This document shows positions 1 through 64,000 of a stretch of DNA of 64,000 bases, one piece after another. The translations under genes were made by a program, and so were the position numbers. The notes below the pieces were generated by a model. That model worked only from the letters and a program-made list of their open reading frames with translations. It was not told where the DNA came from and did no database searches. Source of the DNA: Sphingosinicella sp. LHD-64 (GTDB taxonomy: Bacteria > Pseudomonadota > Alphaproteobacteria > Sphingomonadales > Sphingomonadaceae); assembly GCF_031157375.1 (NCBI RefSeq), contig NZ_JAVIFV010000001.1, positions 682,001-746,000 of the forward strand, in the 5' to 3' direction. Each line of letters begins with the position of its first letter. Within the stretch, counting starts at the first letter, position 1.

Positions 1-230
1 TGCTCTGCCAGCGCGCGAGCGGCGCGGAGCACGAGATTGTCTCCCTCGCCGGCCAGCGCATCGGCGAAGGGACCGATGACCGTCAGCGAGAGGCTCTCGG
101 CCGCCGCGACGCCGAGCGCGTCGCCCTCCTCGGCGAAGGCGAAAACCGTTTCGATGCGGTGATAGCCGTCCGGCTCCCGCGCACGGACGTGGAGAGCGAG
201 ATTGACCTTGGCGTAGGCGGTTTCCTGCAC
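1..230 (-). CDS. ispE: 4-diphosphocytidyl-2-C-methyl-D-erythritol kinase, N-terminal part (runs off the window)
   Basis: IspE is the GHMP-family kinase that phosphorylates CDP-methylerythritol in the cytosolic MEP pathway of isoprenoid synthesis. The visible N-terminus, beginning VQETAYAKVNLALHVRA, carries the AKVNL opening and the later DGYH signature typical of IspE. The start is the GTG at 230-228, because the frame is closed two codons upstream by a TAG at 236-234. Only about 76 codons lie inside the window and the ATP-binding GHMP motif lies beyond it. The gene follows the TPR gene on the same strand with a 35-nt gap, so the two may be co-transcribed. Confidence 0.9.
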   Translation of the reverse strand, partial: MQETAYAKVNLALHVRAREPDGYHRIETVFAFAEEGDALGVAAAESLSLTVIGPFADALAGEGDNLVLRAARALAE

Positions 231-265
231 CGGCTAGCGGACTCCGGCGCCGGCCCCGGCGATGC

Positions 266-2008
266 TCACCGCGCCGCCAGTTCCGGCGTCATGCCCTGAG
301 TGATCTTGGCGTCGAGACGGGTGGCGTCGTCGCCCTCGGCATAGACCCGGGCGGCGCGCCAGGCGTAGCGCGCCTCGGCCCGCCGACCGACGGTGTAATA
401 GGCGTCGCCGAGATGCTCGTTGATCTCGGTATCGGCCGGGGCACCCTGCACCGCCTGCTCGAGCAGGGTGATCCCCTCGGCCCGCTCGCCCTTCAGGAAC
501 AGCGCCCAGCCCAGCGAGTCGGTGATCGCTGCATTGTCCGGTGCGCGCCGATGCGCTTCGCGGATCAGCCGCTCGGCCTCCAGCATGTTCTCGCGCCGAG
601 AGAGCTGGGCATAACCGAGATAGTTGAGCACCAGCGGCTGGTCCGGCGCGAGGCTGTAGGCGCGTTCGAGGGCGGCGCGCGCCTCCGGCCACTGCCCGGC
701 CTCGTCATGGGCGCCGCCGCGCATCAGCCACAAAGTCCATTCGGGATAGTTGCTGGTCGCGTCGTCGCGAACCGCGATGGCGCGGGCGAACGCGCCGGCG
801 GCGTCGGCCGGACGATCGAGCGACATCAGCACCTCGCCGAGGCGGACCTGATCGGCGGCACCGGCCGTCTGCAATGCCGCGGCGGCCTCGGCCTCCCGCA
901 GCGCCTCGGTCTTGTCGTCGCCGTCGACGAGGAGGCGGATGCGCTGGTCGCGCGCCACCGCGGCGAACGGATCGCCCGCTGGCACATTGGCGAGCATGGC
1001 GATTGCGGCGTCGTGCCGATCCTGTCGCGCGGCGAGTTCGGCGGCGACCATCCAGGTCTCGCTGTTCTCTGGCGCCAGCCAGGTGGCGAGCCGCGCCAAC
1101 GTGGCCGAGACGGAGGCCAGCTCGTTGGAATTGAGATCGATCGACAGGCGGACGAGAAACTCGCCCATCCCGGCGGCCGGGGAGTCGATCGCGCCCGGCA
1201 GCTCCTGCCGCTGCGCGATACGCTCGCGGGCGATGCGGATCGAGGGCGCATCACCCTGCAGCAGGGTGAGCGCCGCCTCCCGGTCACGGCGGGCGATCGC
1301 GGCGGCGCCGGCGATGCGCAGGCGTGGCCCGCGGGGGCCCGCGCTCTGGGCGACCCGACCCAGTTCATCGACGCCTTCGCGGCGCCCTTGGGCCAGGAGG
1401 ATCAGCGGCCGATGCTCGGCGGCATAGCCGGCGGCCGGCCCCTCGGTGGCCCGGCCGAGCTCGGTGATCGGATCGCCGCGGCGGGATCCATAAGCGAGCC
1501 AGGCGCGCAGCACCGGCGTCGCGAAGGCGAACAGCCGGTCGCGCTCGATCGCGTCGATCTGGACCTGCGCCGCCCGCCAGTCGCGGTTGCGGAAGGCATC
1601 GCCGAGGAGGAGGAAACGCACGTCGGGGAGCAGCGCGCCCTTCGCCTCCAGAACCCGGGCGGCACGCAGCGCGAGCGGCCAGTCGCCCGCCGTGACGGCA
1701 TGGCCGAGCGCCTGGCCGGCGACCAGCTCGTTGTCCGGCGCCGCGGCGAGGGCGGCGGTGAAATCGGCGCTGGCCTGCTCGGTGGCGCCGGCCGAGGCGG
1801 CCGTGCGCGCCTGGGCGTAGGCGACGAGCGGCGAGCGGGACTCGACCCGCGCCTGCGCAGATGTGGCGGCGGTGAGGAGCGCGATGGCGAGCGCGGCGCG
1901 GGCACCCGGCTTACATATTGGGGTAATTGGGGCCTCCTCCGCCTTCGGGAACCACCCAGTTGATGTTCTGGGTCGGGTCCTTGATGTCGCATGTCTTGCA
2001 GTGGACAC
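266..2008 (-). CDS. tetratricopeptide-repeat protein with a probable signal peptide (start uncertain)
   Basis: A secreted or periplasmic TPR protein of about 550-580 residues. A hydrophobic Ala/Leu-rich stretch ([15 protein letters not shown]) looks like a signal peptide and is followed by many helical TPR-like repeats; the clearest, with consensus such as LNYLGYA and DSLGWALF, lie in the last 150 residues. TPR arrays mediate protein binding, so no enzymatic role can be assigned. The start is a problem. The nearest in-frame ATG/GTG/TTG is the GTG at 2008, which puts some 30 polar residues ahead of the signal peptide. An ATT at 1927-1925 lies just behind a GGAGGAGG and would give a normal signal peptide. 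The gene overlaps the end of the ETF-QO gene upstream. Confidence 0.75.
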
Positions 2009-3557
2009 AGTTCTGCGCGTTGATCTGAAGGCGCGGTGAACCACCCTCCTCGACGAACTCGTAGACGCCGGCGGGACAGTAAAGCCGCTCCGGGCCGGCA
2101 TATCGGGCCAGGTTCACCTCGACCGGGATCGCGGGATCCTTCAGCGTCAGGTGGATCGGCTGGTCCTCCTCGTGATTGGTGTTGGAGAGGAAGACCGAGG
2201 AAAGCTTGTCGAAGCTGATCACGCCGTCCGGCTTGGGGTAGGCGATCGGCTGCACAAGGTCCTTGCGCCAGAGCGTTGTGCTGTCGGGATGGTGCTTCAT
2301 CGTGAACGGCAGGCCGATGCGGAGCTGGCGCATCCACATGTCGATGCCGGCGAGCATCGTGCCGATCGTGCCGCCCCATTTCGCGACCAATGGCTCGACG
2401 TTGCGTACCTTGTTGAGCTCCGTCGCGATCCAGCTCGCGCGCAGGTTCGGCTCATAGTCGGCCAGAACGTCGCTGCCCCGCTCCGCTTGGATCGCCGCGA
2501 AGGCGGATTCGGCGGCGAGCATGCCGGATTTCATCGCCGTGTGGCTGCCCTTGATCCGCGGCACGTTCACGAAGCCCGCCGTGCAGCCGATCAGCGCGCC
2601 GCCCGGGAAGGCCAGCGTCGGCACCGACTGCCAGCCGCCCTCGTTGATCGCGCGCGCGCCATAAGAGACGCGGCGGCCGCCTTCGAGGAACTGGCGGATC
2701 GACGGATGCTGCTTCCAGCGCTGGAACTCGTCGAAGGGCGAGAGATAGGGGTTCTTGTAGTCGAGCGCGACGACGAACCCGAGCGCCACCTGATTGTTGG
2801 CCTGATGGTAGAGGAAGCCGCCGCCCCAGGCGTCGGAGAGCGGCCAGCCCTGGGTGTGAATGACCCGGCCGGGCTCATGCTTGGCCGGATCGATGTCCCA
2901 CAGCTCCTTGAGGCCGATGCCGTAGACCTGGGGCTCGCAGTCCCGCTCCAGCTCGAAGATCCGCTTCAATTCCTTGGTGAGATGGCCGCGCGCGCCTTCG
3001 GCGAAGAAGGTGTAGCGGCCGTGCAGTTCCATACCGGGCTGGTAGTCGGGCTTGTGGGTGCCGTCGCGCGCGACGCCCATGTCGCCGGTCGCGACGCCCT
3101 TCACCGATCCGTCGTCGTTGAACAGCACCTCGGCAGCGGCGAAGCCGGGGAAGATCTCGACGCCGAGCGCCTCGGCCTGCCCCGCCAGCCAGCGGCAGAG
3201 GTTGCCGAGGCTCAGCGTGTACGTACCCTTGTTCGACATGAAGGGCGGCATCAGGACGTGCGGGAAGCCCCATTTGCCCGTCCCGGTCAGCACCCAATGC
3301 TCGTTTTTGGTGACAGGCACGGTGAGCGGACTGTCGAGATCGCGCCAGTCCGACAGCAGTTCGTCGAGCGCGATCGGATCGACCACCGCGCCGGACAGGA
3401 TGTGGGCGCCGACCTCGGAGCCCTTTTCGAGGATGCAGACGGAAAGCTCACGTCCTGCCTCATTGGCGAGCTGCTTCAGCCGGATGGCCGCGGCGAGACC
3501 CGCCGGACCCGCGCCGACGATCACCACGTCATAGGGCATCGACTCCCGTTCGCTCAT
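1911..3557 (-). CDS. electron transfer flavoprotein-ubiquinone oxidoreductase
   Basis: Membrane-associated ETF-QO (EC 1.5.5.1) passes electrons from ETF, reduced by acyl-CoA and other dehydrogenases, into the ubiquinone pool. The 548-residue length is usual for the family. The FAD-binding GAGPAG motif lies at residues 15-20. The C-terminal [4Fe-4S] domain has Cys494 and the CVHCKTC cluster (Cys517, 520, 523). The C-terminus [12 protein letters not shown] is family-typical. The ATG at 3557 starts [12 protein letters not shown]. No etfA/etfB genes are in the window. The downstream TPR gene begins inside or at the very end of this gene, so the pair is probably one transcript. Confidence 0.97.
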
Positions 3558-3677
3558 CCGGACTCCCCTCGTCGCAAGCAGCCAACATCTCGCAGATAAA
3601 CGGGGCGTTTCCGATTGACCAGCCCGGCGGGGACTGACTCTATACCTGCGGTTTTCACGGTGGGGGTTTCACGAGGC

Positions 3678-4382
3678 ATGTCCTCGAGCCGGGCGGCAAG
3701 CGCCCTTTCCTGGTGGTCCGATGCGGGTGTGGACACGCTCGTCGACGAGGCGCCGCGCAACTGGCTGGCGCCGAAAGCGGCCGAACCGGCCGCCGTGCCC
3801 GGGCCGCCCCCGGCTCCGGCGCTTCCCGATGATCTTGAGGGCTTCCGCGCCTGGTTCGTCGATGGCGCGCGCCTGCCGCTCGGCGCACCCGCCGCGCCCC
3901 GTCTCGGCCCGGCCGGCGATCCCGCTGCGGGTTTGATGGTGCTGGTCGACATGCCGGGGCCGCAGGATGTGGCAGCCGGCCACCTCATCTCCGGCGCGCC
4001 GGGTGCCCTGTTCGAGCGGATGCTGGCGGCGATGACGCCACCGCTCGGCCGCGAGACGATCTACCTCGCCCCGCTCTCGCCGGTCCGCACGCCGACCGGC
4101 CGGCTCGACGCGGCGCAGGAGAAGCAGCTCGCCGAACTCGCGCGGCACCATATCGCGCTGGTGAAGCCCAAAGCGGTGCTGCTGTTCGGCGATGCCTGCG
4201 CCAAGGCGTTGCTCGGCGGTGCGGTCGCCGCCTCGCGGGGCCGCTGGCACGACCTGTCGACTCCCGCCGGGCCGGTTAAGGCGCTGGCAACCATTCGGCC
4301 GGAAAAGCTCGAGCAGCGGCCGAGCCTCAAGAAGATCGCCTGGGAAGATCTCCAGATGCTGATGGAAGGATTGACGGCATGA
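3678..4382 (+). CDS. uracil-DNA glycosylase superfamily protein (family 4-like, divergent)
   Basis: A 234-residue protein with the fold pattern of family 4 uracil-DNA glycosylases: LVLVDMPGPQD in place of the VGExPGxxED motif, GALFERMLAAM, a KPKAVLLFGDACAKALLG strand-helix, and a KKIAWEDLQML end. Canonical family 4 enzymes use four Cys for a [4Fe-4S] cluster and an HPxxLL-type motif. Here only one Cys is seen and the His motif reads IRPEKLEQRPSL. It may therefore be a cluster-free or altered-specificity member. The ATG at 3678 is preferred over an upstream TTG at 3615. It is divergent from ETF-QO, and its stop overlaps the next ATG by 4 nt (ATGA). Confidence 0.72.
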   Translation: MSSSRAASALSWWSDAGVDTLVDEAPRNWLAPKAAEPAAVPGPPPAPALPDDLEGFRAWFVDGARLPLGAPAAPRLGPAGDPAAGLMVLVDMPGPQDVAAGHLISGAPGALFERMLAAMTPPLGRETIYLAPLSPVRTPTGRLDAAQEKQLAELARHHIALVKPKAVLLFGDACAKALLGGAVAASRGRWHDLSTPAGPVKALATIRPEKLEQRPSLKKIAWEDLQMLMEGLTA

Positions 4383-6193
4383 GCAAGCTGACCCGGATCG
4401 CGCTGGCCGCCGGCCTCGCCGCCCTGGCCATGCCCGCAATGGCCCACGACGCCGCGCCGACGCCCGCCGGCCCAGCGCGCGCCTTCGACGTCCCGGCCCA
4501 GCTCAACGGCTCCGAGCGCGAGGCTTGGCAGGCGGTATTCGCGGACCTGCGTGCCTCCAACTGGTCCTCGGCCTCGGCCCGGCTCGCCGCAATGCGCGAG
4601 GGGCCACTCAACGACGTCGCAACCGCGATGCTCTACACAGCGCCCGGCTCGCCCCGCGTCGAACTGGAGCCGCTGATGCGGCTGCTCGAACGCGCGCCGG
4701 ACCTGCCGCAGGCGGCGGACCTCGCTCGCCTTGCCGCGACGCGCGGCGCGACCTCCTTTCCCGAAATCCCGCAGGCGCAACGCCTCGCCGGCCTTGCCGG
4801 CCAGCCGCGCCGTCAGCGCCCGCGCGCGATCCGGGGCGACGCCGTCGCCGACGCGCTGGAGCCGCGGATCAACCCCCTGCTCGTCGAGGACCAGCCATTC
4901 GCCGCGGAGAGCGTGTTCAACGAACGCAGCGCGGAGCTCAGCCCCGAGGCGCGCACCGCCTTCCAGCAGCGTATCGCTTGGGTCTTCTACCTGAACGGCT
5001 ATGACCGCGACGCGCGGCGCCTGGCCGACATGGCGCGCACCGGCCCGACCGAATGGGCGACCCATGCCGACTGGGTCGCCGGCCTCGCCTCCTGGCGCAT
5101 GCGGGATTGCGCGGCCGCCGCTGCCTATTTCGGCAATGTCGCGGCGCGCTCCGGCGACATCGAACTGTCCTCCGCCGGCCACTACTGGGCCGCCCGTGCC
5201 GACACTGCCTGCGGCCATCCGGAGCGCGTGCAGGCCCGGCTCCAGGCGGCGGCGCGGCAGGGCGAGACCTTCTACGGCCTGCTCGCCCAGAGCGCGCTCG
5301 GCGTCCGCCACGCTCCTGCCGCGCTCGACGCGCTGAGCGCCGAGGAATGGCGCAGCATTTCGAACGAGCGCAACATCCGCGCCGCGGTCGCGCTGGCCGA
5401 GCTCGGCGAAACCGAGCTCGCCGACGGCCTGATCCGCCATCAGGCCCGGATCGGCGGCTCCAGCCGGCACGAGGCGCTGCTGCATCTCGCCGCCCGCCTC
5501 AACCTCACCAGCTGCCAGATGTGGCTCGCCCATAACGGCCCGCGCGGCACCCGCACCGCGACCCACGATCGTTATCCGTCGCCGTCCTGGCGACCCCAGC
5601 AGGGCTGGCGCGTCGACCCCGCCCTCGCCTTCGCCCATGCCCTCCAGGAATCGAACTTCCGCCCCGAGGCCGTCAGCTCCGCAGGCGCCCGCGGCCTGAT
5701 GCAGGTCCGGCCGGGCACCGGCGCCCATATGGCGCGGCTGAACGGCGGCAGCGTGACCGCGACGCAGCTCAACGTGCCGAGCATCAACATGGAATATGGC
5801 CAGACCTATCTCGAATATCTGCGTGACCGGCCCGAGACCGGCGGTCTCCTGCCCCGCGTGATCGCCTCCTACAATGCCGGCCCGCAGCCGGTGGGCCTCT
5901 GGAACAGCCGCTTCGACCAGAGCGATCCGCTCCTCGCGATCGAGACGATTCCGTACTGGGAAACCCGCGGCTACGTCCCGATCGTGCTCAGGAACTACTG
6001 GATCTACGAGGAGCAGAGCGCCGACCGCAGCACCAGCCGCCGCGCGTTTGTCCAGGGCCTGTGGCCGCGCTTCCCCGGCATGCGCGGCGCCACCGCCGTG
6101 CGCATCGCCCCGCGTCCGCAGACCCGGACCGCGATGACCTCCCCCTCGCCCCAGGCCGGCGGCGGCGCCACGACGCAGGTGGAGCCGGAATAG
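4379..6193 (+). CDS. soluble lytic murein transglycosylase (Slt70-like)
   Basis: A periplasmic muramidase-like enzyme that cleaves the MurNAc-GlcNAc bond of peptidoglycan with formation of 1,6-anhydro-MurNAc. The 604 residues begin with a signal peptide (MSKLTRIALAAGLAALAMPAMA), continue with a long alpha-helical superhelix typical of Slt70, and carry a C-terminal SLT domain from about residue 410. Its HALQESNFRPEAVSSAGARG segment supplies the catalytic Glu (about Glu424), and GLMQVRPGTG and IASYNAGP are the other family motifs. The start overlaps the glycosylase-like gene by 4 nt, so the two are translationally coupled. The C-terminal 50 residues are Pro/Arg/Thr-rich and probably unstructured. 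Confidence 0.93.
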   Translation: MSKLTRIALAAGLAALAMPAMAHDAAPTPAGPARAFDVPAQLNGSEREAWQAVFADLRASNWSSASARLAAMREGPLNDVATAMLYTAPGSPRVELEPLMRLLERAPDLPQAADLARLAATRGATSFPEIPQAQRLAGLAGQPRRQRPRAIRGDAVADALEPRINPLLVEDQPFAAESVFNERSAELSPEARTAFQQRIAWVFYLNGYDRDARRLADMARTGPTEWATHADWVAGLASWRMRDCAAAAAYFGNVAARSGDIELSSAGHYWAARADTACGHPERVQARLQAAARQGETFYGLLAQSALGVRHAPAALDALSAEEWRSISNERNIRAAVALAELGETELADGLIRHQARIGGSSRHEALLHLAARLNLTSCQMWLAHNGPRGTRTATHDRYPSPSWRPQQGWRVDPALAFAHALQESNFRPEAVSSAGARGLMQVRPGTGAHMARLNGGSVTATQLNVPSINMEYGQTYLEYLRDRPETGGLLPRVIASYNAGPQPVGLWNSRFDQSDPLLAIETIPYWETRGYVPIVLRNYWIYEEQSADRSTSRRAFVQGLWPRFPGMRGATAVRIAPRPQTRTAMTSPSPQAGGGATTQVEPE

Positions 6194-6211
6194 GCTCCAA
6201 ACCACCTTTAC

Positions 6212-6390
6212 CGCTCATCCTGAGTAGGGACTGAGCGAAGTCGAAGGCCCGTATCGAAGGACCCATCGAAGAGTCAGCGCGTCCTTCGATAATGAGCAGG
6301 TGAAACATGTCCCGCATGTTTCAGGATTGTCCGGGGGACAATCCGACCTGCTCATGGTTCGACAAGCTCACCGGCTACTCAGGATGAGCG
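6212..6390. repeat. multi-armed palindromic intergenic repeat
   Basis: This element fills most of the 262-nt gap between the transglycosylase and the radical SAM gene. Its ends are a perfect 16-bp inverted repeat, CGCTCATCCTGAGTAG at 6212-6227 and its complement at 6375-6390. Inside lie nested arms: ATCGAAGGA near 6253 with TCCTTCGAT at 6282-6290, ATGAGCAGGT at 6292-6301 with ACCTGCTCAT at 6346-6355, and two tight hairpins at 6302-6322 (GAAACATG/CATGTTTC) and 6325-6343 (GATTGTCC/GGACAATC). As RNA or cruciform DNA it would fold into a branched structure. It resembles the REP/BIME-like repeats common in sphingomonad intergenic DNA. Confidence 0.8.
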
Positions 6391-6455
6391 ATTTTTGTAT
6401 CTGCATTGCATCAAATGTTCTTGATATGTTCCCATCGCGGGCCTAGAGTTTCGCT

Positions 6456-7532
6456 ATGCCCCGGCCCGACGCGCGTCCCGGCCGGGGTGCGCCCGAAAAC
6501 CGCACCCCGGACCGCTTCAACCTGCCCCAGCGCGAGGCCGACGGCGACTGGCTGGACGACCGGGAGACCCTCGACGGCGAGGCGCCGCCGCTCCGCACCA
6601 CGGTCACGGTCGAGCATCCGCGCACGATCATCACCCGCAACCAGTCGCCCGACGTCGGCTTCGACCGCTCGATCAATCCCTATCGCGGCTGCGAGCATGG
6701 CTGCATCTACTGCTTCGCCCGGCCGACCCACGCCTTCCACGATCTCTCTCCCGGCCTCGACTTCGAAAGCCGCCTGTTCGCCAAGCCCGACGCAGCGAAA
6801 CTGCTGCGCGCCGAGCTCGGCAAGCGCGGCTATCAGGTCCGGCCGATCGCGCTGGGGACGAACACCGATCCCTATCAGCCGATCGAGGGCAAATGGCGGA
6901 TCACCCGTTCGATACTCGAGGTCCTGTCCGAGACCAACCATCCGGCGACGATCACCACCAAGTCGGACCGGGTGCTGGCGGACCTCGATCTGATCGCCGA
7001 CATGGCCCGGCGGCACCTCATCGGCGTGGCGCTCTCGATCACCTCGCTGACGTCCGACATCGCCCGAACGCTCGAGCCCCGCGCCCCGGCGCCGCGCAAG
7101 CGGCTCGCGGCGGTGAAGGCGCTCGCCGCGGCCGGCGTCCCCGCCTATGTTTCGATCGCCCCGGTCGTGCCCGGCATCACCGACCATGAGCTGGAGCATC
7201 TCGTCGAAGCGGCGGCCGAGGCCGGCGCGATCGGCGTGTTCTACCTCCCCGTCCGCCTGCCGTACGAGGTCGCGCCTTTGTTCCGCGCCTGGCTCGACGA
7301 ACATTATCCCGACCGCGCCGGCAAGGTGATGGCGATCATTCGCGAGATCCGCGGCGGCCGCGACAACGACCCCGATTTCTTCAGCCGGATGCGCGGCCAA
7401 GGCCCTTGGGCCGAACTTCTCCGCACCCGCTTCGACCGTGCGGTGCGCAAGCACGGTCTGAACCTCAAGCGCCGCCCGCTCCGCACCGATCTGTTCGCAC
7501 CACCGGAAGGCGCGCAGATGCGATTGCTTTGA
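6456..7532 (+). CDS. PA0069-family radical SAM protein (SplB-like)
   Basis: A radical S-adenosylmethionine protein of 358 residues. The cluster motif is C79-x3-C83-x2-C86 (GCEHGCIYC), preceded by NPYRGC, a combination characteristic of the PA0069/Rv2578c family related to spore photoproduct lyase. Downstream segments such as LGTNTDPYQPIE and ITTKSD are also family-typical. The substrate of this family is not established, so only a general radical chemistry role can be stated. The start ATG lies in the sequence CTATGCCCCGGCC after a large repeat element. No partner gene is adjacent; the next gene is convergent. Confidence 0.88.
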   Translation: MPRPDARPGRGAPENRTPDRFNLPQREADGDWLDDRETLDGEAPPLRTTVTVEHPRTIITRNQSPDVGFDRSINPYRGCEHGCIYCFARPTHAFHDLSPGLDFESRLFAKPDAAKLLRAELGKRGYQVRPIALGTNTDPYQPIEGKWRITRSILEVLSETNHPATITTKSDRVLADLDLIADMARRHLIGVALSITSLTSDIARTLEPRAPAPRKRLAAVKALAAAGVPAYVSIAPVVPGITDHELEHLVEAAAEAGAIGVFYLPVRLPYEVAPLFRAWLDEHYPDRAGKVMAIIREIRGGRDNDPDFFSRMRGQGPWAELLRTRFDRAVRKHGLNLKRRPLRTDLFAPPEGAQMRLL

Positions 7533-7612
7533 AGGTGGCTGAAGTCTGTTTTCGACCCCTGCGGGCGTTACGATGTACGGGTCTGCTTTTCACCCTTAGC
7601 GGGGCGGGTCGC

Positions 7613-8401
7613 TCAAGAATTCTCGACAATCCGATTCACCGCCACGCTCTGGCTGTTCATCACCGCCGTCCCGAAAATGGTCATGAACGCGATGTCGGTG
7701 GCGTCGCGGCCGATGCCGATGCGGGCGATGCCCTCGATCGGGGCGCGGCCGGTTGCGTCGACGAGGTGCCAGCCGTCGTCCAGCCACACTTCGACCAGCG
7801 CATGGAAATCGGGGGGATCGAGCTGCCAGGCGTAGGCGCCGACCAGCCGCGCCGGCACGCCTGCCGCCCGGGCGAAGCTGGCCAGCAGATGGGCATAGTC
7901 CCGGCAGACGCCGCGGCGGGCGACGAACGCATCCGACGCGGTGGTGCGCACGTCGCTGGAGCCCGGCACATAGTCCAGCTCGGTGCGGATCCAGTCCGCC
8001 ATCGCGTCGATCCTGGCGCCCCCGTCGATGTGCCCGAAGCGCCGCTCGACGAAGCTTTCGAACCGGTCCGCCTCGCAATAGCGACTCGGCCAGATATAGG
8101 GCACGACCTCGGCCGGGAGCTCCTTCAGGGGCACGATTCCCAGCCGGTCGAGCGGGATCGACGGGCGCTCGATGTCGACCGTGGCGCGATAGGCGGCGCG
8201 CACTGCGCCCTCGGCGCGCAGCCAGGTGCGCTGACCGATCCCGTCCTCACCGGCGATCGGCCGCAGCGGTCCGGCACCGGCCACGGTCAGCAGGTCCCCG
8301 ATCAGGGTCTGGTCGGGCAAAGGTGCGACCTCGACCGCCAGCAGCACGTCGGCGGCCTCGGGAAAATGATAGTCGAGAGCGACGTCGATCTGGAGGCGCA
8401 T
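7613..8401 (-). CDS. transglutaminase-like family protein
   Basis: A 262-residue cytosolic protein with an N-terminal bacterial transglutaminase-associated beta domain and a C-terminal transglutaminase-like core. The papain-like triad is visible as Cys166 in GVCRDYAH, His200 in DFHALVEVW and Asp215 in HLVDATG. Proteins of this type are probable cysteine peptidases or amidases; the substrate is unknown. There is no signal peptide. It lies 41 nt downstream of the GH43 gene on the same strand and could belong to the same transcript, although a role in xyloside use is not evident. Its end is convergent to the radical SAM gene. Confidence 0.88.
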   Translation of the reverse strand: MRLQIDVALDYHFPEAADVLLAVEVAPLPDQTLIGDLLTVAGAGPLRPIAGEDGIGQRTWLRAEGAVRAAYRATVDIERPSIPLDRLGIVPLKELPAEVVPYIWPSRYCEADRFESFVERRFGHIDGGARIDAMADWIRTELDYVPGSSDVRTTASDAFVARRGVCRDYAHLLASFARAAGVPARLVGAYAWQLDPPDFHALVEVWLDDGWHLVDATGRAPIEGIARIGIGRDATDIAFMTIFGTAVMNSQSVAVNRIVENS

Positions 8402-8442
8402 CGGGAGACCTTGGCGGGGAATCGTTACGGAGCGAGGACGTT

Positions 8443-10056
8443 TCAGTCCGCGGCCGGTTCCGCCCGGTAGGCGCGCTCGCGATAATCGAACCAGTCGAAG
8501 TCGGCCGGAGCGCCGGTGCCGGCCATGTCCTGGCAGGCCATGCCGACGAACGCGCCGGTGAAATTGGGCGCGCCGGGCACAGTTGCCTCATCGGAGAGGA
8601 TCGAGGCGTCGAACCGTTCAGGAAGCCAGGTCCAGCCACCCTGCCCTTCGACACGGAACGCGAAGCGCAGTCGCTCGTAATCGACCTCGACGCGCAGCTC
8701 GATCCGGCCCGGCGGAATCGGGATCGGTGCGGTGAAGGCGTCGGCCTGTGGCGAATCCGGCAGCACCGACATGACGCGGACGTGGCGGCCGATGTCCTCG
8801 TCATTGGAGACGTGGAGATAGTGGAACTTGGCGCCGTTATAGTAGCAGACGAGGCCGGCGGCCTGCTGGAAGTGAACGGGGTCGAAGTCCATCGCGCAGG
8901 CGGCGGAACAGCAGAAGGCTTGCTGGCGCCGGGCGACCAGCGCCTGGGAGAACAGGCTCCCGATCGTCTCGCGGCCGTAGAGCCGCAGATGGCCTGGCCG
9001 GGCGGAAAGGCTGAAGATTGCCCCGGGTTCGGGCGTGCGCAGCCACTGGAAGTCGATCGGCAATTCGGGATCGTCGAAGTCGTAGCGGATGGACACGGAC
9101 GGCTCCGTCTCGACTTCGACCACGGGAATACCTTCCCCATCCAGCGTATACAGCCAGCCGTCCTCGCCCCAGCGCATCTGCTGGATCGCGGTCTCGCGGC
9201 CGAGCACGCAGCGGCCGCGATTGGGCAGAGGGCGGCCGCAGAGATAGACCATCCAGGTCTCGCCCTGCGGCGTCTCGATCAGGTCGGCATGGCCGGCGCG
9301 TTGGAGCGGCACGTCGGGACGGTCGCGGCTGCTCAGGACATACATGTCGGGATGAAGCTCATAAGGGCCGGCGATGTCGCGGCTGCGCGCCATGGTCACC
9401 GCATGGTTCCAGCCGGTGCCGCCCTCGGCAGTGATCAGATAATACCAGCCGTCGCGGCGATAGAGATGCGGCGCCTCGGTGAGGCCGAGCGGGGTGCCTT
9501 CGAAGATGAGCTTGCGCGTGCCGACCAGCGCCCCGGCCTCGGGCGAATATTCGTGGAGGACGATGCCGGCGAAGCGGTTGCGGCCGGGACGGTGATCCCA
9601 GAGCATGTTGACCAGCCATTTGCGGCCGTCTTCGTCGTGGAAGAGCGACGGATCGAATCCGGAGCTGTTGAGAGGAACGGGGTCCGACCAGTCGCCGTCG
9701 ATCGTCTCGGCGGTGACGAGATAATTGTGGAAGTCGCGTAGGGAGGCGCCCGAGGCGCCGCCGACCGTGGTGCGGCCGTAGCGCTTCGCGTCGGTGTAGA
9801 CGAGGTGGAACCTCTCGCCGTCATGGCTGAGGCAGGGCGCCCAGACGCCGCAGCTGTCCGGATCGCCGCGCAGGTCGAGCTGGCTTTTGCGGCGGAGCGG
9901 CCGGGTTAGAAGGCTCCAATTCTCAAGGTCGCGGCTGTGGTGGATCTGGACGCCGGGAAACCATTCGAAGGTCGAGGTGGCGATGTAATAATCCTCGCCC
10001 ACCCGGCAGATCGACGGGTCCGGATTGAAGCCGGGCAGGATGGGATTGCGGATCAT
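8443..10056 (-). CDS. glycoside hydrolase family 43 beta-xylosidase-like protein
   Basis: A 537-residue enzyme predicted to release xylose (or arabinose) from xylo-oligosaccharides. The N-terminal five-bladed propeller has the expected acidic triad: Asp13 in NPDPS (general base), Asp135 in GFDPSLF and Glu194 in LTEAPHL (general acid). The opening FNPDPSICRVGEDYYIATST and the C-terminal beta-sandwich that helps close the active site fit the XynB-type subgroup of GH43. There is no signal peptide, so it should act in the cytoplasm on imported oligosaccharides. The ATG at 10056 overlaps the MFS transporter stop by 4 nt, indicating translational coupling. Confidence 0.92.
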   Translation of the reverse strand: MIRNPILPGFNPDPSICRVGEDYYIATSTFEWFPGVQIHHSRDLENWSLLTRPLRRKSQLDLRGDPDSCGVWAPCLSHDGERFHLVYTDAKRYGRTTVGGASGASLRDFHNYLVTAETIDGDWSDPVPLNSSGFDPSLFHDEDGRKWLVNMLWDHRPGRNRFAGIVLHEYSPEAGALVGTRKLIFEGTPLGLTEAPHLYRRDGWYYLITAEGGTGWNHAVTMARSRDIAGPYELHPDMYVLSSRDRPDVPLQRAGHADLIETPQGETWMVYLCGRPLPNRGRCVLGRETAIQQMRWGEDGWLYTLDGEGIPVVEVETEPSVSIRYDFDDPELPIDFQWLRTPEPGAIFSLSARPGHLRLYGRETIGSLFSQALVARRQQAFCCSAACAMDFDPVHFQQAAGLVCYYNGAKFHYLHVSNDEDIGRHVRVMSVLPDSPQADAFTAPIPIPPGRIELRVEVDYERLRFAFRVEGQGGWTWLPERFDASILSDEATVPGAPNFTGAFVGMACQDMAGTGAPADFDWFDYRERAYRAEPAAD

Positions 10057-11309
10057 GCGGGATCCGGCGCCTTCACGAGGGTCCAGAGCAGCACGGCGGC
10101 GATCAGATCGAGCAGTCCCAGGGCGATGAAGAACGGCGCGTAGCCGATCGAGGCGACCAGCCCGCCGATCAGCAGCGAGAAGATCAGCACGCCGAGATTG
10201 GCGAGCGTCCCGGCCATGCCGGCGACCGTGCCCAGCTCGTTCTTGCGGAAGAGGTCGCTCGCCATGGTGATGCAGGTGACCGACAGGGTCTGGTGGGCGA
10301 AGCCGCCGAGGCAGAGCAAGGCCACGGCCAAATAGGCGCTCTCGACCGTGCCGACGAACATCATCCCGGTCATCAGGAGCGCGCCGAAGGTAAACGTCCA
10401 GCGCCGCGCGTCGACGAGGGATATCCCGCGCCGCTCCAGCCAAAGCACCAGTGCCGGTCCGAACAGGCAGCCGAGGTCGGCCGCGACGAAGGGCAGGAAG
10501 GCGAACAGCGCGATCTCGGCGAGATCGAAGCCGCGCACGGTGACGAGATAAAGTGGCATCCAGAAGGTCAGCGTCCCCCACGTCGGGTCGGCGAGGAAGC
10601 GGGGCAGCGCGATGCCCCAGAAATTGCGCCGACGCAGCAAGGAGAGAACCGGCGGGCGGGCCTCGGTCGCCTGGATGTGTGCCTCCTGGCCCAGGAAGAT
10701 ATGGTCGCGCTCCGCCTCGCTGACGCGGCGGTGGCGCTCCGGCGGCTGGTAGAAGGTCAGCCACAGCAGCACCCAGACGAACGCCAGCGCGCCCGCGATG
10801 AAGAAGGCGGCGCGCCAGTTCCACATCAGGATCGCGAAGGCGACCAGCGGCGCCGCCAGCGCCGATCCGGCCGAGGCGCCGAGATTGTAGATGCCGCCGG
10901 CAAAGCCGCGCTCGCGCGCCGGGAACCATTCGGAGACGACCTTGAGCCCGCCGGTGTGCGAGGTCCCTTCCGAAAAGCCGAGCAGGCCGCGTGCCGCCGC
11001 CAGCCATTGCCAGTTGGTCGCGAAGCCGTGGGCGACGGTGAACACGCCCCAGCCGGTCGCGAACAAGGCGAGGCCGACGCGCAGGCCGATTACGTCGAGG
11101 ATGTAGCCGACCACCGGCTGCAGCATGATCCCGGCCTGAAAGGCGGCGGTGATCCAGCTATATTGCCGCTCGTCGATCGCAAGATCGGCCATCAGCGTCG
11201 GCGCGGCGACGGCGAGCGTGCTGCGGGTGAGATAGTTGACGATCGTGCCGAGCATCACGATCGCGATGATCCACCAGCGCAAGCCCCGGATCCGTCTCGC
11301 CATCCGCAT
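10053..11309 (-). CDS. MFS transporter, probably for xylosides or sugar acids (ACS family-like)
   Basis: A 418-residue inner-membrane permease with about 12 hydrophobic segments. Features such as NYLTRSTLAVAAP near the first helix and SEGTSHTGGLKVVSEWFP after helix 4 are typical of the anion:cation symporter branch of MFS that includes hexuronate transporters. Coupling with a GH43 enzyme and a XylR-like operator suggests import of xylo-oligosaccharides or related compounds; this is inference. Two in-frame ATGs (11309 and 11303) follow a GGGGAGG; the second has better spacing. It is the first gene of the operon. Confidence 0.9.
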   Translation of the reverse strand: MRMARRIRGLRWWIIAIVMLGTIVNYLTRSTLAVAAPTLMADLAIDERQYSWITAAFQAGIMLQPVVGYILDVIGLRVGLALFATGWGVFTVAHGFATNWQWLAAARGLLGFSEGTSHTGGLKVVSEWFPARERGFAGGIYNLGASAGSALAAPLVAFAILMWNWRAAFFIAGALAFVWVLLWLTFYQPPERHRRVSEAERDHIFLGQEAHIQATEARPPVLSLLRRRNFWGIALPRFLADPTWGTLTFWMPLYLVTVRGFDLAEIALFAFLPFVAADLGCLFGPALVLWLERRGISLVDARRWTFTFGALLMTGMMFVGTVESAYLAVALLCLGGFAHQTLSVTCITMASDLFRKNELGTVAGMAGTLANLGVLIFSLLIGGLVASIGYAPFFIALGLLDLIAAVLLWTLVKAPDPA

Positions 11310-11341
11310 CGCCTCCCCGGCGGGCGGCTCCGGCGCCCGTC

Positions 11342-11357
11342 ATGTTAGCGCTCACAT
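11342..11357. promoter_or_regulatory. LacI/XylR-type operator upstream of the MFS-GH43 operon
   Basis: The sequence ATGTTAGCGCTCACAT is a near-perfect palindrome centred on AGCGCT; only one symmetric pair of positions mismatches. It sits about 33 nt upstream of the transporter start. The core TGTTAGCGCT closely resembles the XylR operator of Caulobacter (TGTTAGCGCTACCA type) and other LacI/GalR-family sites. No LacI-family gene is in the window, so the regulator must lie elsewhere. A repressor released by a xylose-related ligand is the simplest expectation. Confidence 0.65.
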
Positions 11358-11384
11358 TAGCGGCTTGGCCGAGCCTGTCCAGCG

Positions 11385-11873
11385 TCAGGCGAGATCGACT
11401 TCGGCGACCTTGTCCCGATAGTCCTTCTTGGGATCGGCCCCGAGCAGCAGCTTCACGCCGGCGAACAGGCTGTTCTCGTTGAGCCAGATCTGGGCGCCCG
11501 CCGGATCGAAGCGCAGCAGCTGCAGCTTGGGATCGTCCTTGCCGCCCTCGAACCAGGCGGCGACGAAGCTGTTCCAGAGGCGATCGACCGCCCCGCGGTC
11601 GTCGCTCGGACTGAGCCGCCCTTCGACCGACGCGAAGAGATCATGCCCCTTGGAGGCGAACTGGAGCACGGCCGCGCCGCCCGCCCCGAGCGCGCGGACC
11701 AGATCGACGTCCTTGGCAGTGAAGAACCAGATCGCGCGCGACTCGCCTTCGTCGAGCAGGGCGGTCATCGGCTGGGCGTGGCCGTCGCTGCGACCGGCGA
11801 GGCCGAGCATGACGGTCTTGTCGTCTTCCAGCGCGCTCCAGAATCTGGCTTCAATGTCGCGTGAGTCGGGCAT
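11385..11873 (-). CDS. pyridoxamine 5'-phosphate oxidase-fold protein (general stress protein 26-like)
   Basis: A 162-residue split-barrel flavin-binding-type protein. The sequence MPDSRDIEARFWSALEDDKT, followed by a predicted beta-rich barrel (MLGLAGRS, IWFFTAKD, VLQFASKGHDLFASVEG) and the C-terminal ENSLFAGVKLLLG segment, is typical of the general-stress family rather than of PdxH. A flavin-linked redox role under stress is plausible but not demonstrated for this branch. The start at 11873 has a good GGGAGA Shine-Dalgarno 6 nt upstream. It lies downstream of the beta-barrel gene, separated by a hairpin. Confidence 0.87.
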   Translation of the reverse strand: MPDSRDIEARFWSALEDDKTVMLGLAGRSDGHAQPMTALLDEGESRAIWFFTAKDVDLVRALGAGGAAVLQFASKGHDLFASVEGRLSPSDDRGAVDRLWNSFVAAWFEGGKDDPKLQLLRFDPAGAQIWLNENSLFAGVKLLLGADPKKDYRDKVAEVDLA

Positions 11874-11943
11874 GTCGCTCTCCCATAGAAAAAGTGTTGG
11901 GAGAGCAAACAGTTGGCGCAGGAGGCCGGTTCCCGGATGCGAA

Positions 11944-11974
11944 AGAGGGAGGCCCGGGGGGCGGACCTCCCTCT
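11944..11974 (-). terminator. probable terminator of the beta-barrel gene
   Basis: AGAGGGAGG at 11944-11952 pairs with CCTCCCTCT at 11966-11974 around a 13-nt G/C-rich loop. Read on the minus strand the stem is followed by a short T-run (TTTC). It lies 44 nt after the stop of the outer-membrane protein gene. The T-tract is short, so efficiency is uncertain. Confidence 0.5.
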
Positions 11975-12017
11975 CCCCTGTTGGAGCGGCCACCGGCATG
12001 GCCGCCGCCCCCCAACC

Positions 12018-12689
12018 CTAGAAGCGAAAGCCGATCCCGGCCAACGCCTGATGCCGATTTGCCCCGATTCGCGCGGTCAGCGGATCGTCCTCGTCGCCGA
12101 ACGCGTAATCGAAGCTGCCATAGTCCGTATAGACATATTCGGCCTTCACGTAGAGATTCGGGTTGAGCGCGACCTCGAACCCGCCGCCGAGATGATAGCC
12201 GCCGCGGTTGCGGTTGAAGGCGACGAGATCGTTGTCGTCATCCTCGACATCGCCGTCATAGTCGAAGCGCAGACGCCCGTTGGAATAGCCGCCCTTGGCG
12301 TAGACGAGCACGCTTTCGCCGAGCACGAATCCGGCGCGCAGGCCGGCGGTCAGGTTGCGGCCGGTCTCGACGCAGCCGAGATCGTCGCCCAGCACCTCGC
12401 CGCACAGCTCCGCCTGCGAGAAATCGAGACCGCCATAGGCGCCGATCACGAAATTGTCGCCGAGCTGCAGATCGTAGCCGATCTCCGCACCATAGGCGAT
12501 CGCATCGTCGTCATTGTCGACCGACAGCGTTTCGTCCGCATCGTCGGGATCGGGGAAGGTCGCGTCGACGCCGGCGCTGTCCCAGCCGACCCGGACCTCG
12601 CCGCGCACGCCGGAAAAATTGCCGTCCTGGGCGAAGGCCGGGACAGCCGCCGTCGCCGCCAGCAGGGCGGCGAGATATCGGATTTTCAT
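12018..12689 (-). CDS. outer-membrane beta-barrel protein (Opa/OmpA-like porin family)
   Basis: A 223-residue protein with a clear signal peptide (MKIRYLAALLAATAAVPAFA) followed by alternating hydrophobic/polar strands ending in a terminal aromatic residue (ALAGIGFRF), as needed for outer-membrane insertion. Segments such as VRVGWDSAG, GAEIGYDLQLGDNFVIGAYGG and YVKAEYVYTDYG match the small 8-stranded surface-antigen barrels. Many Asp/Glu residues fall in the predicted loops (FPDPDDADE, YDGDVEDDDND). AGGAG lies 8 nt ahead of the ATG. It probably stabilises or decorates the outer membrane; no transport function can be claimed. Confidence 0.9.
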   Translation of the reverse strand: MKIRYLAALLAATAAVPAFAQDGNFSGVRGEVRVGWDSAGVDATFPDPDDADETLSVDNDDDAIAYGAEIGYDLQLGDNFVIGAYGGLDFSQAELCGEVLGDDLGCVETGRNLTAGLRAGFVLGESVLVYAKGGYSNGRLRFDYDGDVEDDDNDLVAFNRNRGGYHLGGGFEVALNPNLYVKAEYVYTDYGSFDYAFGDEDDPLTARIGANRHQALAGIGFRF

Positions 12690-12976
12690 CAATCTACTCC
12701 TGAAACGATCGTCATGCTCCCGATCGCCGCGGCCCGCGGCGGCAGGACGGTGCGCGCAGCGGAGGGACCACCACACGCTTCCGTCCCCACAAGCGCCGGT
12801 GCGCGGGCCGCGGCGCCCCGTGCGGGAAAGGCTGCTCCGCCCTTCCCCGCGACAGGGGTCTCGGTGAGCGGTTCCGGTGTGGGGGGTGGGAAACCGGAAC
12901 CTGCCCTCTAGACGGCGCGGCCCCAGGAAACCCGCAGCAGGAAATTTCGGGGGTGGTCAGCCGGGTCGGATCGCGA
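12690..12976. other. intergenic region upstream of the beta-barrel gene
   Basis: No gene is supported in these 287 nt. The region should carry the promoter of the beta-barrel gene. A 9-bp inverted repeat, GGTTCCGGT at 12870-12878 and ACCGGAACC at 12893-12901, encloses a G-rich 14-nt loop. It has no T-tract on the minus strand and its role is unclear. Confidence 0.5.
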
Positions 12977-13300
12977 TCAATCCTTCATGAAGTCCGGACG
13001 CATCCGCCAGCCGAGCGCCAAGGCGATTAGGAATGCGACGAGAACCGCACCCCATTGCAGTATTGGGAGAAACAGGAAGCCGATCGATGCGGTCGAGTTG
13101 CCATAGGCATAGACGCCATATGTGAACCAGGCGGTCCACAGGATCAGCGCGAACTCGAATACCAGAAAGAGAAGCGCTCCAAGCCGTGTCGGCGAGGCCC
13201 GGACAAAAGCTGCGATGGCGATTGCTGGAGCCGCGATCCAGGGCGCGCCGATCAAGGCACCGAAAAGAGCGCCCGGTCGCCGCCCGCAATGGCGCCCCAA
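12977..13300 (-). CDS. hypothetical small integral membrane protein
   Basis: A 107-residue protein with three or four hydrophobic helices (about residues 10-32, 40-60, 66-80 and 82-98) and a charged C-terminal tail (RMRPDFMKD). No family is recognised. The start at ATG 13300 gives a short basic N-terminus (MGRHCGRR) consistent with an inside-facing end. Local base composition is somewhat less GC-rich than the flanks. It lies downstream of gatB on the same strand after 118 nt, so co-transcription is possible but not clear. Confidence 0.55.
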   Translation of the reverse strand: MGRHCGRRPGALFGALIGAPWIAAPAIAIAAFVRASPTRLGALLFLVFEFALILWTAWFTYGVYAYGNSTASIGFLFLPILQWGAVLVAFLIALALGWRMRPDFMKD

Positions 13301-13418
13301 GGGTGAGGCGCAGCGAGGACGAGGAGATAAGCCAGCGACAACCAGCCAGAGAACCGGGCAATCACACTGTGCAACACGACGGTTCTTGTAACGGAACTAC
13401 CGTCAGTTCGGAACTCCG

Positions 13419-14900
13419 TTAGCCGAGCGCCTTCTTCAGCAGCTCGTTGACCACGCCCGGATTGGCCTTGCCGGCCATCGCCTTCATCGTCTGGCCGACG
13501 AAGAAGCCGAAGAGCTTGTCCTTGCCGGCGCGATATTCGGCGACCTTGTCCGCATTGGCGGCCATGATCTCGGCGATCACCGCCTCGATCGCGCCGGTGT
13601 CCGACGTCTGCTTGAGACCGCGCTCCTCGACGATCTTGTCGGGATCCTCGCCGGTCTCGAGCATGATCTCGAACACCTGCTTGGCGAGGGTGCCGGAGAG
13701 CGTGCCATCTGCGACGAGGCCAAGCAATGACGACGCCTGCGCGGGTGTGACCGGGCTGTCCTCGATGCCCTTGCCGAGCTTGTTGAGCGCCCCGAACAGG
13801 TCGGAGATGACCCAGTTGGACGCGCGCTGGGCGAAGGCGGCATCGCCCTTCCCGGCCGCCAGCAACGCCTCGAACCAGCGCGCCGTCTCGACCTCGGCGG
13901 TCAGCACGTCGGCATTGTAGGCGCTGAGGCCCAGCTCTCCCTCGTAGCGGGACCGCTTGGCGTCGGGCAGCTCGGGAAGGCTGGCGCGGCAGTCCTCCAC
14001 GAAGGCGTCGGAAAGCTCCAGCGGCAGCAGGTCCGGATCCGGGAAGTAACGATAATCGTGCGCATCCTCCTTGGAGCGCAGCGAGCGTGTCTCGTTGCGG
14101 TCGGGATCATAGAGGCGGGTCTCCTGGACGACCACGCCGCCATCCTCGATGACCTCGACCTGGCGGCGCGCCTCATGCTCGATCACCGCCATGATGAAGC
14201 GGACCGAATTGACGTTCTTGGTCTCCGTGCGGGTGCCGAACGCCTCGCCCGGCTTGCGGACGCTGACGTTCACGTCGGCGCGCATCGAGCCCTGCTCCAT
14301 ATTGCCGTCGCACGAGCCGACATAGCGCAGGATCGCGCGCAGCTTGCGGACATAGGCGCCCGCCTCCTCCGGCGAGCGCATATCCGGCCTGGAGACAATC
14401 TCCATCAGCGCGACACCGGATCGGTTCAGATCGACATAGGAGAAGCTCGGATGCTGATCGTGCATCAGCTTGCCGGCGTCCTGCTCGACATGGATGCGCT
14501 CGATGCCGATCGTCTTGGTCGCGCCGGCGCCGTTTTCTCCTGGGAGATCGACCGTGATCTGCCCCTCGCCGACCAGCGGATGATAAAGCTGGCTGATCTG
14601 GTAGCCCTGCGGCAGGTCCGCGTAGAAATAGTTCTTCCGGTCGAAGCGCGACCATTGGTTGATCTTCGCGTCGATCGCGAGGCCGGTGCGCACCGCCTGG
14701 CGGATGCACTCGACGTTCGGGGTCGGCAGCATGCCGGGCATGGCGGCGTCGACCAGGCTCACTTGCGTGTTCGGCTCGGCGCCGAATGCGGTGGCCGCGC
14801 CGGAGAAGAGCTTGGCCTCGGAGACGACCTGCGCATGGACCTCGAGGCCGATCACGACCTCCCACTCGCCGGTGGCGCCCTGGATGCGATAGTCGCTCAT
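13419..14900 (-). CDS. gatB: Asp-tRNA(Asn)/Glu-tRNA(Gln) amidotransferase subunit B
   Basis: GatB is the tRNA-binding and kinase subunit of GatCAB, which converts Glu-tRNA(Gln) and/or Asp-tRNA(Asn) to the amidated forms in bacteria lacking the cognate synthetases. The 493 residues contain the family signature EVHAQV, the [14 protein letters not shown] motif and a C-terminal YqeY-like tail domain (about residues 345-493, with [20 protein letters not shown]). The start at 14900 follows the UPF0114 stop in the string TGACATG, one nucleotide apart. It is the last gene of the gat operon. Confidence 0.98.
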
Positions 14901-14901
14901 G

Positions 14902-15447
14902 TCAGTTCCTGGCCTGCGTCATCCGGTCCACCCAGGCGATGCCGATCGCCGAGAGAATGAACGCCATGTGGATGATCGTCTGCCACATCACTGCGGTTTC
15001 GGTCACGCGGCTCGTCGGAATGCCGATCGCGCCCGCCTCGATGAAGGTGCGGAGCAGATGGATGGAGGAGATGCCGATGATCGCCATTGCCAGCTTCACC
15101 TTGAGGATTCCGGCGTTGACGTGGCTCAGCCATTCCGGCTGGTCGGGATGTCCCTGCAGGCCGAGGCGCGAGACGAATGTCTCGTAGCCGCCGACGATCA
15201 CCATCACCAGCAGGTTGGAGATCATCACCACGTCGATCAGGCCGAGCACGACCAGCATGATCTGCTGCTCGGTGAACTCCCAGGCGTGCGTGACGAGATG
15301 AACCAGTTCCTTGATGAACAGGAACACGTAGACGCACTGCGCGACGATCAGGCCGACATAGAGCGGCAGCTGCAGCCAGCGCGAGCTGAAGATCAGCAGC
15401 GGGAGCGGACGCAGGCGGGCGGGCGGTTCGGGGGGAACGCTGGCCAT
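14902..15447 (-). CDS. UPF0114 / TIGR00645 family inner-membrane protein
   Basis: A 181-residue membrane protein with about four hydrophobic helices. The segments [27 protein letters not shown] and [10 protein letters not shown] are characteristic of the YqhA/UPF0114 family, whose function is not established. It is inserted between gatA and gatB: its ATG at 15447 lies 2 nt after the gatA stop, and its stop is 1 nt before the gatB ATG. It must therefore be translated from the gat mRNA, although nothing known links it to tRNA amidation. Confidence 0.92.
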
Positions 15448-15449
15448 GA

Positions 15450-16931
15450 CTACCACCACGCCTCCGGCCGATGGGTGAAGCCGGCGCGCTGCTCGATGGC
15501 GAGGCCGGCGTTGAGGACGGTCTGCTCGTCCAGCGCCCGCGAGATGATCTGCAGGCCGAGCGGCAGGCCCTGGCCGTCGAGGCCGGCGGGCACCGACATG
15601 GCGGGAAGGCCGGCGAGGCTGGCCGGAACCGCGAACACGTCGTTCAGATACATGGCGATCGGATCGTCGCTCTTCTCGCCGAGGCCAAAGGCGGCGCTCG
15701 GCGCGGTCGGCGTCAGCAGCAGGTCGCAACTCGCCCAGGCCCGCTCGAAGTCGCGTGCGATCAGGGCGCGGACCTTCTGCGCCTGGTTGAAATAGGCGTC
15801 GTAGAAGCCGGCCGAGAGCACGTAGGTGCCGATCATGATGCGCCGCTTCACCTCGGCACCGAAACCGGCGGCACGGGTCGCCTCGTACATGTCGGCGAGG
15901 CTGCCCTGCTCCGGCGCGACCCTGAGGCCGTAGCGCACGCCGTCATAGCGGGCGAGGTTAGACGAGGCCTCGGCCGGCGCGATGATGTAGTAGGTCGGCA
16001 GCGCGTATTTCGTGTGCGGCAGCGAGACCTCGACGATCTCGGCGCCGGCGTCGCGAAGCCAGGCGATGCCCTGCTCCCACACCGCGTCGATCTCGGCCGG
16101 CACGCCGTCGATGCGATATTCCTTCGGGATGCCGACCCGCTTGCCCTTGAGGTCGGCGCTGAGGCCGGCCTCCCACTTCGGCACCGGCAGGTCGAGCGAC
16201 GTCGAATCCCTGACGTCGAAGCCCGCCATCGCCTCCAGCAGGATCGCGCAGTCCCTGACGTCGCGCGCCATCGGCCCGGCCTGATCGAGCGAGCTGGCGA
16301 AAGCGACGATGCCGAAGCGCGAGCAGCGGCCGTAGGTCGGCTTGATCCCCGAAATGCCGGTGAAGGCGGCCGGCTGGCGGATCGAGCCGCCTGTGTCCGT
16401 GCCGGTCGCGCCCGGACAGAGCCGCGCGGAGACCGCCGTCGAGGAACCGCCCGAGCTGCCGCCCGGCGCCAGCGCGGCATTGCCGCCGTCGCTGCGCCGC
16501 CAGGGCGAGATGACGTTGCCGAAGCCACTGGTCTCGTTCGACGAGCCCATCGCGAATTCGTCCATGTTGAGCTTGCCGAGCATCCCCGCGCCGGCGGCGA
16601 ACAGCTTGCCGCTGACCGTGGACTCGTAGACCGGTTCGAAGCCTTCCAGGATGCGACTGGCCGCAGTCGTCTGCACGCCCTTCGTGCAGAACAGGTCCTT
16701 GATGCCGAGTGGCACGCCCGAAAGCGGCTTCAGGTCGCCGGACGCGCGCGCCGCGTCGGCGGCATCGGCGGCGGCGAGTGCCAGGTCCGGCGTCTCGACG
16801 ATGAAGGCGTTGAGGGCGCGGCCCTTCTCGACCGACGCATTGAACGCCGTAGCGACCTCGCGGGCGCTGAACGCGCCGTCCTTGACGCCGTCGCGGAGCG
16901 CCGCGATGCCGAGATCGGTAAGCGCGGTCAC
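15450..16931 (-). CDS. gatA: Asp-tRNA(Asn)/Glu-tRNA(Gln) amidotransferase subunit A
   Basis: GatA is the amidase subunit of GatCAB and releases ammonia from glutamine. The Ser-cisSer-Lys apparatus is visible: Lys about 78 in [10 protein letters not shown], the GGSSGGSS loop, and the nucleophile Ser in [14 protein letters not shown]. The length of 493 residues is normal. The GTG at 16931 is chosen because it overlaps the stop of the 55-codon gene as GTGA, after a GGGGGC; a TTG four codons upstream is the alternative. It lies in the operon gatC - orf55 - gatA - UPF0114 - gatB. Confidence 0.97.
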
Positions 16932-17095
16932 GCCCGCCCCCAATCATTCTTCAGGCTGGCCAATCTGGGGCTATCCTTCTTGTTCTTCTCATCGGCGCGC
17001 GGCTTCGCGGCCCGCGCCGGGCTCGCCACCGGAGCCTCGTCACGCGGCGAGATGGTGGTCGGAGAAATGGACGAGACGCCGGTGACGCGGGTCAT
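16928..17095 (-). CDS. small hypothetical protein (55 aa) coupled between gatC and gatA
   Basis: A 55-codon frame starting [19 protein letters not shown] and ending [11 protein letters not shown]. It is Ser/Pro/Ala-rich at first and then highly basic (RADEKNKKD), probably mostly disordered. Its reality is supported by exact coupling at both ends: its ATG overlaps the gatC stop as ATGA (17092-17095), and its TGA overlaps the gatA GTG as GTGA (16928-16931). No known family is recognised. It may stabilise the Gat complex or simply keep ribosomes moving from gatC to gatA. Confidence 0.65.
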
Positions 17096-17379
17096 TCGAT
17101 CACCTTCGGCACGGCGAAGAAGCCATGCTCGGCGACCGGCGCATTGGCCAGCACCGCGTCGCGGATGCCGCCGTCGGTCACCACGTCCTCGCGCAGGCGA
17201 AGCTGGTTGGGGATGACCGCGGTCATCGGCTCGATGCCGCTCACGTCGACCTCGCCCAGTTGCTCGACCCAGCCAAGGATGTTGGAGAGTTCGGGCGCGA
17301 GCGCCTCGACCTCGGCATCGCTGACGGCGATGCGGGCGAGCTTCGCGATATGGCGGACGGTGGCGGTGTCGACGGACAT
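17092..17379 (-). CDS. gatC: Asp-tRNA(Asn)/Glu-tRNA(Gln) amidotransferase subunit C
   Basis: GatC (95 residues) is the small belt subunit that wraps GatA and GatB together. The N-terminal helices [20 protein letters not shown] and the motif [12 protein letters not shown], followed by [10 protein letters not shown], are family-typical. The ATG at 17379 gives [10 protein letters not shown]. It is the first gat gene; the next upstream gene on the strand is the VOC protein, 76 nt away, so the operon promoter probably lies in that gap. Confidence 0.97.
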
Positions 17380-17455
17380 GCTGTTCCTGCTGGTTCGGAT
17401 CGGCAAGCAATCCGAACGGCGCGCTAGCATCCGCGCTGCGGTGCGGCAAGGCGCG

Positions 17456-17839
17456 CTAGCGCGGCGGCGTCTCGTAACGCATCGCGCCCACCTCATTGCC
17501 TTCGGTGTCGAGGAAGCGGATCAGCTCGCCGACGGTCGGGATCGGCGATTTCGGCAGGGTGACCCGGCCGCCATGCGCTTCGACCGCCTCGGCGATCGCA
17601 TCGACATCGTCGACCGAGAAGGTGCATTCGAAGCCGTTGAGGCCGGTCCCGGTCCGCGGTTCCTGGCGCTTCTGGAGCAGCCCCATCACGCCCGGGGCAT
17701 CGGTGCCGCCGGTATGGATGAGGTAGAAGCCGGGCGGCCCCCACGGCTCGAAGACCCAGCTGAAGACCGCTTCATAGAAGCGCGCGGCGCGCTCGACGTC
17801 GTCGGCATGGATGGCGAAGCTGGCGAGGTTGTTTGGCAT
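17456..17839 (-). CDS. VOC (glyoxalase/bleomycin-resistance fold) family protein
   Basis: A 127-residue single vicinal-oxygen-chelate module with the paired beta-alpha-beta-beta-beta pattern: [19 protein letters not shown] in the first half and [20 protein letters not shown] then [16 protein letters not shown] in the second. Metal-ligand-like positions (His18, Glu near the C-terminus) are compatible with a metalloenzyme, but the substrate is unknown. The start [11 protein letters not shown] at 17839 is preferred to a longer version that would have a basic, non-homologous N-terminus. It is divergent from the AraC gene by 56 nt. Confidence 0.88.
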
Positions 17840-17895
17840 GGCGCGGAGCCTATGGCTGTGGCGCGTGCGCCGCAATCCCGCTAGTACGCCAGAAT

Positions 17896-18666
17896 ATGTC
17901 GAGAAAGCGACACACACGTGCCGACGAGCCGTTCCTGATCGTGCGCACGCTCGCCTCGAACGCCCGCGCCGGCGAGATGGTGGATCGGCATCGTCACGAC
18001 TGGCACCAGCTCATCTATGCCTCGGCCGGTGTGCTGCACGTGTCGACGGAGCGGGGCGCCTGGATCGCGCCGCCGCACTGGGCCATCTGGGTCCCCGCCG
18101 GGGTCGAGCACGACATCCGCTTCGCCACCGGCGGCCGGCTGAGGACGATCTACCTGCGGCCGGATGTGAATGCGCAGCTGCCCCGGCAGTGCACCGTCGT
18201 GACGGTCTCGCCGTTGTTGCGGGAGCTGATCCTGAAGGCCGTGGATGTCGGCATGCTGGATCGTCGGGAGACGGTGGACCTGGCGCTTGCGACCCTGATC
18301 CTCGACGAATTCCGGCAATCCGGCACGCCGCCTTTCGCACTGCCGCAGCCGGAGAGCCCCGCCGCATCCCGCGCCGCCGCCCTGATCGCCGCTGGCGCAT
18401 CCCCGGCCCGAGACATGGCCGCGCTAGCCAAGGCAGCAGGGGCCGGCGTGCGGACGCTGGAGCGCCGGTTCCGCGCCGAGACCGGAATGAGCCCGGCGCA
18501 ATGGCGGCGGCACCGCGAGATGCTCGCCGCGCTCGAGCGGCTGGCGGGCGGCGCGGCGATCAAGGAGGTCGCCGACCATGCGGGCTACGCGGCGCCCAGC
18601 GCCTTCGTCGCCGCGTTCCGCCGGCAGTTCGGCGTCACCCCGGGCCGTTATTTCCAGGGCGGATAG
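17896..18666 (+). CDS. AraC-family transcriptional regulator with N-terminal cupin
   Basis: A 256-residue DNA-binding regulator. The N-terminal cupin carries HRHDWHQLIYASAGVLHV and WVPAGVEH; the C-terminal half has two helix-turn-helix units (AALAKAAGAGVRTLERRFRAETG and the second ending AFVAAFRRQFGVTPGRYF). Cupin-AraC proteins of this type usually sense small molecules and control an adjacent gene, which here could be the divergent VOC gene or the following DUF3089 gene. The ATG at 17896 starts MSRKRHTRADEPF; no strong Shine-Dalgarno is visible. Confidence 0.9.
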   Translation: MSRKRHTRADEPFLIVRTLASNARAGEMVDRHRHDWHQLIYASAGVLHVSTERGAWIAPPHWAIWVPAGVEHDIRFATGGRLRTIYLRPDVNAQLPRQCTVVTVSPLLRELILKAVDVGMLDRRETVDLALATLILDEFRQSGTPPFALPQPESPAASRAAALIAAGASPARDMAALAKAAGAGVRTLERRFRAETGMSPAQWRRHREMLAALERLAGGAAIKEVADHAGYAAPSAFVAAFRRQFGVTPGRYFQGG

Positions 18667-18693
18667 TCGGCGCCGCTTGCATGTGGCGCGTGC

Positions 18694-19860
18694 ATGCGCT
18701 TGAGGGCGCGGGTGGCAAAACGAAAGACCAGTCCGGCCGGCTGCTTCCTGTGGATCATCGCGGCGGCGATCGTCCTCGTCATCGTCGGCGCCTTCGCCTA
18801 CCGGATCTTCGAGAAGGATCTGATGCGCTGGGCGATGGTGCCGCGCGTGACCTTCGAGACGGGGCCGGCGCCGACCGAGGCGGCCTATGCCGGGGCGAAC
18901 CTCTGGATCGCGCGGCCCGACATCTCGAACAATCCGTCGCTGTGGACGCCCGAAAGCTTCCAGCCCACCGCCACGCCGCAGGTCTCGGTCTTCTTCATCC
19001 ACCCGACCAGTTTCCTCGAATCGACCCGCTGGAACGCGCCGCTCGACGATGCGGAGTCGCAGCAGCGCGCCGCCCTGTTCGTGCGCAGCCAAGCGAGCGC
19101 GTTCAACGGCGTCGGCGCGATCTGGGCGCCGAAATACCGCCAGGCGACGTTCGGCGCCTTCCTGACCACCGAGGACAATGCCCGCCGCGCGCTCGATTTC
19201 GCCTATCGCGACGTCTTGGCCGCCTATGAGGAGTTCCTCCGCCAGGCGCCGGCCGACCGGCCGATCCTGCTCGCCGCCCACAGCCAGGGCAGCCTGCACC
19301 TGATGCGCCTGCTCGAGGAGCGGGTTCGCGGCGCGCCAGAGGCGAACCGCATCGTCGCGGCCTATGTGATCGGCTGGCCGGTCTCGCAGGACGCCGACGT
19401 GCCCGCCATGCCGCTGCCGCTTTGCCGGCAGCCACAACAGGCGCGCTGCTTCCTCTCTTGGCAGAGCTTCTCCGAGCCGGCCGACCCGAGCCAGGTGACC
19501 GACGTCTATGACGCGTCGCGCGGGCCGACCGGCGTCAGCCGCGCCGGATCGCCGATGGTCTGCACCAATCCGCTCACCGGCGCGCGCGGCGGCGCGGCGG
19601 GCGCCGACCGCAACCTCGGCACGCTCGTCCCCGACGCGGACCTGAACGGCGCCGAGCTCCGCCGCGGCGTGGTCCCGGCGCGCTGCGACCTGCGCGGCTT
19701 CCTGCTGATTGGCGACAATGACGCGCTGCCCGACATGGGTCCCTATGCCCTGCCTGGGAACAACTATCACGTCTATGACTATGCCCTGTTCTGGGCGAAT
19801 ATCCGCGCCGACGTCGAACGCCGGCTGGCTTCGTTTCTCGGCGCGAATGAAAACCGCTAA
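18694..19860 (+). CDS. DUF3089 family alpha/beta-hydrolase-like protein
   Basis: A 388-residue protein with one N-terminal membrane anchor (GCFLWIIAAAIVLVIVGAFAY) and an exported alpha/beta-hydrolase-like domain. The nucleophile elbow HSQGS (in LLAAHSQGSLHLM) and the opening VSVFFIHPTSF match DUF3089. No substrate is known. A GTG at 18712 has a well-placed GAGGG 5 nt upstream and may be the true start, giving VAKRKTSPAG; the ATG at 18694 is the longest option. It follows the AraC gene by 27 nt and may share its transcript. Confidence 0.85.
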   Translation: MRLRARVAKRKTSPAGCFLWIIAAAIVLVIVGAFAYRIFEKDLMRWAMVPRVTFETGPAPTEAAYAGANLWIARPDISNNPSLWTPESFQPTATPQVSVFFIHPTSFLESTRWNAPLDDAESQQRAALFVRSQASAFNGVGAIWAPKYRQATFGAFLTTEDNARRALDFAYRDVLAAYEEFLRQAPADRPILLAAHSQGSLHLMRLLEERVRGAPEANRIVAAYVIGWPVSQDADVPAMPLPLCRQPQQARCFLSWQSFSEPADPSQVTDVYDASRGPTGVSRAGSPMVCTNPLTGARGGAAGADRNLGTLVPDADLNGAELRRGVVPARCDLRGFLLIGDNDALPDMGPYALPGNNYHVYDYALFWANIRADVERRLASFLGANENR

Positions 19861-19865
19861 CCGTC

Positions 19866-19964
19866 ATGCTGAACTCAGCATCCAGGGTCGCGCCGCGCGA
19901 TCGTCGGTGGATAGACATCGACTCCGGCGCGGCTCCCGGCTGGATCCTGAAACAAGTTCAGGAT
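19866..19964. repeat. paired palindromic repeat upstream of ruvX
   Basis: Two hairpins lie in the gap before ruvX: ATGCTGAACTCAGCAT at 19866-19881 and an 8-bp stem, ATCCTGAA/TTCAGGAT, at 19944-19964. They are flanked by GTC (left) and GAC (right) in inverted order. This is the REP-pair layout also seen at 35208-35305 and 47039-47133, though the sequence is of a different subtype. Confidence 0.7.
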
Positions 19965-19975
19965 GACGTGAACCC

Positions 19976-20443
19976 ATGACCGTCGTTGCCAATATCGCCG
20001 ACTTCCGCGACACACTGCCCGCGGGCGGGCGGCTGCTCGGGCTCGACGTCGGGACAAAGACGATCGGCACGGCGCTCTGCGACGCCCAGTGGACCATCGC
20101 CACCGCCGCCGAACTGATCCGCCGGACCAAATTCGGCAAGGACATGGAGGCCCTGAAGACGCTCGCCACCGCTCAGCAGGTGAAGGGCCTGGTCATCGGC
20201 TTGCCGCTCAATCTCGATGGCAGCGATTCGCCGCGCACCCAGTCGGTCCGCGCCTTCGCCCGCAACCTCGCGCCGCTTGCTCTCCCCATCCTGCTCTGGG
20301 ACGAACGCTGGTCGACCCAGGCGGTCACCCGCACCCTGATCGACGCCGACGCCAGCCGCGCCCGCCGCGCCGAACTCGTCGACAAGATGGCCGCCGCCTA
20401 TATCCTGCAAGGCGCGATCGATGCCTTGACCATGAGTATGTAA
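19976..20443 (+). CDS. ruvX: putative pre-16S rRNA nuclease / Holliday junction resolvase-like YqgF
   Basis: A 155-residue RNase H-fold protein of the YqgF/RuvX family, implicated in 16S rRNA 5' maturation and possibly junction resolution. Acidic positions are visible: Asp in [10 protein letters not shown], Glu in LWDERWST and Asp in [21 protein letters not shown] is also conserved. The length is normal. In many alphaproteobacteria it sits near gatC or pyrB; here it is followed by the S9 peptidase after 46 nt. Confidence 0.95.
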
Positions 20444-20448
20444 CCAAA

Positions 20449-20473
20449 TATCATCTGTGTTATGTAAATGATA
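20449..20473. promoter_or_regulatory. inverted repeat TATCAT-N13-ATGATA in the S9 peptidase leader
   Basis: TATCAT at 20449-20454 and ATGATA at 20468-20473 lie 17 nt ahead of the peptidase start, in a short AT-rich patch. The arrangement could be an operator or part of a promoter. No regulator can be named. Confidence 0.25.
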
Positions 20474-20489
20474 CACTAGGGGGATCACA

Positions 20490-22415
20490 ATGCGTATTCG
20501 CTTCACCGCCGCCTTGCTCGCCGGCACCATGCTGGCATTCGGACCCGCGACCATGACCCAGGCCCAGACCACCCCGGCCGCCGCGCCGGCGCAGCCGGCC
20601 CGCTACACCGCACAGCAGTTCTTCGAGACGACCAGCTACGGCATGGCCGCCGCCGACGGGATCGCCTTCTCCAGTGACGGCCGCAGCCTGCTGATCAGCT
20701 CGGACCGCAGCGGCGTGTTCAACGTCTACGCCCTCCCCGTCGCCGGCGGCGAGCCGGTCCAGATCACCCGCTCGACCACCAATGCGAACATGGCGGTCAG
20801 CTATTTCCCGAACGACGATCGCCTGCTCTTCACCGCCGATCAGGGCGGCAACGAGCTCAACCATCTCTACGTCCGCCTGCCCGACGGCACGGAGCGCGAC
20901 CTGACCCCGGGCGAGAACCTCAAGGCGACCTTCCACAGCTGGAGCGCCGACGGCCGCACCTTCTACGTCAGCACCAACGAGCGCGATCCGCAGGCGTTCG
21001 ATGTCTACGCCTATGACGCCGCGAGCTACGAGCGCCGGATGATCTTCCGCAATCCGGGCGGCTTCTACCCCGGCGAGATCACCCAGGACGGCCGCTATAT
21101 CTCGCTGGTCAAGCCCAACACCAGCGCCGACAGCGACGTCTATCTCGCCGAGGCCGGCAGCGAAGCCGCACCGCGGCACGTCACGCCGCACCAGGGCAAT
21201 GTCGCCTTCAGCACCTACGGCTTCACCCCCGACAGCCGGTCGCTGGTCTATGCGACCAACGAGACCAGCGAGTTCGACCAGGCGTGGACCTATGACGTCG
21301 CCGGCGGGGAGCGCCGTCCGCTCGTCCAGGCCGACTGGGACGTGACCGCGATCGCCTTCTCGTCCTCGGGCCGCTACCGCGTGCAGGCGATCAACGCCGA
21401 CGCCTCGACCCGGCTCACCATCACCGACACCCGCACCGACCGGCCGGTGACGCTCGCCGGCGTGCCGGAGGGCGATCTCGGCGGTGTCCGGTTCAGCCGC
21501 GACGAGCGCCGTGTCGCCTTCACCGTGATGTCGGACACCTCGCCGACCGATATCTTCATCACCGACCTTGCCACCGGCCAGGCGCAGCGGATGACCCGAG
21601 CGCTCAACCCGGCGATCGACGAGAGCCAGTTGGTCGAGGCCAGCGTGGCGCGTTTCCGCTCCTATGACGGGCTCGAGGTGCCGGGCATCCTCTATCGCCC
21701 GCGCGAGGCGAGCGCGGGTCGGCCGGTGCCGGCGATCGTGCTGGTCCACGGCGGGCCGGGCGGCCAGAGCCGGCGCGGCTATTCGGCGATGACCCAGCAT
21801 CTCGTGAACCACGGCTATGCGGTCTACGCGATCAACAACCGCGGCTCGTCCGGCTACGGCAAGACCTTCTTCCACATGGACGACCGCCGCCACGGCGACG
21901 TCGATCTCAGGGACGTGATCGCCGCGCGCGACTGGCTCGCCGGGCAGGACTGGATCAGCGACCGCGTCGCGGTGATGGGCGGCTCCTACGGCGGCTACAT
22001 GACCGCTGCCGCGATGGCCTTCTATCCCACCACCTTCGATGCCGGCATCGACATTTTCGGAGTCACCAACTGGGTGCGCACCTTGGAATCGATCCCGGCC
22101 TGGTGGGGCGCCCAGCGCGCGGCCCTCTATGACGAGATGGGCGATCCCGCCAACGACGCGACCCGCCACCGCGCGATCTCGCCGCTCTTCCACGCGAACC
22201 GGATCCAGCGGCCGATGCTGGTCATCCAGGGCGCCAACGACCCGCGCGTGCTCCAGGTCGAGAGTGACGAGCTGGTCGCCGCGATCCGCGCCAACAACGT
22301 GCCGGTGGATTATGTGGTTTTCCCGGATGAGGGCCACGGCTTCCTGAGGAAGCAGAACCGCATCGACGCGTCCGAGGCCTATCTCAGGTTCCTGAACCAG
22401 TATCTGCGGCGCTGA
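20490..22415 (+). CDS. S9-family (prolyl oligopeptidase-type) serine peptidase, exported
   Basis: A 641-residue exported peptidase. After a signal peptide (MRIRFTAALLAGTMLAFGPA...) come a seven-bladed-propeller-like region (WD40-type repeats such as DGIAFSSDGRSLLISSDRSG) and a C-terminal alpha/beta hydrolase domain. The nucleophile is Ser499 in GGSYGGYM; Asp in NDPRVLQ and His in DEGHGFL complete the triad. S9 enzymes cleave short peptides, often dipeptides or after proline. GGGGG lies 8 nt ahead of the ATG. No secretion partner is adjacent; periplasmic peptide scavenging is a reasonable guess. Confidence 0.93.
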   Translation: MRIRFTAALLAGTMLAFGPATMTQAQTTPAAAPAQPARYTAQQFFETTSYGMAAADGIAFSSDGRSLLISSDRSGVFNVYALPVAGGEPVQITRSTTNANMAVSYFPNDDRLLFTADQGGNELNHLYVRLPDGTERDLTPGENLKATFHSWSADGRTFYVSTNERDPQAFDVYAYDAASYERRMIFRNPGGFYPGEITQDGRYISLVKPNTSADSDVYLAEAGSEAAPRHVTPHQGNVAFSTYGFTPDSRSLVYATNETSEFDQAWTYDVAGGERRPLVQADWDVTAIAFSSSGRYRVQAINADASTRLTITDTRTDRPVTLAGVPEGDLGGVRFSRDERRVAFTVMSDTSPTDIFITDLATGQAQRMTRALNPAIDESQLVEASVARFRSYDGLEVPGILYRPREASAGRPVPAIVLVHGGPGGQSRRGYSAMTQHLVNHGYAVYAINNRGSSGYGKTFFHMDDRRHGDVDLRDVIAARDWLAGQDWISDRVAVMGGSYGGYMTAAAMAFYPTTFDAGIDIFGVTNWVRTLESIPAWWGAQRAALYDEMGDPANDATRHRAISPLFHANRIQRPMLVIQGANDPRVLQVESDELVAAIRANNVPVDYVVFPDEGHGFLRKQNRIDASEAYLRFLNQYLRR

Positions 22416-22431
22416 CGACGCCCCGGCAGCG

Positions 22432-22578
22432 TCAGAGCCAGACGCTGCAAGGCGCTCCGTCGTTCTTTTCGGTGCGGTCCGGTCCCCTCGGCGGCGGCTC
22501 CGCCTTGCGCTCCTGCGGAAGGCGGAACAGCCCGATGCCCGGGGCACGGACCCGCTCGTTCTCGCGTTCCGGCTTCAC
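22432..22578 (-). CDS. possible 48-aa protein, hypothetical
   Basis: A GTG-started frame encoding VKPERENERVRAPGIGLFRL... and ending with CSVWL, strongly charged and Pro-rich. AGGAG lies 9 nt before the GTG. It fills most of the 317-nt gap between the S9 peptidase and pyrB, running on the opposite strand. There is no recognised family; it may be spurious. Confidence 0.35.
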   Translation of the reverse strand: MKPERENERVRAPGIGLFRLPQERKAEPPPRGPDRTEKNDGAPCSVWL

Positions 22579-22732
22579 CTCATATGCTCCTGTCAAATGG
22601 GCGCTGGCGTGATGCGATTTCCCCGCCGGCGCAACAAGTTGCCGTCGTCGAAAGTGCCGGATTGATCGATAAAACCGCCACCGGTCCGACTCCGCTTGAG
22701 TCGGGCGGATAGCGTGCTAGAGCGCGGCTTTG

Positions 22733-23665
22733 ATGACAACAGCCTTCCCCCACCGGCATCTCCTCGGCATCGAGGGGCTGTCCGCCGCCGATCTCGCCCT
22801 CATCCTCGACGAAGCCGAGCCGTGGGTCGATTTCAACCGCGGCGCCCGCAAGGCGGACGACCGGCTCGCCGGCCTCACCCAGATCAACGCCTTCTTCGAA
22901 AATTCGACCCGGACGATGTTCTCGTTCGAAATCGCCGGCAAACGGCTCGGCGCGCAAGTCTCCGGCTTCCATCCCGCCGCCTCGAGCGTCCGCAAGGGCG
23001 AGAGCCTGATCGACACCGCGCTGACCCTCAACGCGATGGGTCCGGACCTGCTCGTCATCCGCCACGAGGCGAACGGCGCCGCAGCCGACGTCGCGGCGGT
23101 AATGGACTGCCCGGTGATCAACGCCGGTGACGGGCGCGGCGAGCATCCCACCCAGGCGCTGCTCGACGCGCTGGCGATCCGCCGCCGATTCGGCCGGATC
23201 GAGGGGCTCAGGATCGTGATCTGCGGCGACATCGCCCACAGCCGCGTCGCCAATTCGAACCTCAGGTCGCTGCCGCTGCTCGGCGCGGAGGTGCGGGTCG
23301 CCGGCCCCGCGGCGCTGCTGCCCCCGTCACTGCCCGCCGGCATCGAAGCGACCACCGACTTCGATGCCGCCCTCGACGGCACCGACGTGGTGATGATGCT
23401 GCGCATCCAGCGCGAGCGGCTGGAGGACGGCGTCGCCGACGCGCTCGGCGACTATCACGCCCGCTACGGCCTCACCCGCGACCGCCTCGCCCGCGCCGCC
23501 CCGCACGCCGCGGTGATGCACCCCGGCCCGATGAACCGCGGCGTCGAGATCGTCGGCGACGTCGCCGACGACCGCGAACGCTCGCTCATCCTCGACCAGG
23601 TCGAGCTCGGCGTGGCGGTCCGCATGGCCTGTCTCGACCTGCTGACGCGGGAACGGCGGGGCTAG
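22733..23665 (+). CDS. pyrB: aspartate carbamoyltransferase catalytic subunit
   Basis: PyrB joins carbamoyl phosphate and aspartate to carbamoyl-aspartate in pyrimidine synthesis. The 310 residues contain the carbamoyl-phosphate motif [13 protein letters not shown] (Ser58-Thr59-Arg60-Thr61), HPTQALLD and HPGPMNRG. The ATG at 22733 is preferred to the TTG one codon earlier. In many relatives pyrC follows directly, but here the next gene is an unrelated convergent one. No regulatory pyrI is seen. Confidence 0.96.
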
Positions 23666-23729
23666 ACGAAGAGTCAAAAAATGTCTGCGATGGGTGATAA
23701 GCGGACATTCCGAGACCAGCCCTGCCACG

Positions 23730-24215
23730 CTATTGGCCAGCCCTTCGGGCGGGAACATTGGATCGAAGGAAAGCAATGATCCGGCGCACTTCTGCGTCAG
23801 CTTGGTCGTCAGGCAGTGGTGCGATGCCTTGTGCGATCGCCAGGATCGCGTGCCTCGGCGCAGAACCAAAAGGAACCACCATCCAGTAGGCGATACGTTC
23901 CGTAAATTCTCTGCGGCCGAGCAGCGTTCGCCCATCGGGGAGTGGCGCGTAGAAATAGCTGTCGCCATGAGACGGATTGACCAGGCTGAGGTAGCGTAGC
24001 GTCAGAGGCGGTCCGCCTTCTTGGGTTAGTCCCAAGGCATCGGTCACGCGATGATCCGAGGCACGATCAGCGCCATCGCGTGCCAAGCGCTCCGCTAGAT
24101 ACGAAAGCTCCGCTGATGTGATGTGGACGCCCCGCGGCTCCTGCCATGCGATGACAGGCGATGGCAAAGCAATGCCCAAGAACAAACCGATGAGAAGCGC
24201 AGGTGATGCTCGCAT
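23730..24215 (-). CDS. hypothetical secreted protein
   Basis: A 161-residue protein with a signal peptide (MRASPALLIGLFLGIALPSPVIA) and a soluble domain of mixed structure (RYLSLVNPSHGDSYFYAPLP, TERIAYWMVVPFGS). No family is recognised. The gene and its upstream 200 nt are visibly less GC-rich than the neighbours, and it stands alone between pyrB and the SPOR operon, which hints at later acquisition. Its C-terminal RRIIAFLRSN could form a helix. Secretion is inferred from the signal peptide only. Confidence 0.7.
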   Translation of the reverse strand: MRASPALLIGLFLGIALPSPVIAWQEPRGVHITSAELSYLAERLARDGADRASDHRVTDALGLTQEGGPPLTLRYLSLVNPSHGDSYFYAPLPDGRTLLGRREFTERIAYWMVVPFGSAPRHAILAIAQGIAPLPDDQADAEVRRIIAFLRSNVPARRAGQ

Positions 24216-24420
24216 GACAGTAGCGTGCCGGAACGGAGGTAAGTCCGCAACGGTCGAAAGCAGACGCTACCGATTGTTGGATACAAATAGGATTTCGTCT
24301 GACAGGCTCGTCATGAGTCGGGCATTGCCCGGCTCGCCGGCTCCTTGAAACGTCGAAGTCACCGGGCCCGCGCTTCGGCCGAACGCCTGTCTCAACCCTT
24401 TCGCTTTCCCTGTTCTGCAG

Positions 24421-24455
24421 GCCCATGGCCAGTAGGAACATTGGGAACATTCGCC
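24421..24455 (+). repeat. 35-nt dispersed repeat, copy 1
   Basis: The element contains GCCCATGGCCAGT followed by AACATTGGGAACATTCGCC. It matches the complement of 31618-31652 at 33 of 35 positions. The core carries a direct repeat of GAACATT. No coding role is apparent. Confidence 0.75.
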
Positions 24456-24495
24456 CGATCCGCTACGGCGCGCTTCGAGAAGCGCACCAATGGAA

Positions 24496-24528
24496 AAGGG
24501 CGGCTGGTCTTGGCCACCAGCCGCCCTT
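24496..24528 (-). terminator. rho-independent terminator of the parA-RHH-SPOR operon
   Basis: A perfect 13-bp stem, AAGGGCGGCTGGT at 24496-24508 and its complement at 24516-24528, with a 7-nt loop. Read on the minus strand it is followed by TTTTCC and lies 23 nt beyond the stop of the TPR/SPOR gene. Confidence 0.8.
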
Positions 24529-24550
24529 CCAAAGAGGAGACGAGGCTCCC

Positions 24551-25966
24551 CTAGACGTTGCGCGTGCGGCCGTTGGCGTAGCGGGCGGCCCAGCGGATCG
24601 AGGCGTCGCCGGCATTGCCGCGCACGAAGCAGGCGCCGCCGCGGGCACGGATCGCGCCGCACAGGCGCTGCGCGTCGCTTTGGCTGGCGAAGCCGGCGAC
24701 GGCGACGCGGTGCAGCGTGCGGCCTTCATGATCGATCGTCGCGGTGAGCGGCGCATAGGGCGTGAGGCCGAAGCGGCGCTGCGTCTCGACCCAGGCGCGC
24801 TCGGCATTGGCCTCGTTCGAGAAGGCGCCAAGCTGGACGACATAGCGGCTGGTGCCGGTGCGCACCGCGGGTGCGCTGGCCGGGCGCGGCGCGGCGCGGC
24901 GGAACACCGGCGCGGGCGGCAGCGACGCCGCCGCGGTGCGCACGACAGCCGGTGCCGGCTGGTTCAGCGCCTGTGCAGCGAGGACGTACTGCACCTCGGC
25001 CTCGCTCGGGGCTTCGATCGGAGCCTGGGGCGCAGGCGTGTAGTAGGTGGGCGCTTCGGCTGCAGCGACCTCGACGGGCGCGGGCGCCGCTTCAGGCGCC
25101 GGCAGACCCCAATCCGACACCGTTTCGGCCGCAGCCGTGTAGGCAACGGGCGCCGGTGCGGCTTCGACCTGCGCGGGCGCAGGCACCGCCTCGGCGACCT
25201 GGATCGGCGTCGGGGCCGGCTGCGAGAGCGCGAGCCGGACCGGCTGGCCCGGATCCTGGACCGGGGTCACGCCGAGCAGACTGGCGAGACGGGTCGGGCC
25301 GGCATCGGGACGCGCCATCGCCGCCCACTGGGTCATGCGATTCGGCAGCGCCGCCGGGGAGATGTCTTGCGCGGCGATCGCGCGGGCGCGGCGCCAATCG
25401 CCCGAGAGCGCATAAGACAGCGCGAGATTCTGACGGACGCGTGCGGTCGCGCTCTGGCTGCGCGCCAGCGGCTCAAGCAGCTCGATCGCCCGGTCGGTGC
25501 TGCCGGCGAGCGCATAGGCAAGGCCGAGATCGGCGCCCGAGGCGCGGCCCTCGAGCTCGGCGAGCTGGCCGAGCGCCACGGCGTTCTGGCCGAGCGCGAT
25601 CTGGGTGAGCGCGAAGCTCATGCCGGCACGGATGTTGGCCGGATCCAGCTCGATCACGTCGGCGAAGGTGGCGCGGGCCGATTCGAAGCGGCCGCTCTTG
25701 AGATAGACGTCGGCGAGGGCGAGCCGATAACCGGCGTCGCGCGGCGCCAGCGCAACCGCCTGCTCCATCGCGCCGAGCGCTTCGGCCAGATTGCCCTGCC
25801 CGGCGGCGCGGATCGCCTGCTCATGCAATTGCGCGGCCTGGACATTGGCCGGCGCGGCCGCCTGGCCGCTGCCGCGACGCATCGCGCCGGACTGGGTGCT
25901 GCCGGCGGCCATCGTCAGGCTGACGATGATCGTCGACGCGGCGATCTTGAACGCGGTCTTGTTCAT
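24551..25966 (-). CDS. TPR and SPOR domain protein, exported
   Basis: A 471-residue protein: signal peptide (MNKTAFKIAASTIIVSLTMAAG), TPR-type repeats at about residues 40-200 (HEQAIRAAGQGNLAEALGAM, LALADVYLKSGRFESA), a long Pro/Ala-rich linker (about 240-370) and a C-terminal SPOR domain (SRYVVQLGAFSNEANAERAW to about 455). SPOR domains bind denuded septal peptidoglycan, so the protein is probably periplasmic and recruited to division or growth sites. It is the last gene of the operon with parA and the RHH-like gene, followed by a strong terminator. Confidence 0.88.
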   Translation of the reverse strand: MNKTAFKIAASTIIVSLTMAAGSTQSGAMRRGSGQAAAPANVQAAQLHEQAIRAAGQGNLAEALGAMEQAVALAPRDAGYRLALADVYLKSGRFESARATFADVIELDPANIRAGMSFALTQIALGQNAVALGQLAELEGRASGADLGLAYALAGSTDRAIELLEPLARSQSATARVRQNLALSYALSGDWRRARAIAAQDISPAALPNRMTQWAAMARPDAGPTRLASLLGVTPVQDPGQPVRLALSQPAPTPIQVAEAVPAPAQVEAAPAPVAYTAAAETVSDWGLPAPEAAPAPVEVAAAEAPTYYTPAPQAPIEAPSEAEVQYVLAAQALNQPAPAVVRTAAASLPPAPVFRRAAPRPASAPAVRTGTSRYVVQLGAFSNEANAERAWVETQRRFGLTPYAPLTATIDHEGRTLHRVAVAGFASQSDAQRLCGAIRARGGACFVRGNAGDASIRWAARYANGRTRNV

Positions 25967-25983
25967 CTTCCCCCTCCGGTTCG

Positions 25984-26544
25984 TCAGCTGCGCTTGGCGC
26001 TGGCGGGCACCCGCTCGGCGAGTGCGTCGACCTCGGGCAGCGAGGCCAGGAAATCGTCGAGCGCGCCGGTCACGATCTGCTGGGCCGAGCGACCAGTGAC
26101 CGCGCAGGCGAGCCTGAGCTTCAGGTGACGCTCGGCATCGAGGCGCAGCGTGAACGCGGCCTTCCTACCGGCCGGCGCGGCGGCCACCGCGGGCCGCTGC
26201 GGCAGCGCCAGAACCTTGGCCTTCTTGCGCGGCTTCGCGGCCTCGACCGGTGCCTCGTCCTCGACCTCGTCGGCATCGAAATGCTCGGCGATCGCGCGGC
26301 GCTGGGCGGCGACCGGTTGGTCCTCGTCGCCCTTGGGCAGCGGGGTCAGCGCCGAGATCGAGCTCGGCACATGTTCGGGATAGAAGTCGGCGGGCTCGTC
26401 GGCGGCGACCGGCGCCTGCTGGCCCATGTCGTTCCAGCCGAGATCCTCGAAACCGGTATAGCCTTGCGGACGCATGGCCGGCCGGGCGGTGCCCTTGCGG
26501 GCCAGCAGCCCCGAGGAGAGCGAGGCGTAGCGAGCTTCGTTCAC
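25984..26544 (-). CDS. ParA-associated protein with C-terminal ribbon-helix-helix-like domain
   Basis: A 186-residue protein with a disordered N-terminal two thirds (Pro/Glu/Ala-rich, with a basic AKPRKKAKVLALPQRP stretch) and a compact C-terminal domain, AAFTLRLDAERHLKLRLACA... to LDDFLASLP. A single strand followed by two helices is the ribbon-helix-helix pattern. It lies 13 nt after parA and 17 nt before the TPR/SPOR gene. By analogy with plasmid ParA partners it could be the DNA- or cargo-binding partner of the ATPase, but this is inference. The conserved N-terminal SGLLARKGTARPAMR may be a ParA-stimulating peptide. Confidence 0.65.
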   Translation of the reverse strand: MNEARYASLSSGLLARKGTARPAMRPQGYTGFEDLGWNDMGQQAPVAADEPADFYPEHVPSSISALTPLPKGDEDQPVAAQRRAIAEHFDADEVEDEAPVEAAKPRKKAKVLALPQRPAVAAAPAGRKAAFTLRLDAERHLKLRLACAVTGRSAQQIVTGALDDFLASLPEVDALAERVPASAKRS

Positions 26545-26557
26545 TGCACGTCCCCCC

Positions 26558-27280
26558 TCACTGGCCGATCACGCGGCGGCCGAAGCCGGACGCGGGACGC
26601 TGCGCCATCGCATGCGGCACCGGGCCGGACGCGGGGGCGGAAAAGACGGTGCGGCGGAAATTCTTCTCGAGTCGGTCGGCGACATAGTCCCAGAGCTCAG
26701 CCACTTCGCGGGCCGATTTGCCGCCGGGATCCACCTCCATCACCGTGCGGCCGTCGATCATCGAGGCGGCGAAGTCGGTGCGATGGTGAAGCGTGACGGG
26801 TGCGACGGTGCCGTGCTGCGACAGCGCGATCGCGGCCTCGAACGTGATCTTGGCCTTGGGCGTCGCCGCGTTGACGACGAAGATGAGCGGTTTGCCGGCC
26901 CGTTCGCACAGGTCGACGGTGGCGCCGACGGCGCGCAGATCGTGAGGGCTGGGGCGGGTCGGGATGACAATCAGTTCGGCGACCTGGATGACGCTCTGGA
27001 TCGCCATGGTGATGGCGGGGGGCGTATCGACCACCGCCAGGCGGAAACCCTGCTGGCGCAACACTTCGAGATCGGAGCCGAGGCGCGCGACCGTGGTCTG
27101 GGCGAAGGCCGGCATCTCGTCCTCGCGCTCGTTCCACCAGTCGGCGAGCGAGCCTTGCGGGTCGATGTCGATCAGGCAGACCGGACCGTAGCCGGCGCGC
27201 TGCGCCTGCACCGCAAGATGGCCGGACAGGGTGGTCTTCCCCGAGCCGCCTTTCTGGGAAGAGAGGGCCAGAACGCGCAT
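26558..27280 (-). CDS. ParA/MinD-family ATPase
   Basis: A 240-residue deviant Walker-A ATPase: KGGSGKTT with the signature Lys10 and Lys15, Walker A' at LIDIDPQGSLADWW, and switch II at VVDTPPA. Such proteins dimerise on ATP binding and use the nucleoid or membrane as a track to position DNA or protein cargo. It is not next to a parB gene or oriC marker, so it is an orphan ParA. Co-transcription with an RHH-like protein and a SPOR protein suggests a cell-envelope or division-linked cargo. The start MRVLALSSQK is at 27280. Confidence 0.92.
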   Translation of the reverse strand: MRVLALSSQKGGSGKTTLSGHLAVQAQRAGYGPVCLIDIDPQGSLADWWNEREDEMPAFAQTTVARLGSDLEVLRQQGFRLAVVDTPPAITMAIQSVIQVAELIVIPTRPSPHDLRAVGATVDLCERAGKPLIFVVNAATPKAKITFEAAIALSQHGTVAPVTLHHRTDFAASMIDGRTVMEVDPGGKSAREVAELWDYVADRLEKNFRRTVFSAPASGPVPHAMAQRPASGFGRRVIGQ

Positions 27281-27471
27281 GTAATCTATCCTTGGTTCCC
27301 CGTGTCGGTCCGCGGGTTTCCTCCAGCGAGACTAAAATCCGGTTAACAGTGCGGCAGGGCCCGCTCCGTTTCGGGACCGGGGCCCGATGGCTTCCCGAGG
27401 GAAAACAATGCTAAGAGCGCGTTAAGCATTCGCCTTTAGAGCGAAGCCCAAGAGTTCCGGTGGAGGTATTC

Positions 27472-28461
27472 TTGACCAACAGGATCGACACGCGCCTGGC
27501 GCTGGCTTTGGCCGCCGCGGCGGCGGCGATGAGCGCGCCGGCGACCGGCCAGAACGCGCCGGCGGCGGCGCCCAGCGTCGAGGTCGGCTTCAACGCATGG
27601 CAAGCCGGCAATTATGACGAGGCGGTGCGCAACTGGCGGCCGCGCGCCGATCGCGGCGATGCCGATGCGCAATTCAACCTGGGCCACGCCTACCGGCTCG
27701 GCCGCGGCGTGCCGCAGAACATGAACCTCGCCGAGCAATGGTACGAACGCGCCGCCCGCGCCGGCCATCAGGAGGCGCAGGCGATGTACGGCGTCATCCT
27801 GTTCCAGAACGGCCGCCGCGCCGAGGCGATGCCCTATATCCGGCGGGGCGCCGAGCAGGGCGACCCGCGCGCGCAATATGTCTACGGCACCGCGCTCTTC
27901 AACGGCGACCTCGTCCCGCGCGACCTGCCACGCGCCTGGGCGATGATGACCCGCTCGGCCGCACAAGGCCTGGCGCCGGCGCAGAGCCAGCTGCGCGAGA
28001 TGGAGCAGCATCTGAGCGCCGAGGACCGCGCGCGCGGCGACGAGATCGCGGCGGCTTTGGTGCAGAGCGCCCCCGCCGCCTCCGCCCGCGTCGATGCCCC
28101 CGCCCCGCCGCCGGTGCGGGTCGCGACGACCGAGGTTCCGCCGTCGACGACGCCGACGCCGCAGCCGCGCCCGTCAGCGCCGCCGCCACCCGCCCCTGCC
28201 GCCACCCGACCGACGCCGCGGCCAACCACGCCCGCCCCCGCGGCCGGCGGGCGCTGGCGGATCCAGCTCGGGGCATTCAGCAGTGAGGCCAATGCGCGCA
28301 GTGCCTGGAATGCGGTACGGAGCCGGCTGCCTGGACTGGAGCCCTATTATGTCCGGGCCGGCACCGTCTTCCGGCTCCAGGCCGGCCCCCTCGCCAGCCG
28401 CGCCGCCGCCGCCCAGGCCTGCGCGGCCGCAAGGCAGGCCTGCTTCCCGGTCGCCCCTTAA
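27472..28461 (+). CDS. Sel1-repeat and SPOR domain protein, exported (TTG start)
   Basis: A 329-residue protein with a signal peptide ([18 protein letters not shown]), Sel1-type TPR repeats at about residues 40-170 (DADAQFNLGHAYRLGRGVPQ and related units), a Pro/Thr-rich linker, and a C-terminal SPOR domain (GRWRIQLGAFSSEANARSAW). The TTG at 27472 is chosen because GGAGG lies exactly 5 nt upstream; a GTG four codons earlier would place the Shine-Dalgarno inside the gene. It is divergent from the parA operon, whose last gene has a similar SPOR domain. Confidence 0.87.
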   Translation: MTNRIDTRLALALAAAAAAMSAPATGQNAPAAAPSVEVGFNAWQAGNYDEAVRNWRPRADRGDADAQFNLGHAYRLGRGVPQNMNLAEQWYERAARAGHQEAQAMYGVILFQNGRRAEAMPYIRRGAEQGDPRAQYVYGTALFNGDLVPRDLPRAWAMMTRSAAQGLAPAQSQLREMEQHLSAEDRARGDEIAAALVQSAPAASARVDAPAPPPVRVATTEVPPSTTPTPQPRPSAPPPPAPAATRPTPRPTTPAPAAGGRWRIQLGAFSSEANARSAWNAVRSRLPGLEPYYVRAGTVFRLQAGPLASRAAAAQACAAARQACFPVAP

Positions 28462-28510
28462 CCGTTTTTTTGCGCCGACCGCTTATTTCCGCCCCGAACA
28501 AGGGACGGAA

Positions 28511-28828
28511 ATGGGGCAGGCCTACACTCTCGACGATCGACGCCGGATGGCGTCGCGCTGGCGGCGCCGGCGCATGTGCCTGCTCGTCACCACCGAGGCC
28601 GCGCCCGCCGCGCTGCGCGACATTTCGGCGACCGGCGCCTTCGTCGAGACCCGCGTCCGGCCGGAGATTGGCGCGCGGGTGGAGCTCCGCCATCCCGAAG
28701 CCGGATCGATTTCTGCCAGCGTCCAGTCGGCCGGCGAAGACGGCATCGCCCTCCGCTTTGACTATGGCGAGCGGTCCGTGGCGTTTGCCCTGTCCGCGAT
28801 CGCGGCGGACATGAGCCGCCCCTCCTAG
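28511..28828 (+). CDS. PilZ domain protein
   Basis: A 105-residue stand-alone PilZ domain. The cyclic-di-GMP-binding signature is visible: an Arg cluster (RWRRRRMC) preceding the beta-barrel and DISATGAFVET (DxSxxG). It should act as a cytosolic c-di-GMP receptor, or a degenerate PilZ partner. GGACGGAA precedes the ATG at 28511. It follows the Sel1/SPOR gene by 49 nt and is convergent with serB, overlapping its end by 4 nt. Confidence 0.85.
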   Translation: MGQAYTLDDRRRMASRWRRRRMCLLVTTEAAPAALRDISATGAFVETRVRPEIGARVELRHPEAGSISASVQSAGEDGIALRFDYGERSVAFALSAIAADMSRPS

Positions 28829-29694
28829 GCCTCGACCCAGTCCTTGCGCGCATAACCCTGCGCGTAGAGCAGAGCGGTCAGATCGTTCGCCTCGATCCGC
28901 GCATCGGCCGCCGCGGCCGTCGCCGGCTTGGCATGATAGGCGACACCGAGCCCCGCCGCCTCGATCATCGGAATGTCGTTGGCGCCGTCGCCGACCGCCA
29001 GCGTGGCGTCCAGCGGAATCGCACGCGATGCTGCTGCCTCCAGCAGCGACTCCCGCTTGGCTGCGGCGCCGACGATCGGCCGGGCGACCGTCCCGGTCAG
29101 CCGGCCCGCCTCGACCTCGAGGATGTTGGATCGCTGCGCGTCGAAGCCGATTTCCTCGGCCACCGGCCCGGCGAAGCGGGTGAAACCGCCGGAGACGAGC
29201 AGCGCATAGGCGCCGTTCGCCCGCATCGTGCGGACCAGGGCCCGCGCTCCGGGTGCCAGCCGCACCCGCTCGGCGCGGCAGCGATCGATCGCCGCTTCGT
29301 CGAGACCTTTCAACAGGGCAACACGGGCGTCGAGCGCCGCCTCGAAATCGAGCTCGCCGCGCATCGCCCGCTCGGTGACCTCGGCGACCTCGGCCTTGAG
29401 CCCGGCATAGTCGGCGAGCTCATCAATGCATTCGACGGTGATCATGGTCGAATCCATATCGGCCACGAGCAGGCGCTTGCGGCGATGTGCCGCGGGCTGG
29501 ACGACGACATCGACATCGGAGAGCAAACCTTCGAGCGCCGCGCGGGCGCCGGTCGGACTGTCGATCAGCTGGAGGTCGCAGGCGTGCCCGTCCTCGATCC
29601 ATTGCTCGCCCGCAACGCCGCCGAGCGCATCCGCCGCGGCGGAAATATCGCCGCGCGTCAGCCGCTCCTTTGCTATCAGGGTCGCAATGAACAT
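28825..29694 (-). CDS. serB: phosphoserine phosphatase
   Basis: SerB catalyses the last step of serine synthesis. The 289-residue protein has an N-terminal ACT-like region and a HAD phosphatase domain with DMDST (nucleophile Asp79, acid Asp81) and [17 protein letters not shown] near the C-terminus. The ATG at 29694 with AGAGGA 5 nt upstream is preferred. Longer frames would run into miaA on the other strand. Its start codon overlaps the miaA start region head-to-head. Confidence 0.95.
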
Positions 29695-30619
29695 GGGTTC
29701 CTCTGGAAAGCCGCCGGTCGCGCTCATTGCAGGCCCGACGGCCAGCGGCAAGTCGGCGCTTGCCCTCGCCCTGGCCGAACGCGCGGGCGGCATTGTCGTC
29801 AATGCCGACAGCGCGCAGGTTTACAGGGACTTGCGGATCGTTTCAGCGCGACCGTCGCAAGAAGACGAAGCACGCGCACCGCATCGACTCTACGGCTATC
29901 GCGACGGCGCGGACGCCTGCTCGGCGGCGGACTGGGCCGACGATGCCAGGCGCGAGATTGCGGCGGCCCATGAAGCGGGCCGCCTGCCGGTGCTGGTCGG
30001 CGGCACCGGGCTGTACCTGCGCACCCTGATCGACGGTATCGCCCCGGTGCCGGAGATCGATCCCGGGATGCGCGCAATGGTGCGGGCGCTGAGTGTCGCC
30101 GAAGCCCATGACGCCCTTCGCAACGAGGACCCGGAAGCCGCCGGCCGGATCCGGCCGAGCGACATCACTCGCACGGCCCGGGCGCTGGAGGTCGTGCGCT
30201 CGACTGGCCGGACCCTGAAGAGCTGGCAGGCGGAGAAAGTCGGCGGCATCGGAAATGCAATCGCGCTGAGGCCCCTTGTCCTGCTGCCGCCGCGCGACTG
30301 GCTCCACGAGCGATGCGACACGCGGTTTCTGGAAATCTTTTCAGACGAGGGGGTTGAGGAGGTTCGCTTATTGCTCGAGCGAAAGCTCCCGAAGCTCGCA
30401 CCGGTGATGCGCGCGATCGGCGTCCCCGAGATCGCGGCCTTTCTCCATGGCGATCTCGACCGCGAGGAGGCGATCGCGGTCGGGCAGGCGGCGACGCGGC
30501 AATATGCCAAGCGGCAATATACCTGGTTCCGCCACCAGCCGCCGGTGGATTGGCCGCGGTTCGAGGCGGCGCTCGATTGCGGCGCGCTGCCCGATGCCCT
30601 AGCGCGACTGGGCGCCTGA
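29687..30619 (+). CDS. miaA: tRNA dimethylallyltransferase
   Basis: MiaA transfers a dimethylallyl group to A37 of tRNAs reading UNN codons. The 310-residue protein has the P-loop GPTASGKS (residues 16-23), DSAQVYRDL and [13 protein letters not shown]. The ATG at 29687 has AGGG 6 nt upstream; a second ATG at 29693 overlaps the serB start on the opposite strand. The IlvC-like gene follows 9 nt after the stop. Confidence 0.95.
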
Positions 30620-30628
30620 GGAGGGCAT

Positions 30629-31609
30629 ATGCAGGTCTATCTCGACGCCGACTGCGACCTTTCGCTCATCCGCGGCAAGCGGGTGGCGATCGTCGGCTAC
30701 GGCAATCAGGGGCGCGCGCAGGCGCTCAATCTCAGGGATAGCGGCGCTGCCATCGTCATCGGCCAGCGCGAGGGGTCGCCGCGCCATGCGCAGGCGCTGG
30801 CGGACGGGTTCGAGGTGGTCACCGCGGCCGCGGCGGCCGCGCAGGCCGACCTGGTCATCCTGCTCGCCGCCGACGAGGATCATGGCCGGATCTATGCCGG
30901 AGAAATTTCACCGAATCTGCGCGAAGGCGGCGCCATCGGCTTCGCGCACGGCCTCTCCATCCGGTTCGGGCTGATCGAGCCGCGCGGCGATCTCGACATC
31001 TTCCTCGTCGCGCCCAAGGGGCCGGGCACCGCGCTCAGGGCGGATTTCGAACGGGGATCGGGTCTCATCGCTTTGTTCGCCGTGGCGCAGGATGCCAGCG
31101 GCGGTGCGGAGGCGCTCGCGCTTTCCTACGCGGCGGCGATCGGTAGTGGCCGGGTCGGCATCCTGCCGACCAGCTTCGCCGAGGAATGCGAGGCGGACCT
31201 GTTCAACGAGCAGGCGGTGCTGTGGGGCGCGATCCCCGAGCTGATCCATGCCGGCTTCGAGACCCTGGTCGAGGCGGGCTATTCCCCCGAGATCGCCTAT
31301 TTCGAATGCCTGACCGAGGTGAAACTGCTCGCCGACCTCATCTACGAGCGCGGCATCGCCGGCATGCGCGAGGCGATCAGCAACACCGCCGAATTCGGCG
31401 CCCTCAAGGGCGGCAGCCGCATCGTCACCGCCGAAACCCGCACCGAAATGCGCCGCATCCTGCGCGAGGTGCGCTCTGGCAGCTTCGTCCAGGAGCTGAT
31501 CGCCGACGCCGAGGCCGGCTATCCGCGCCTCAAGGCCAGCCGCGCCGCCGCGCGCGCTCATGCGATCGAGGCGACCCGCGCCCGATTGCTGGACCTCGCC
31601 AGGCGCTGA
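30629..31609 (+). CDS. ketol-acid reductoisomerase (IlvC) family protein, divergent
   Basis: A 326-residue class I KARI-like protein: Rossmann motif VGYGNQGRAQALNLRDSG, FAHGLSIRFG, VAPKGPG, EADLFNEQAVLWG and AYFECLTEVKLLADLIY. Acetohydroxyacid isomeroreductase uses NADPH and Mg2+ in branched-chain amino-acid synthesis. The catalytic Asp/Glu and Lys positions are kept. Nearby normally invariant residues differ: DLFGEQAVLCGG becomes DLFNEQAVLWGA, HGFNI becomes HGLSI, and YEGGI becomes YERGI. There are no ilvB/ilvN genes next to it, although miaA-ilvB-ilvN-ilvC is a frequent sphingomonad order. It may be a paralogue with altered substrate. Confidence 0.85.
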   Translation: MQVYLDADCDLSLIRGKRVAIVGYGNQGRAQALNLRDSGAAIVIGQREGSPRHAQALADGFEVVTAAAAAAQADLVILLAADEDHGRIYAGEISPNLREGGAIGFAHGLSIRFGLIEPRGDLDIFLVAPKGPGTALRADFERGSGLIALFAVAQDASGGAEALALSYAAAIGSGRVGILPTSFAEECEADLFNEQAVLWGAIPELIHAGFETLVEAGYSPEIAYFECLTEVKLLADLIYERGIAGMREAISNTAEFGALKGGSRIVTAETRTEMRRILREVRSGSFVQELIADAEAGYPRLKASRAAARAHAIEATRARLLDLARR

Positions 31610-31857
31610 CCCATCTTGGCGAATGTTCCCAATGTTCGCACTGGCCATGGGCGGAAATGGCCTACGCCCGGCACAGGTGATTGCGCGGGGAGGCATGAGC
31701 GAACGATGACAAAGAGCCGAATCGACCCATCATCGCAGAAAGCATCGATGTAGGAAAATGAGGGAGACGAGCAGCGCTAATTTTCCGCAACGGGTGGAAA
31801 GTGACGTTCCTCTGCCGCCTTAGATCTGGCATTCTTTCGGAAAGGGAGCAGCTCGCG
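31610..31857. other. intergenic region, relatively GC-poor
   Basis: No gene is supported in these 248 nt. A copy of the 35-nt dispersed repeat occupies 31618-31652. The rest is about half G+C, unlike the flanking core genes, and merges into the small gene at 31858. Confidence 0.5.
31618..31652 (-). repeat. 35-nt dispersed repeat, copy 2 (inverted)
   Basis: The reverse complement matches 24421-24455 at 33 of 35 positions, the two differences lying together after GGCCAGT. It begins 9 nt after the stop of the IlvC-like gene. Confidence 0.75.
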
Positions 31858-32109
31858 ATGGAATTCCGGAATAGAGACTTCACTGAATTGGTGAAGCTGA
31901 CCAGGGCCAAGTTTTCCGTCAGCATCGACGAAGCGCATGATTTGATTTTCGCCGATGAGGAAGTGCGTCGGCTGGTTGCCAAACGCATCAACCATAACCA
32001 AGAGTGTAGCAAGCAAGCGCTTTCCGACATACGCCATAATCGCGACCGATCCCGTTTCGTGCGTGAAGGCGATCGCATCCGCTTTCGGCGGAGCGACGGT
32101 CAGCGGTGA
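31858..32109 (+). CDS. small hypothetical protein (83 aa)
   Basis: A frame starting MEFRNRDFTELVKLTRAKFS and rich in Arg, Asp and Glu, with SIDEAHDLIFADEEVRRLVA in the middle and a basic end. GGGAG lies about 10 nt upstream. It looks like a folded helical cytosolic protein and not a random frame, but no named family is recognised. The DNA is less GC-rich than mutL or ilvC, suggesting acquisition. Converging frames on the other strand have no good start. Confidence 0.55.
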   Translation: MEFRNRDFTELVKLTRAKFSVSIDEAHDLIFADEEVRRLVAKRINHNQECSKQALSDIRHNRDRSRFVREGDRIRFRRSDGQR

Positions 32110-32146
32110 CGTCGGCAACGCGCCAAAAGCAGACATCCCGTTCCGG

Positions 32147-33967
32147 TCATTTCCGCCCGAACAGCTTCTCGATATCGCCGTGCGCCAGCTTCACCCAGGT
32201 GGGGCGGCCGTGATTGCACTGGCCGCTGTGCGGGGTGACCTCCATCTCGCGGAGCAGCGCATTCATCTCGGCGACGGAGAGGATGCGGCCGGCGCGGACG
32301 CTGCCGTGGCAGGCCATGGTCGCGGCGACGAGATCGAGCTTCTCCTTGAGCGACAGCGCCGAATCGAATGCCGTCAGCTCATCGGCGAGATCGGTGACGA
32401 GGCCCTTCACGTCGCCGGCGCCGAGCAGGGCCGGCGTTGCGCGCACCAGCACGGCACGCGCGCCGAACCGCTCCAGCTCCAGGCCCATTTCCGCCAGCTC
32501 CGCGATCCGCGCCTCGATCCGGTCGCAGGCGGGCTCGTCCAGTTCGACTACTTCGGGGAGGAGCAAAGCCTGGCGCGCAACGCCGCCATTGGCCATCGCC
32601 CGGCGCATCCGTTCCAGCACCAGCCGTTCGTGCGCCGCATGCTGATCGACGAGGACGAGCCCGTCCTCCGCCTCGGCGACGATATAGGTGGCGGCGACCT
32701 GGCCGCGCGCCACGCCGAGCGGGAAGAAGGATGCCTCGGGTGGCGCTTCGACGGCTGGTTCGGCGCGAGCGTGGGGAGCGTAGTCGAGGTGGCGATCGCG
32801 CAATGTCCCCTCTCCCCCGGGGGGAGAGGGCCAGGGTGAGGGGGTTCCCACATATGAGGGGAAGCGCTGCTCATCGAGCCTGTACTGGTCAGGCCGTACC
32901 CTCTCACCCCAACCCTCTCCCCCTCGGGGAGAGGGAGCTTGCCAATTGCCCAGCGCGCCCGCATTCGGCCGCTGTGCCGAGCGGTGGCCGGCCTCGTCCA
33001 GCGCTTGCCTCAGGCCGCCGACGATCAGCCCCCGGATGCTGCCGGGATCGCGGAAGCGGACCTCGGTCTTGGCGGGATGGACGTTCACGTCGACCTCGTC
33101 GGTCGGCAGGTCGACGAACAGGGCGAGCACCGGATGACGATCACGGGCAAGCAGGTCCTGATAGGCGGCGCGCACCGCGCCGATCAGCAGCCGGTCCTTC
33201 ACCGGACGGCCGTTGACGAAGAGATATTGATGATCGGCGACACCGCGGTTGAAGGTCGGCAGGCCCGCCACCCCGCCGAGCCGGGCCGCCCCGCGGACGT
33301 AGTCGATGGCGAGGCTGTTGGCGGCGAGCTCGCGGTCGGTGAGCCCCGCCACCCGCGCCGGCCTGTCCTCGCCGGGCTGGACGGCGAGCGTGCGCCGGCC
33401 GTCATGATCGAGGGTGAAGCCGATATCGGGCCGCGCCATGGCGAGCCGTTTCACCACGTCGAGGCAGGCCGCATATTCGCTGCGTTCCGAGCGCAGGAAC
33501 TTGCGCCGCGCCGGCACCTTCTCGAACAGGCCCTCGACCGTGACCCGGGTGCCGGGCGGCAGCGCGGCCGGCCCTTCCTCTTGGAGCTTGCCGTTGTCGA
33601 TCGTGCGCGACCACCCGTCAGCGCCCCGCACGCGACTCTCGATCGTCACACGGGCAACGCTCGCGATCGAGGGCAGCGCCTCGCCGCGAAAGCCCAGAGT
33701 GGTGACCGCGTCGATCTCGTCTCCGGGCAGCTTCGACGTCGCGTGCCGCTCCAGTGCCAGCGCGATCTCGTCCGGCGCCATGCCGCAACCGTCGTCGGCG
33801 ACCTCGATCCGCCCGATCCCGCCGCCCGCCAGGCTGACAGCGATCCGCGTCGCGCCGGCATCGATCGCATTCTCGACCAACTCCTTCAGCGCGCTGGCGG
33901 GTCTTTCCACCACTTCACCGGCGGCGATCCGGTTGACGAGATGCTCGGGCAAACGCCGTATTGACAT
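32147..33967 (-). CDS. mutL: DNA mismatch repair endonuclease MutL
   Basis: MutL couples MutS mismatch recognition to strand incision. The 606-residue protein has the GHKL ATPase motifs [17 protein letters not shown] and [15 protein letters not shown] in the N-terminal half. The C-terminal endonuclease carries [12 protein letters not shown] (the DQHAxxExxxxE metal site), [19 protein letters not shown] and the final FGRK. The linker at about residues 342-390 is lengthened by an in-frame palindromic repeat (32807-32935), read as [14 protein letters not shown] and [12 protein letters not shown]. The ATG at 33967 begins [18 protein letters not shown]. It is divergent from mreB across 155 nt. Confidence 0.96.
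32807..32935. repeat. inverted palindromic repeat embedded in mutL
   Basis: Left arm 32807-32844 contains CCCTCTCCCCC, then GGGGGGAGAGGG and CCAGGGTGAGGGG. Right arm 32899-32935 is its near-complement (CCCTCTCACCCCAACCCTCT and so on). Each arm is also a hairpin in itself. The spacer is about 54 nt. Such elements are usually intergenic; here the reading frame of mutL is kept open through it. Confidence 0.85.
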
Positions 33968-33969
33968 GA

Positions 33970-35166
<1,197 letters not shown>

Positions 35167-35207
35167 GTCGTCCGTCCGGGAGGCGGTTGTGCGAGCCAAC
35201 CTCTTTT

Positions 35208-35305
35208 CCTCGTCATGCCAGCGAAAGCTGGCATCCATGCTGACGCCGAAGCGGGCAGCGCGTAAAGATTCGGCTTGGACCCCAGCCTTCGCTGGGGTGA
35301 CGAGG
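35208..35305. repeat. REP pair between mreB and mreC, overlapping the mreC ribosome binding site
   Basis: Outer arms CCTCGTCA (35208-35215) and TGACGAGG (35298-35305) enclose two perfect hairpins: TGCCAGC-GAAA-GCTGGCA at 35216-35233 and CCCCAGC-CTTC-GCTGGGG at 35280-35297. The right outer arm supplies the GAGG used as Shine-Dalgarno for mreC, so folding could hide it. Confidence 0.85.
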
Positions 35306-35311
35306 ACCTAG

Positions 35312-36361
35312 GTGGCGTCGCCTAAGAACCGTAGACCGGGCTATTCCCGCAAGGCGCAATACGGCCTGTTTCTGGGCTATGTCGTCGCCGTCGCCGGTAT
35401 CGTCGTGGCGGTGCTGCTGCTGATCATCGCCGCGATCGATCCGCGCGGCTTCTCGGCGATCCGCGGCGCGGCGCTCGATGCGACCACCCCGGTGAGCAGC
35501 GGCGGACGCAGCGTCGTGCGCTTCTTCGGCGGCATCGGCGACACGGTCTCCAACTACTTCCGCGCCGGATCGCAGAATGCGCGGCTTCAGGCCGAGCTCG
35601 CCGAAACCCGCCGCGAGCTGATCCGCAGCAAGGCGGCGGAATCGGAGAATCAGCGGCTGCTGCGGCTGCTCGGCCTCGCCCGCCAGACGACGGACGAGAT
35701 TACCCAGGCGCGCATCGTCGGCTCCTCGTTCCAGGCGCCGCGGCGCCTGGCAACCCTGTCGGCGGGACGTTCGGCCGGCGTCGCCAACGGCATGCCGGTA
35801 CGCGCGCCGGAGGGGCTGATCGGCCGGGTGATCGAGACCGGCCGCTGGGCGTCACGCGTGCTGCTCGTCACCGACGGCTCCAGCAACGTTCCGGTCCGCC
35901 TCGTCCGCGATGGCACGCCGGCGATCGCGGTCGGCCGGGGCGACGGGACGATCGAGCTCAGAACCCTCGAAGTGGGCGAGAATCCGTTTCGCCCGGGCGA
36001 CATCCTCGTCACCTCGGGCATCGGCGGTGTCTTCCCGCCGGACGTGCCGGTCGCGCGCGTGAACCGGCTCGACGGCGATACGGCGATCGCCCGGCCGCTC
36101 GCCGACCCGTCGCGCACCGACTTCGCCATCGTCCAGCGCGCCTACCAGCCGGCGGTCGAAGGGCCGCTCGACGCCGCGCCGCAGCAGCCGGTCGCGCCGC
36201 CGGTCCTCGGCCGGCCGTCGGCCACGCAAACCCCTGCCGCCGCCGACACCACGCCGCCCAACCGGCAGAATAACCCGAATTATCAGCCGGCCTTGCAGCA
36301 GCAGCCGGGGGTTCAGACGCAGCCCCCCGCCGCGCCGCCGCCGGCCGGGACGCCCCGATGA
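35312..36361 (+). CDS. mreC: rod shape-determining protein MreC
   Basis: MreC (349 residues) is a bitopic membrane protein that links MreB and PBP2/RodA in the periplasm. A single N-terminal TM (about residues 20-42), a coiled coil (about 75-115, RLQAELAETRRELIRSKAAESE), and the beta-rich MreC core (IGRVIETG, VPVRLVRDG, GDILVTSGIGGVFPP) are visible. The last 70 residues are Pro/Gln-rich and unstructured. GTG at 35312 follows GAGGA by 5-6 nt. Its stop overlaps the mreD start as ATGA. Confidence 0.96.
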   Translation: MASPKNRRPGYSRKAQYGLFLGYVVAVAGIVVAVLLLIIAAIDPRGFSAIRGAALDATTPVSSGGRSVVRFFGGIGDTVSNYFRAGSQNARLQAELAETRRELIRSKAAESENQRLLRLLGLARQTTDEITQARIVGSSFQAPRRLATLSAGRSAGVANGMPVRAPEGLIGRVIETGRWASRVLLVTDGSSNVPVRLVRDGTPAIAVGRGDGTIELRTLEVGENPFRPGDILVTSGIGGVFPPDVPVARVNRLDGDTAIARPLADPSRTDFAIVQRAYQPAVEGPLDAAPQQPVAPPVLGRPSATQTPAAADTTPPNRQNNPNYQPALQQQPGVQTQPPAAPPPAGTPR

Positions 36362-36873
36362 GCCGGATCGCCGGATCGAGCACCGAGGTCGCGATCCGCG
36401 ACCTGCGCAACCGGTTCGTGCCGCTGATCTCGACCATTGCGGCAATCTGCCTGGTGCTGCTGCCTTTCGTGGCTGCCGCGCCGCTCATTCCCGATCTCGG
36501 CTTCCTCACCCTCATCACCTGGCGACTGCTGCGTCCGGAAATCTGGTCGGCGAACATGGCGCTCGGCCTGGGTCTGCTGAACGATCTCGTCGCCGGCAAT
36601 CCGCTCGGCCAATCCATGCTGCTGTGGACCAGCGCCTTCCTGGTCTTCGACCTGATCGACAGCCGCCTCGGCTTTCGCGACTATTGGATGGACTGGCTGA
36701 TCGCAGCGGGCGCGATCGCCTTCCAGACGGTCGGCGCCTGGTATATCGCTTTGCTCATGGGCAGCGACGTGTTGGCAACCGTGGTGGTGCCGCAACTCAT
36801 CGTCGGCATCCTCGCCTATCCGGTGGTGGCGCGGCTCGTGCTCGCGCTCGACCGGTGGAGGCTGGCGCGATGA
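36358..36873 (+). CDS. mreD: rod shape-determining membrane protein MreD
   Basis: MreD (171 residues) is a small polytopic inner-membrane subunit of the elongasome, with about five hydrophobic helices (VPLISTIAAICLVLLPF, GLGLLNDLVAGNPLGQ, FLVFDLIDSRLG, and so on). The NDLVAGNPLG motif is typical. It overlaps mreC at its start and mrdA at its end, both by ATGA, so it is translated in step with them. Confidence 0.93.
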   Translation: MSRIAGSSTEVAIRDLRNRFVPLISTIAAICLVLLPFVAAAPLIPDLGFLTLITWRLLRPEIWSANMALGLGLLNDLVAGNPLGQSMLLWTSAFLVFDLIDSRLGFRDYWMDWLIAAGAIAFQTVGAWYIALLMGSDVLATVVVPQLIVGILAYPVVARLVLALDRWRLAR

Positions 36874-38792
36874 AATGGCTGAAAGGCCCCCCGGCCACCG
36901 AGGCCAGCATGGCGACGAGCTTCACCCGCCGCGCCATGCTGGTCGGCGTCGTCCAGGCGGGCCTCGCCGCGGTGCTTGCCGGGCGGATGGGCTATATCGC
37001 GATCGCCCAGAACCAGCGCTACTCCGACCTCGCCGAATCGAACCGCATCCAGGAGCGGCTGATCCCGCCGCGGCGCGGCTGGATCGTCGACCGGCACGGC
37101 CAGCCCATGGCCTCGAACCGTTCGGATTTCCGTGTCGATCTGATTCCCGACCAGCTCGAGGACCCGGAGCGGGTGATCGCCCAGCTGACCCGCATCCTCG
37201 GCCTCGCGCCCGAGGCGGTCGCCAAGATCCGCGAGGACCTGGAGGCCGCCCAGGGCTTCCAGCCGGTGCCGGTGGCCGAGCATCTCTCCTTCGAGAAGTT
37301 CGCCGAAGTCACGGTCCGCCTGCCCGAGTTGCCCGGGGTCGCGCCGCTGCGCGCCTTCGCCCGCTTCTATCCGGAGGGTGCGGCGGTCGGCCATCTGATC
37401 GGCTATGTCGGCACGCCCAACCGACAGGAATATGAGGGCGAGAATCGCAACCCGCTGCTCCTCGCCCCCGGCTTCAAGGTCGGCAAGGAAGGCCTCGAGC
37501 AGGTCATGGAATCGCGGCTGCGCGGTCATCCCGGAGCGGCGCGGATCGAGGTGACGGCGCGCGGACGCCTGGTGCGCGAGCTCCGTACCCGCCCCGACGT
37601 CTCCGGCCCGCCGCTCCGGACCACCATCGATGCGGGCCTGCAAAGCTATGCCGCGCGCCGGCTGGGCGAGGAATCGGGCGCCTGCGTGGTCCTCGACTGC
37701 AGCAGCGGCGACATCCTGTGCATGGCCTCGATGCCGGCCTACGATCCCAACAGCTTCTCCGACGGCATCAGCCATTCCGAATGGAACATGATGTCGCAGG
37801 ACGAGCGCCATCCGCTGATCAACAAGACGCTGAACGCGCTCTATCCGCCGGGCTCGACCTTCAAGCCGGCGGTGGCGATGGCGGTGATGGAAGCCGGCGT
37901 CGACCCCGAGGAGACGGTGAGCTGCGGCGGCGGCTATTACTTCGGCGGACGCCGTTTCGGCTGCCTCGGCGTGCACGGGCCGATGAACCTGCACCGCGCG
38001 ATCGCCAAGAGCTGCAACACCTATTTCTACACGATGGGCCGGCGGATCGGGATCGAGCGTTTCTCGGCCATGGCGAAACGGCTCGGGCTCGGCCAGCGCT
38101 TCGGCGAGCTGCCGGTCGTCTCGCAAAGCTATGGCACCATGCCCGATCCGGAGTGGAAGCGGCGGCGACACAATCAGGACTGGAGCCAGTCCGATACGCT
38201 CAACGCCTCGATCGGCCAGGGCTATGTGATCCTCAACCCGCTCCAGCTTGCGGTGATGGCCGCGCGGGTCGCCTCCGGGCTTGATCTGCAACCCCGTCTC
38301 CTTCAGGGGCGCCATCCGGCCCCCGGCGCCCTGCCCTTCAATGCGGCGAGCTTCGCCGCCGTCCGCTCCGGGATGGACGAGGTCGTCAACGGCAACGGCA
38401 CCGCCGGGCGGAGCCGCCTGCCCTTCCCCGACATCCGCATGGCCGGCAAGACCGGCACGGCGCAGGTGCGCAACATCGTCGACGCCAATCGCGGCCGCGC
38501 CGGCACGCCCTGGCGTTATCGTGACCACGGCCTGTTCGTCTTCTTCGCGCCAGTCGACCGGCCGCTTTATGCCGGCGCGGTCGTCATCGAACACGGCCTC
38601 GGCGGCGCCCGCGCCGCGGCGCCGGTCGCCAGCGACGTGCTCACCTATCTGTTCGACAAGGACAAGGCGATGCAGCGCCTGACCGCGCTCGAGCAGGGCT
38701 GGGGCGGCGCCATCGGCGAGCGCATGGCCCGCCGCGCCGCAGCCTGGACCGCCAGTGGCGGCCCGCCGCCCGCCGCCGACGGGACGACCTGA
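36870..38792 (+). CDS. mrdA: penicillin-binding protein 2, elongation-specific transpeptidase
   Basis: PBP2 cross-links new peptidoglycan during cell elongation together with RodA. The 640-residue protein has an N-terminal TM (about residues 20-38), a dimerisation domain, and a transpeptidase domain with the three motifs GSTFK (catalytic Ser329, Lys332), SCN (AKSCNTYFYTMG) and KTGTAQ. The ATG at 36870 overlaps mreD. Its TGA overlaps the rodA ATG as TGATG. The C-terminal tail is Ala/Pro-rich. Confidence 0.97.
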   Translation: MKWLKGPPATEASMATSFTRRAMLVGVVQAGLAAVLAGRMGYIAIAQNQRYSDLAESNRIQERLIPPRRGWIVDRHGQPMASNRSDFRVDLIPDQLEDPERVIAQLTRILGLAPEAVAKIREDLEAAQGFQPVPVAEHLSFEKFAEVTVRLPELPGVAPLRAFARFYPEGAAVGHLIGYVGTPNRQEYEGENRNPLLLAPGFKVGKEGLEQVMESRLRGHPGAARIEVTARGRLVRELRTRPDVSGPPLRTTIDAGLQSYAARRLGEESGACVVLDCSSGDILCMASMPAYDPNSFSDGISHSEWNMMSQDERHPLINKTLNALYPPGSTFKPAVAMAVMEAGVDPEETVSCGGGYYFGGRRFGCLGVHGPMNLHRAIAKSCNTYFYTMGRRIGIERFSAMAKRLGLGQRFGELPVVSQSYGTMPDPEWKRRRHNQDWSQSDTLNASIGQGYVILNPLQLAVMAARVASGLDLQPRLLQGRHPAPGALPFNAASFAAVRSGMDEVVNGNGTAGRSRLPFPDIRMAGKTGTAQVRNIVDANRGRAGTPWRYRDHGLFVFFAPVDRPLYAGAVVIEHGLGGARAAAPVASDVLTYLFDKDKAMQRLTALEQGWGGAIGERMARRAAAWTASGGPPPAADGTT

Positions 38793-39913
38793 TGGCGATC
38801 TCGCTGGTGCCGCGCCAGGTTGCGGAGTTGCCCTGGCGCCTGTTGTGGGTGGTGATCGCGCTCGGCGCCGCGGGCGTCGTCGCGCTCTATTCCGCGGCGG
38901 GCGGCTCGATGACACCCTGGGCGATCAACCATGTCGCCCGTCTCGTCCTGTTCTTCGGTCTCGCCATCGGCCTCTCCTATATACGGCCGCAGACGTTCCA
39001 GGACTTCGTCTGGCTCGGCTATGGCGGCGGCATCCTGCTGCTCATTCTCACGCTCGCGCTCGGCGTGATCGGCGGCGGCGCGCGCTCCTGGCTCGAGCTG
39101 GGCTTCCTGCGCATCCAGCCGTCCGAGTTGATGAAACCGATCCTGGTGCTCGTCCTTGCCCGCTTCTATTCGATGGTGCCGCCGCGCGAGATCCGGCGCT
39201 GGTCGGCGATCTGGCCCACAGGCGTGTTCCTCGCCCTGCCGATCCTGCTCATCCTGCTCCAGCCTGACCTCGGCACCGCGGCGCTCATCGTCCTCACCAC
39301 GATCGCGATGATGTTCCTGGCCGGCCTGCCGCTCTCCCTCTTCATCGGCGGCGCGCTGGCGGTCGCGGCGGCGATCCCGATCGCTTTCTCCTTCCTGCTG
39401 CCGCATCAGCAGCAGCGCGTGCTGATCTTCCTCAATCCGGAGCAGGACCCGCTGGGCGCCGGCTACCACATCCAGCAGTCGCAGATCGCGATCGGCTCGG
39501 GCGGCCTGTTCGGCAAGGGCTTCCTCAACGGCTCCCAGAGCCACCTCCAATATCTCCCCGCACAGCACACCGACTTCATCTTCGCCGCGATCGCGGAGGA
39601 ATGGGGCCTGGCCGGCGGCGTCGTGCTGATCTTCCTGTTTTACCTGCTGTTGCGCTGGGGCATGGGGGTGGCGAGCGAGGCGCGCGGCCGCTTCGAGCGC
39701 CTGGCCGCCGCGGGCCTCACGATGACGATCTTCTTCTACATCGCGATCAATCTGATGATGGTGATGGGCCTGGCGCCGGTCGTCGGCATCCCCCTTCCCC
39801 TCGTCTCCTATGGCGGATCGGCGATGCTGACGGTGATGATCTGCCTTGGGATCCTGATGGCGATCGACCGCCAGACCCGCCGCGATCCGCGCCGCGGCAC
39901 GCCGCCTTTCTAA
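38792..39913 (+). CDS. rodA: rod shape-determining SEDS glycosyltransferase RodA
   Basis: RodA is the SEDS-family peptidoglycan polymerase that works with PBP2. The 373-residue protein has about ten membrane helices and the conserved signatures LGIG/LGVIGGGARSWLELG, QPSELMKP, QPDLGTA and FIFAAIAEEWGL, with VSYGGSAMLTVMICLG near the end. It is the last gene of the operon; an inverted repeat GGCCCC/GGGGCC at 39947-39965 follows and may help termination. Confidence 0.97.
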   Translation: MAISLVPRQVAELPWRLLWVVIALGAAGVVALYSAAGGSMTPWAINHVARLVLFFGLAIGLSYIRPQTFQDFVWLGYGGGILLLILTLALGVIGGGARSWLELGFLRIQPSELMKPILVLVLARFYSMVPPREIRRWSAIWPTGVFLALPILLILLQPDLGTAALIVLTTIAMMFLAGLPLSLFIGGALAVAAAIPIAFSFLLPHQQQRVLIFLNPEQDPLGAGYHIQQSQIAIGSGGLFGKGFLNGSQSHLQYLPAQHTDFIFAAIAEEWGLAGGVVLIFLFYLLLRWGMGVASEARGRFERLAAAGLTMTIFFYIAINLMMVMGLAPVVGIPLPLVSYGGSAMLTVMICLGILMAIDRQTRRDPRRGTPPF

Positions 39914-39997
39914 GACGGTTGCAATCGCGCGCCGCCGCCACTAAATGGCCCCTTCCCGCGGGGCCGCCATGCTGCCACCGCGCGCCGAAATGGTGAC

Positions 39998-40073
<76 letters not shown>

Positions 40074-40229
40074 TATTTTCAATCGCTCACCAAATGCTGT
40101 TGCTATGAGCTTTCGGGCTCGCGATGGCCACGTGATCACCGGATAATCACCAAGAATTGGTCTGTTCGCTCAGTTCGCCCACTTCCAGTCGATCTTTCCA
40201 ATCCTCGCGAAGCACATTACGCCCCGCGC

Positions 40230-41882
40230 ATGACCCAAAGACGCACCGGCGGCCGCATCCTGATCGACAATCTGCTGGCACAGGGATGCGATCGCATCTT
40301 CACCGTCCCCGGCGAGAGCTTCCTCGCCGCGCTGGACGCGCTTCACGACACGCCTGAGATCGACCTCGTCGTCTGCCGGCAGGAGGGCGGCGTCGCCTAT
40401 ATGGCCGAGGCGGACGGGAAGATGACCAGGCGGCCCGGCGTCGCCTTCGTGACGCGCGGCCCGGGGGCGACCAACGCGTCGGTCGGCGTCCATGTTGCCT
40501 TCCAGGATTCGACGCCGATGATCCTGCTGATCGGCGACGTCGCGCGCGGCGACCGCGACCGCGAAGGCTTCCAGGAGGTCGATTTCGGCGCGATGTTCGC
40601 GCCGCTCGCCAAATGGGTCGGGCGGATCGAGGATGCGCGGCGGATTCCGGAATATGTCTCGCGCGCCTATGCGACGGCGTGTGGAGGGCGGCCGGGGCCG
40701 GTGGTGCTGATCCTGCCCGAGGACATGCTGAGGGACGAGGTCGAGACCGGGGACCGACCGAAGAACGCCTGCTTCGCCCAGGCCGCCGACCCGCTCGCGG
40801 TCGGCGCGATGATGGACCTCTTGAAGGGCGCCGCATCGCCGGTCGCGATCGTCGGCGGCGTCGGCTGGTGCAAGGGCACGGCGCATCACTTCACCGAGTT
40901 CGCCGAGCGGATCGGCCTGCCCGTCGCGGTCGCCTTCCGCCGCCAGGATTCGGTACCGAACGACAGCCCGGTCTATGCCGGCAATCTCGGCTACGGGCCG
41001 AACCCGAAGCTGGTCGAGCGGATCCGGGATGCGGACCTCGTGATCGCCGTCGGCGCCCGGCTCGGCGAGGCGACCACCGACGGCTATACGTTGATCACGC
41101 CCGATCATCCCGGCCAGACGCTCGTCCACGTCCATCCCGACCCGGAGGAGCTCGGCCGGGTCTACCGGACCGATCTGCCGATCTGCGCCGACATGTTCGA
41201 GTTCGCCGAGCTCTGCGCCGACTGGGAGGACGAGGTCATCCATTTCGATGCGGGCGCCGAGGCCCATGCCGAGTGGGAGGCCTGGACGACGCCCAAGCCG
41301 CGCGAAGGCGTCGTGCTCGATCTCGGCCAGTGCGTCGCCGCAATGCGCGCAAAACTCCCGGCCGACACGATCGTGTGCAACGGTGCGGGAAATTTCTCGG
41401 GCTGGTGGCACCGCTTCTGGCGCTACGGCCCCTGCCCCAGCCAGCTCGCGCCAACCAACGGCTCGATGGGCTATGGCCCGCCCGCCGCGGTCGCTGCGGC
41501 GTTGCGCTTTCCCGAACGGACGGTGGTCGCGGTCGCCGGCGACGGCGATTTCCTGATGAACGGTCAGGAGCTGGCGACCGCCGTCTCCCGCGGCGTCGAT
41601 CTTCTTTTGATCGTGGTCGACAACGGCGCCTACGGCACGATCCGCATGCACCAGGAGCGCGACTATCCGGCACGCGTCTCCGGCACCAATCTCGTCAACC
41701 CGGACTTCGCCGCCCTCGCCCGTGCCTATGGCGGCTGGGCCGAGACCGTCACCGTCACTGCGGAATTCGCGCCGGCGCTGGAGCGGGCGATGGCCGAAAA
41801 AGGCGTCCGCCTCCTCCATCTCAAGACCGACGTCGAGCAGATCACCAGCACGACGACGATCGCCAGGCTGCGCGGCCGCTAG
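40230..41882 (+). CDS. thiamine-diphosphate-dependent enzyme, acetolactate synthase-like
   Basis: A 550-residue enzyme with three ThDP modules: the N-terminal PYR domain (VPGESFLAALDAL, then RQEGGVAYMAEADGK with the activating Glu), the central domain, and the C-terminal PP domain with the ThDP/Mg motif GDGDFLMNGQELATA (Gly437-Asp438, Asn444) ending in VVDNGAYG. It resembles IlvB-family proteins that are not true acetolactate synthases; no regulatory ilvN is present. A carboligase or 2-oxoacid decarboxylase role is possible. It is convergent with the ankyrin gene, the two stops sharing a CTAG. Confidence 0.88.
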   Translation: MTQRRTGGRILIDNLLAQGCDRIFTVPGESFLAALDALHDTPEIDLVVCRQEGGVAYMAEADGKMTRRPGVAFVTRGPGATNASVGVHVAFQDSTPMILLIGDVARGDRDREGFQEVDFGAMFAPLAKWVGRIEDARRIPEYVSRAYATACGGRPGPVVLILPEDMLRDEVETGDRPKNACFAQAADPLAVGAMMDLLKGAASPVAIVGGVGWCKGTAHHFTEFAERIGLPVAVAFRRQDSVPNDSPVYAGNLGYGPNPKLVERIRDADLVIAVGARLGEATTDGYTLITPDHPGQTLVHVHPDPEELGRVYRTDLPICADMFEFAELCADWEDEVIHFDAGAEAHAEWEAWTTPKPREGVVLDLGQCVAAMRAKLPADTIVCNGAGNFSGWWHRFWRYGPCPSQLAPTNGSMGYGPPAAVAAALRFPERTVVAVAGDGDFLMNGQELATAVSRGVDLLLIVVDNGAYGTIRMHQERDYPARVSGTNLVNPDFAALARAYGGWAETVTVTAEFAPALERAMAEKGVRLLHLKTDVEQITSTTTIARLRGR

Positions 41883-42583
41883 CCGCGCGCCAGCTGATCT
41901 GCGATGGCGCGATAGGCCGGGTCCTTCTTGCGCCGCAGGATGTCGGCCGCTGTCCGCCCCTGCGCATCGGCAATGTCGCCGCGCGCGCCGTGGCGGACGA
42001 ACATCGCGAAGTGCCCGGGCGCGCTGCCCTTCTTGAGCATCATATGAAGCGCCGTGACGCCCTTGGCGTTGCGGAAGTTCGGATCGGCGCCACCGATCAG
42101 CAGCTCCTCGGCGGCATCGAACCGGCTCCACGCCACCGCGCCCATCAGCGGCGTCTCGCCGATCGCGGCGCCCTCCTCGATATCGGCGCCGCGGGCGAGC
42201 AGCAGCCGGATCGCCTCCCGGTCATGGTTCCAGGCGGCGGCGAACAGGCAGAAATTGGGATTGGCCCCGAGGTCGAGCAGATGCGCGGCGAGCGCCAGGT
42301 TCCGCCCGCGGCTGATCGCGAACCAGAGCGGCGTCGCCTGCCACTCGCCCTCCAGGAACGCCGGCGCATTCAGCCCGAGCCCGCGTTCGAGCAGCAGGTC
42401 GGCGGTACGGATGCTGTCCGCCGCATCACGCCCGTCGATCGGCGACCCGCAACAATGGTGCAGCCAGTTGCGGCCGCGCTCGTCGATGACGGCGATCAGA
42501 TCCGGCCGCGCATCGAGTCCCTCGCCGATCTCCCGCCAACGAAAGGCGCGCACGCTCTCCTGCAAGCTCGTCTTGGACACCAT
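41879..42583 (-). CDS. ankyrin-repeat protein
   Basis: A 234-residue protein built of about six ankyrin repeats (GETPLMGAVAWSRFDAAEEL, GVTALHMMLKKG, GRTAADILRRKKDP). These mediate protein contacts. There is no signal peptide or membrane segment, so it should be cytosolic. The ATG at 42583 gives MVSKTSLQESVRAF. Its partner is unknown. Its stop overlaps the stop of the convergent ThDP gene. Confidence 0.87.
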   Translation of the reverse strand: MVSKTSLQESVRAFRWREIGEGLDARPDLIAVIDERGRNWLHHCCGSPIDGRDAADSIRTADLLLERGLGLNAPAFLEGEWQATPLWFAISRGRNLALAAHLLDLGANPNFCLFAAAWNHDREAIRLLLARGADIEEGAAIGETPLMGAVAWSRFDAAEELLIGGADPNFRNAKGVTALHMMLKKGSAPGHFAMFVRHGARGDIADAQGRTAADILRRKKDPAYRAIADQLARG

Positions 42584-42622
42584 GCGCCCTTCATAGCGCA
42601 GGTGAGCGGCCGTCCAAAGCAA

Positions 42623-42647
42623 AGGCCGCCCCAGGACGAGGCGGCCT
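42623..42647 (-). terminator. terminator after the CsbD gene
   Basis: Stem AGGCCGCC (42623-42630) with GGCGGCCT (42640-42647), loop of 9 nt. On the minus strand it is followed by TTTGCTTTGG. It lies 22 nt past the CsbD stop. Confidence 0.7.
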
Positions 42648-42668
42648 CCCTCTCGCATGTCGCGTGCG

Positions 42669-42839
42669 TCAGATGTCGTCGCCGAGGGCGCCCTTCACCT
42701 TGCCGATGAACTGCTGACCCTTGCCCTTGGCTTCCTGGGCCGCGCCCTCGTCGCGGGTTTCGGGGTGCTTGCTCTGCTGCTTGAGCTTGCCGGCGGCTTC
42801 GTTGAGATTGCCTTTGATCTTGTCGGTCAGTTCGCCCAT
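42669..42839 (-). CDS. CsbD family stress protein
   Basis: A 56-residue hydrophilic helical protein: MGELTDKIKGNLNEAAGKLK..., with the repeated K-G-xx-NEAAGK and GKGQQFIGKVKGALGDDI pattern of CsbD-like proteins. These are abundant under general stress; the mechanism is unknown. AGGAG lies 8 nt ahead of the ATG at 42839. It sits near pcm and two other very hydrophilic small genes, all on the minus strand, which suggests a shared stress regulon. Confidence 0.9.
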   Translation of the reverse strand: MGELTDKIKGNLNEAAGKLKQQSKHPETRDEGAAQEAKGKGQQFIGKVKGALGDDI

Positions 42840-42929
42840 CGGACGGCTCCTGCTGGTTTGGCCCGGCGCCACCGTGACGCCGCCTAAGCCATTGAAGTCA
42901 GAACGAAGCTGGTGGCGCAGCGGTTCCGC

Positions 42930-43580
42930 TCACTTCCCTGTCCAGCCGGCCGCGCCGATCAGCGGGACGAACCGCACGGGGCAGAGCGACTCCCGCTCGA
43001 ATGCGTCGGTGTCGACGCGCGTCACCCGCACCAGGTCCTGAATTTCGTGCGTGCCGCCGATCGGCATGACCAGCTGGCCCCCGACACGCAACTGATCGAG
43101 CAGCACCTGCGGCACATGGCTGCCGCTGGCGGCGGCAAGGATCGCGTCGAACGGCGCTTCGTCCGGCCATCCGGCCGAGCCGTCGCCATGGACGATCTCG
43201 ACATTGCCGTAGCCCAGCCGCCGCATCCGCGCCGCCGCCAGCTCGGCCAACTCCGCGTGTCGCTCGATCGCGACGACGCGAGAGGCGATCCGGCCCAGGA
43301 TCGCCGCCGCATAACCCGAGCCGGCGCCGATCTCGAGGACCGTGGCGCCGGGCGCGACGCCGGCCGCCTCGACCATCAGGGCCACGATATAGGGCTGGGA
43401 GATCGTCTGGCCCGCTTCGATTGGCAGCGGCCCATCCTCATAGGTCCGCGCCAACTGCGCGGGGGGCACGAATGCCTCGCGCGCGACCTCGCCCATCGCT
43501 GCCAGCACATGGGGATCGGCAATGCCGCGCGCGACGATCTGCCGCTCGACCATCGCCGCGCGGGCCGCCGCGAAGTCCAT
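42930..43580 (-). CDS. pcm: protein-L-isoaspartate O-methyltransferase
   Basis: Pcm repairs isoaspartyl residues in damaged proteins using S-adenosylmethionine. The 216-residue protein has AYEDGPLPIEAGQTISQPYIVALM-like (here starting RTYEDGP), the SAM motif VLEIGAGSGYAAAIL, VVAIERHAEL and GGQLVMPIGG, all typical. The ATG at 43580 gives MDFAAARAAMVERQ. It is a stationary-phase/stress gene in other bacteria; the nearby CsbD and hydrophilic proteins fit this context. Confidence 0.95.
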   Translation of the reverse strand: MDFAAARAAMVERQIVARGIADPHVLAAMGEVAREAFVPPAQLARTYEDGPLPIEAGQTISQPYIVALMVEAAGVAPGATVLEIGAGSGYAAAILGRIASRVVAIERHAELAELAAARMRRLGYGNVEIVHGDGSAGWPDEAPFDAILAAASGSHVPQVLLDQLRVGGQLVMPIGGTHEIQDLVRVTRVDTDAFERESLCPVRFVPLIGAAGWTGK

Positions 43581-43600
43581 GCGCAGGTCCTAAACGTGGA

Positions 43601-43628
43601 GACCGCGACCGCATTCACGGTCGCGGTC
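43601..43628 (-). terminator. possible terminator after the hydrophilic repeat protein gene
   Basis: An 11-bp perfect stem, GACCGCGACCG (43601-43611) and CGGTCGCGGTC (43618-43628), with a 6-nt loop. It sits between the stop at 43645 and pcm. The T-tract on the minus strand is weak. Confidence 0.5.
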
Positions 43629-43644
43629 CTTTGCAAGCGGATGG

Positions 43645-44028
43645 CTACTGGCCCTTTTCCCCATAGCCGCCCTTGTCGGAATAGTTCTGGTCGCTGCCCT
43701 GTCCCTTGTCCGGCCAGCCGCCCTTTTCCGGGTAACCGCCTTTCTCGGGAAGGTCGCCCCCCTGGTCGTCATAGCCGGGCTTCTGCGGATAGCCCTCGTC
43801 CGATGCGTCCTTGCCGCCGCCGGAATCGCCCTTGTCGGGATAGCCGCCCTTTTCGCCATATCCCTGGTCGCCACCCTTGTCGGCCCAACCACCTTTGTCC
43901 GGATAGCCGCCTTTGTCGGCGGAGCCGCCCTTCTCCAAGCCCTGGTCGCCTCCCTTTTCAGAGCCGCCCTGATCGGCGCCGGGCTTGTCCTGCCATCCAC
44001 TCTTCTGCAGATTCTTCTCGTCGCTCAT
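43645..44028 (-). CDS. Gly/Asp/Lys-rich repeat protein, hydrophilin-like
   Basis: A 127-residue low-complexity protein made of units such as GGYPDKGG, GGWADKGG, GGYPEKGG and GGSADKGG separated by acidic/basic linkers; there is no Cys and very few aliphatic residues. It is expected to be intrinsically disordered. The composition (very high Gly, plus Asp, Lys, Gln, Ser) meets the loose definition of hydrophilins, which protect against desiccation or osmotic stress; this is inference. GGAGG lies 7 nt before the ATG at 44028. Confidence 0.72.
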   Translation of the reverse strand: MSDEKNLQKSGWQDKPGADQGGSEKGGDQGLEKGGSADKGGYPDKGGWADKGGDQGYGEKGGYPDKGDSGGGKDASDEGYPQKPGYDDQGGDLPEKGGYPEKGGWPDKGQGSDQNYSDKGGYGEKGQ

Positions 44029-44153
44029 CCCCGATCCTCCACCTTGCGCGCAACGCGGCGTCGTGCCGGCGTCCAAACCCGCTAAACCGTCGAGACCACC
44101 GCCCGTTCCGGCACTCCAACGATCCTATCACCCGGAAGGGCGGCGAAGGAGTC

Positions 44154-44306
44154 CTAGCTTTGCTTGACCTGGCCCTTGTCGCCGGCGTGGGAGGCCTCGA
44201 CACTGTCTGTCTTGATATCCTTCTCGCCACCTTCGCCCTTGTCGTCGCCGAGCTCATGATGGATCGATTCGTCGGGCTTGGCGGGCTTGCGTTCGCGATC
44301 GGTCAC
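44154..44306 (-). CDS. small hydrophilic protein (50 aa), hypothetical
   Basis: A GTG-started frame (VTDRERKPAKPDESIHHELG ... GDKGQVKQS) with AGGAGAG about 6 nt upstream. It is almost free of hydrophobic residues and rich in Asp, Glu, Lys and Gly, like the neighbouring repeat protein. No named family is recognised. Good Shine-Dalgarno spacing and similar composition to the next gene support it as a real stress-type small gene. Confidence 0.6.
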   Translation of the reverse strand: MTDRERKPAKPDESIHHELGDDKGEGGEKDIKTDSVEASHAGDKGQVKQS

Positions 44307-44388
44307 CGTCGCTCTCCTGATTGTCGAGAGACAACCATGCTGGCCCGCACGCGTTCCATTAGATCAGGCCGGCAAGCCGTCGCACTGC

Positions 44389-45198
44389 CTAGATCAACCC
44401 CGCAAGCGGACTCGATGGATCGGCATAGCGGCGCTGGCCCATGCGGCCGGCGCGGTAGGCGAGCCGGCCCGATTCGACCGCGAGCCGCATCGCGCGGGCC
44501 ATCAGGATCGGATCCTTCGCTTCGGCAATGGCGGTGTTCATGAGCACGCCGTCGCAGCCCAGTTCCATGGCGACGCTCGCGTCCGAGGCGGTGCCGACGC
44601 CGGCATCGACCAGCACCGGCACGCCCGCGCCTTCGACGATCAGGCGGATCGTCACCCGGTTCTGGATGCCGAGGCCGGAGCCGATCGGCGCGCCCAGCGG
44701 CATGATCGCCACCGCGCCAGCCTCTTCCAGCTGCTTCGCGGCGATCGGATCGTCGACGCAATAGACCATCGGCTTGAATCCCTCCTTCACGAGGGTTTCC
44801 GTCGCCTTCAGCGTCTCGCGCATGTCGGGATAGAGCGTCTTCGCCTCGCCCAGCACCTCCAGCTTGACCAGGTCCCAACCACCCGCCTCGCGGGCCAGAC
44901 GCAACGTGCGGATCGCTTCCTCTGCGGTAAAGCAGCCGGCGGTATTGGGGAGGTAGGTATAGCGCTTCGGGTCTATGAAGTCGGTCAGCAGCGGCTGGCC
45001 GGGATCGGAGATGTTCACCCGGCGGACCGCGACCGTCACGATCTCGGCGCCGGCCGCCTCGACCGCCGCGGCGTTCTGCGCGAAGTCCTTGTACTTGCCG
45101 GTGCCGACGATCAGTCGCGAACCGAAAGAATGACCGGCGACCGTCCAGCGGTCGTCCGCGCCGGTCAGGGGTGCCGCAAATCGGCCTTCTGCATTCAC
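44389..45198 (-). CDS. thiG: thiazole synthase
   Basis: ThiG forms the thiazole phosphate moiety of thiamine from deoxyxylulose phosphate, ThiS-thiocarboxylate and dehydroglycine. The 269-residue TIM barrel has [13 protein letters not shown], the Schiff-base lysine region [38 protein letters not shown] and [11 protein letters not shown]. The GTG at 45198 is chosen; in-frame ATGs at 45267 and 45276 would add an unmatched 23-26 residue extension. ThiS lies further upstream on the same strand but a plus-strand gene separates them. Confidence 0.94.
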
Positions 45199-45323
45199 GC
45201 TCTGGTGTCCGTTCCGTTGGTGGAGTTCTTTCGCGATATAGTCACGAACGGCGGTCGCGAAAGCCATGGCTTTCAAGAGCGCGCCTCAAATCGTAAGCTA
45301 TGGTCGATTCACGGAGGAAGCAT

Positions 45324-45764
45324 ATGCGGTTTGTCCGGCTCGCGATTCTGGCGCTGGCGGTCCTCTCCCTGCCCGCGACGGCGGCGACGCAGCAACGCGA
45401 CATCGTCGTGCGCGGCGACGCCGCGCGCGTGGAGATCGAGCGCATCCTGGATGCCGACAATCTCGATACCTCGCAGCTCAGCCCGCGCGACGTCGTCGAG
45501 ACCATGTCGGGGATCCCGCGCGGCGAGGCGCCGGAAGATTTCTGGGAGGCCTATCAGACCCATCTGCGCGCCTGGGAACGGCTTGCCACCGCGGTCGAGA
45601 CGGTCCAGCAGCAGCAAAGCGAATCGACGTTCGTGGAGGGTGCCGACGAGCTGGTCGTCGCCCAGCAGGGCATCGACCTCACCTTCGACGAGGTGGAGCG
45701 GGTTGCCCGGCGCTACGGCGCCCGGCTGCCGACGCCGCGCGGCAACATCCTGCCGACCGTCTGA
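45324..45764 (+). CDS. hypothetical secreted protein between thiG and thiS
   Basis: A 146-residue protein with a signal peptide (MRFVRLAILALAVLSLPATA) and a helical soluble part (ARVEIERILDADNLDTSQLS, WEAYQTHLRAWERLATAVE). No family is recognised. GGAGGAAGC precedes the ATG at 45324, so the start is well supported. It sits on the opposite strand between thiG and thiS, which is unusual for these normally adjacent genes. Confidence 0.78.
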   Translation: MRFVRLAILALAVLSLPATAATQQRDIVVRGDAARVEIERILDADNLDTSQLSPRDVVETMSGIPRGEAPEDFWEAYQTHLRAWERLATAVETVQQQQSESTFVEGADELVVAQQGIDLTFDEVERVARRYGARLPTPRGNILPTV

Positions 45765-45772
45765 GCCGAGGC

Positions 45773-45991
45773 TTAGCCGCCGCCGACGAAGGTCACGATC
45801 TCGAAATCGTCGCCATCCTCGATCCGGACCTCGGCCAGCGTCGAACGCGGCACGATCTCGAAGTTGCGCTCGACTGCGACCTTGGTCGGCTCCAGCCCCA
45901 GCTCCAGCGCGAGATCGGCAATCGTCATGCCGTCGCGCACCCGCCGGTGCTCGCCATTGACGCGGATCGAAACAGTGCCGTCGTGAACCAT
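45773..45991 (-). CDS. thiS: sulfur carrier protein ThiS
   Basis: ThiS (72 residues) is the ubiquitin-like sulfur donor for ThiG. It has the beta-grasp sequence SIRVNGEHRRVRDGMTIADL, RNFEIVPRSTL and the essential C-terminal Gly-Gly (FVGGG). The ATG at 45991 gives MVHDGTVSIRV. It is divergent from aroQ (48-nt gap). Confidence 0.9.
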   Translation of the reverse strand: MVHDGTVSIRVNGEHRRVRDGMTIADLALELGLEPTKVAVERNFEIVPRSTLAEVRIEDGDDFEIVTFVGGG

Positions 45992-46039
45992 TGAGCCAAG
46001 CCTTTGCAGCAGTGTCCGGGCGTCATATAGAAGCCCGCC

Positions 46040-46480
46040 ATGGCGACGCCACCTCTGATCTTCGTCCTCAACGGACCGAACCTCAACCTGCTCGGCACGC
46101 GCGAGCCGGACATCTACGGCTCCGACACCCTCGACGACATCGCCGGGCGGCTGGAGGACAAGGCGAAGGACCTCGGCGTCACCGTCGACATCCGCCAATC
46201 CAATCACGAAGGGCATCTCGTCGACTGGATCCAGGAGGCGCAGGCCCGGGGGGCGAAGGCGGTGATCCTCAACGCTGCTTCCTACACGCACACGTCGATC
46301 GCGCTGCACGACACGATCAAGGGCGTGAGCGTGCCGGTGATCGAGGTGCACATCACCAATCCGCACCGCCGCGAGCCGTTCCGTCACGTCTCCTGGGTCG
46401 GGCAGGCGGCCAGGGGAACCATCGCGGGGTTCGGTGCGCTCGGCTACGAGCTGGCTCTGGACGCCGCCGCACGACTCTGA
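46040..46480 (+). CDS. aroQ: 3-dehydroquinate dehydratase, type II
   Basis: AroQ converts 3-dehydroquinate to 3-dehydroshikimate in aromatic amino-acid synthesis. The 146-residue enzyme has [18 protein letters not shown] (catalytic Tyr), [16 protein letters not shown] and [17 protein letters not shown]. In many alphaproteobacteria aroQ precedes accB-accC, exactly as here, and the three are probably co-transcribed. Confidence 0.97.
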
Positions 46481-46532
46481 CACAGGGGCGCCTTTTTCGG
46501 GGTTCCCCGTCAATGGGGGTGAAGAGGGTTCA

Positions 46533-47021
46533 ATGAGCGACAAGAAGGGTTCCGACGAGCCGATGCGGATCGACACCGATCTGATCCGCCAGCTGGCCGA
46601 CCTGCTGGCCGAGAACGATCTGAGCGAGATCGAGGTCGAGGACAGCGACCGGCGGATCGTCGTCAAGCGCAAGCTGAGCGTGGCGGCGGCGCCCGTTTAT
46701 GCCGCACCGGCCGCGCCCGTCGCGCCGGCTGCGTCCGTGCCGCAGACCGCCGCGGCGCCAGCCGTTGCGGAAAATCCTGGCGGCCATCCCGGCACGGTCA
46801 AGTCGCCGATGGTCGGCACCGCCTATCTCGCCGGCGAGCCCGGCGCAGCCCCGTTCATCGGCGTCGGCGTGCAGGTCAATGCCGGCGACACGCTGCTGAT
46901 CATCGAGGCGATGAAAGTGATGAACCCGATTACCGCGCCCAAGGCTGGCACGGTGAAGCAGATCCTGATCCAGGACGCGCAGCCGGTGGAGTTCGATCAG
47001 CCGCTGGTGATCGTCGAATAA
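46533..47021 (+). CDS. accB: acetyl-CoA carboxylase biotin carboxyl carrier protein
   Basis: AccB (162 residues) carries biotin for acetyl-CoA carboxylation in fatty-acid synthesis. It has an N-terminal helical domain ([20 protein letters not shown]), a Pro/Ala linker (about residues 55-85), and the biotinyl domain ending with EAMKVM, in which Lys128 is biotinylated. The ATG at 46533 follows GAGGG. AccC lies 123 nt downstream behind a hairpin repeat. Confidence 0.97.
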
Positions 47022-47038
47022 TGGTCGAGCCGATTTCC

Positions 47039-47133
47039 GTCATCCCGGCGAAGGCCGGGATCTCAGCGACAGTCCGCACCGGCGTCGATGCCGCGCTCTT
47101 CCTCCCTGAGGTCCCGGCCTTCGCCGGGACGAC
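47039..47133. repeat. REP pair between accB and accC
   Basis: Two palindromes, ATCCCGGC-GAAG-GCCGGGAT (47042-47061) and GTCCCGGC-CTTC-GCCGGGAC (47111-47130), lie in the gap, with outer GTC/GAC arms. They are the same layout as the mreB-mreC element (GAAA/CTTC-type tetraloops) but a different stem sequence. Confidence 0.8.
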
Positions 47134-47144
47134 GCAGGGCTGAC

Positions 47145-48494
47145 ATGGCGATCCAGAAGGTCCTGATCGCGAATCGCGGCGAGATCGCGCTTCGCATCCA
47201 TCGCGCCTGCCACGAAATGGGCATCAAGACGGTCGCAGTCCATTCGACCGCCGATGCCGATGCGATGCACGTCCGCCTTGCCGACGAGGCGATCTGCATC
47301 GGTCCTCCGCCCGCCGGCGAGTCCTATCTCAATATCCCCAACATCATCTCGGCCGCGGAGATCAGCCAGGCCGACGCGATCCATCCGGGCTACGGCTTCC
47401 TCAGCGAGAATGCGCGGTTCGCCGAGATTGTCGAATCGCACGACATCATCTGGATCGGCCCCAAGCCCGAGCACATCCGCACAATGGGTGACAAGATCGA
47501 GGCCAAGCGCACGGCCGCGCGGCTCGGGCTGCCGCTGGTGCCCGGTTCCGATGGTCCGGTGGAAGACCTGGCCGAAGCCAAACGCATCGCGGCCGAGGCC
47601 GGTTATCCGGTCATCATCAAGGCGGCTTCGGGCGGTGGTGGCCGCGGCATGAAGGTGTGCCAGTCCGAGGATCAGCTCGAGACGCTGATGCAGCAGGCCG
47701 GCAGCGAGGCGAAGGCCGCCTTTGGCGACGCCACCGTCTATATCGAGAAATATCTCGGCGACCCGCGCCATATCGAGTTCCAGATCTTCGGCGACGGCAA
47801 CGGCAATGCGATCCATCTCGGCGAGCGCGACTGCTCGCTGCAGCGCCGCCACCAGAAGGTGCTGGAGGAAGCACCCTCCCCGGTCATCACGCCCGAGCAG
47901 CGCGAGGAGATGGGCCATCTCGTCGCCCGCGCCATGGCCGAGATGGGCTATCGCGGCGCCGGCACGATCGAGTTCCTCTACGAGAACGGCGAATTCTACT
48001 TCATCGAGATGAACACCCGGCTGCAGGTCGAGCATCCGGTGACCGAGGCGATCACCGGCCTCGACCTCGTCCGCGAGCAGATCCGCATCGCCGAAGGGCA
48101 TCCGCTCACGCTGAGGCAGCAGGATGTGGTCTTTCGCGGCCATGCGATCGAGTGCCGGATCAATGCCGAGGACCCGGCGACCTTCGCCCCCTCGCCCGGC
48201 CTCGTCAGCCACTTCCACGCCCCCGGCGGCATGAACGTGCGCGTCGATAGCGGTCTCTACTCGGGCTACCGGGTGCCGCCCTACTACGACTCGATGATCG
48301 CCAAGCTGATCGTCTACGGCACGACCCGGGCCGGCGCGATGCGCCGCCTCAGGCGCGCGCTCGAGGAGTTCGTGATCGAGGGCGTCAGGACCACCATCCC
48401 CCTTCACCAGAAACTGCTCGACGATCCCGAGTTCCAGGAGGGCAGCTACACGATCAAGTGGCTGGAGGAATGGCTGCAGGAGCAGCGGGGCTGA
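47145..48494 (+). CDS. accC: acetyl-CoA carboxylase biotin carboxylase subunit
   Basis: AccC (449 residues) carboxylates the biotin of AccB using ATP and bicarbonate. Typical motifs are [25 protein letters not shown], the ATP-grasp loop [13 protein letters not shown], and [14 protein letters not shown] with catalytic Glu/Arg residues. AGGG lies about 6 nt upstream of the ATG. It forms the biotin carboxylase half-reaction with accB; accA and accD are not in the window. Confidence 0.98.
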
Positions 48495-48600
48495 GACGCT
48501 TCCCGAGTTGCCCGGCGCGCATTGGCCTTCACGAAATCCTTATGCTGGGCGGCCGCTATTCCTCTGGAAGCTTAACGGCCCGCGGCCCGATATCGGCCGC

Positions 48601-48765
48601 ATGCCAGACCTCCGCACCCGCCGACACGAACTGACCGGCATCGCCCGGCTCTATCGCCGCTGGGCGCGGACGGCCGACTGGCTCGGCGCGCAGCGGCCGC
48701 TCGACCTCGCGCTCGGCGCGACCGCGATCCTCATGGGCATGATGCTGCTCGCGCGCGCCATGTGA
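48601..48765 (+). CDS. small hypothetical membrane protein (54 aa)
   Basis: A frame starting MPDLRTRRHELTGIARLYRR followed by one hydrophobic stretch (LDLALGATAILMGMMLLARAM). It is basic N-terminally and ends in a single membrane helix. There is no strong Shine-Dalgarno. It lies 18 nt before another small membrane gene. No family is recognised. Confidence 0.45.
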   Translation: MPDLRTRRHELTGIARLYRRWARTADWLGAQRPLDLALGATAILMGMMLLARAM

Positions 48766-48783
48766 ACCCCGAAAGGCTTTCCC

Positions 48784-48930
48784 ATGTCTCTCGACCCCCT
48801 CATAACCCTCGGCCTGATGCTCCTGCTCTGGGGCATCGGCATCGGCTACATCGTCATCATGGCCGCCCGCGAGGCGCGCACCGACAAGAAGACCGTCGCC
48901 TCCCGGCGGATGACGCACCGCAATCCCTGA
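48784..48930 (+). CDS. small hypothetical membrane protein (48 aa)
   Basis: Starts MSLDPLITLGLMLLLWGIGI, a single TM, with a basic tail (AREARTDKKTVASRRMTHRNP). AAAGG lies 7 nt before the ATG. The TM plus Lys/Arg tail suggests a type I-like orientation with the tail in the cytosol. No family is recognised. Confidence 0.55.
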   Translation: MSLDPLITLGLMLLLWGIGIGYIVIMAAREARTDKKTVASRRMTHRNP

Positions 48931-48964
48931 CGACGCGCGTGCCTTCCCTCCCCGGAGACCAACA

Positions 48965-49456
48965 ATGGCAACCCAGTTCCATTCCCTTCCTTCCGCCTGG
49001 TCGGTGCTCGGCCTCTCGCCGCACCGGCTGATGCTCACGCGACGCACCGACATGCGCACGCCCGCATCCGCGCGACACCATGCCGAGGCCGGCCTGCTTG
49101 AGCAGATCGACCGGGCGCTTCAGACCTTGCACATTCATGGCCGCCATTCGGTCTTCCTCGTCGACACCGCCTGCGGCGACGGCCGGCTGCTCATCCATGC
49201 CGCCCGCCGCGCCCGCGCGCTCGGTTTCGTCGCGATCGATGCGAAGGGCTTCGATCCCGCACCCGAGCACATCGCCTTCGCGACCGCGGCGGCCGGCACC
49301 GTCCACGACCCGGCGATCGGCTTCGCGTTCACATTGCTGCCGACGGGCGGCACCCTGCCGATCGATGACGGCGAGGTCGACCTCGTCATCGGCCCCCGCG
49401 ACGCGGAAACCGAGCGGCTGCTCGGCGAGTATGGCACCCTCGTCCATCGGAGCTGA
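48965..49456 (+). CDS. hypothetical protein with methyltransferase-like SAM motif
   Basis: A 163-residue protein. The central segment SVFLVDTACGDGRLLIHAAR resembles motif I of class I SAM methyltransferases and is followed by FVAIDAKGFDPA (an acidic-loop position) and DDGEVDLVIG. It is shorter than usual methyltransferases and lacks a clear catalytic motif IV, so it could be a degenerate relative. GGAGA precedes the ATG by 5 nt. A 73-aa gene follows closely. Confidence 0.6.
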   Translation: MATQFHSLPSAWSVLGLSPHRLMLTRRTDMRTPASARHHAEAGLLEQIDRALQTLHIHGRHSVFLVDTACGDGRLLIHAARRARALGFVAIDAKGFDPAPEHIAFATAAAGTVHDPAIGFAFTLLPTGGTLPIDDGEVDLVIGPRDAETERLLGEYGTLVHRS

Positions 49457-49461
49457 CCACC

Positions 49462-49683
49462 ATGCCCGACCCGGCAAGTCCCGGTACGCCGGGCGAGCCG
49501 ATCCTGCTCGTCGGTCAGGACCGCAAGGGCCACTGGGTGGTCCGCCACAGCCTCGGTCTGATCGAAGGCATTTTCGTCTCGCGTGCGGCAGCATTGCATT
49601 TCGCCCATCAGGAATGCCAGGCGATCCCCGGAATGCGCGTCGCACTGGCCGGCGCGGCGCTGAGCTCCGCGCTGGCCCGCTGA
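49462..49683 (+). CDS. hypothetical protein (73 aa)
   Basis: A 73-residue protein with the compact pattern LLVGQDRKGHWVVRHSLGLIEGIFVS and FAHQECQAIPG. It begins 5 nt after the preceding gene. The KGHWVVR...G.FVSRAAALHFA arrangement suggests a small alpha/beta domain that may act with the methyltransferase-like protein; no family can be named with confidence. Confidence 0.6.
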   Translation: MPDPASPGTPGEPILLVGQDRKGHWVVRHSLGLIEGIFVSRAAALHFAHQECQAIPGMRVALAGAALSSALAR

Positions 49684-49765
49684 TCGCACGGCCCGCTGAT
49701 CTCGCTGGCCTTGTCCGACGGGTTTCAATAGGAGCGGACGCGTCGTCTCGATCTCGGAGACCGCC

Positions 49766-50464
49766 GTGTTCGCTTTCGCCGTCGCCCTGACCCTCGCCCA
49801 GGCCGCCGCCGCGCCGGAGACCGAGCCGTTCGTCGGACAGACCATCCCGGAGACGCAAAGCATCGTCTTCTGTCCAAGTGCCGAGGCCGCCGCGCGGATG
49901 CTGGACGACTATTACGAGGCCGGCCCGCACATCCTCGACACCGCGCGGTTCTTCGAGGGACTGCGGGAGACGGGCTGCACCCAGGAGGGTGGGCCGGTGA
50001 CGGTGGACCGCATCGACCAGGCACGCACCTTTCCGCTGGGTGGAGGTCCCGAAACCCATATCCGCTTCGAAGGCCGCACCGCCTCGGGCACGCTGGTCCA
50101 AGCCATCGTCGACACCAAGGCCTTCCGGCCGCCGGCGTCCGAGCTCGACTCGTTCCTGGAATTGGTGGGCAGCGAGGGCGACATCGAGCTGAACGAAGAG
50201 CTGGATCTGCGCTGCCCGACCCTGGCGGCCGCCCGTGCGGTCGTCCAGGGCGTTCCCGAAGACGGTTCGAACAGCGAACGCCGGGCGCGCTTCGACGCGA
50301 TCGCCAGCGCCCAAGGATGTACGTCCGCGACGGGCACGGTCAGGGTGACCGGCGTCTTCGAGTGGATCGGATTCGAAAGCCCGGACGGCCCGTACAATTA
50401 TCAGGTGCTGTCAGCGGCGGTGGACGGTCAGGAAGTCGGTCTGCTGTTCAGCTTCGCGATCTAG
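49766..50464 (+). CDS. hypothetical secreted protein with duplicated Cys-containing unit
   Basis: A 232-residue protein with a hydrophobic N-terminus (VFAFAVALTLAQAAAA) and two related units: one with FCPSAEAAARML and RETGCTQE, a second with RCPTLAAARAVV and SAQGCTSA. Each holds one pair of Cys, probably a disulfide. GTG at 49766 has GGAGA 5 nt upstream. No named family is recognised; a periplasmic location is inferred. Confidence 0.65.
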   Translation: MFAFAVALTLAQAAAAPETEPFVGQTIPETQSIVFCPSAEAAARMLDDYYEAGPHILDTARFFEGLRETGCTQEGGPVTVDRIDQARTFPLGGGPETHIRFEGRTASGTLVQAIVDTKAFRPPASELDSFLELVGSEGDIELNEELDLRCPTLAAARAVVQGVPEDGSNSERRARFDAIASAQGCTSATGTVRVTGVFEWIGFESPDGPYNYQVLSAAVDGQEVGLLFSFAI

Positions 50465-50474
50465 GAGTCAGCGC

Positions 50475-50816
50475 ATGAAAGCCACGATCTGGCACAATCC
50501 GAAATGCTCGACCTCGCGCAAGACGCTGGACCTCCTGAAGGAGGCTGGTGTCGAGGTCTCGGTCATCGAATATCTGAAGACCCCACCCGCGCGCGCCGAG
50601 TTGCAACGCCTCTATGCGCGCGCCGGAATGACGGCGCGCGATGGCCTCAGGACCAAGGAGCCGCTGGCGAGGGAGCTCGGCCTCGCCAACGCCGGCGAGG
50701 ACGCGATTCTCGATGCAATGGTCGCCCATCCGATCCTGATCGAGCGGCCGCTGGTCGAGACGGAAAAGGGCGTTCGCCTTGGCCGTCCGATCGAGAAGGT
50801 GCGCGAAATCCTCTGA
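50475..50816 (+). CDS. arsenate reductase (ArsC)/Spx-family protein
   Basis: A 113-residue thioredoxin-fold protein. The opening HNPKCSTSRKTLDLLKEAG with Cys11 and the motif AHPILIERPLVETEKGVRLG are those of glutaredoxin-coupled ArsC-type reductases. Arsenate reduction or a related thiol-transfer role is likely. No ars operon (arsR, arsB) is adjacent, so the true substrate is open. It starts 11 nt after the secreted protein gene. Confidence 0.88.
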   Translation: MKATIWHNPKCSTSRKTLDLLKEAGVEVSVIEYLKTPPARAELQRLYARAGMTARDGLRTKEPLARELGLANAGEDAILDAMVAHPILIERPLVETEKGVRLGRPIEKVREIL

Positions 50817-50883
50817 CGGGCACTGTCCCCGGACTGTCATCAATCGCTCATAAACCCGTCGCCGAAAGGGAGACGGGCGGACG

Positions 50884-51627
50884 GTGCAGACGATCGCGGT
50901 CTATAGCCTGAAAGGCGGCGTCGGGAAGACCACCCTGGCGGTGAATCTCGCCTGGGCGGCAGCGGCTCGCTCGTCGCGCAAGACCCTGCTTTGGGATCTC
51001 GATCCGCAGGCGGCAGCCAGCTTCATGCTCGGCGCGGCTGTGAACGGCGGCAAGGACGCGCAGGCGGTGTTCGCCAAGGACCTCGATCCGGCAAAGCTGA
51101 TCCGGATCACCCCGGTCCCCCGGCTCGACCTGCTGCCCGCCGATGCGTCGCTGCGCGGGCTCGATCATTTCCTGTTCGGCCTCGGCAAGAAGAAGCGCCT
51201 GTTGAAGCTGATCGAGGATGTCGGTCAGAATTACGACCGCGTCATCCTCGATGCGCCGCCGGGGCTCACCGAGACCAGCGAGCAGGTGCTGCGGGCCGCC
51301 GACCTGATCCTCGTGCCCGTCATCCCCTCGCCGCTGTCGCAGCGTGCGCTCGACGAGGTCGTCGCCTATCTCGACCGCCACGCGCTGCGTCGTGGACCGA
51401 TCCTGCCGATCTACAACATGGTCGATCGTCGTCGCGCACTGCATCGCGCCGCTCTGGAAGCAAAGCCCGACTGGCCGGTCATCCCGATGGCGAGCGCGTT
51501 CGAGGCGATGAGCGCGACCCCGGAAGATGTCGGCGGCCTGTCCCCAAGTTCCCCGGCGGGCGCCGCGCTGCTCAGCCTGTGGAGCGGAATCGAGAAACGA
51601 CTGGCGAAGCGCGCCAAATCCGGTTGA
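50884..51627 (+). CDS. ParA-family ATPase (second copy)
   Basis: A 247-residue deviant Walker-A ATPase with KGGVGKTTLAVNLA (Lys10, Lys15), LLWDLDPQAAASFML and VILDAPPGLTE. GTG at 50884. There is no parB or replicon gene near it. Its remaining sequence (GLGKKKRLLKLIEDV, LIPTRP replaced by LVPVIPSPLSQRALDEV) differs from the ParA at 26558, so it is a separate system. It lies 31 nt upstream of aat; their co-transcription is possible. Confidence 0.9.
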   Translation: MQTIAVYSLKGGVGKTTLAVNLAWAAAARSSRKTLLWDLDPQAAASFMLGAAVNGGKDAQAVFAKDLDPAKLIRITPVPRLDLLPADASLRGLDHFLFGLGKKKRLLKLIEDVGQNYDRVILDAPPGLTETSEQVLRAADLILVPVIPSPLSQRALDEVVAYLDRHALRRGPILPIYNMVDRRRALHRAALEAKPDWPVIPMASAFEAMSATPEDVGGLSPSSPAGAALLSLWSGIEKRLAKRAKSG

Positions 51628-51658
51628 CGCCCGCAACCCCAGGTCCGATTTCCATGCC

Positions 51659-52396
51659 ATGGCGCTGGATCCGGACCTGCTGCTGCGCGCATATTCGATC
51701 GGCGCGTTTCCCATGTCCGACAGCCGTGATGCAGGCGACGTCTTCTGGGTCCAGCCGCGCCGTCGCGCGATCCTTCCGCTCGAGGGCTTCCACGCCTCGA
51801 AATCGCTGCGCAAACGACTGCGCGCGGGTCAATTCGAGGTTACCCGCGACCGCGCCTTCCCCGAAGTGGTCGCCGCTTGCGCGGATCGCGAGGACACTTG
51901 GATCAATGTCGAGATCGAGGAGAGCTACGCCCTGCTCCACCGGCTCGGCCACGCCCATTCTGTCGAGGTCTGGGACGGGAGGGAGTTGATCGGCGGGCTC
52001 TATGGAGTCGTGCTCGGCCGCGCCTTCTTCGGCGAGAGCATGTTCTCGCGCCGGACCGACGCGTCAAAGGTCGCGCTTGCATGGCTGGTGGCGCGGCTCA
52101 GGATCGGCGGCTTCACCCTGCTCGATTGCCAGTTCATGACCGAGCATCTGCGCAGCCTCGGCGCGGTGGAGATCACCCAGGAGCGCTATCTTCAGTTGCT
52201 GTCGTCGGCGCTCGGTGAGGGCGAAGGCGCCACTGTGTTGGCCGGCGGCGGAGGCGGAGGTTCTCCTTCCGGTGTCGGCTCGGCGGCCGGCGCCGCCGAG
52301 TTCGAGGCGCTGGACCGGTTGCTCGTCGCGCGCTCCGCCTCGACCGGCGTGCCGCCCGGATGGGTCATCGCGCAGCTCATCGGCCAGACGTCGTAG
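51659..52396 (+). CDS. aat: leucyl/phenylalanyl-tRNA-protein transferase
   Basis: Aat adds Leu or Phe to the N-terminus of proteins beginning with Lys or Arg, marking them for ClpSAP degradation. The 245-residue protein has LLLRAYSIGAFPMSDSRD, FWVQPRRRAILPLEGFHASK, GGLYGVVLGRAFFGESMFS and CQFMTEHLRSLGA, and ends WVIAQLIGQTS, which corresponds to the usual sphingomonad C-terminus. Between about residues 183 and 230 lies an unusual Gly-rich insert (VLAGGGGGGSPSGVG). The last 205 nt are antisense to the DUF2155 gene. Confidence 0.95.
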   Translation: MALDPDLLLRAYSIGAFPMSDSRDAGDVFWVQPRRRAILPLEGFHASKSLRKRLRAGQFEVTRDRAFPEVVAACADREDTWINVEIEESYALLHRLGHAHSVEVWDGRELIGGLYGVVLGRAFFGESMFSRRTDASKVALAWLVARLRIGGFTLLDCQFMTEHLRSLGAVEITQERYLQLLSSALGEGEGATVLAGGGGGGSPSGVGSAAGAAEFEALDRLLVARSASTGVPPGWVIAQLIGQTS

Positions 52397-52827
52397 ATCG
52401 GGTGCTCGACGACGTTGAGGCTCGGCGATTCCTTGTAGAGCCAGCCGGAGAAGACGCGCTGGAACTGTCCCTGCGGATTGCGCACATCGAGCTGGACGAA
52501 GGCGCCGGTCAGTTGCTGCACCTCCCAGGGCGCGGTCGTCTCGCAGGCGCGCAGGCGCAGGATCACATCGCCGGCACGGATCGCCTGGCCGGGGCGCAGG
52601 GTGAACTCGCGCATCTGTCCGTTGCGCTTGTTGAGCAGCCGCACCATTGCGATCCGCTCGGCCATCGGTGTCGTGCCCGCTGGCAGCTGCTCGACCGTTT
52701 GCGGCACGTCGACCGTTTCGGTGACGCCGTTCGTATCCTGATTGTTCTGCTGGGGCGCTCCCCCGGTTCCGCAGGCCCCGAGGGCGAGCAGGCCGGCGAG
52801 AAGGGCGGTCTTGCGGCGCGCCGACAT
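52192..52827 (-). CDS. DUF2155 lipoprotein with extended C-terminal tail
   Basis: A 211-residue lipoprotein with lipobox LGAC (Cys19) and a DUF2155 domain (LNKRNGQMREFTLRPGQAIR, TAPWEVQQLTGAFVQLDVRNP, FSGWLYKESPSLN, HPIYDVWPMSC). In sphingomonads it commonly sits between ndufa12 and aat and may help assemble or stabilise complex I-associated envelope components, but no function is proven. The final ~66 residues (PEGEPPPPPPA-type) are low complexity and antisense to aat. The start is 3 nt after the NDUFA12 stop. Confidence 0.88.
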   Translation of the reverse strand: MSARRKTALLAGLLALGACGTGGAPQQNNQDTNGVTETVDVPQTVEQLPAGTTPMAERIAMVRLLNKRNGQMREFTLRPGQAIRAGDVILRLRACETTAPWEVQQLTGAFVQLDVRNPQGQFQRVFSGWLYKESPSLNVVEHPIYDVWPMSCAMTHPGGTPVEAERATSNRSSASNSAAPAAEPTPEGEPPPPPPANTVAPSPSPSADDSN

Positions 52828-52830
52828 GCC

Positions 52831-53211
52831 TCAGTCGGGCGTCCAAGCCTGATAGTCGCCCGTGGCTGCGGCGCGATGGCCGCCGCGCTCCAGTGCGCCG
52901 GGCGGGCGGTAGGCGAGCGCAGTGCCAGTCAGGTTGGGGGCCGGGGCGCGCAGGAACGGCGGCGCCGGCGGCAGCGCCTCATCCGGCACCGCGTCGATCT
53001 GCCGGGTGAGCCAGGCATACCATTCGGGCGGCACGCGGCTGACGTCGTTCGATCCCTGGTAGATCACCCAGCGGCGATCGTCCTTCGTCGATTCGAAATA
53101 GGCGTTGCCGGCCGCGTCCGTGCCGACCTTGCTGCCGTTGCGCCAGCTGTAGAGGGCTGTGCCGGTCGACGCGCCCTCCCACCAGGTGAAGAGATTCTTG
53201 AAGAAACCCAT
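52831..53211 (-). CDS. NADH:ubiquinone oxidoreductase subunit NDUFA12
   Basis: A 126-residue accessory subunit of alphaproteobacterial complex I (homologous to mitochondrial NDUFA12/B17.2). It has the family opening FFKNLFTWWEGASTGTALYS, GNAYFESTKDDRRWVIYQG and VPPEWYAWLT. It sits on the cytosolic arm of the complex. The core nuo operon is elsewhere. The DUF2155 gene follows almost immediately. Confidence 0.95.
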   Translation of the reverse strand: MGFFKNLFTWWEGASTGTALYSWRNGSKVGTDAAGNAYFESTKDDRRWVIYQGSNDVSRVPPEWYAWLTRQIDAVPDEALPPAPPFLRAPAPNLTGTALAYRPPGALERGGHRAAATGDYQAWTPD

Positions 53212-53271
53212 GGCCGAAGCGCCTAGCCCCGATAGACGACCGCGCGCAAGGCCTCGCGCGCGTCGAGCCGG

Positions 53272-53880
53272 TCAGGCCGGCTCGACCTCCACGGCGAGCG
53301 GCCCCTTGCGCCCGACCGCGATCCGCGCCCGCAGTGCCTGATCGGGCAGCAGGTCGTTGAGCCCGCCGCGCCGAACCGTTTCCATGTGAACGAAGATGTC
53401 CTCGTCCTCGTCGCCTTCGCGGACCAGGAAGCCGTAGCCACGCAGACGGTTGAACCATTTGACCCGAACCGGCTCGAACGCACCGGCATCGTCGAGCAGC
53501 GCCGACGGGTCGATCCGATCGGTGCTCGCGGGCGACACACGGCTCGCTTCCGGGACGATCGCCTGGCTGAGATCGATGCTGAGCACCTTGCGCGCCTGAA
53601 GGCCGCGTTCCTGCTCCACCACCAGGCACTCGACGATTGCGCCCTCGGGGAGACTGCGCCGGTCATGTTCCTTGAGCACGCTGAAATGAACCAGCACGTC
53701 CCCACCGACGTCCTCGCTGACCAGGAAGCCGAAGCCACGGGTCGCGTCGAACCATTTGATCGTGCCGGTGACGTGCAGCAGGCCGGACTCGTCATTGGCC
53801 GCCGTCGCCCCGCTCTCGCCGGGCGCGGGGGAAGGTCCAGCCAGGCTTTCCTCACGCGACATGATCAGCTGAATCCCCAT
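53272..53880 (-). CDS. protein with two cold-shock domains
   Basis: A 202-residue protein with two CSD (OB-fold) units, GTIKWFDATRGFGFLVSED and RVKWFNRLRGYGFLVREGD, each with RNP-like FGFL/YGFL motifs followed by DVLVHFSVL and DIFVHMETV. Bacterial double-CSD proteins bind single-stranded RNA or DNA and may act as RNA chaperones. ATG at 53880 or 53862 could both serve as the start; neither has a strong Shine-Dalgarno. It follows recX on the same strand. Confidence 0.92.
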   Translation of the reverse strand: MGIQLIMSREESLAGPSPAPGESGATAANDESGLLHVTGTIKWFDATRGFGFLVSEDVGGDVLVHFSVLKEHDRRSLPEGAIVECLVVEQERGLQARKVLSIDLSQAIVPEASRVSPASTDRIDPSALLDDAGAFEPVRVKWFNRLRGYGFLVREGDEDEDIFVHMETVRRGGLNDLLPDQALRARIAVGRKGPLAVEVEPA

Positions 53881-53933
53881 AGGGCTGCTACCGTAGAACT
53901 ACCATGGTTTTGCCGTTTGTGAACCATCGGCAT

Positions 53934-54470
53934 TTACACAGCGTCCGGTTCCGGGACCTCGCCCGGCCGGGCCGACACCAAGCGTCGCGCCAGATCGAGA
54001 GGATGACCTGCCCGAAGCATTGCTGCAAGCGCCTTTTCACGCGCTGGCCGGTCAGCTTCCGCAAGCGCGAAAGGGCCGATCTTGCGTCGTTCGGCAAAGC
54101 GGAGGGCCGCGTCCCATGCACCTTCGCGTGCGGCAGCCCTGGCTTCCAGCCCGTCATCCTCGGCTATTCCGGCCACCCGCAACGCTTCGCCGACCCGTGC
54201 CGCGCCGTAGCCGCGCCGCCCGAGCGACGCGGCGCGCGCCTTTGCAAAGGCGCGATCGTCGACATAGCCGAGCGCCACAATCCGCTCGACAAGGTCTGCT
54301 ACGTCGGCTTCCTCCGAGCCCGTCCAGCCTCTCTCGCGCAGCTTTCGGTTCAGATAGGCGCCAAGACGCACGCGAGTCGTCGCATAGCGGCCGACATAAG
54401 CGAGCGCCGTTTCTTGCAACCGTTCCGCATCGAGCGGCGGGCGTGGCTTGCGAAGGCGGTTCCTTTGCAC
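53934..54470 (-). CDS. recX: regulatory protein RecX
   Basis: RecX (178 residues) limits RecA filament extension. Its helical three-repeat composition is visible in TALAYVGRYATTRVRLGAYLNRKLRERG, LVERIVALGYVDDRAFAKARA and LGRRGYGAARVGEALRVAG. The GTG at 54470 is the only good start (VQRNRLRKPRPP); no recA is adjacent. It is divergent from the FAAL gene by 92 nt. Confidence 0.92.
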   Translation of the reverse strand: MQRNRLRKPRPPLDAERLQETALAYVGRYATTRVRLGAYLNRKLRERGWTGSEEADVADLVERIVALGYVDDRAFAKARAASLGRRGYGAARVGEALRVAGIAEDDGLEARAAAREGAWDAALRFAERRKIGPFALAEADRPAREKALAAMLRAGHPLDLARRLVSARPGEVPEPDAV

Positions 54471-54562
54471 GCCATGTTTGTGCCACAGTCGAGCCGGATT
54501 ATGAACGCGCTCTGTCGTCTATGGGCGACGGTTGAACTGTATTTTCGGGACCCGTTGCCCCA

Positions 54563-56296
54563 ATGACCGCATTGCTCCAGCCGACCCCCACCGACGACGA
54601 CCTTGCGCGTCGCTATGCCGACTTCGCGACCATGACCGAGGCGCTCGATTATGTCGCGCGCGGTCACCGCGGCATGAATTTCCATGATGCGCGGGCGACG
54701 CTCGTGCGTGTCTATCCCTATGCGGAGCTGCGCGCTGAGGCGCTTTCACATGCGCACCGCTTTCTCGCGCGCGGCCTCGGCCCCGGCGCGCGCGTTGCGC
54801 TGATCGCCGAAACGGCCCCGGAATTCGTCGCACTCTTCTTCGGCGCGCTGTATGCTGGCGCCTGGCCGATCCCGCTGCCGCTGCCGACCTCTTTCGGCGG
54901 ACGCGATGCCTATATCGAGCAGCTCAAGGTTCAGCTGAACAGCGCCGAGCCCGACTTGCTTCTCTATCCGGCCGAGCTCGTCATGGCCGGTGCCGCCGCA
55001 GAGGCGAGCGGCGTCGCAGGCCTGGATTGGGAAACCTTCGCCGGCGAGACCGCGCCGGCTGTCGAACTCCCCGAAACCAGGCCCGACGACATCGCCTATC
55101 TGCAATATTCGAGCGGTTCCACCCGCTTTCCGCACGGCGTCGTCATCACCCACCAGCAGCTGCTCAGCAACCTCGCGGCACATTCGCACGCGATGCACAT
55201 CGGCGATGGCGACCGGGGCATTTCCTGGCTCCCCTTCTACCACGACATGGGCCTGGTCGGCTGCATGCTCTCGATGGTCGCCAACCAGGTGTCGGTCGAT
55301 TATCTGAAGACCGAGGATTTCGCGCGGCGGCCGCTGGCCTGGCTCGATCTCATCACGCGCAACCAGCAGAACTCGATGAGCTACTCGCCGACATTCGGCT
55401 ACGACATCTGCGCACGCCGCGTCTCGAGCCAGACCGACGTCGTCAATCGTTTCGACCTGTCGCGCTGGCGGGTGGCGGGCAACGGCGCCGACATGATCCG
55501 GCCCGACGTCATGCAGGCGTTCGTCGACACCTTCGCACAGGCCGGGTTCAAGGCGTCGAGCTTCGTCCCCAGCTATGGCCTGGCCGAGGCGACCCTCGCG
55601 GTCACGGTGATGCCGCCGGGCGAGGGGATCGTCATCGAGATGGTCGAGGAAACCTTGCTCGCCGGCGGCACGCCCGGCGAACGGGACCGGCCGCAACGCT
55701 ACCGCGCCGTGGTCAATTGCGGCAAGCCGGTGCGCGGCATGGATGTGGCTATCCGTGGCGACGACGGCTCGCCGATCGGCGAGCGTGAGATCGGCCGGGT
55801 CTTCTGCCGCGGCACGTCCGTGATGGTGGGCTATTTCCGCGACGAGGAGGCGACCGCTGCCTGCCTTGATGTGGAGAATTGGCTCGACACCGGCGACATG
55901 GGCTACATCTCGAACGGCTATCTCTACATCGTCGGCCGCGCCAAGGACATGATCATCATCAATGGCAAGAACCATTGGCCCCAGGACATCGAATGGGCGG
56001 TGGAGCAATTGCCGGGTTTCAAGGCCGGCGACATCGCCGCTTTCTCGATCACCACGCCGGGTGGCGAGGAGACGCCGGCGGTGCTCGTCCAGTGCCGCAC
56101 CTCGGATCTCGACGAGCGCGGACGCCTGCGCGAAGCGATCCGCGAGCGAGTTCGGGCGATCACCGGCATCAACTGCGTCGTCGAGCTTGTGCCGCCCCGG
56201 TCGCTCCCCCGGACCAGCTCGGGCAAGCTCTCGCGGGCCAAGGCTCGCAATCTCTATCTTTCGGGTGAGATCCAGACGTACGACATCGCGGCCTAA
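54563..56296 (+). CDS. fatty acyl-AMP ligase (FAAL)-like adenylate-forming enzyme
   Basis: A 577-residue ANL-family ligase. The adenylation signature YSSGSTRFPHGVVITHQQLL (near residue 182), SWLPFYHDMGLVG, PSYGLAEATLAV and GYLYIVGRAKDMIIINGKN are those of FAALs, which activate fatty acids as acyl-AMPs for transfer to an acyl carrier protein rather than to CoA. In sphingomonads such enzymes may feed sphingolipid or polyketide synthesis. No ACP, PKS or serine palmitoyltransferase gene is adjacent, so the route here is open. Confidence 0.9.
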   Translation: MTALLQPTPTDDDLARRYADFATMTEALDYVARGHRGMNFHDARATLVRVYPYAELRAEALSHAHRFLARGLGPGARVALIAETAPEFVALFFGALYAGAWPIPLPLPTSFGGRDAYIEQLKVQLNSAEPDLLLYPAELVMAGAAAEASGVAGLDWETFAGETAPAVELPETRPDDIAYLQYSSGSTRFPHGVVITHQQLLSNLAAHSHAMHIGDGDRGISWLPFYHDMGLVGCMLSMVANQVSVDYLKTEDFARRPLAWLDLITRNQQNSMSYSPTFGYDICARRVSSQTDVVNRFDLSRWRVAGNGADMIRPDVMQAFVDTFAQAGFKASSFVPSYGLAEATLAVTVMPPGEGIVIEMVEETLLAGGTPGERDRPQRYRAVVNCGKPVRGMDVAIRGDDGSPIGEREIGRVFCRGTSVMVGYFRDEEATAACLDVENWLDTGDMGYISNGYLYIVGRAKDMIIINGKNHWPQDIEWAVEQLPGFKAGDIAAFSITTPGGEETPAVLVQCRTSDLDERGRLREAIRERVRAITGINCVVELVPPRSLPRTSSGKLSRAKARNLYLSGEIQTYDIAA

Positions 56297-56380
56297 GCGG
56301 CTGATTTGTTGCGGCTCCTGAACGAGTTGAGATAACGCTTCACTAACGCTTCGCGTCTAAGCATTCCTTCAGGGAGCGCC

Positions 56381-58720
56381 ATGACCGACAAGAGCCTGCC
56401 CGAGCTGGACTGGCGCGTGGTCCTGAACCGCGCCGCCCCTCCTGAAAGCAGGGGTTGGGGACGGGTGCGCGCCGCACAGCTCCAGGAAATGAGCAAGGCG
56501 CTGGTCGTCGGCGGCTGGGGACAGTGCTTCAACGCGGTCCTCATCGTCTACATGCTGTTCGGCCAGGTGCCGCTTCCCGAAATCGGTCTGTGGGTCGGCA
56601 GCCTCGCGCTGCTGATGTGCTATATCGTCGGTCACAGGCGAAAGCTCGGCCATCGCCAGCTCCATTCCCTGCCGCGGCGAACGCTGAACCGGGCCGCCTA
56701 TCACAGCATCTTCTTCGGCCTCGTGTGGTGCGTGCCGGCGCGATATTTCTTCGAACACGCCAACCACGGCCAGCAGCTCGCGCTGGGCGTGATGACGGCC
56801 ACGATGATGGCCGGCGCCGCCTTCATCTTCTCACCCGTGCCGGCTGCGGCCTTCGCCTATGTGGCGATCATGGGCGTCGCCGTCACGCATATGCTGGCGA
56901 CGACGGACTCGCTCGTCATCGCGATGATCGGCCCGATCTATACGACGACGATGCTGATCATCGTGCTCCTGAACGGCCGCGCCTTCATGCAGCGCACGTT
57001 TCTCGACCTGAGGCTCGAGGAACGCGAGGAAACGGTCAGCCTCCTGCTGCGCGAATATGAGAACAGCGATGCGGACTGGCTGTGGCAGACCAATTCCAGC
57101 CTCGCGCTCAAGAACGTGTCGGCCCGCTTCGCCCGCGCGCTCGGCCGCAGCGCCGAGGAGGTGGAAGGCATGTCGCTTCTCGATCTGCTGCGCACGGTGC
57201 CGCGGCTCGACCAGACGGCCCGGCGGGCGCTGGCTCAGGCCGAGGCGAGCGTGGCGCGTCGCGAGGCGATTGCCGAGCTCGTCATCCCCGTCCCGGTCGG
57301 CGACGGCATCAAGTGCGTCGAGCTGTCCGGGCGACCAAGCATCGGCAAGGGCGGACGCTTCATCGGCTATCACGGGGTCGGCTCCGACGTGACGGTGGCA
57401 CGCCAAGCGGCCGACCGGATCGCCCATATGGCGCGGCACGACGCGCTGACCGGGCTGCCCAATCGCCTTCTGCTCGTCGAGAATCTCGCGTCGGCGATCG
57501 CAGGCACGAAGCAGGATGGCAGCGACTGCGCGCTGCTGCTCGTGGACCTGGACCGCTTCAAGACGATCAACGACAGTCTCGGCCATATTGCGGGCGATCA
57601 TGTCCTGCAGCAGGTGGCGCACTGCTTCGAGACCGTCATCTCCGACGATATGACCGCGGGCCGCCTCGGGGGCGACGAATTCGCGGTGGTGGTGCCCCGG
57701 GTGGAAAGCCGCGGCGAGCTGGAGCAGCTCTGCCTCGCCTTGGTCGGGGCGTTACAGGGCCCGTTCCTCTATCGCGACCAGCGGCTGTTCGTGGGCGCGA
57801 GCATCGGCGTCGCGATCGGGCCGCGCGACGGCGAGACGGTCGAGGAGCTGATCCGCAGTGCCGACCTTGCGCTCTACCGGGCCAAGGATGGGAACGGCAA
57901 CGACATCCGCTTCTTCGAGCCGGCGCTGCAGGCGCGGGCGGAAGAACGGCGAAGGATCGAGATTGCGTTGCGCGGCGCCGTCGATGCCGGCGAGCTGTCC
58001 CTGCAATATCAGCCGGTGGTCGACGCCGGGATGCTCAGGATCGGCAGCTTCGAGGCGCTGCTGCGCTGGCACAATCCCGAGCTCGGCCAGGTGTCGCCGG
58101 CCAAGTTCATCCCGATCGCCGAGGAGACCGGCATGCTCGGCCGGATCGGCGAATGGGTGCTGCGCATGGCCTGCCGGGAGGCGACGCAATGGCCGGACGA
58201 CGTCGCGGTCGCGGTCAACGTCTCCCCGCGCCAGCTCCACGACCCGGGTTTCATCGTCACCCTGATCTCGGCGCTGACCCAGGCCGGCCTCGAGCCGCGG
58301 CGGCTGGAGCTCGAGGTGACGGAGACGGTGTTCCTGGAGCTCACCGCCGCGACCCAGAAGATTCTCCAGCAGATCCAGAGCCTCGGCGTCCGCCTTGCCA
58401 TGGACGATTTCGGCACCGGCTATTCCTCCCTGGGCTACCTCCGCAAGGCCGACTTCGACACGCTCAAGATCGATCGCTCCTTTGTCCAGTCGATCAGCGC
58501 CGAGGACCCGGAGAGCAGCGCGATCGTCCGCGCCGTTGTCGCGCTCGCCGGCAGCCTCGGCATGAAGACGGTGGCGGAGGGCGTCGCCAACGAGGAGCAG
58601 CTCGCCCTCGTCCGCGCGCTCGGCTGCGACCGCGTCCAGGGCTATATCTTTTCCCGACCCGTCTCGGCCGCCGCCGCGCGGGCGCTGCTGGCCGAGCAAG
58701 GCGCCGCGGCGGCGGCCTGA
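56381..58720 (+). CDS. membrane GGDEF-EAL protein (c-di-GMP synthase/phosphodiesterase)
   Basis: A 779-residue protein: about six N-terminal membrane helices (MASE-type sensor, residues 40-215), a PAS-like region (about 225-345), a GGDEF domain with intact GGDEF at 430-434, and an EAL domain with intact EAL at 558-560 (FEALLRWHNPELG) and the later DDFGTGYSSL and SFVQSI/E motifs. Both activities look possible. AGGGAG lies about 5 nt before the ATG. It is followed by tRNA-Trp. Confidence 0.95.
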   Translation: MTDKSLPELDWRVVLNRAAPPESRGWGRVRAAQLQEMSKALVVGGWGQCFNAVLIVYMLFGQVPLPEIGLWVGSLALLMCYIVGHRRKLGHRQLHSLPRRTLNRAAYHSIFFGLVWCVPARYFFEHANHGQQLALGVMTATMMAGAAFIFSPVPAAAFAYVAIMGVAVTHMLATTDSLVIAMIGPIYTTTMLIIVLLNGRAFMQRTFLDLRLEEREETVSLLLREYENSDADWLWQTNSSLALKNVSARFARALGRSAEEVEGMSLLDLLRTVPRLDQTARRALAQAEASVARREAIAELVIPVPVGDGIKCVELSGRPSIGKGGRFIGYHGVGSDVTVARQAADRIAHMARHDALTGLPNRLLLVENLASAIAGTKQDGSDCALLLVDLDRFKTINDSLGHIAGDHVLQQVAHCFETVISDDMTAGRLGGDEFAVVVPRVESRGELEQLCLALVGALQGPFLYRDQRLFVGASIGVAIGPRDGETVEELIRSADLALYRAKDGNGNDIRFFEPALQARAEERRRIEIALRGAVDAGELSLQYQPVVDAGMLRIGSFEALLRWHNPELGQVSPAKFIPIAEETGMLGRIGEWVLRMACREATQWPDDVAVAVNVSPRQLHDPGFIVTLISALTQAGLEPRRLELEVTETVFLELTAATQKILQQIQSLGVRLAMDDFGTGYSSLGYLRKADFDTLKIDRSFVQSISAEDPESSAIVRAVVALAGSLGMKTVAEGVANEEQLALVRALGCDRVQGYIFSRPVSAAAARALLAEQGAAAAA

Positions 58721-58785
58721 CTCCGGCCGGCACTTTACGCCCTTGCACCCGCCCGGCGCGACCGTTAAGGCGCGCCCTCTGGCCT

Positions 58786-58861
58786 AGGAGTGTAGCTCAG
58801 CTGGTAGAGCATCGGTCTCCAAAACCGAGGGTCGTGGGTTCGAGTCCCTCCACTCCTGCCA
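58786..58861 (+). tRNA. tRNA-Trp (anticodon CCA)
   Basis: A 76-nt cloverleaf: acceptor AGGAGTG with CACTCCT, D-arm AGCTCAGCTGGTAGAGC, anticodon stem TCGGT/ACCGA around loop CTCCAAA (anticodon CCA at 58819-58821), T-arm GGTTCGAGTCC, and encoded CCA. The convergent TagH-like gene ends 42 nt downstream. Confidence 0.97.
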
Positions 58862-58902
58862 CTTCTGCCGCGCCGCCCTAAAGTTGGGCAAAGTACCTCC
58901 CG

Positions 58903-59916
58903 CTAGGCGCGCGAATGTCCTTGCCTATCCAACTCTTCGAGACAAGCAGCATAGGCCCCCGAGAAGGCCGCACCGGCTTCACCGGTTCCACGCTCGCAGT
59001 CCTGCACGAGCGCGTCGTGGAGGCGTGCATATTCGGCCCAGCAGGCAGCGGCCTGGCTTTGCAGCATCGATTTTCGTGCCGACATCGCAGATTCGACCGC
59101 GGCCGGCCGGATCGCGGCGAACGCCCCCCGCAACATCGCCCGGAACCCCGCCACCGTCGCCAGCATGTGCTTCTTCACGTCCTGGAAGGAGTCGCGCGCC
59201 GCTTCCGGTCCGGCGAGGAAGCCCACATCGTGCCGGAGCAGCAGATCGCTCGCCAGGCGCCGCGACGGCGCCCATTTGAATGGGTTGTTGCCGTCGGCTG
59301 CAATGGTGGTGCGCTCCAGCCGATGATCGTTCTTGATCGCGCTGCGGGCGCTCATCAGGTCCGCCAAGCCGAGCACGGTCTGCCGATAGATCGCCCCCGC
59401 ACGTTCGAGCACCGCACCGGCGTCCTCGCCCGAAAAAGCGGACACGTCGAGATCGGCGCCACGACAGAACGCGACCAGCAGGGCGTCAGCGCCGTCATCA
59501 CCTCCATTCAACGCGCCTTCCGGCCAGGCGGTCGGCACATCCAGATTGATGCCGAAAAGTGAAGCGAGGATCGTACCATCCAGGGCGGCGCTCCCTTCCG
59601 CGTCGGGCGCGGCCTCTATCGCCATGCGATACTTGCCGAAGCACACTGCGTCGCCGGGACGGAGCGGGTGCGGCTCGCCCGACGCAAACTGCTCGCCCAT
59701 TTCGTTGAATACGCCGTTGGCGCCGAGCGGCGTCATCACGAGGGCGCCGTTATCCACCACCAGCTCGAGATGGGTGCGCGACACTTCGCGATCAGTATCG
59801 GGCACCACCCAATCCGCGGCCGGATCGCGCCCCACCCGTACACGGCCTTCGCCTGCCAGGCGCGCAGCGATCGGAGCCACCGCTTCGGATTCGTGAAAGA
59901 GCTTGAGGAGGAACAT
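58903..59916 (-). CDS. type VI secretion-associated FHA-domain protein (TagH/ImpI-like)
   Basis: A 337-residue protein. Residues 1-95 form an FHA phosphothreonine-binding domain (VRVGRDPAADWVVPDTDREVSRTHLEL, with SRTH). The C-terminal half has IYRQTVLGLADLMSARSAIKNDHRL, NNPFKWAP and SFQDVKKHMLATVAGFRAML, which is the region shared by T6SS TagH proteins. In T6SS, threonine phosphorylation by a PpkA-type kinase is read by such FHA proteins. Its ATG overlaps the kinase stop as TAATG. Confidence 0.85.
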   Translation of the reverse strand: MFLLKLFHESEAVAPIAARLAGEGRVRVGRDPAADWVVPDTDREVSRTHLELVVDNGALVMTPLGANGVFNEMGEQFASGEPHPLRPGDAVCFGKYRMAIEAAPDAEGSAALDGTILASLFGINLDVPTAWPEGALNGGDDGADALLVAFCRGADLDVSAFSGEDAGAVLERAGAIYRQTVLGLADLMSARSAIKNDHRLERTTIAADGNNPFKWAPSRRLASDLLLRHDVGFLAGPEAARDSFQDVKKHMLATVAGFRAMLRGAFAAIRPAAVESAMSARKSMLQSQAAACWAEYARLHDALVQDCERGTGEAGAAFSGAYAACLEELDRQGHSRA

Positions 59917-61580
59917 TACGCGACCCTTCGGTACCTGCCTGAGGGCGCAGGCGCGATCTGGGTCGCGTCGACGGCGGGCGGCGGCGCGGACGGCGCTTCG
60001 TCGAGAATGTCGGCCAAATGATTGTAGGCGTCGAACATCCGTCCGAACTCGTCGCACCGTCGGTGCGAAATCCGGAACTGGAAGTTTCCTTCCGCGGCGG
60101 CCTCGAGTGCGGAGCGCAGCTGCCGCAAGGGCCGTGTGATCGCGCCCGCCGCCATGTGACTGACCAGTGCGACGACCAGCATCAGCACCAACGCGAGCCC
60201 GCCCATCAACCACGTGGCATGGGCAGTCGCCTGCGCAAGCTCGGCACCGCTCATCACGAGCTCCACCGTGCCGAAGGGCTGCCCTGCATAGCGAATCGTC
60301 CGGCGGAAACGGAAATCATTGCCGGCGGTTTGCGACACGCGCTCGTCGGCACCGTCGGAGACGAGCGTCTCGCGATCGGTTGGCGTGTCGCGCCGCCCAA
60401 CTTTGGCGGGATTGCTCGAGCCGCGCACGATGCCCGTCGCATCGATCACGGTAATGTGCCGCACGGCCGGGTCCCGGGCGGCGACGTCGACGAATGCCTG
60501 CACCGGCGCCCAATCCTGCTGACCGGACGGCAGACCGGCATTCTCGGCCGCCCGCAGGCCGACATTGTTGGCGACGAAGGTCGTGATCGTCGTGCCGGAG
60601 GTGACCGCCATGTGGGACATCGACCGATACTGGCGGTCGAGCACCGCGATCATGCTGATCAGCAAGGCCAGGCCCATCGTCGCGCCGATCACGAGCCCGA
60701 CCCGCCAACGCAGCGGCAGCCCGCGGCCCTGCCGCGCGCCATCCATCGCTGCTCGCTCGCGCGCCAGCGCCTCGGCCACCTCCGCCCCCGACGAAAAGCG
60801 CTTGGCCGCCGACTTGGCCAGCATCTTGCCGACGATATATTGCAGCCCGCGTGGGCAGCCCGGCAACACTGTTCCCAGCGGCTGAGGCTGCTGTTGGGTG
60901 ATCTGGATAGCGAGCGTTGCGAGGCTGGCGCCGTCGAAGGCCATGCGGCCGCTCGCCATCTCGTAGAGCACGACACCGAGCGAGAACAGGTCCGAACGGT
61001 GATCGATGGCGAGGCCGAGCGCCTGCTCCGGGCTCATATAGCGCGGCGTCCCGAGGACTTGGCCGACCTGGGTGCGCAGCGCGTTGAGCTCGGCGCGCAG
61101 CGGATCCGGCTCGCCGATTCGGGCGATGCCGAAATCCAGGATCTTGGCGGTCCGCCCGCCGTCGCACAGGATGATGTTGGAGGGCTTGATGTCGCGGTGC
61201 ACGATGCCCGATTCGTGCGCGTAGTGAAGCGCGCGGGCGAGTTGCGCGCCGGTGGCGAGGACCGCTTCCAGCGGCAGGGCGCCGTGCAGCCGGATGTGCT
61301 GATCGAGCGGAAGACCGTCGAGCAGCTCCATGGCGATATAGGGGAAGCCATCCGCCTCACCGACGTCATGGATCGTGACGATATGGGGATGGGCCAAGGC
61401 CCCGGCGGCGCGCGCTTCCCGCAGGAACCGTTCCGCGACCTCGGCATTGTCGCGCAACTCGGGCTTCAGGACCTTGATCGCGATGCGGCGCCCGATCTCC
61501 GGATCATAGGCGCGATAGACATCGGCCATCGCGCCCTCGCCGATGCGATTCTCGATCTCATATCGCCCGACACGCCGCAC
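59916..61580 (-). CDS. transmembrane Ser/Thr protein kinase with HAMP region
   Basis: A 554-residue Hanks-type kinase. The N-terminal kinase domain (about 1-270) has GEGAMADVYRA, IAIKVL, HRDIKPSNIIL (HRD), KILDFGIARIG (DFG) and YMSPEQALG. A TM at about 295-318 is followed by a periplasmic sensor region (about 320-450), a second TM (WLMGGLALVLMLVVALV) and a HAMP-like segment (ITRPLRQLRSALEAAAEGNF). The layout is a sensory kinase. With the TagH-like FHA gene immediately downstream it resembles the PpkA-TagH/Fha pathway of T6SS control. Confidence 0.9.
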   Translation of the reverse strand: MRRVGRYEIENRIGEGAMADVYRAYDPEIGRRIAIKVLKPELRDNAEVAERFLREARAAGALAHPHIVTIHDVGEADGFPYIAMELLDGLPLDQHIRLHGALPLEAVLATGAQLARALHYAHESGIVHRDIKPSNIILCDGGRTAKILDFGIARIGEPDPLRAELNALRTQVGQVLGTPRYMSPEQALGLAIDHRSDLFSLGVVLYEMASGRMAFDGASLATLAIQITQQQPQPLGTVLPGCPRGLQYIVGKMLAKSAAKRFSSGAEVAEALARERAAMDGARQGRGLPLRWRVGLVIGATMGLALLISMIAVLDRQYRSMSHMAVTSGTTITTFVANNVGLRAAENAGLPSGQQDWAPVQAFVDVAARDPAVRHITVIDATGIVRGSSNPAKVGRRDTPTDRETLVSDGADERVSQTAGNDFRFRRTIRYAGQPFGTVELVMSGAELAQATAHATWLMGGLALVLMLVVALVSHMAAGAITRPLRQLRSALEAAAEGNFQFRISHRRCDEFGRMFDAYNHLADILDEAPSAPPPAVDATQIAPAPSGRYRRVA

Positions 61581-61653
61581 ACTACGTTCCTCTGCTGGGA
61601 CAAAATTGCCCGCGATGCCCCCTTACCCATTCGAAGTTAAGGTTTCCTCTTTA

Positions 61654-62418
61654 TCAGCGCCTTGACCGGACGGTCCGTTGAACCCGCAACGCGCGTTCCA
61701 GGTCACCTCGAATCGCTGCATTTCCGGGATCCGCCGCCGCCGCCCGGCGCAGCAGGGCAACTGCGCGGTCCACCGCGCCGCCATTGAGGGCGGCGAGACC
61801 CTGGGCACGAAGCCGTGCCGCCAGAGCAGGATTGGCGGAGGGGCGTGGGCTTGCTGCGGCCGGCGGCGGCACCGACCGCTCCGGTTCGCTGCGGGGCGGG
61901 GCCGCCGGGCGTTGTCGGCGCCGCTCCGGTGCCGGCGCCGACCGGCGTCCCGGTATCCGGATGACCTGGCCCGGGCGCACGGATTCCGGCACCGCGATGT
62001 CGTTGTACCGGGCGAGAATGTAGAACATCATCGGATTGCCGAGCACGCGCTGGGCGATCGTCGACAAGGTCTCCCCGTCGCGCAGCGTGTAGCTGTAGCT
62101 TTGTGCGCCGAGCATCTGCCGCGGATCGCCATCGATCTGCGAGAGGAGTTGGCGCGCAATGCCGTCCCCGGCGTCGCGGCGAAGCACTGACATCAGGCGT
62201 TCACGCGCGACCGTCACATCGCCGCGATTCAGCAACGCGATCGCCTCCTGCACGCCCTCACGACCGCGCCAGCCGCCCTCCTCCGGCTGCGCAACGGCGC
62301 CGGGCCGCGGCGCCGGGGCAGCGCTGCTGCAGGCCGTCAGGACGGCGCTCGCCGCGACGATGCCCAATATCCCACTCCATGGCGGTCGGAGGCGCGTTTT
62401 TGGTTTCATTGACGTCAT
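61654..62418 (-). CDS. LysM and TPR lipoprotein
   Basis: A 254-residue lipoprotein: lipobox LTAC (in VAASAVLTACSS), an alpha-helical TPR-like segment (REGVQEAIALLNRGDVTVAR), a LysM domain (YTLRDGETLSTIAQRVLGNP ... VRPGQVIRIPG) that should bind peptidoglycan, a Pro/Arg linker and a C-terminal TPR unit (GLAALNGGAVDRAVALLRRA). It overlaps the EAL gene stop as ATGA (62415-62418). Co-transcribed with the EAL gene and probably the kinase, 73 nt downstream. Confidence 0.85.
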   Translation of the reverse strand: MTSMKPKTRLRPPWSGILGIVAASAVLTACSSAAPAPRPGAVAQPEEGGWRGREGVQEAIALLNRGDVTVARERLMSVLRRDAGDGIARQLLSQIDGDPRQMLGAQSYSYTLRDGETLSTIAQRVLGNPMMFYILARYNDIAVPESVRPGQVIRIPGRRSAPAPERRRQRPAAPPRSEPERSVPPPAAASPRPSANPALAARLRAQGLAALNGGAVDRAVALLRRAAAADPGNAAIRGDLERALRVQRTVRSRR

Positions 62419-64000
62419 GTCCCGACCCTCTGCTGAAGCTGCCGCTGCCGACCGCGGGCGTCATTGCCGTGGGCGCGTCCATTGGGGTGCTGCGCGTACA
62501 GCACGAAATCGTCCGCGCTCAGCGGCTTGGAGAAGTAGAAGCCCTGGAAAAGGCTGCAGCCAAGTTTCTGCAGCGTCTCGACCTCCTCCAGCGTTTCCGC
62601 GCCTTCGGCCAGGACCCCGATGCCCAATCCCCGACTGAGCTCGATCAGGCTGCGGCAGATCGCCTGGCTGTCCCGGCGACGGTCGACGTCGTGGACGAAC
62701 TCGCGATCGATCTTGAGCTTGTCGAAGGGCAGATTCTTCAGATAGCTCAAGCTCGAATAGCCGCTGCCGAAATCGTCGATCGCAATCGTCACGCCGAGCG
62801 TACGCAGCGTGCCGAACAGCTGTCGTGTCCGTCCGGCATCTTCCGCCGCCGCCGTTTCGGTCAGCTCCAGTTCCAGCGCTTCGGGCGGCAGACCATGACG
62901 CGCCAGAATGCGCTCGATCGCACTGGCGAGATCGGCGTCGCGCAACTGGCGCGCCGAAAGATTGACCGCGACCTTGAGATCGCCAAGGCGGCGCCTGCGC
63001 CAGCTTCGGGCGGCATGACAGGCCTCGTTCAAGGTCCAGAGGCCGATCTGCCGCGTAAGGTCGCTGTCCTCGAGAATGGGGATGAACCGGATTGGCTCAA
63101 TCATCCCGATGTCGGGATGACGCCAGCGCAGGAGCGCTTCGGCACCGACAAGTAGGCCGCGCGCGATGTCCACCACAGGCTGGAAGTTGAGCTCAAGTTC
63201 ATGCCGCTCGACCGCGAGGCGCAGCCCCTGCTCGATGGTGAAGCGTTCCCGGGCATCATCCGAACTGTGCGGCCGAACGCGGTCCCGGGCGGCAGAACCC
63301 ATTCTGGTCAAGCTGATCAAGGCATGATTGACCAGTGCGGCGGCATTGGTCGCATCCTCCGGATAGACGGCGGCGCCTGCCGCCACTTCGGGAGTGAAGA
63401 CGATGCTGTCGGCATCAATCTCGATCTCCAGGGCATAGCATAACGCCGTCATCTCTCGCTGTGCGGCGGCAGGCTCCACGGCTTCGAACAGGATCGCGAA
63501 GCAATCCCGATCGACATGGGCGAGCATCCGTCCGCGGCCCAGGCTGCACGACAGACGCTCGGCGAAGCGCTTCAGGGCCGTTTCCGCGGCGTCGGGGTCG
63601 AATGCGGCGAGGCGCTTATAGTCGTTGAAACGAATGGCGCCGACCAGGGTCGACCCGGGTTGCGCGGCGAGATACGCCTCGATGCGTTCGACCAGGCTCT
63701 CGCGGATCGGAAGGCCGGTGATCGCGTGGCGTCGCACCCAGCGGTGCTCAAGCGTGTCCAGCTGCCCCAGGAGCCGACGAACTCCGAGCAGAAGCGCGGC
63801 ACCGTCGGAGTCGGCGTTAGGTGAAAGGTCCGCACGGGCGGTTCGTATGAGGTGGGCGGCCTGCGCCACCGGCCGAAGCGTCCTGTAAAGAAGACCGAGC
63901 GCTATCGCGGATACCAGGACACAGCCGGCCACAGGCCACGACAAACCCGTCACCACGACCGCCACGACCCAGGGCACCGCCGCCGCCAGAGCGAGGCCGA
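62415..64000 (-). CDS. EAL-domain membrane protein with degenerate GGDEF (5' end beyond the window)
   Basis: At least 520 residues are visible from the GTG at 63977, but the frame is still open at the window edge and continues with hydrophobic residues, so the true start is likely outside. One or more membrane helices are followed by a degenerate GGDEF domain (LAHVDRDCFAILFE in place of the GGDEF loop) and an intact EAL domain (AEALLRWRHPDIG, LELTETAAAED, IDDFGSGYSSLSYL, DKLKIDREFV). The GGDEF part probably only binds nucleotide; net activity should be c-di-GMP hydrolysis. Confidence 0.9.
   Translation of the reverse strand, partial: GLALAAAVPWVVAVVVTGLSWPVAGCVLVSAIALGLLYRTLRPVAQAAHLIRTARADLSPNADSDGAALLLGVRRLLGQLDTLEHRWVRRHAITGLPIRESLVERIEAYLAAQPGSTLVGAIRFNDYKRLAAFDPDAAETALKRFAERLSCSLGRGRMLAHVDRDCFAILFEAVEPAAAQREMTALCYALEIEIDADSIVFTPEVAAGAAVYPEDATNAAALVNHALISLTRMGSAARDRVRPHSSDDARERFTIEQGLRLAVERHELELNFQPVVDIARGLLVGAEALLRWRHPDIGMIEPIRFIPILEDSDLTRQIGLWTLNEACHAARSWRRRRLGDLKVAVNLSARQLRDADLASAIERILARHGLPPEALELELTETAAAEDAGRTRQLFGTLRTLGVTIAIDDFGSGYSSLSYLKNLPFDKLKIDREFVHDVDRRRDSQAICRSLIELSRGLGIGVLAEGAETLEEVETLQKLGCSLFQGFYFSKPLSADDFVLYAQHPNGRAHGNDARGRQRQLQQRVGT

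Follow-up and report, generated by a model that had tools for sequence, protein, structure and literature searches.

An old convergent overlap of aat and a DUF2155 gene, enlarged in Sphingomonadaceae, appears to be selected in both reading frames

The 205 bp over which the 3' ends of aat and a DUF2155 gene run into each other in Sphingosinicella sp. LHD-64 very probably constitute a true and old convergent overlap, in which each strand is coding, purifying selection acts on both products, and the present length was reached through the loss of a stop codon. This appraisal is built on a comparison of the window (the whole 64,000-nucleotide stretch of DNA that was analyzed) with related loci, in which the median overlap is 190 or 181 bp in Sphingomonadaceae versus 64 bp elsewhere. 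We also favor, with less assurance, a more detailed reading: the DNA shared since the early Alphaproteobacteria would encode a secreted protein's final strand together with the helix and tail at the C-terminus of a cytoplasmic enzyme, the QTS end of the enzyme would exist only because of its neighbor, and the loss of a Tyr in Sphingomonadaceae would have given the neighbor a new, selected segment of about 40 residues at the median. The features of the locus, in window coordinates, are the following.

51659..52396, + strand: aat, leucyl/phenylalanyl-tRNA-protein transferase, 245 aa; ATG 51659-51661, stop TAG 52394-52396
52192..52827, - strand: DUF2155 gene, 211 aa; ATG 52825-52827, stop TGA 52192-52194 (TCA on the + strand)
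52192..52396, both strands: convergent aat/DUF2155 overlap, 205 bp, third codon positions facing each other
52831..53211, - strand: NDUFA12-family gene, 5' of the DUF2155 gene on the same strand, 3 bp apart
52366..52395, - strand: DUF2155 residues 145-154 (YDVWPMSCAM), closing strand of the predicted core; shares most of its DNA with the final Aat helix and the QTS end
52355..52393, + strand: Aat C-terminal helix (233-242) and motif, PGWVIAQLIGQTS (233-245)
52298..52324, + strand: Aat EFEALDRLL (214-222), of which 217-222 lie within a predicted helix (217-229)
52195..52365, - strand: DUF2155 tail, residues 155-211, Ala/Pro/Ser/Glu-rich, without predicted secondary structure
52244..52261, + strand: Aat GGGGGG (196-201), in a low-confidence linker; faces DUF2155 PPPPPP (190-195, 52243-52260)
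52186..52194, - strand: DUF2155 stop TGA (52192-52194) and a further in-frame stop two codons on (52186-52188)

A sequence-only reading of this locus had described a 205-bp antisense overlap of two real genes, and our data bear it out. Both frames were confirmed, each contributing 67 codons to the overlap with the stops extra, and both proteins exceed the cut-offs of known families. Aat matched Leu_Phe_trans with 5e-67, above the Pfam cut-off, and TIGR00667 with 187.7 bits (cut-off 143.55 bits); the DUF2155 protein matched PF09923 with 5.3e-26 and 91 bits (gathering cut-off 27), its core covering the whole profile. The pair thus consists of genuine members of known families. The N-terminus of the DUF2155 protein resembles a lipoprotein signal (LALGAC), which we take, from the familiar lipobox pattern, to mark a putative lipoprotein. 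The conserved DUF2155 part had been said to end near the aat stop codon; its actual end lies about eight codons inside aat (YDVWPMSC, 52372-52395).

In the phase adopted by the two genes, third codon positions are opposed and positions 1 and 2 are swapped, and the genetic code gives each tail residue one partner: Pro-Gly, Ser-Asp/Glu, Ala-Ala, and Thr-Val. It is because of these fixed partners that PPPPPP mirrors GGGGGG, a correspondence already noticed from the letters and exact in the coordinates listed above; the run lies where the sequence is variable and, for Aat, the confidence of the model is low. Stop codons obey similar rules. A C or T ahead of the TA of a Tyr codon reads as TAG or TAA on the opposite strand, and a T ahead of the CA of a His or Gln codon reads as TGA. 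Because of the Tyr rule, Aat ends opposite the Tyr of YDVW, and DUF2155 often ends opposite an Aat Tyr. Codon-position substitution rates, which had been proposed as a means to examine the overlap, are uninformative in this phase, since the third positions fall together and the first and second are exchanged. When upstream Aat was cut into windows of 55 codons, 607 of 2429 from the first of our two sets of loci, and 536 of 2500 from the second, had an open antisense frame in this phase. On its own, such an open frame is therefore weak evidence, and the case for the overlap rests on its conservation and on a substitution test.

The first set comprised the best sequence matches plus five fetched Sphingomonadaceae loci (L111-L115), with the window as L001. 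Among the first 110 loci, 105 overlapped by 58-299 bp; the genes lay apart in L018 and L033, the aat frame ran on in L062, and L091 and L100 were interrupted by a contig end. Eight of the 115 were excluded, namely these five and, removed by hand, L097 (frameshift) and L030 and L114 (short overlaps), which left 107 loci and, after removal of near-duplicates, 102. In L097 (the Sphingomonas sediminicola chromosome) both protein ends diverge from their relatives together, as a single frameshift within the overlap would produce, be it real or a sequencing error. The aat frame of L062 (Sphingomonas sp. 7/4-4) departs from that of its relatives in mid-gene, and its DUF2155 tail looks normal. For the second set, 159 Sphingomonadaceae genomes were searched, 157 matched, and 107 loci were analyzed; these were not a random draw, 27 being among the best-scoring listed matches (L277-L303) and 80 being picked as same-genus pairs (L304-L383). 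Dropping L315 (gap) and L354 (340 bp) left 105 loci, and removal of five near-duplicates of either set left 100. Outside Sphingomonadaceae, we covered all 24 loci from other families of the order and, for the rest of the class, 109 of the 124 matched genomes, the 15 omitted being weaker or later-listed matches.

Conservation of the overlap and of its phase extends across species and well beyond the family. The phase was the same in 102 of 102 first-set and 106 of 107 second-set loci. The overlap exceeded 150 bp in 97 of the 102 first-set loci; lengths in the second set varied from 49 to 340 bp, with a median of 181 bp and at least 150 bp in 73 of the 105 kept loci. The other families of the order overlapped in 23 of 24 loci (median 64 bp, 23/23 in phase). 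Across the remaining Alphaproteobacteria, 59 of 109 loci overlapped, 58 of them by at least 25 bp (median 64 bp, 57/58 in phase); a further 15 had the genes close together with an overlap of at most 4 bp, and 35 had no aat in the fetched stretch. Taken together, 82 of 133 loci outside Sphingomonadaceae overlapped, again with a median of 64 bp, and 80 of the 81 overlaps of at least 25 bp were in phase. Of the 36 genomes without an adjoining aat (35 from the class, one from the order), 21 carry the gene elsewhere (e.g., about 1.5 kb away in L270); no aat match was obtained in the other 15, and some of those genomes are incomplete.

Suspicion of a frameshift or missed stop in the assembly of the window has a general basis, given that, in a 2008 survey, 124 of 178 convergent overlaps longer than 60 bp were judged to be misannotations (PMC2478687). 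For this locus such an annotation or sequencing error is refuted and has virtually no probability left, the identical overlap and phase recurring at distinct loci (102 in one set, 100 in the other) whose assemblies include others besides that of the window. Likewise, a check for relatives whose DUF2155 gene stops near 52390, combined with a sequencing error at that point of the window, did not find this situation. A recent or local event finds no support, given a long overlap that is usual in Sphingomonadaceae and rests on one of about 64 bp across much of the class.

The positions of the stop codons suggest how the overlap grew. In the first set, the DUF2155 stop faces an Aat Tyr in 97 of 102 loci, and in 91 of the 102 it occupies one and the same column of the alignment, where the Aat core ends; in the window this usual place is held by the second in-frame stop (52186-52188), which faces Aat Tyr177 (CTA). 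The stop lies opposite a Tyr in 82 of 105 second-set loci and opposite Gln or His in the remainder. Outside Sphingomonadaceae, 47 of 80 in-phase DUF2155 stops are opposite an Aat Tyr and 33 opposite Gln or His; Tyr accounts for 16 of 23 in the order and for 31 of 57 in the rest of the class (26 Gln or His). Where outgroup Aat proteins carry a [DEN]FY motif, the DUF2155 stop is exactly opposite its Tyr in 20 of 21 cases. The equivalent site in the window is EFEALDRLL, which faces DUF2155 SNRSSASNS (169-177, 52297-52323). No Tyr was found at the [DEN]F site of Sphingomonadaceae wherever that site was located (81 of 102 loci in the first set, 35 of 105 in the second); it is occupied by F, G, R, E and others, with F and G commonest in the first set and F in the second. 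Four of the 23 order outgroups also have F at the site, three of them (L124, L130, and L135, all DFF) with smaller extensions and one (L116) with an overlap of just 55 bp and no extension. Since the site was not located in 21 of 102 and 70 of 105 Sphingomonadaceae loci, a single ancestral loss of the Tyr is not proven, although we infer it from this pattern.

The overlap may accordingly be pictured as an old one, of about 64 bp in much of the Alphaproteobacteria, with the ancestral DUF2155 stop inside aat. In Sphingomonadaceae, the [DEN]FY site of Aat would have lost its Tyr, which would have removed the DUF2155 stop and lengthened the protein by tens of residues, mostly up to the Tyr that ends the Aat core. 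The earlier proposal for the paired tails appears sound in its DUF2155 stop loss, in having each tail read from the antisense strand of the other gene, and in its low-complexity run (G6/P6); a recent, local origin finds no support, nor does a lost stop near 52390, the ancestral stop having apparently lain within aat, often opposite an Aat Tyr. The aat stop itself is TAG or TAA in 101 of 102 first-set loci, 23 of 23 in the order, and 56 of 58 in the rest of the class. Where the first-set DUF2155 stop falls at an Aat Asp-Tyr, GAT (42) outnumbers GAC (14), so that TAA is commoner than TAG; only two Asp-Tyr pairs occur upstream, too few to serve as a control. The count of pyrimidines before the stop Tyr (36/36, versus 268/332 upstream) was given no weight because the definition of the stop itself introduces a bias.

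Loss of the DUF2155 stop need not imply a function for what followed, and a neutral run-on, with the frame open merely because the low-complexity Aat tail holds no antisense stops, has to be weighed. An Aat Tyr does mostly set the length of the tail, antisense frames are often open in aat, and Tyr, His, and Gln are nearly missing from the Aat tail (three CA-type and no TA-type codons among 5113 and 4406 residues in the two sets). The substitution test uses fourfold-degenerate third positions of Aat, where no change affects the Aat protein. If the DUF2155 codon facing such a position is fourfold degenerate as well, the change is silent in both genes; if it belongs to a split box, a transversion alters the DUF2155 protein. 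Both sets stem from one family, Sphingomonadaceae, and the pairs compared are only approximately independent; the low-complexity tails make the codon alignment uncertain, which affects both site classes alike.

Within the tail, the 51 tip pairs of the first set had transversions at 21 of 256 DUF2155-changing sites (8%) versus 185 of 578 doubly silent sites (32%); in the upstream control, where no DUF2155 protein is encoded, the figures were 306/1322 (23%) and 604/2558 (24%). The depletion was present in all three distance classes. It was also seen separately in the proximal tail (8/127 versus 81/274) and the distal tail (12/122 versus 94/287; ratio 0.30, bootstrap 0.12-0.50), a split from which the six of 102 loci without a recognizable motif are absent. 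The second set (100 loci, 50 pairs) behaved in the same way, with 23/178 versus 156/414 in the tail (ratio 0.34, 0.21-0.51) and 354/1156 versus 614/1988 upstream (ratio 0.99). A box-standardized expectation agrees: 21 transversions were observed and 63.3 expected at DUF2155-changing tail sites, as against 185 observed and 134.6 expected at doubly silent ones. These data demonstrate, at the level of sequence, that the DUF2155 tail is under purifying selection as a protein. Selection also acts on the other product. Transversions in the tail that change Aat and are silent in DUF2155 were rarer than doubly silent ones (4/50 and 9/86 in the first set; 13/91 and 2/10 in the second), the constraint on Aat being weaker there than upstream (56/1285 and 9/373). 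With Aat-silent, DUF2155-changing transversions reduced three- to fourfold in two sets and not upstream, and with the DUF2155 tail still present in two species whose genes have separated (see below), we regard the neutral run-on as contradicted and very unlikely.

Split-box transitions, which are silent in both genes, were not depleted overall in the tail (45/256 versus 65/578). The constraint therefore tracks the DUF2155 reading frame, as expected of protein coding rather than of an element in DNA or RNA. This bears on the proposal that regulation keeps the overlap, through pairing of the mRNAs over about 200 nt or through transcriptional interference. It would account for the fact that 106 of 107 Sphingomonadaceae loci overlap by 49 bp or more, and the one terminator-like site between 51640 and 53300 is at chance level (shuffles, mean 0.9). 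The depletion obeys the genetic code, however, and not base identity; the length of the overlap is highly variable, and in the rest of the class 35 loci had no aat in the fetched stretch and 15 kept the genes close without a long overlap. We consider regulation very unlikely to be what maintains the overlap, and prefer an overlap that codes on both strands.

Natural separations of the two genes are informative about this double coding. L142, which represents a single species together with L018 and L033, has a 434-bp gap between aat and the DUF2155 gene. The gap contains another open frame, which begins MTDHYRISLAPEQ and, among the Sphingomonadaceae loci examined, occurs in the species of L142 alone. 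The DUF2155 tail of L142 is as long as that of its relative L012; its start aligns clearly and the low-complexity remainder less so. The Aat frame opposite this tail contains a stop, and the RSSA stretch has been lost from the tail, so that the RSSA motif was probably imposed by Aat. The working aat of L142 has retained ALDRLL and lost the QTS end. In L315, 115 bp lie between the genes; Aat is truncated ahead of its tail, and the DUF2155 tail is retained and resembles that of the genus mate L314 (CTMRAP.G..KEKE). The DUF2155 tail can thus persist once the overlap is gone; for Aat either outcome occurs, retention of the linker (L142) or loss of the tail (L315). Long Pro-, Ala-, or acid-rich DUF2155 tails are also found in L169, L174, L176, L211, L221, and L233, which have no aat in the fetched stretch; such tails therefore arise without the overlap as well.

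The C-terminal motif of Aat is best explained, from its distribution among loci, as a by-product of the last DUF2155 strand. By coordinates, Aat Q239 faces DUF2155 C152, Q243 faces W148, and the Aat stop faces Y145; C152, W148, and Y145 are invariant in 43 DUF2155 sequences, and Q239 is invariant in 40 Aat sequences. Among overlapping loci, all 23 from the order carry a QTS-type end, as do 50 of 58 elsewhere under a strict pattern, five of the eight failures looking like QTS variants by eye. By the same visual inspection, it was found in none of the 21 Aat proteins whose genes lie apart from DUF2155 (the end is LQQT in L264) and in none of the 15 close, hardly overlapping loci (L179 ends RNTS). 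It is this tie to overlapping pairs that speaks for a by-product. A conserved motif can hence stem from the gene of a neighbor and not from a function of its own protein, which is a trap for family-based inference.

Structure models show what the shared DNA would encode. In the Aat model (mean pLDDT 91), residues 185-216 lack secondary structure, and pLDDT is about 47 across 191-210; two confident helices follow in the tail (217-229 and 233-242). The DUF2155 model (mean pLDDT 77) has a beta core at 58-154, its final strand being 145-154, and a tail without secondary structure, in which ten-residue blocks have pLDDT values of 41-79 with the peak over the proline run. One stretch of DNA thus largely yields a strand in DUF2155 and a helix in Aat in these models. 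Searching the PDB for folds similar to that of the DUF2155 model, with E up to 0.001, produced no match and no reliable relative. The DUF2155 tails of the 102 loci (5419 residues) consist of 24% Ala, 18% Pro, and 16% Ser, with 0.0% Cys, and the core carries two invariant cysteines. Selection against stray periplasmic Cys is a plausible reason why the Aat tail is without His and Gln. The DUF2155 extension would serve as a periplasmic tail, disordered and free of cysteine, on an anchored lipoprotein. Aat would tolerate sharing this stretch since its own part consists mostly of a flexible linker that precedes two helices.

The solved Aat enzyme (TIGR00667; PDB 2z3k, 2dps, 2cxa) aligns with Aat residues 3-183, and residues 184-245, comprising the linker and the two predicted helices, fall outside this match. 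Relative to DUF2155 (PF09923), the protein of the window adds a long Ala/Pro/Ser tail antisense to aat. In E. coli O157:H7, antisense short genes are embedded in a longer gene, and laoB is reportedly a further antisense overlapping gene of this organism. The E. coli O157:H7 antisense overlapping genes (PMC9927249) share antisense double coding with aat/DUF2155, yet they are novel short genes over a longer annotated gene, whereas aat and DUF2155 are conserved genes that share only their ends. In Thioclava, the DUF2155 gene adjoins NDUFA12 and mlaD and is non-essential (PMC9226611). Titles and the opening parts of abstracts yielded no account of an aat/DUF2155 overlap; Rogozin et al. (2002) could include the pair. 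In kind, the pair belongs to the known convergent overlapping genes of prokaryotes, in which two annotated genes, encoded on opposite strands, have their 3' ends in common and the overlap originates by stop loss. The 54 convergent overlaps of the 2008 survey that were possibly real are mostly conserved in very close species only (PMC2478687). The aat/DUF2155 pair differs from the overlaps described there in that its phase is kept in 80 of 81 cases outside Sphingomonadaceae, in exceeding 150 bp in most Sphingomonadaceae loci, and in being selected in both frames; it is unusual in spread, length, constancy of phase, and selection. Whether bacteria use long antisense double coding is disputed, and selection on both products has rarely been shown for it; aat/DUF2155 supplies about 200 distinct replicates from nature, together with a silent-site test that is clean, an origin by simple stop loss, and two cases in which the genes have separated naturally.
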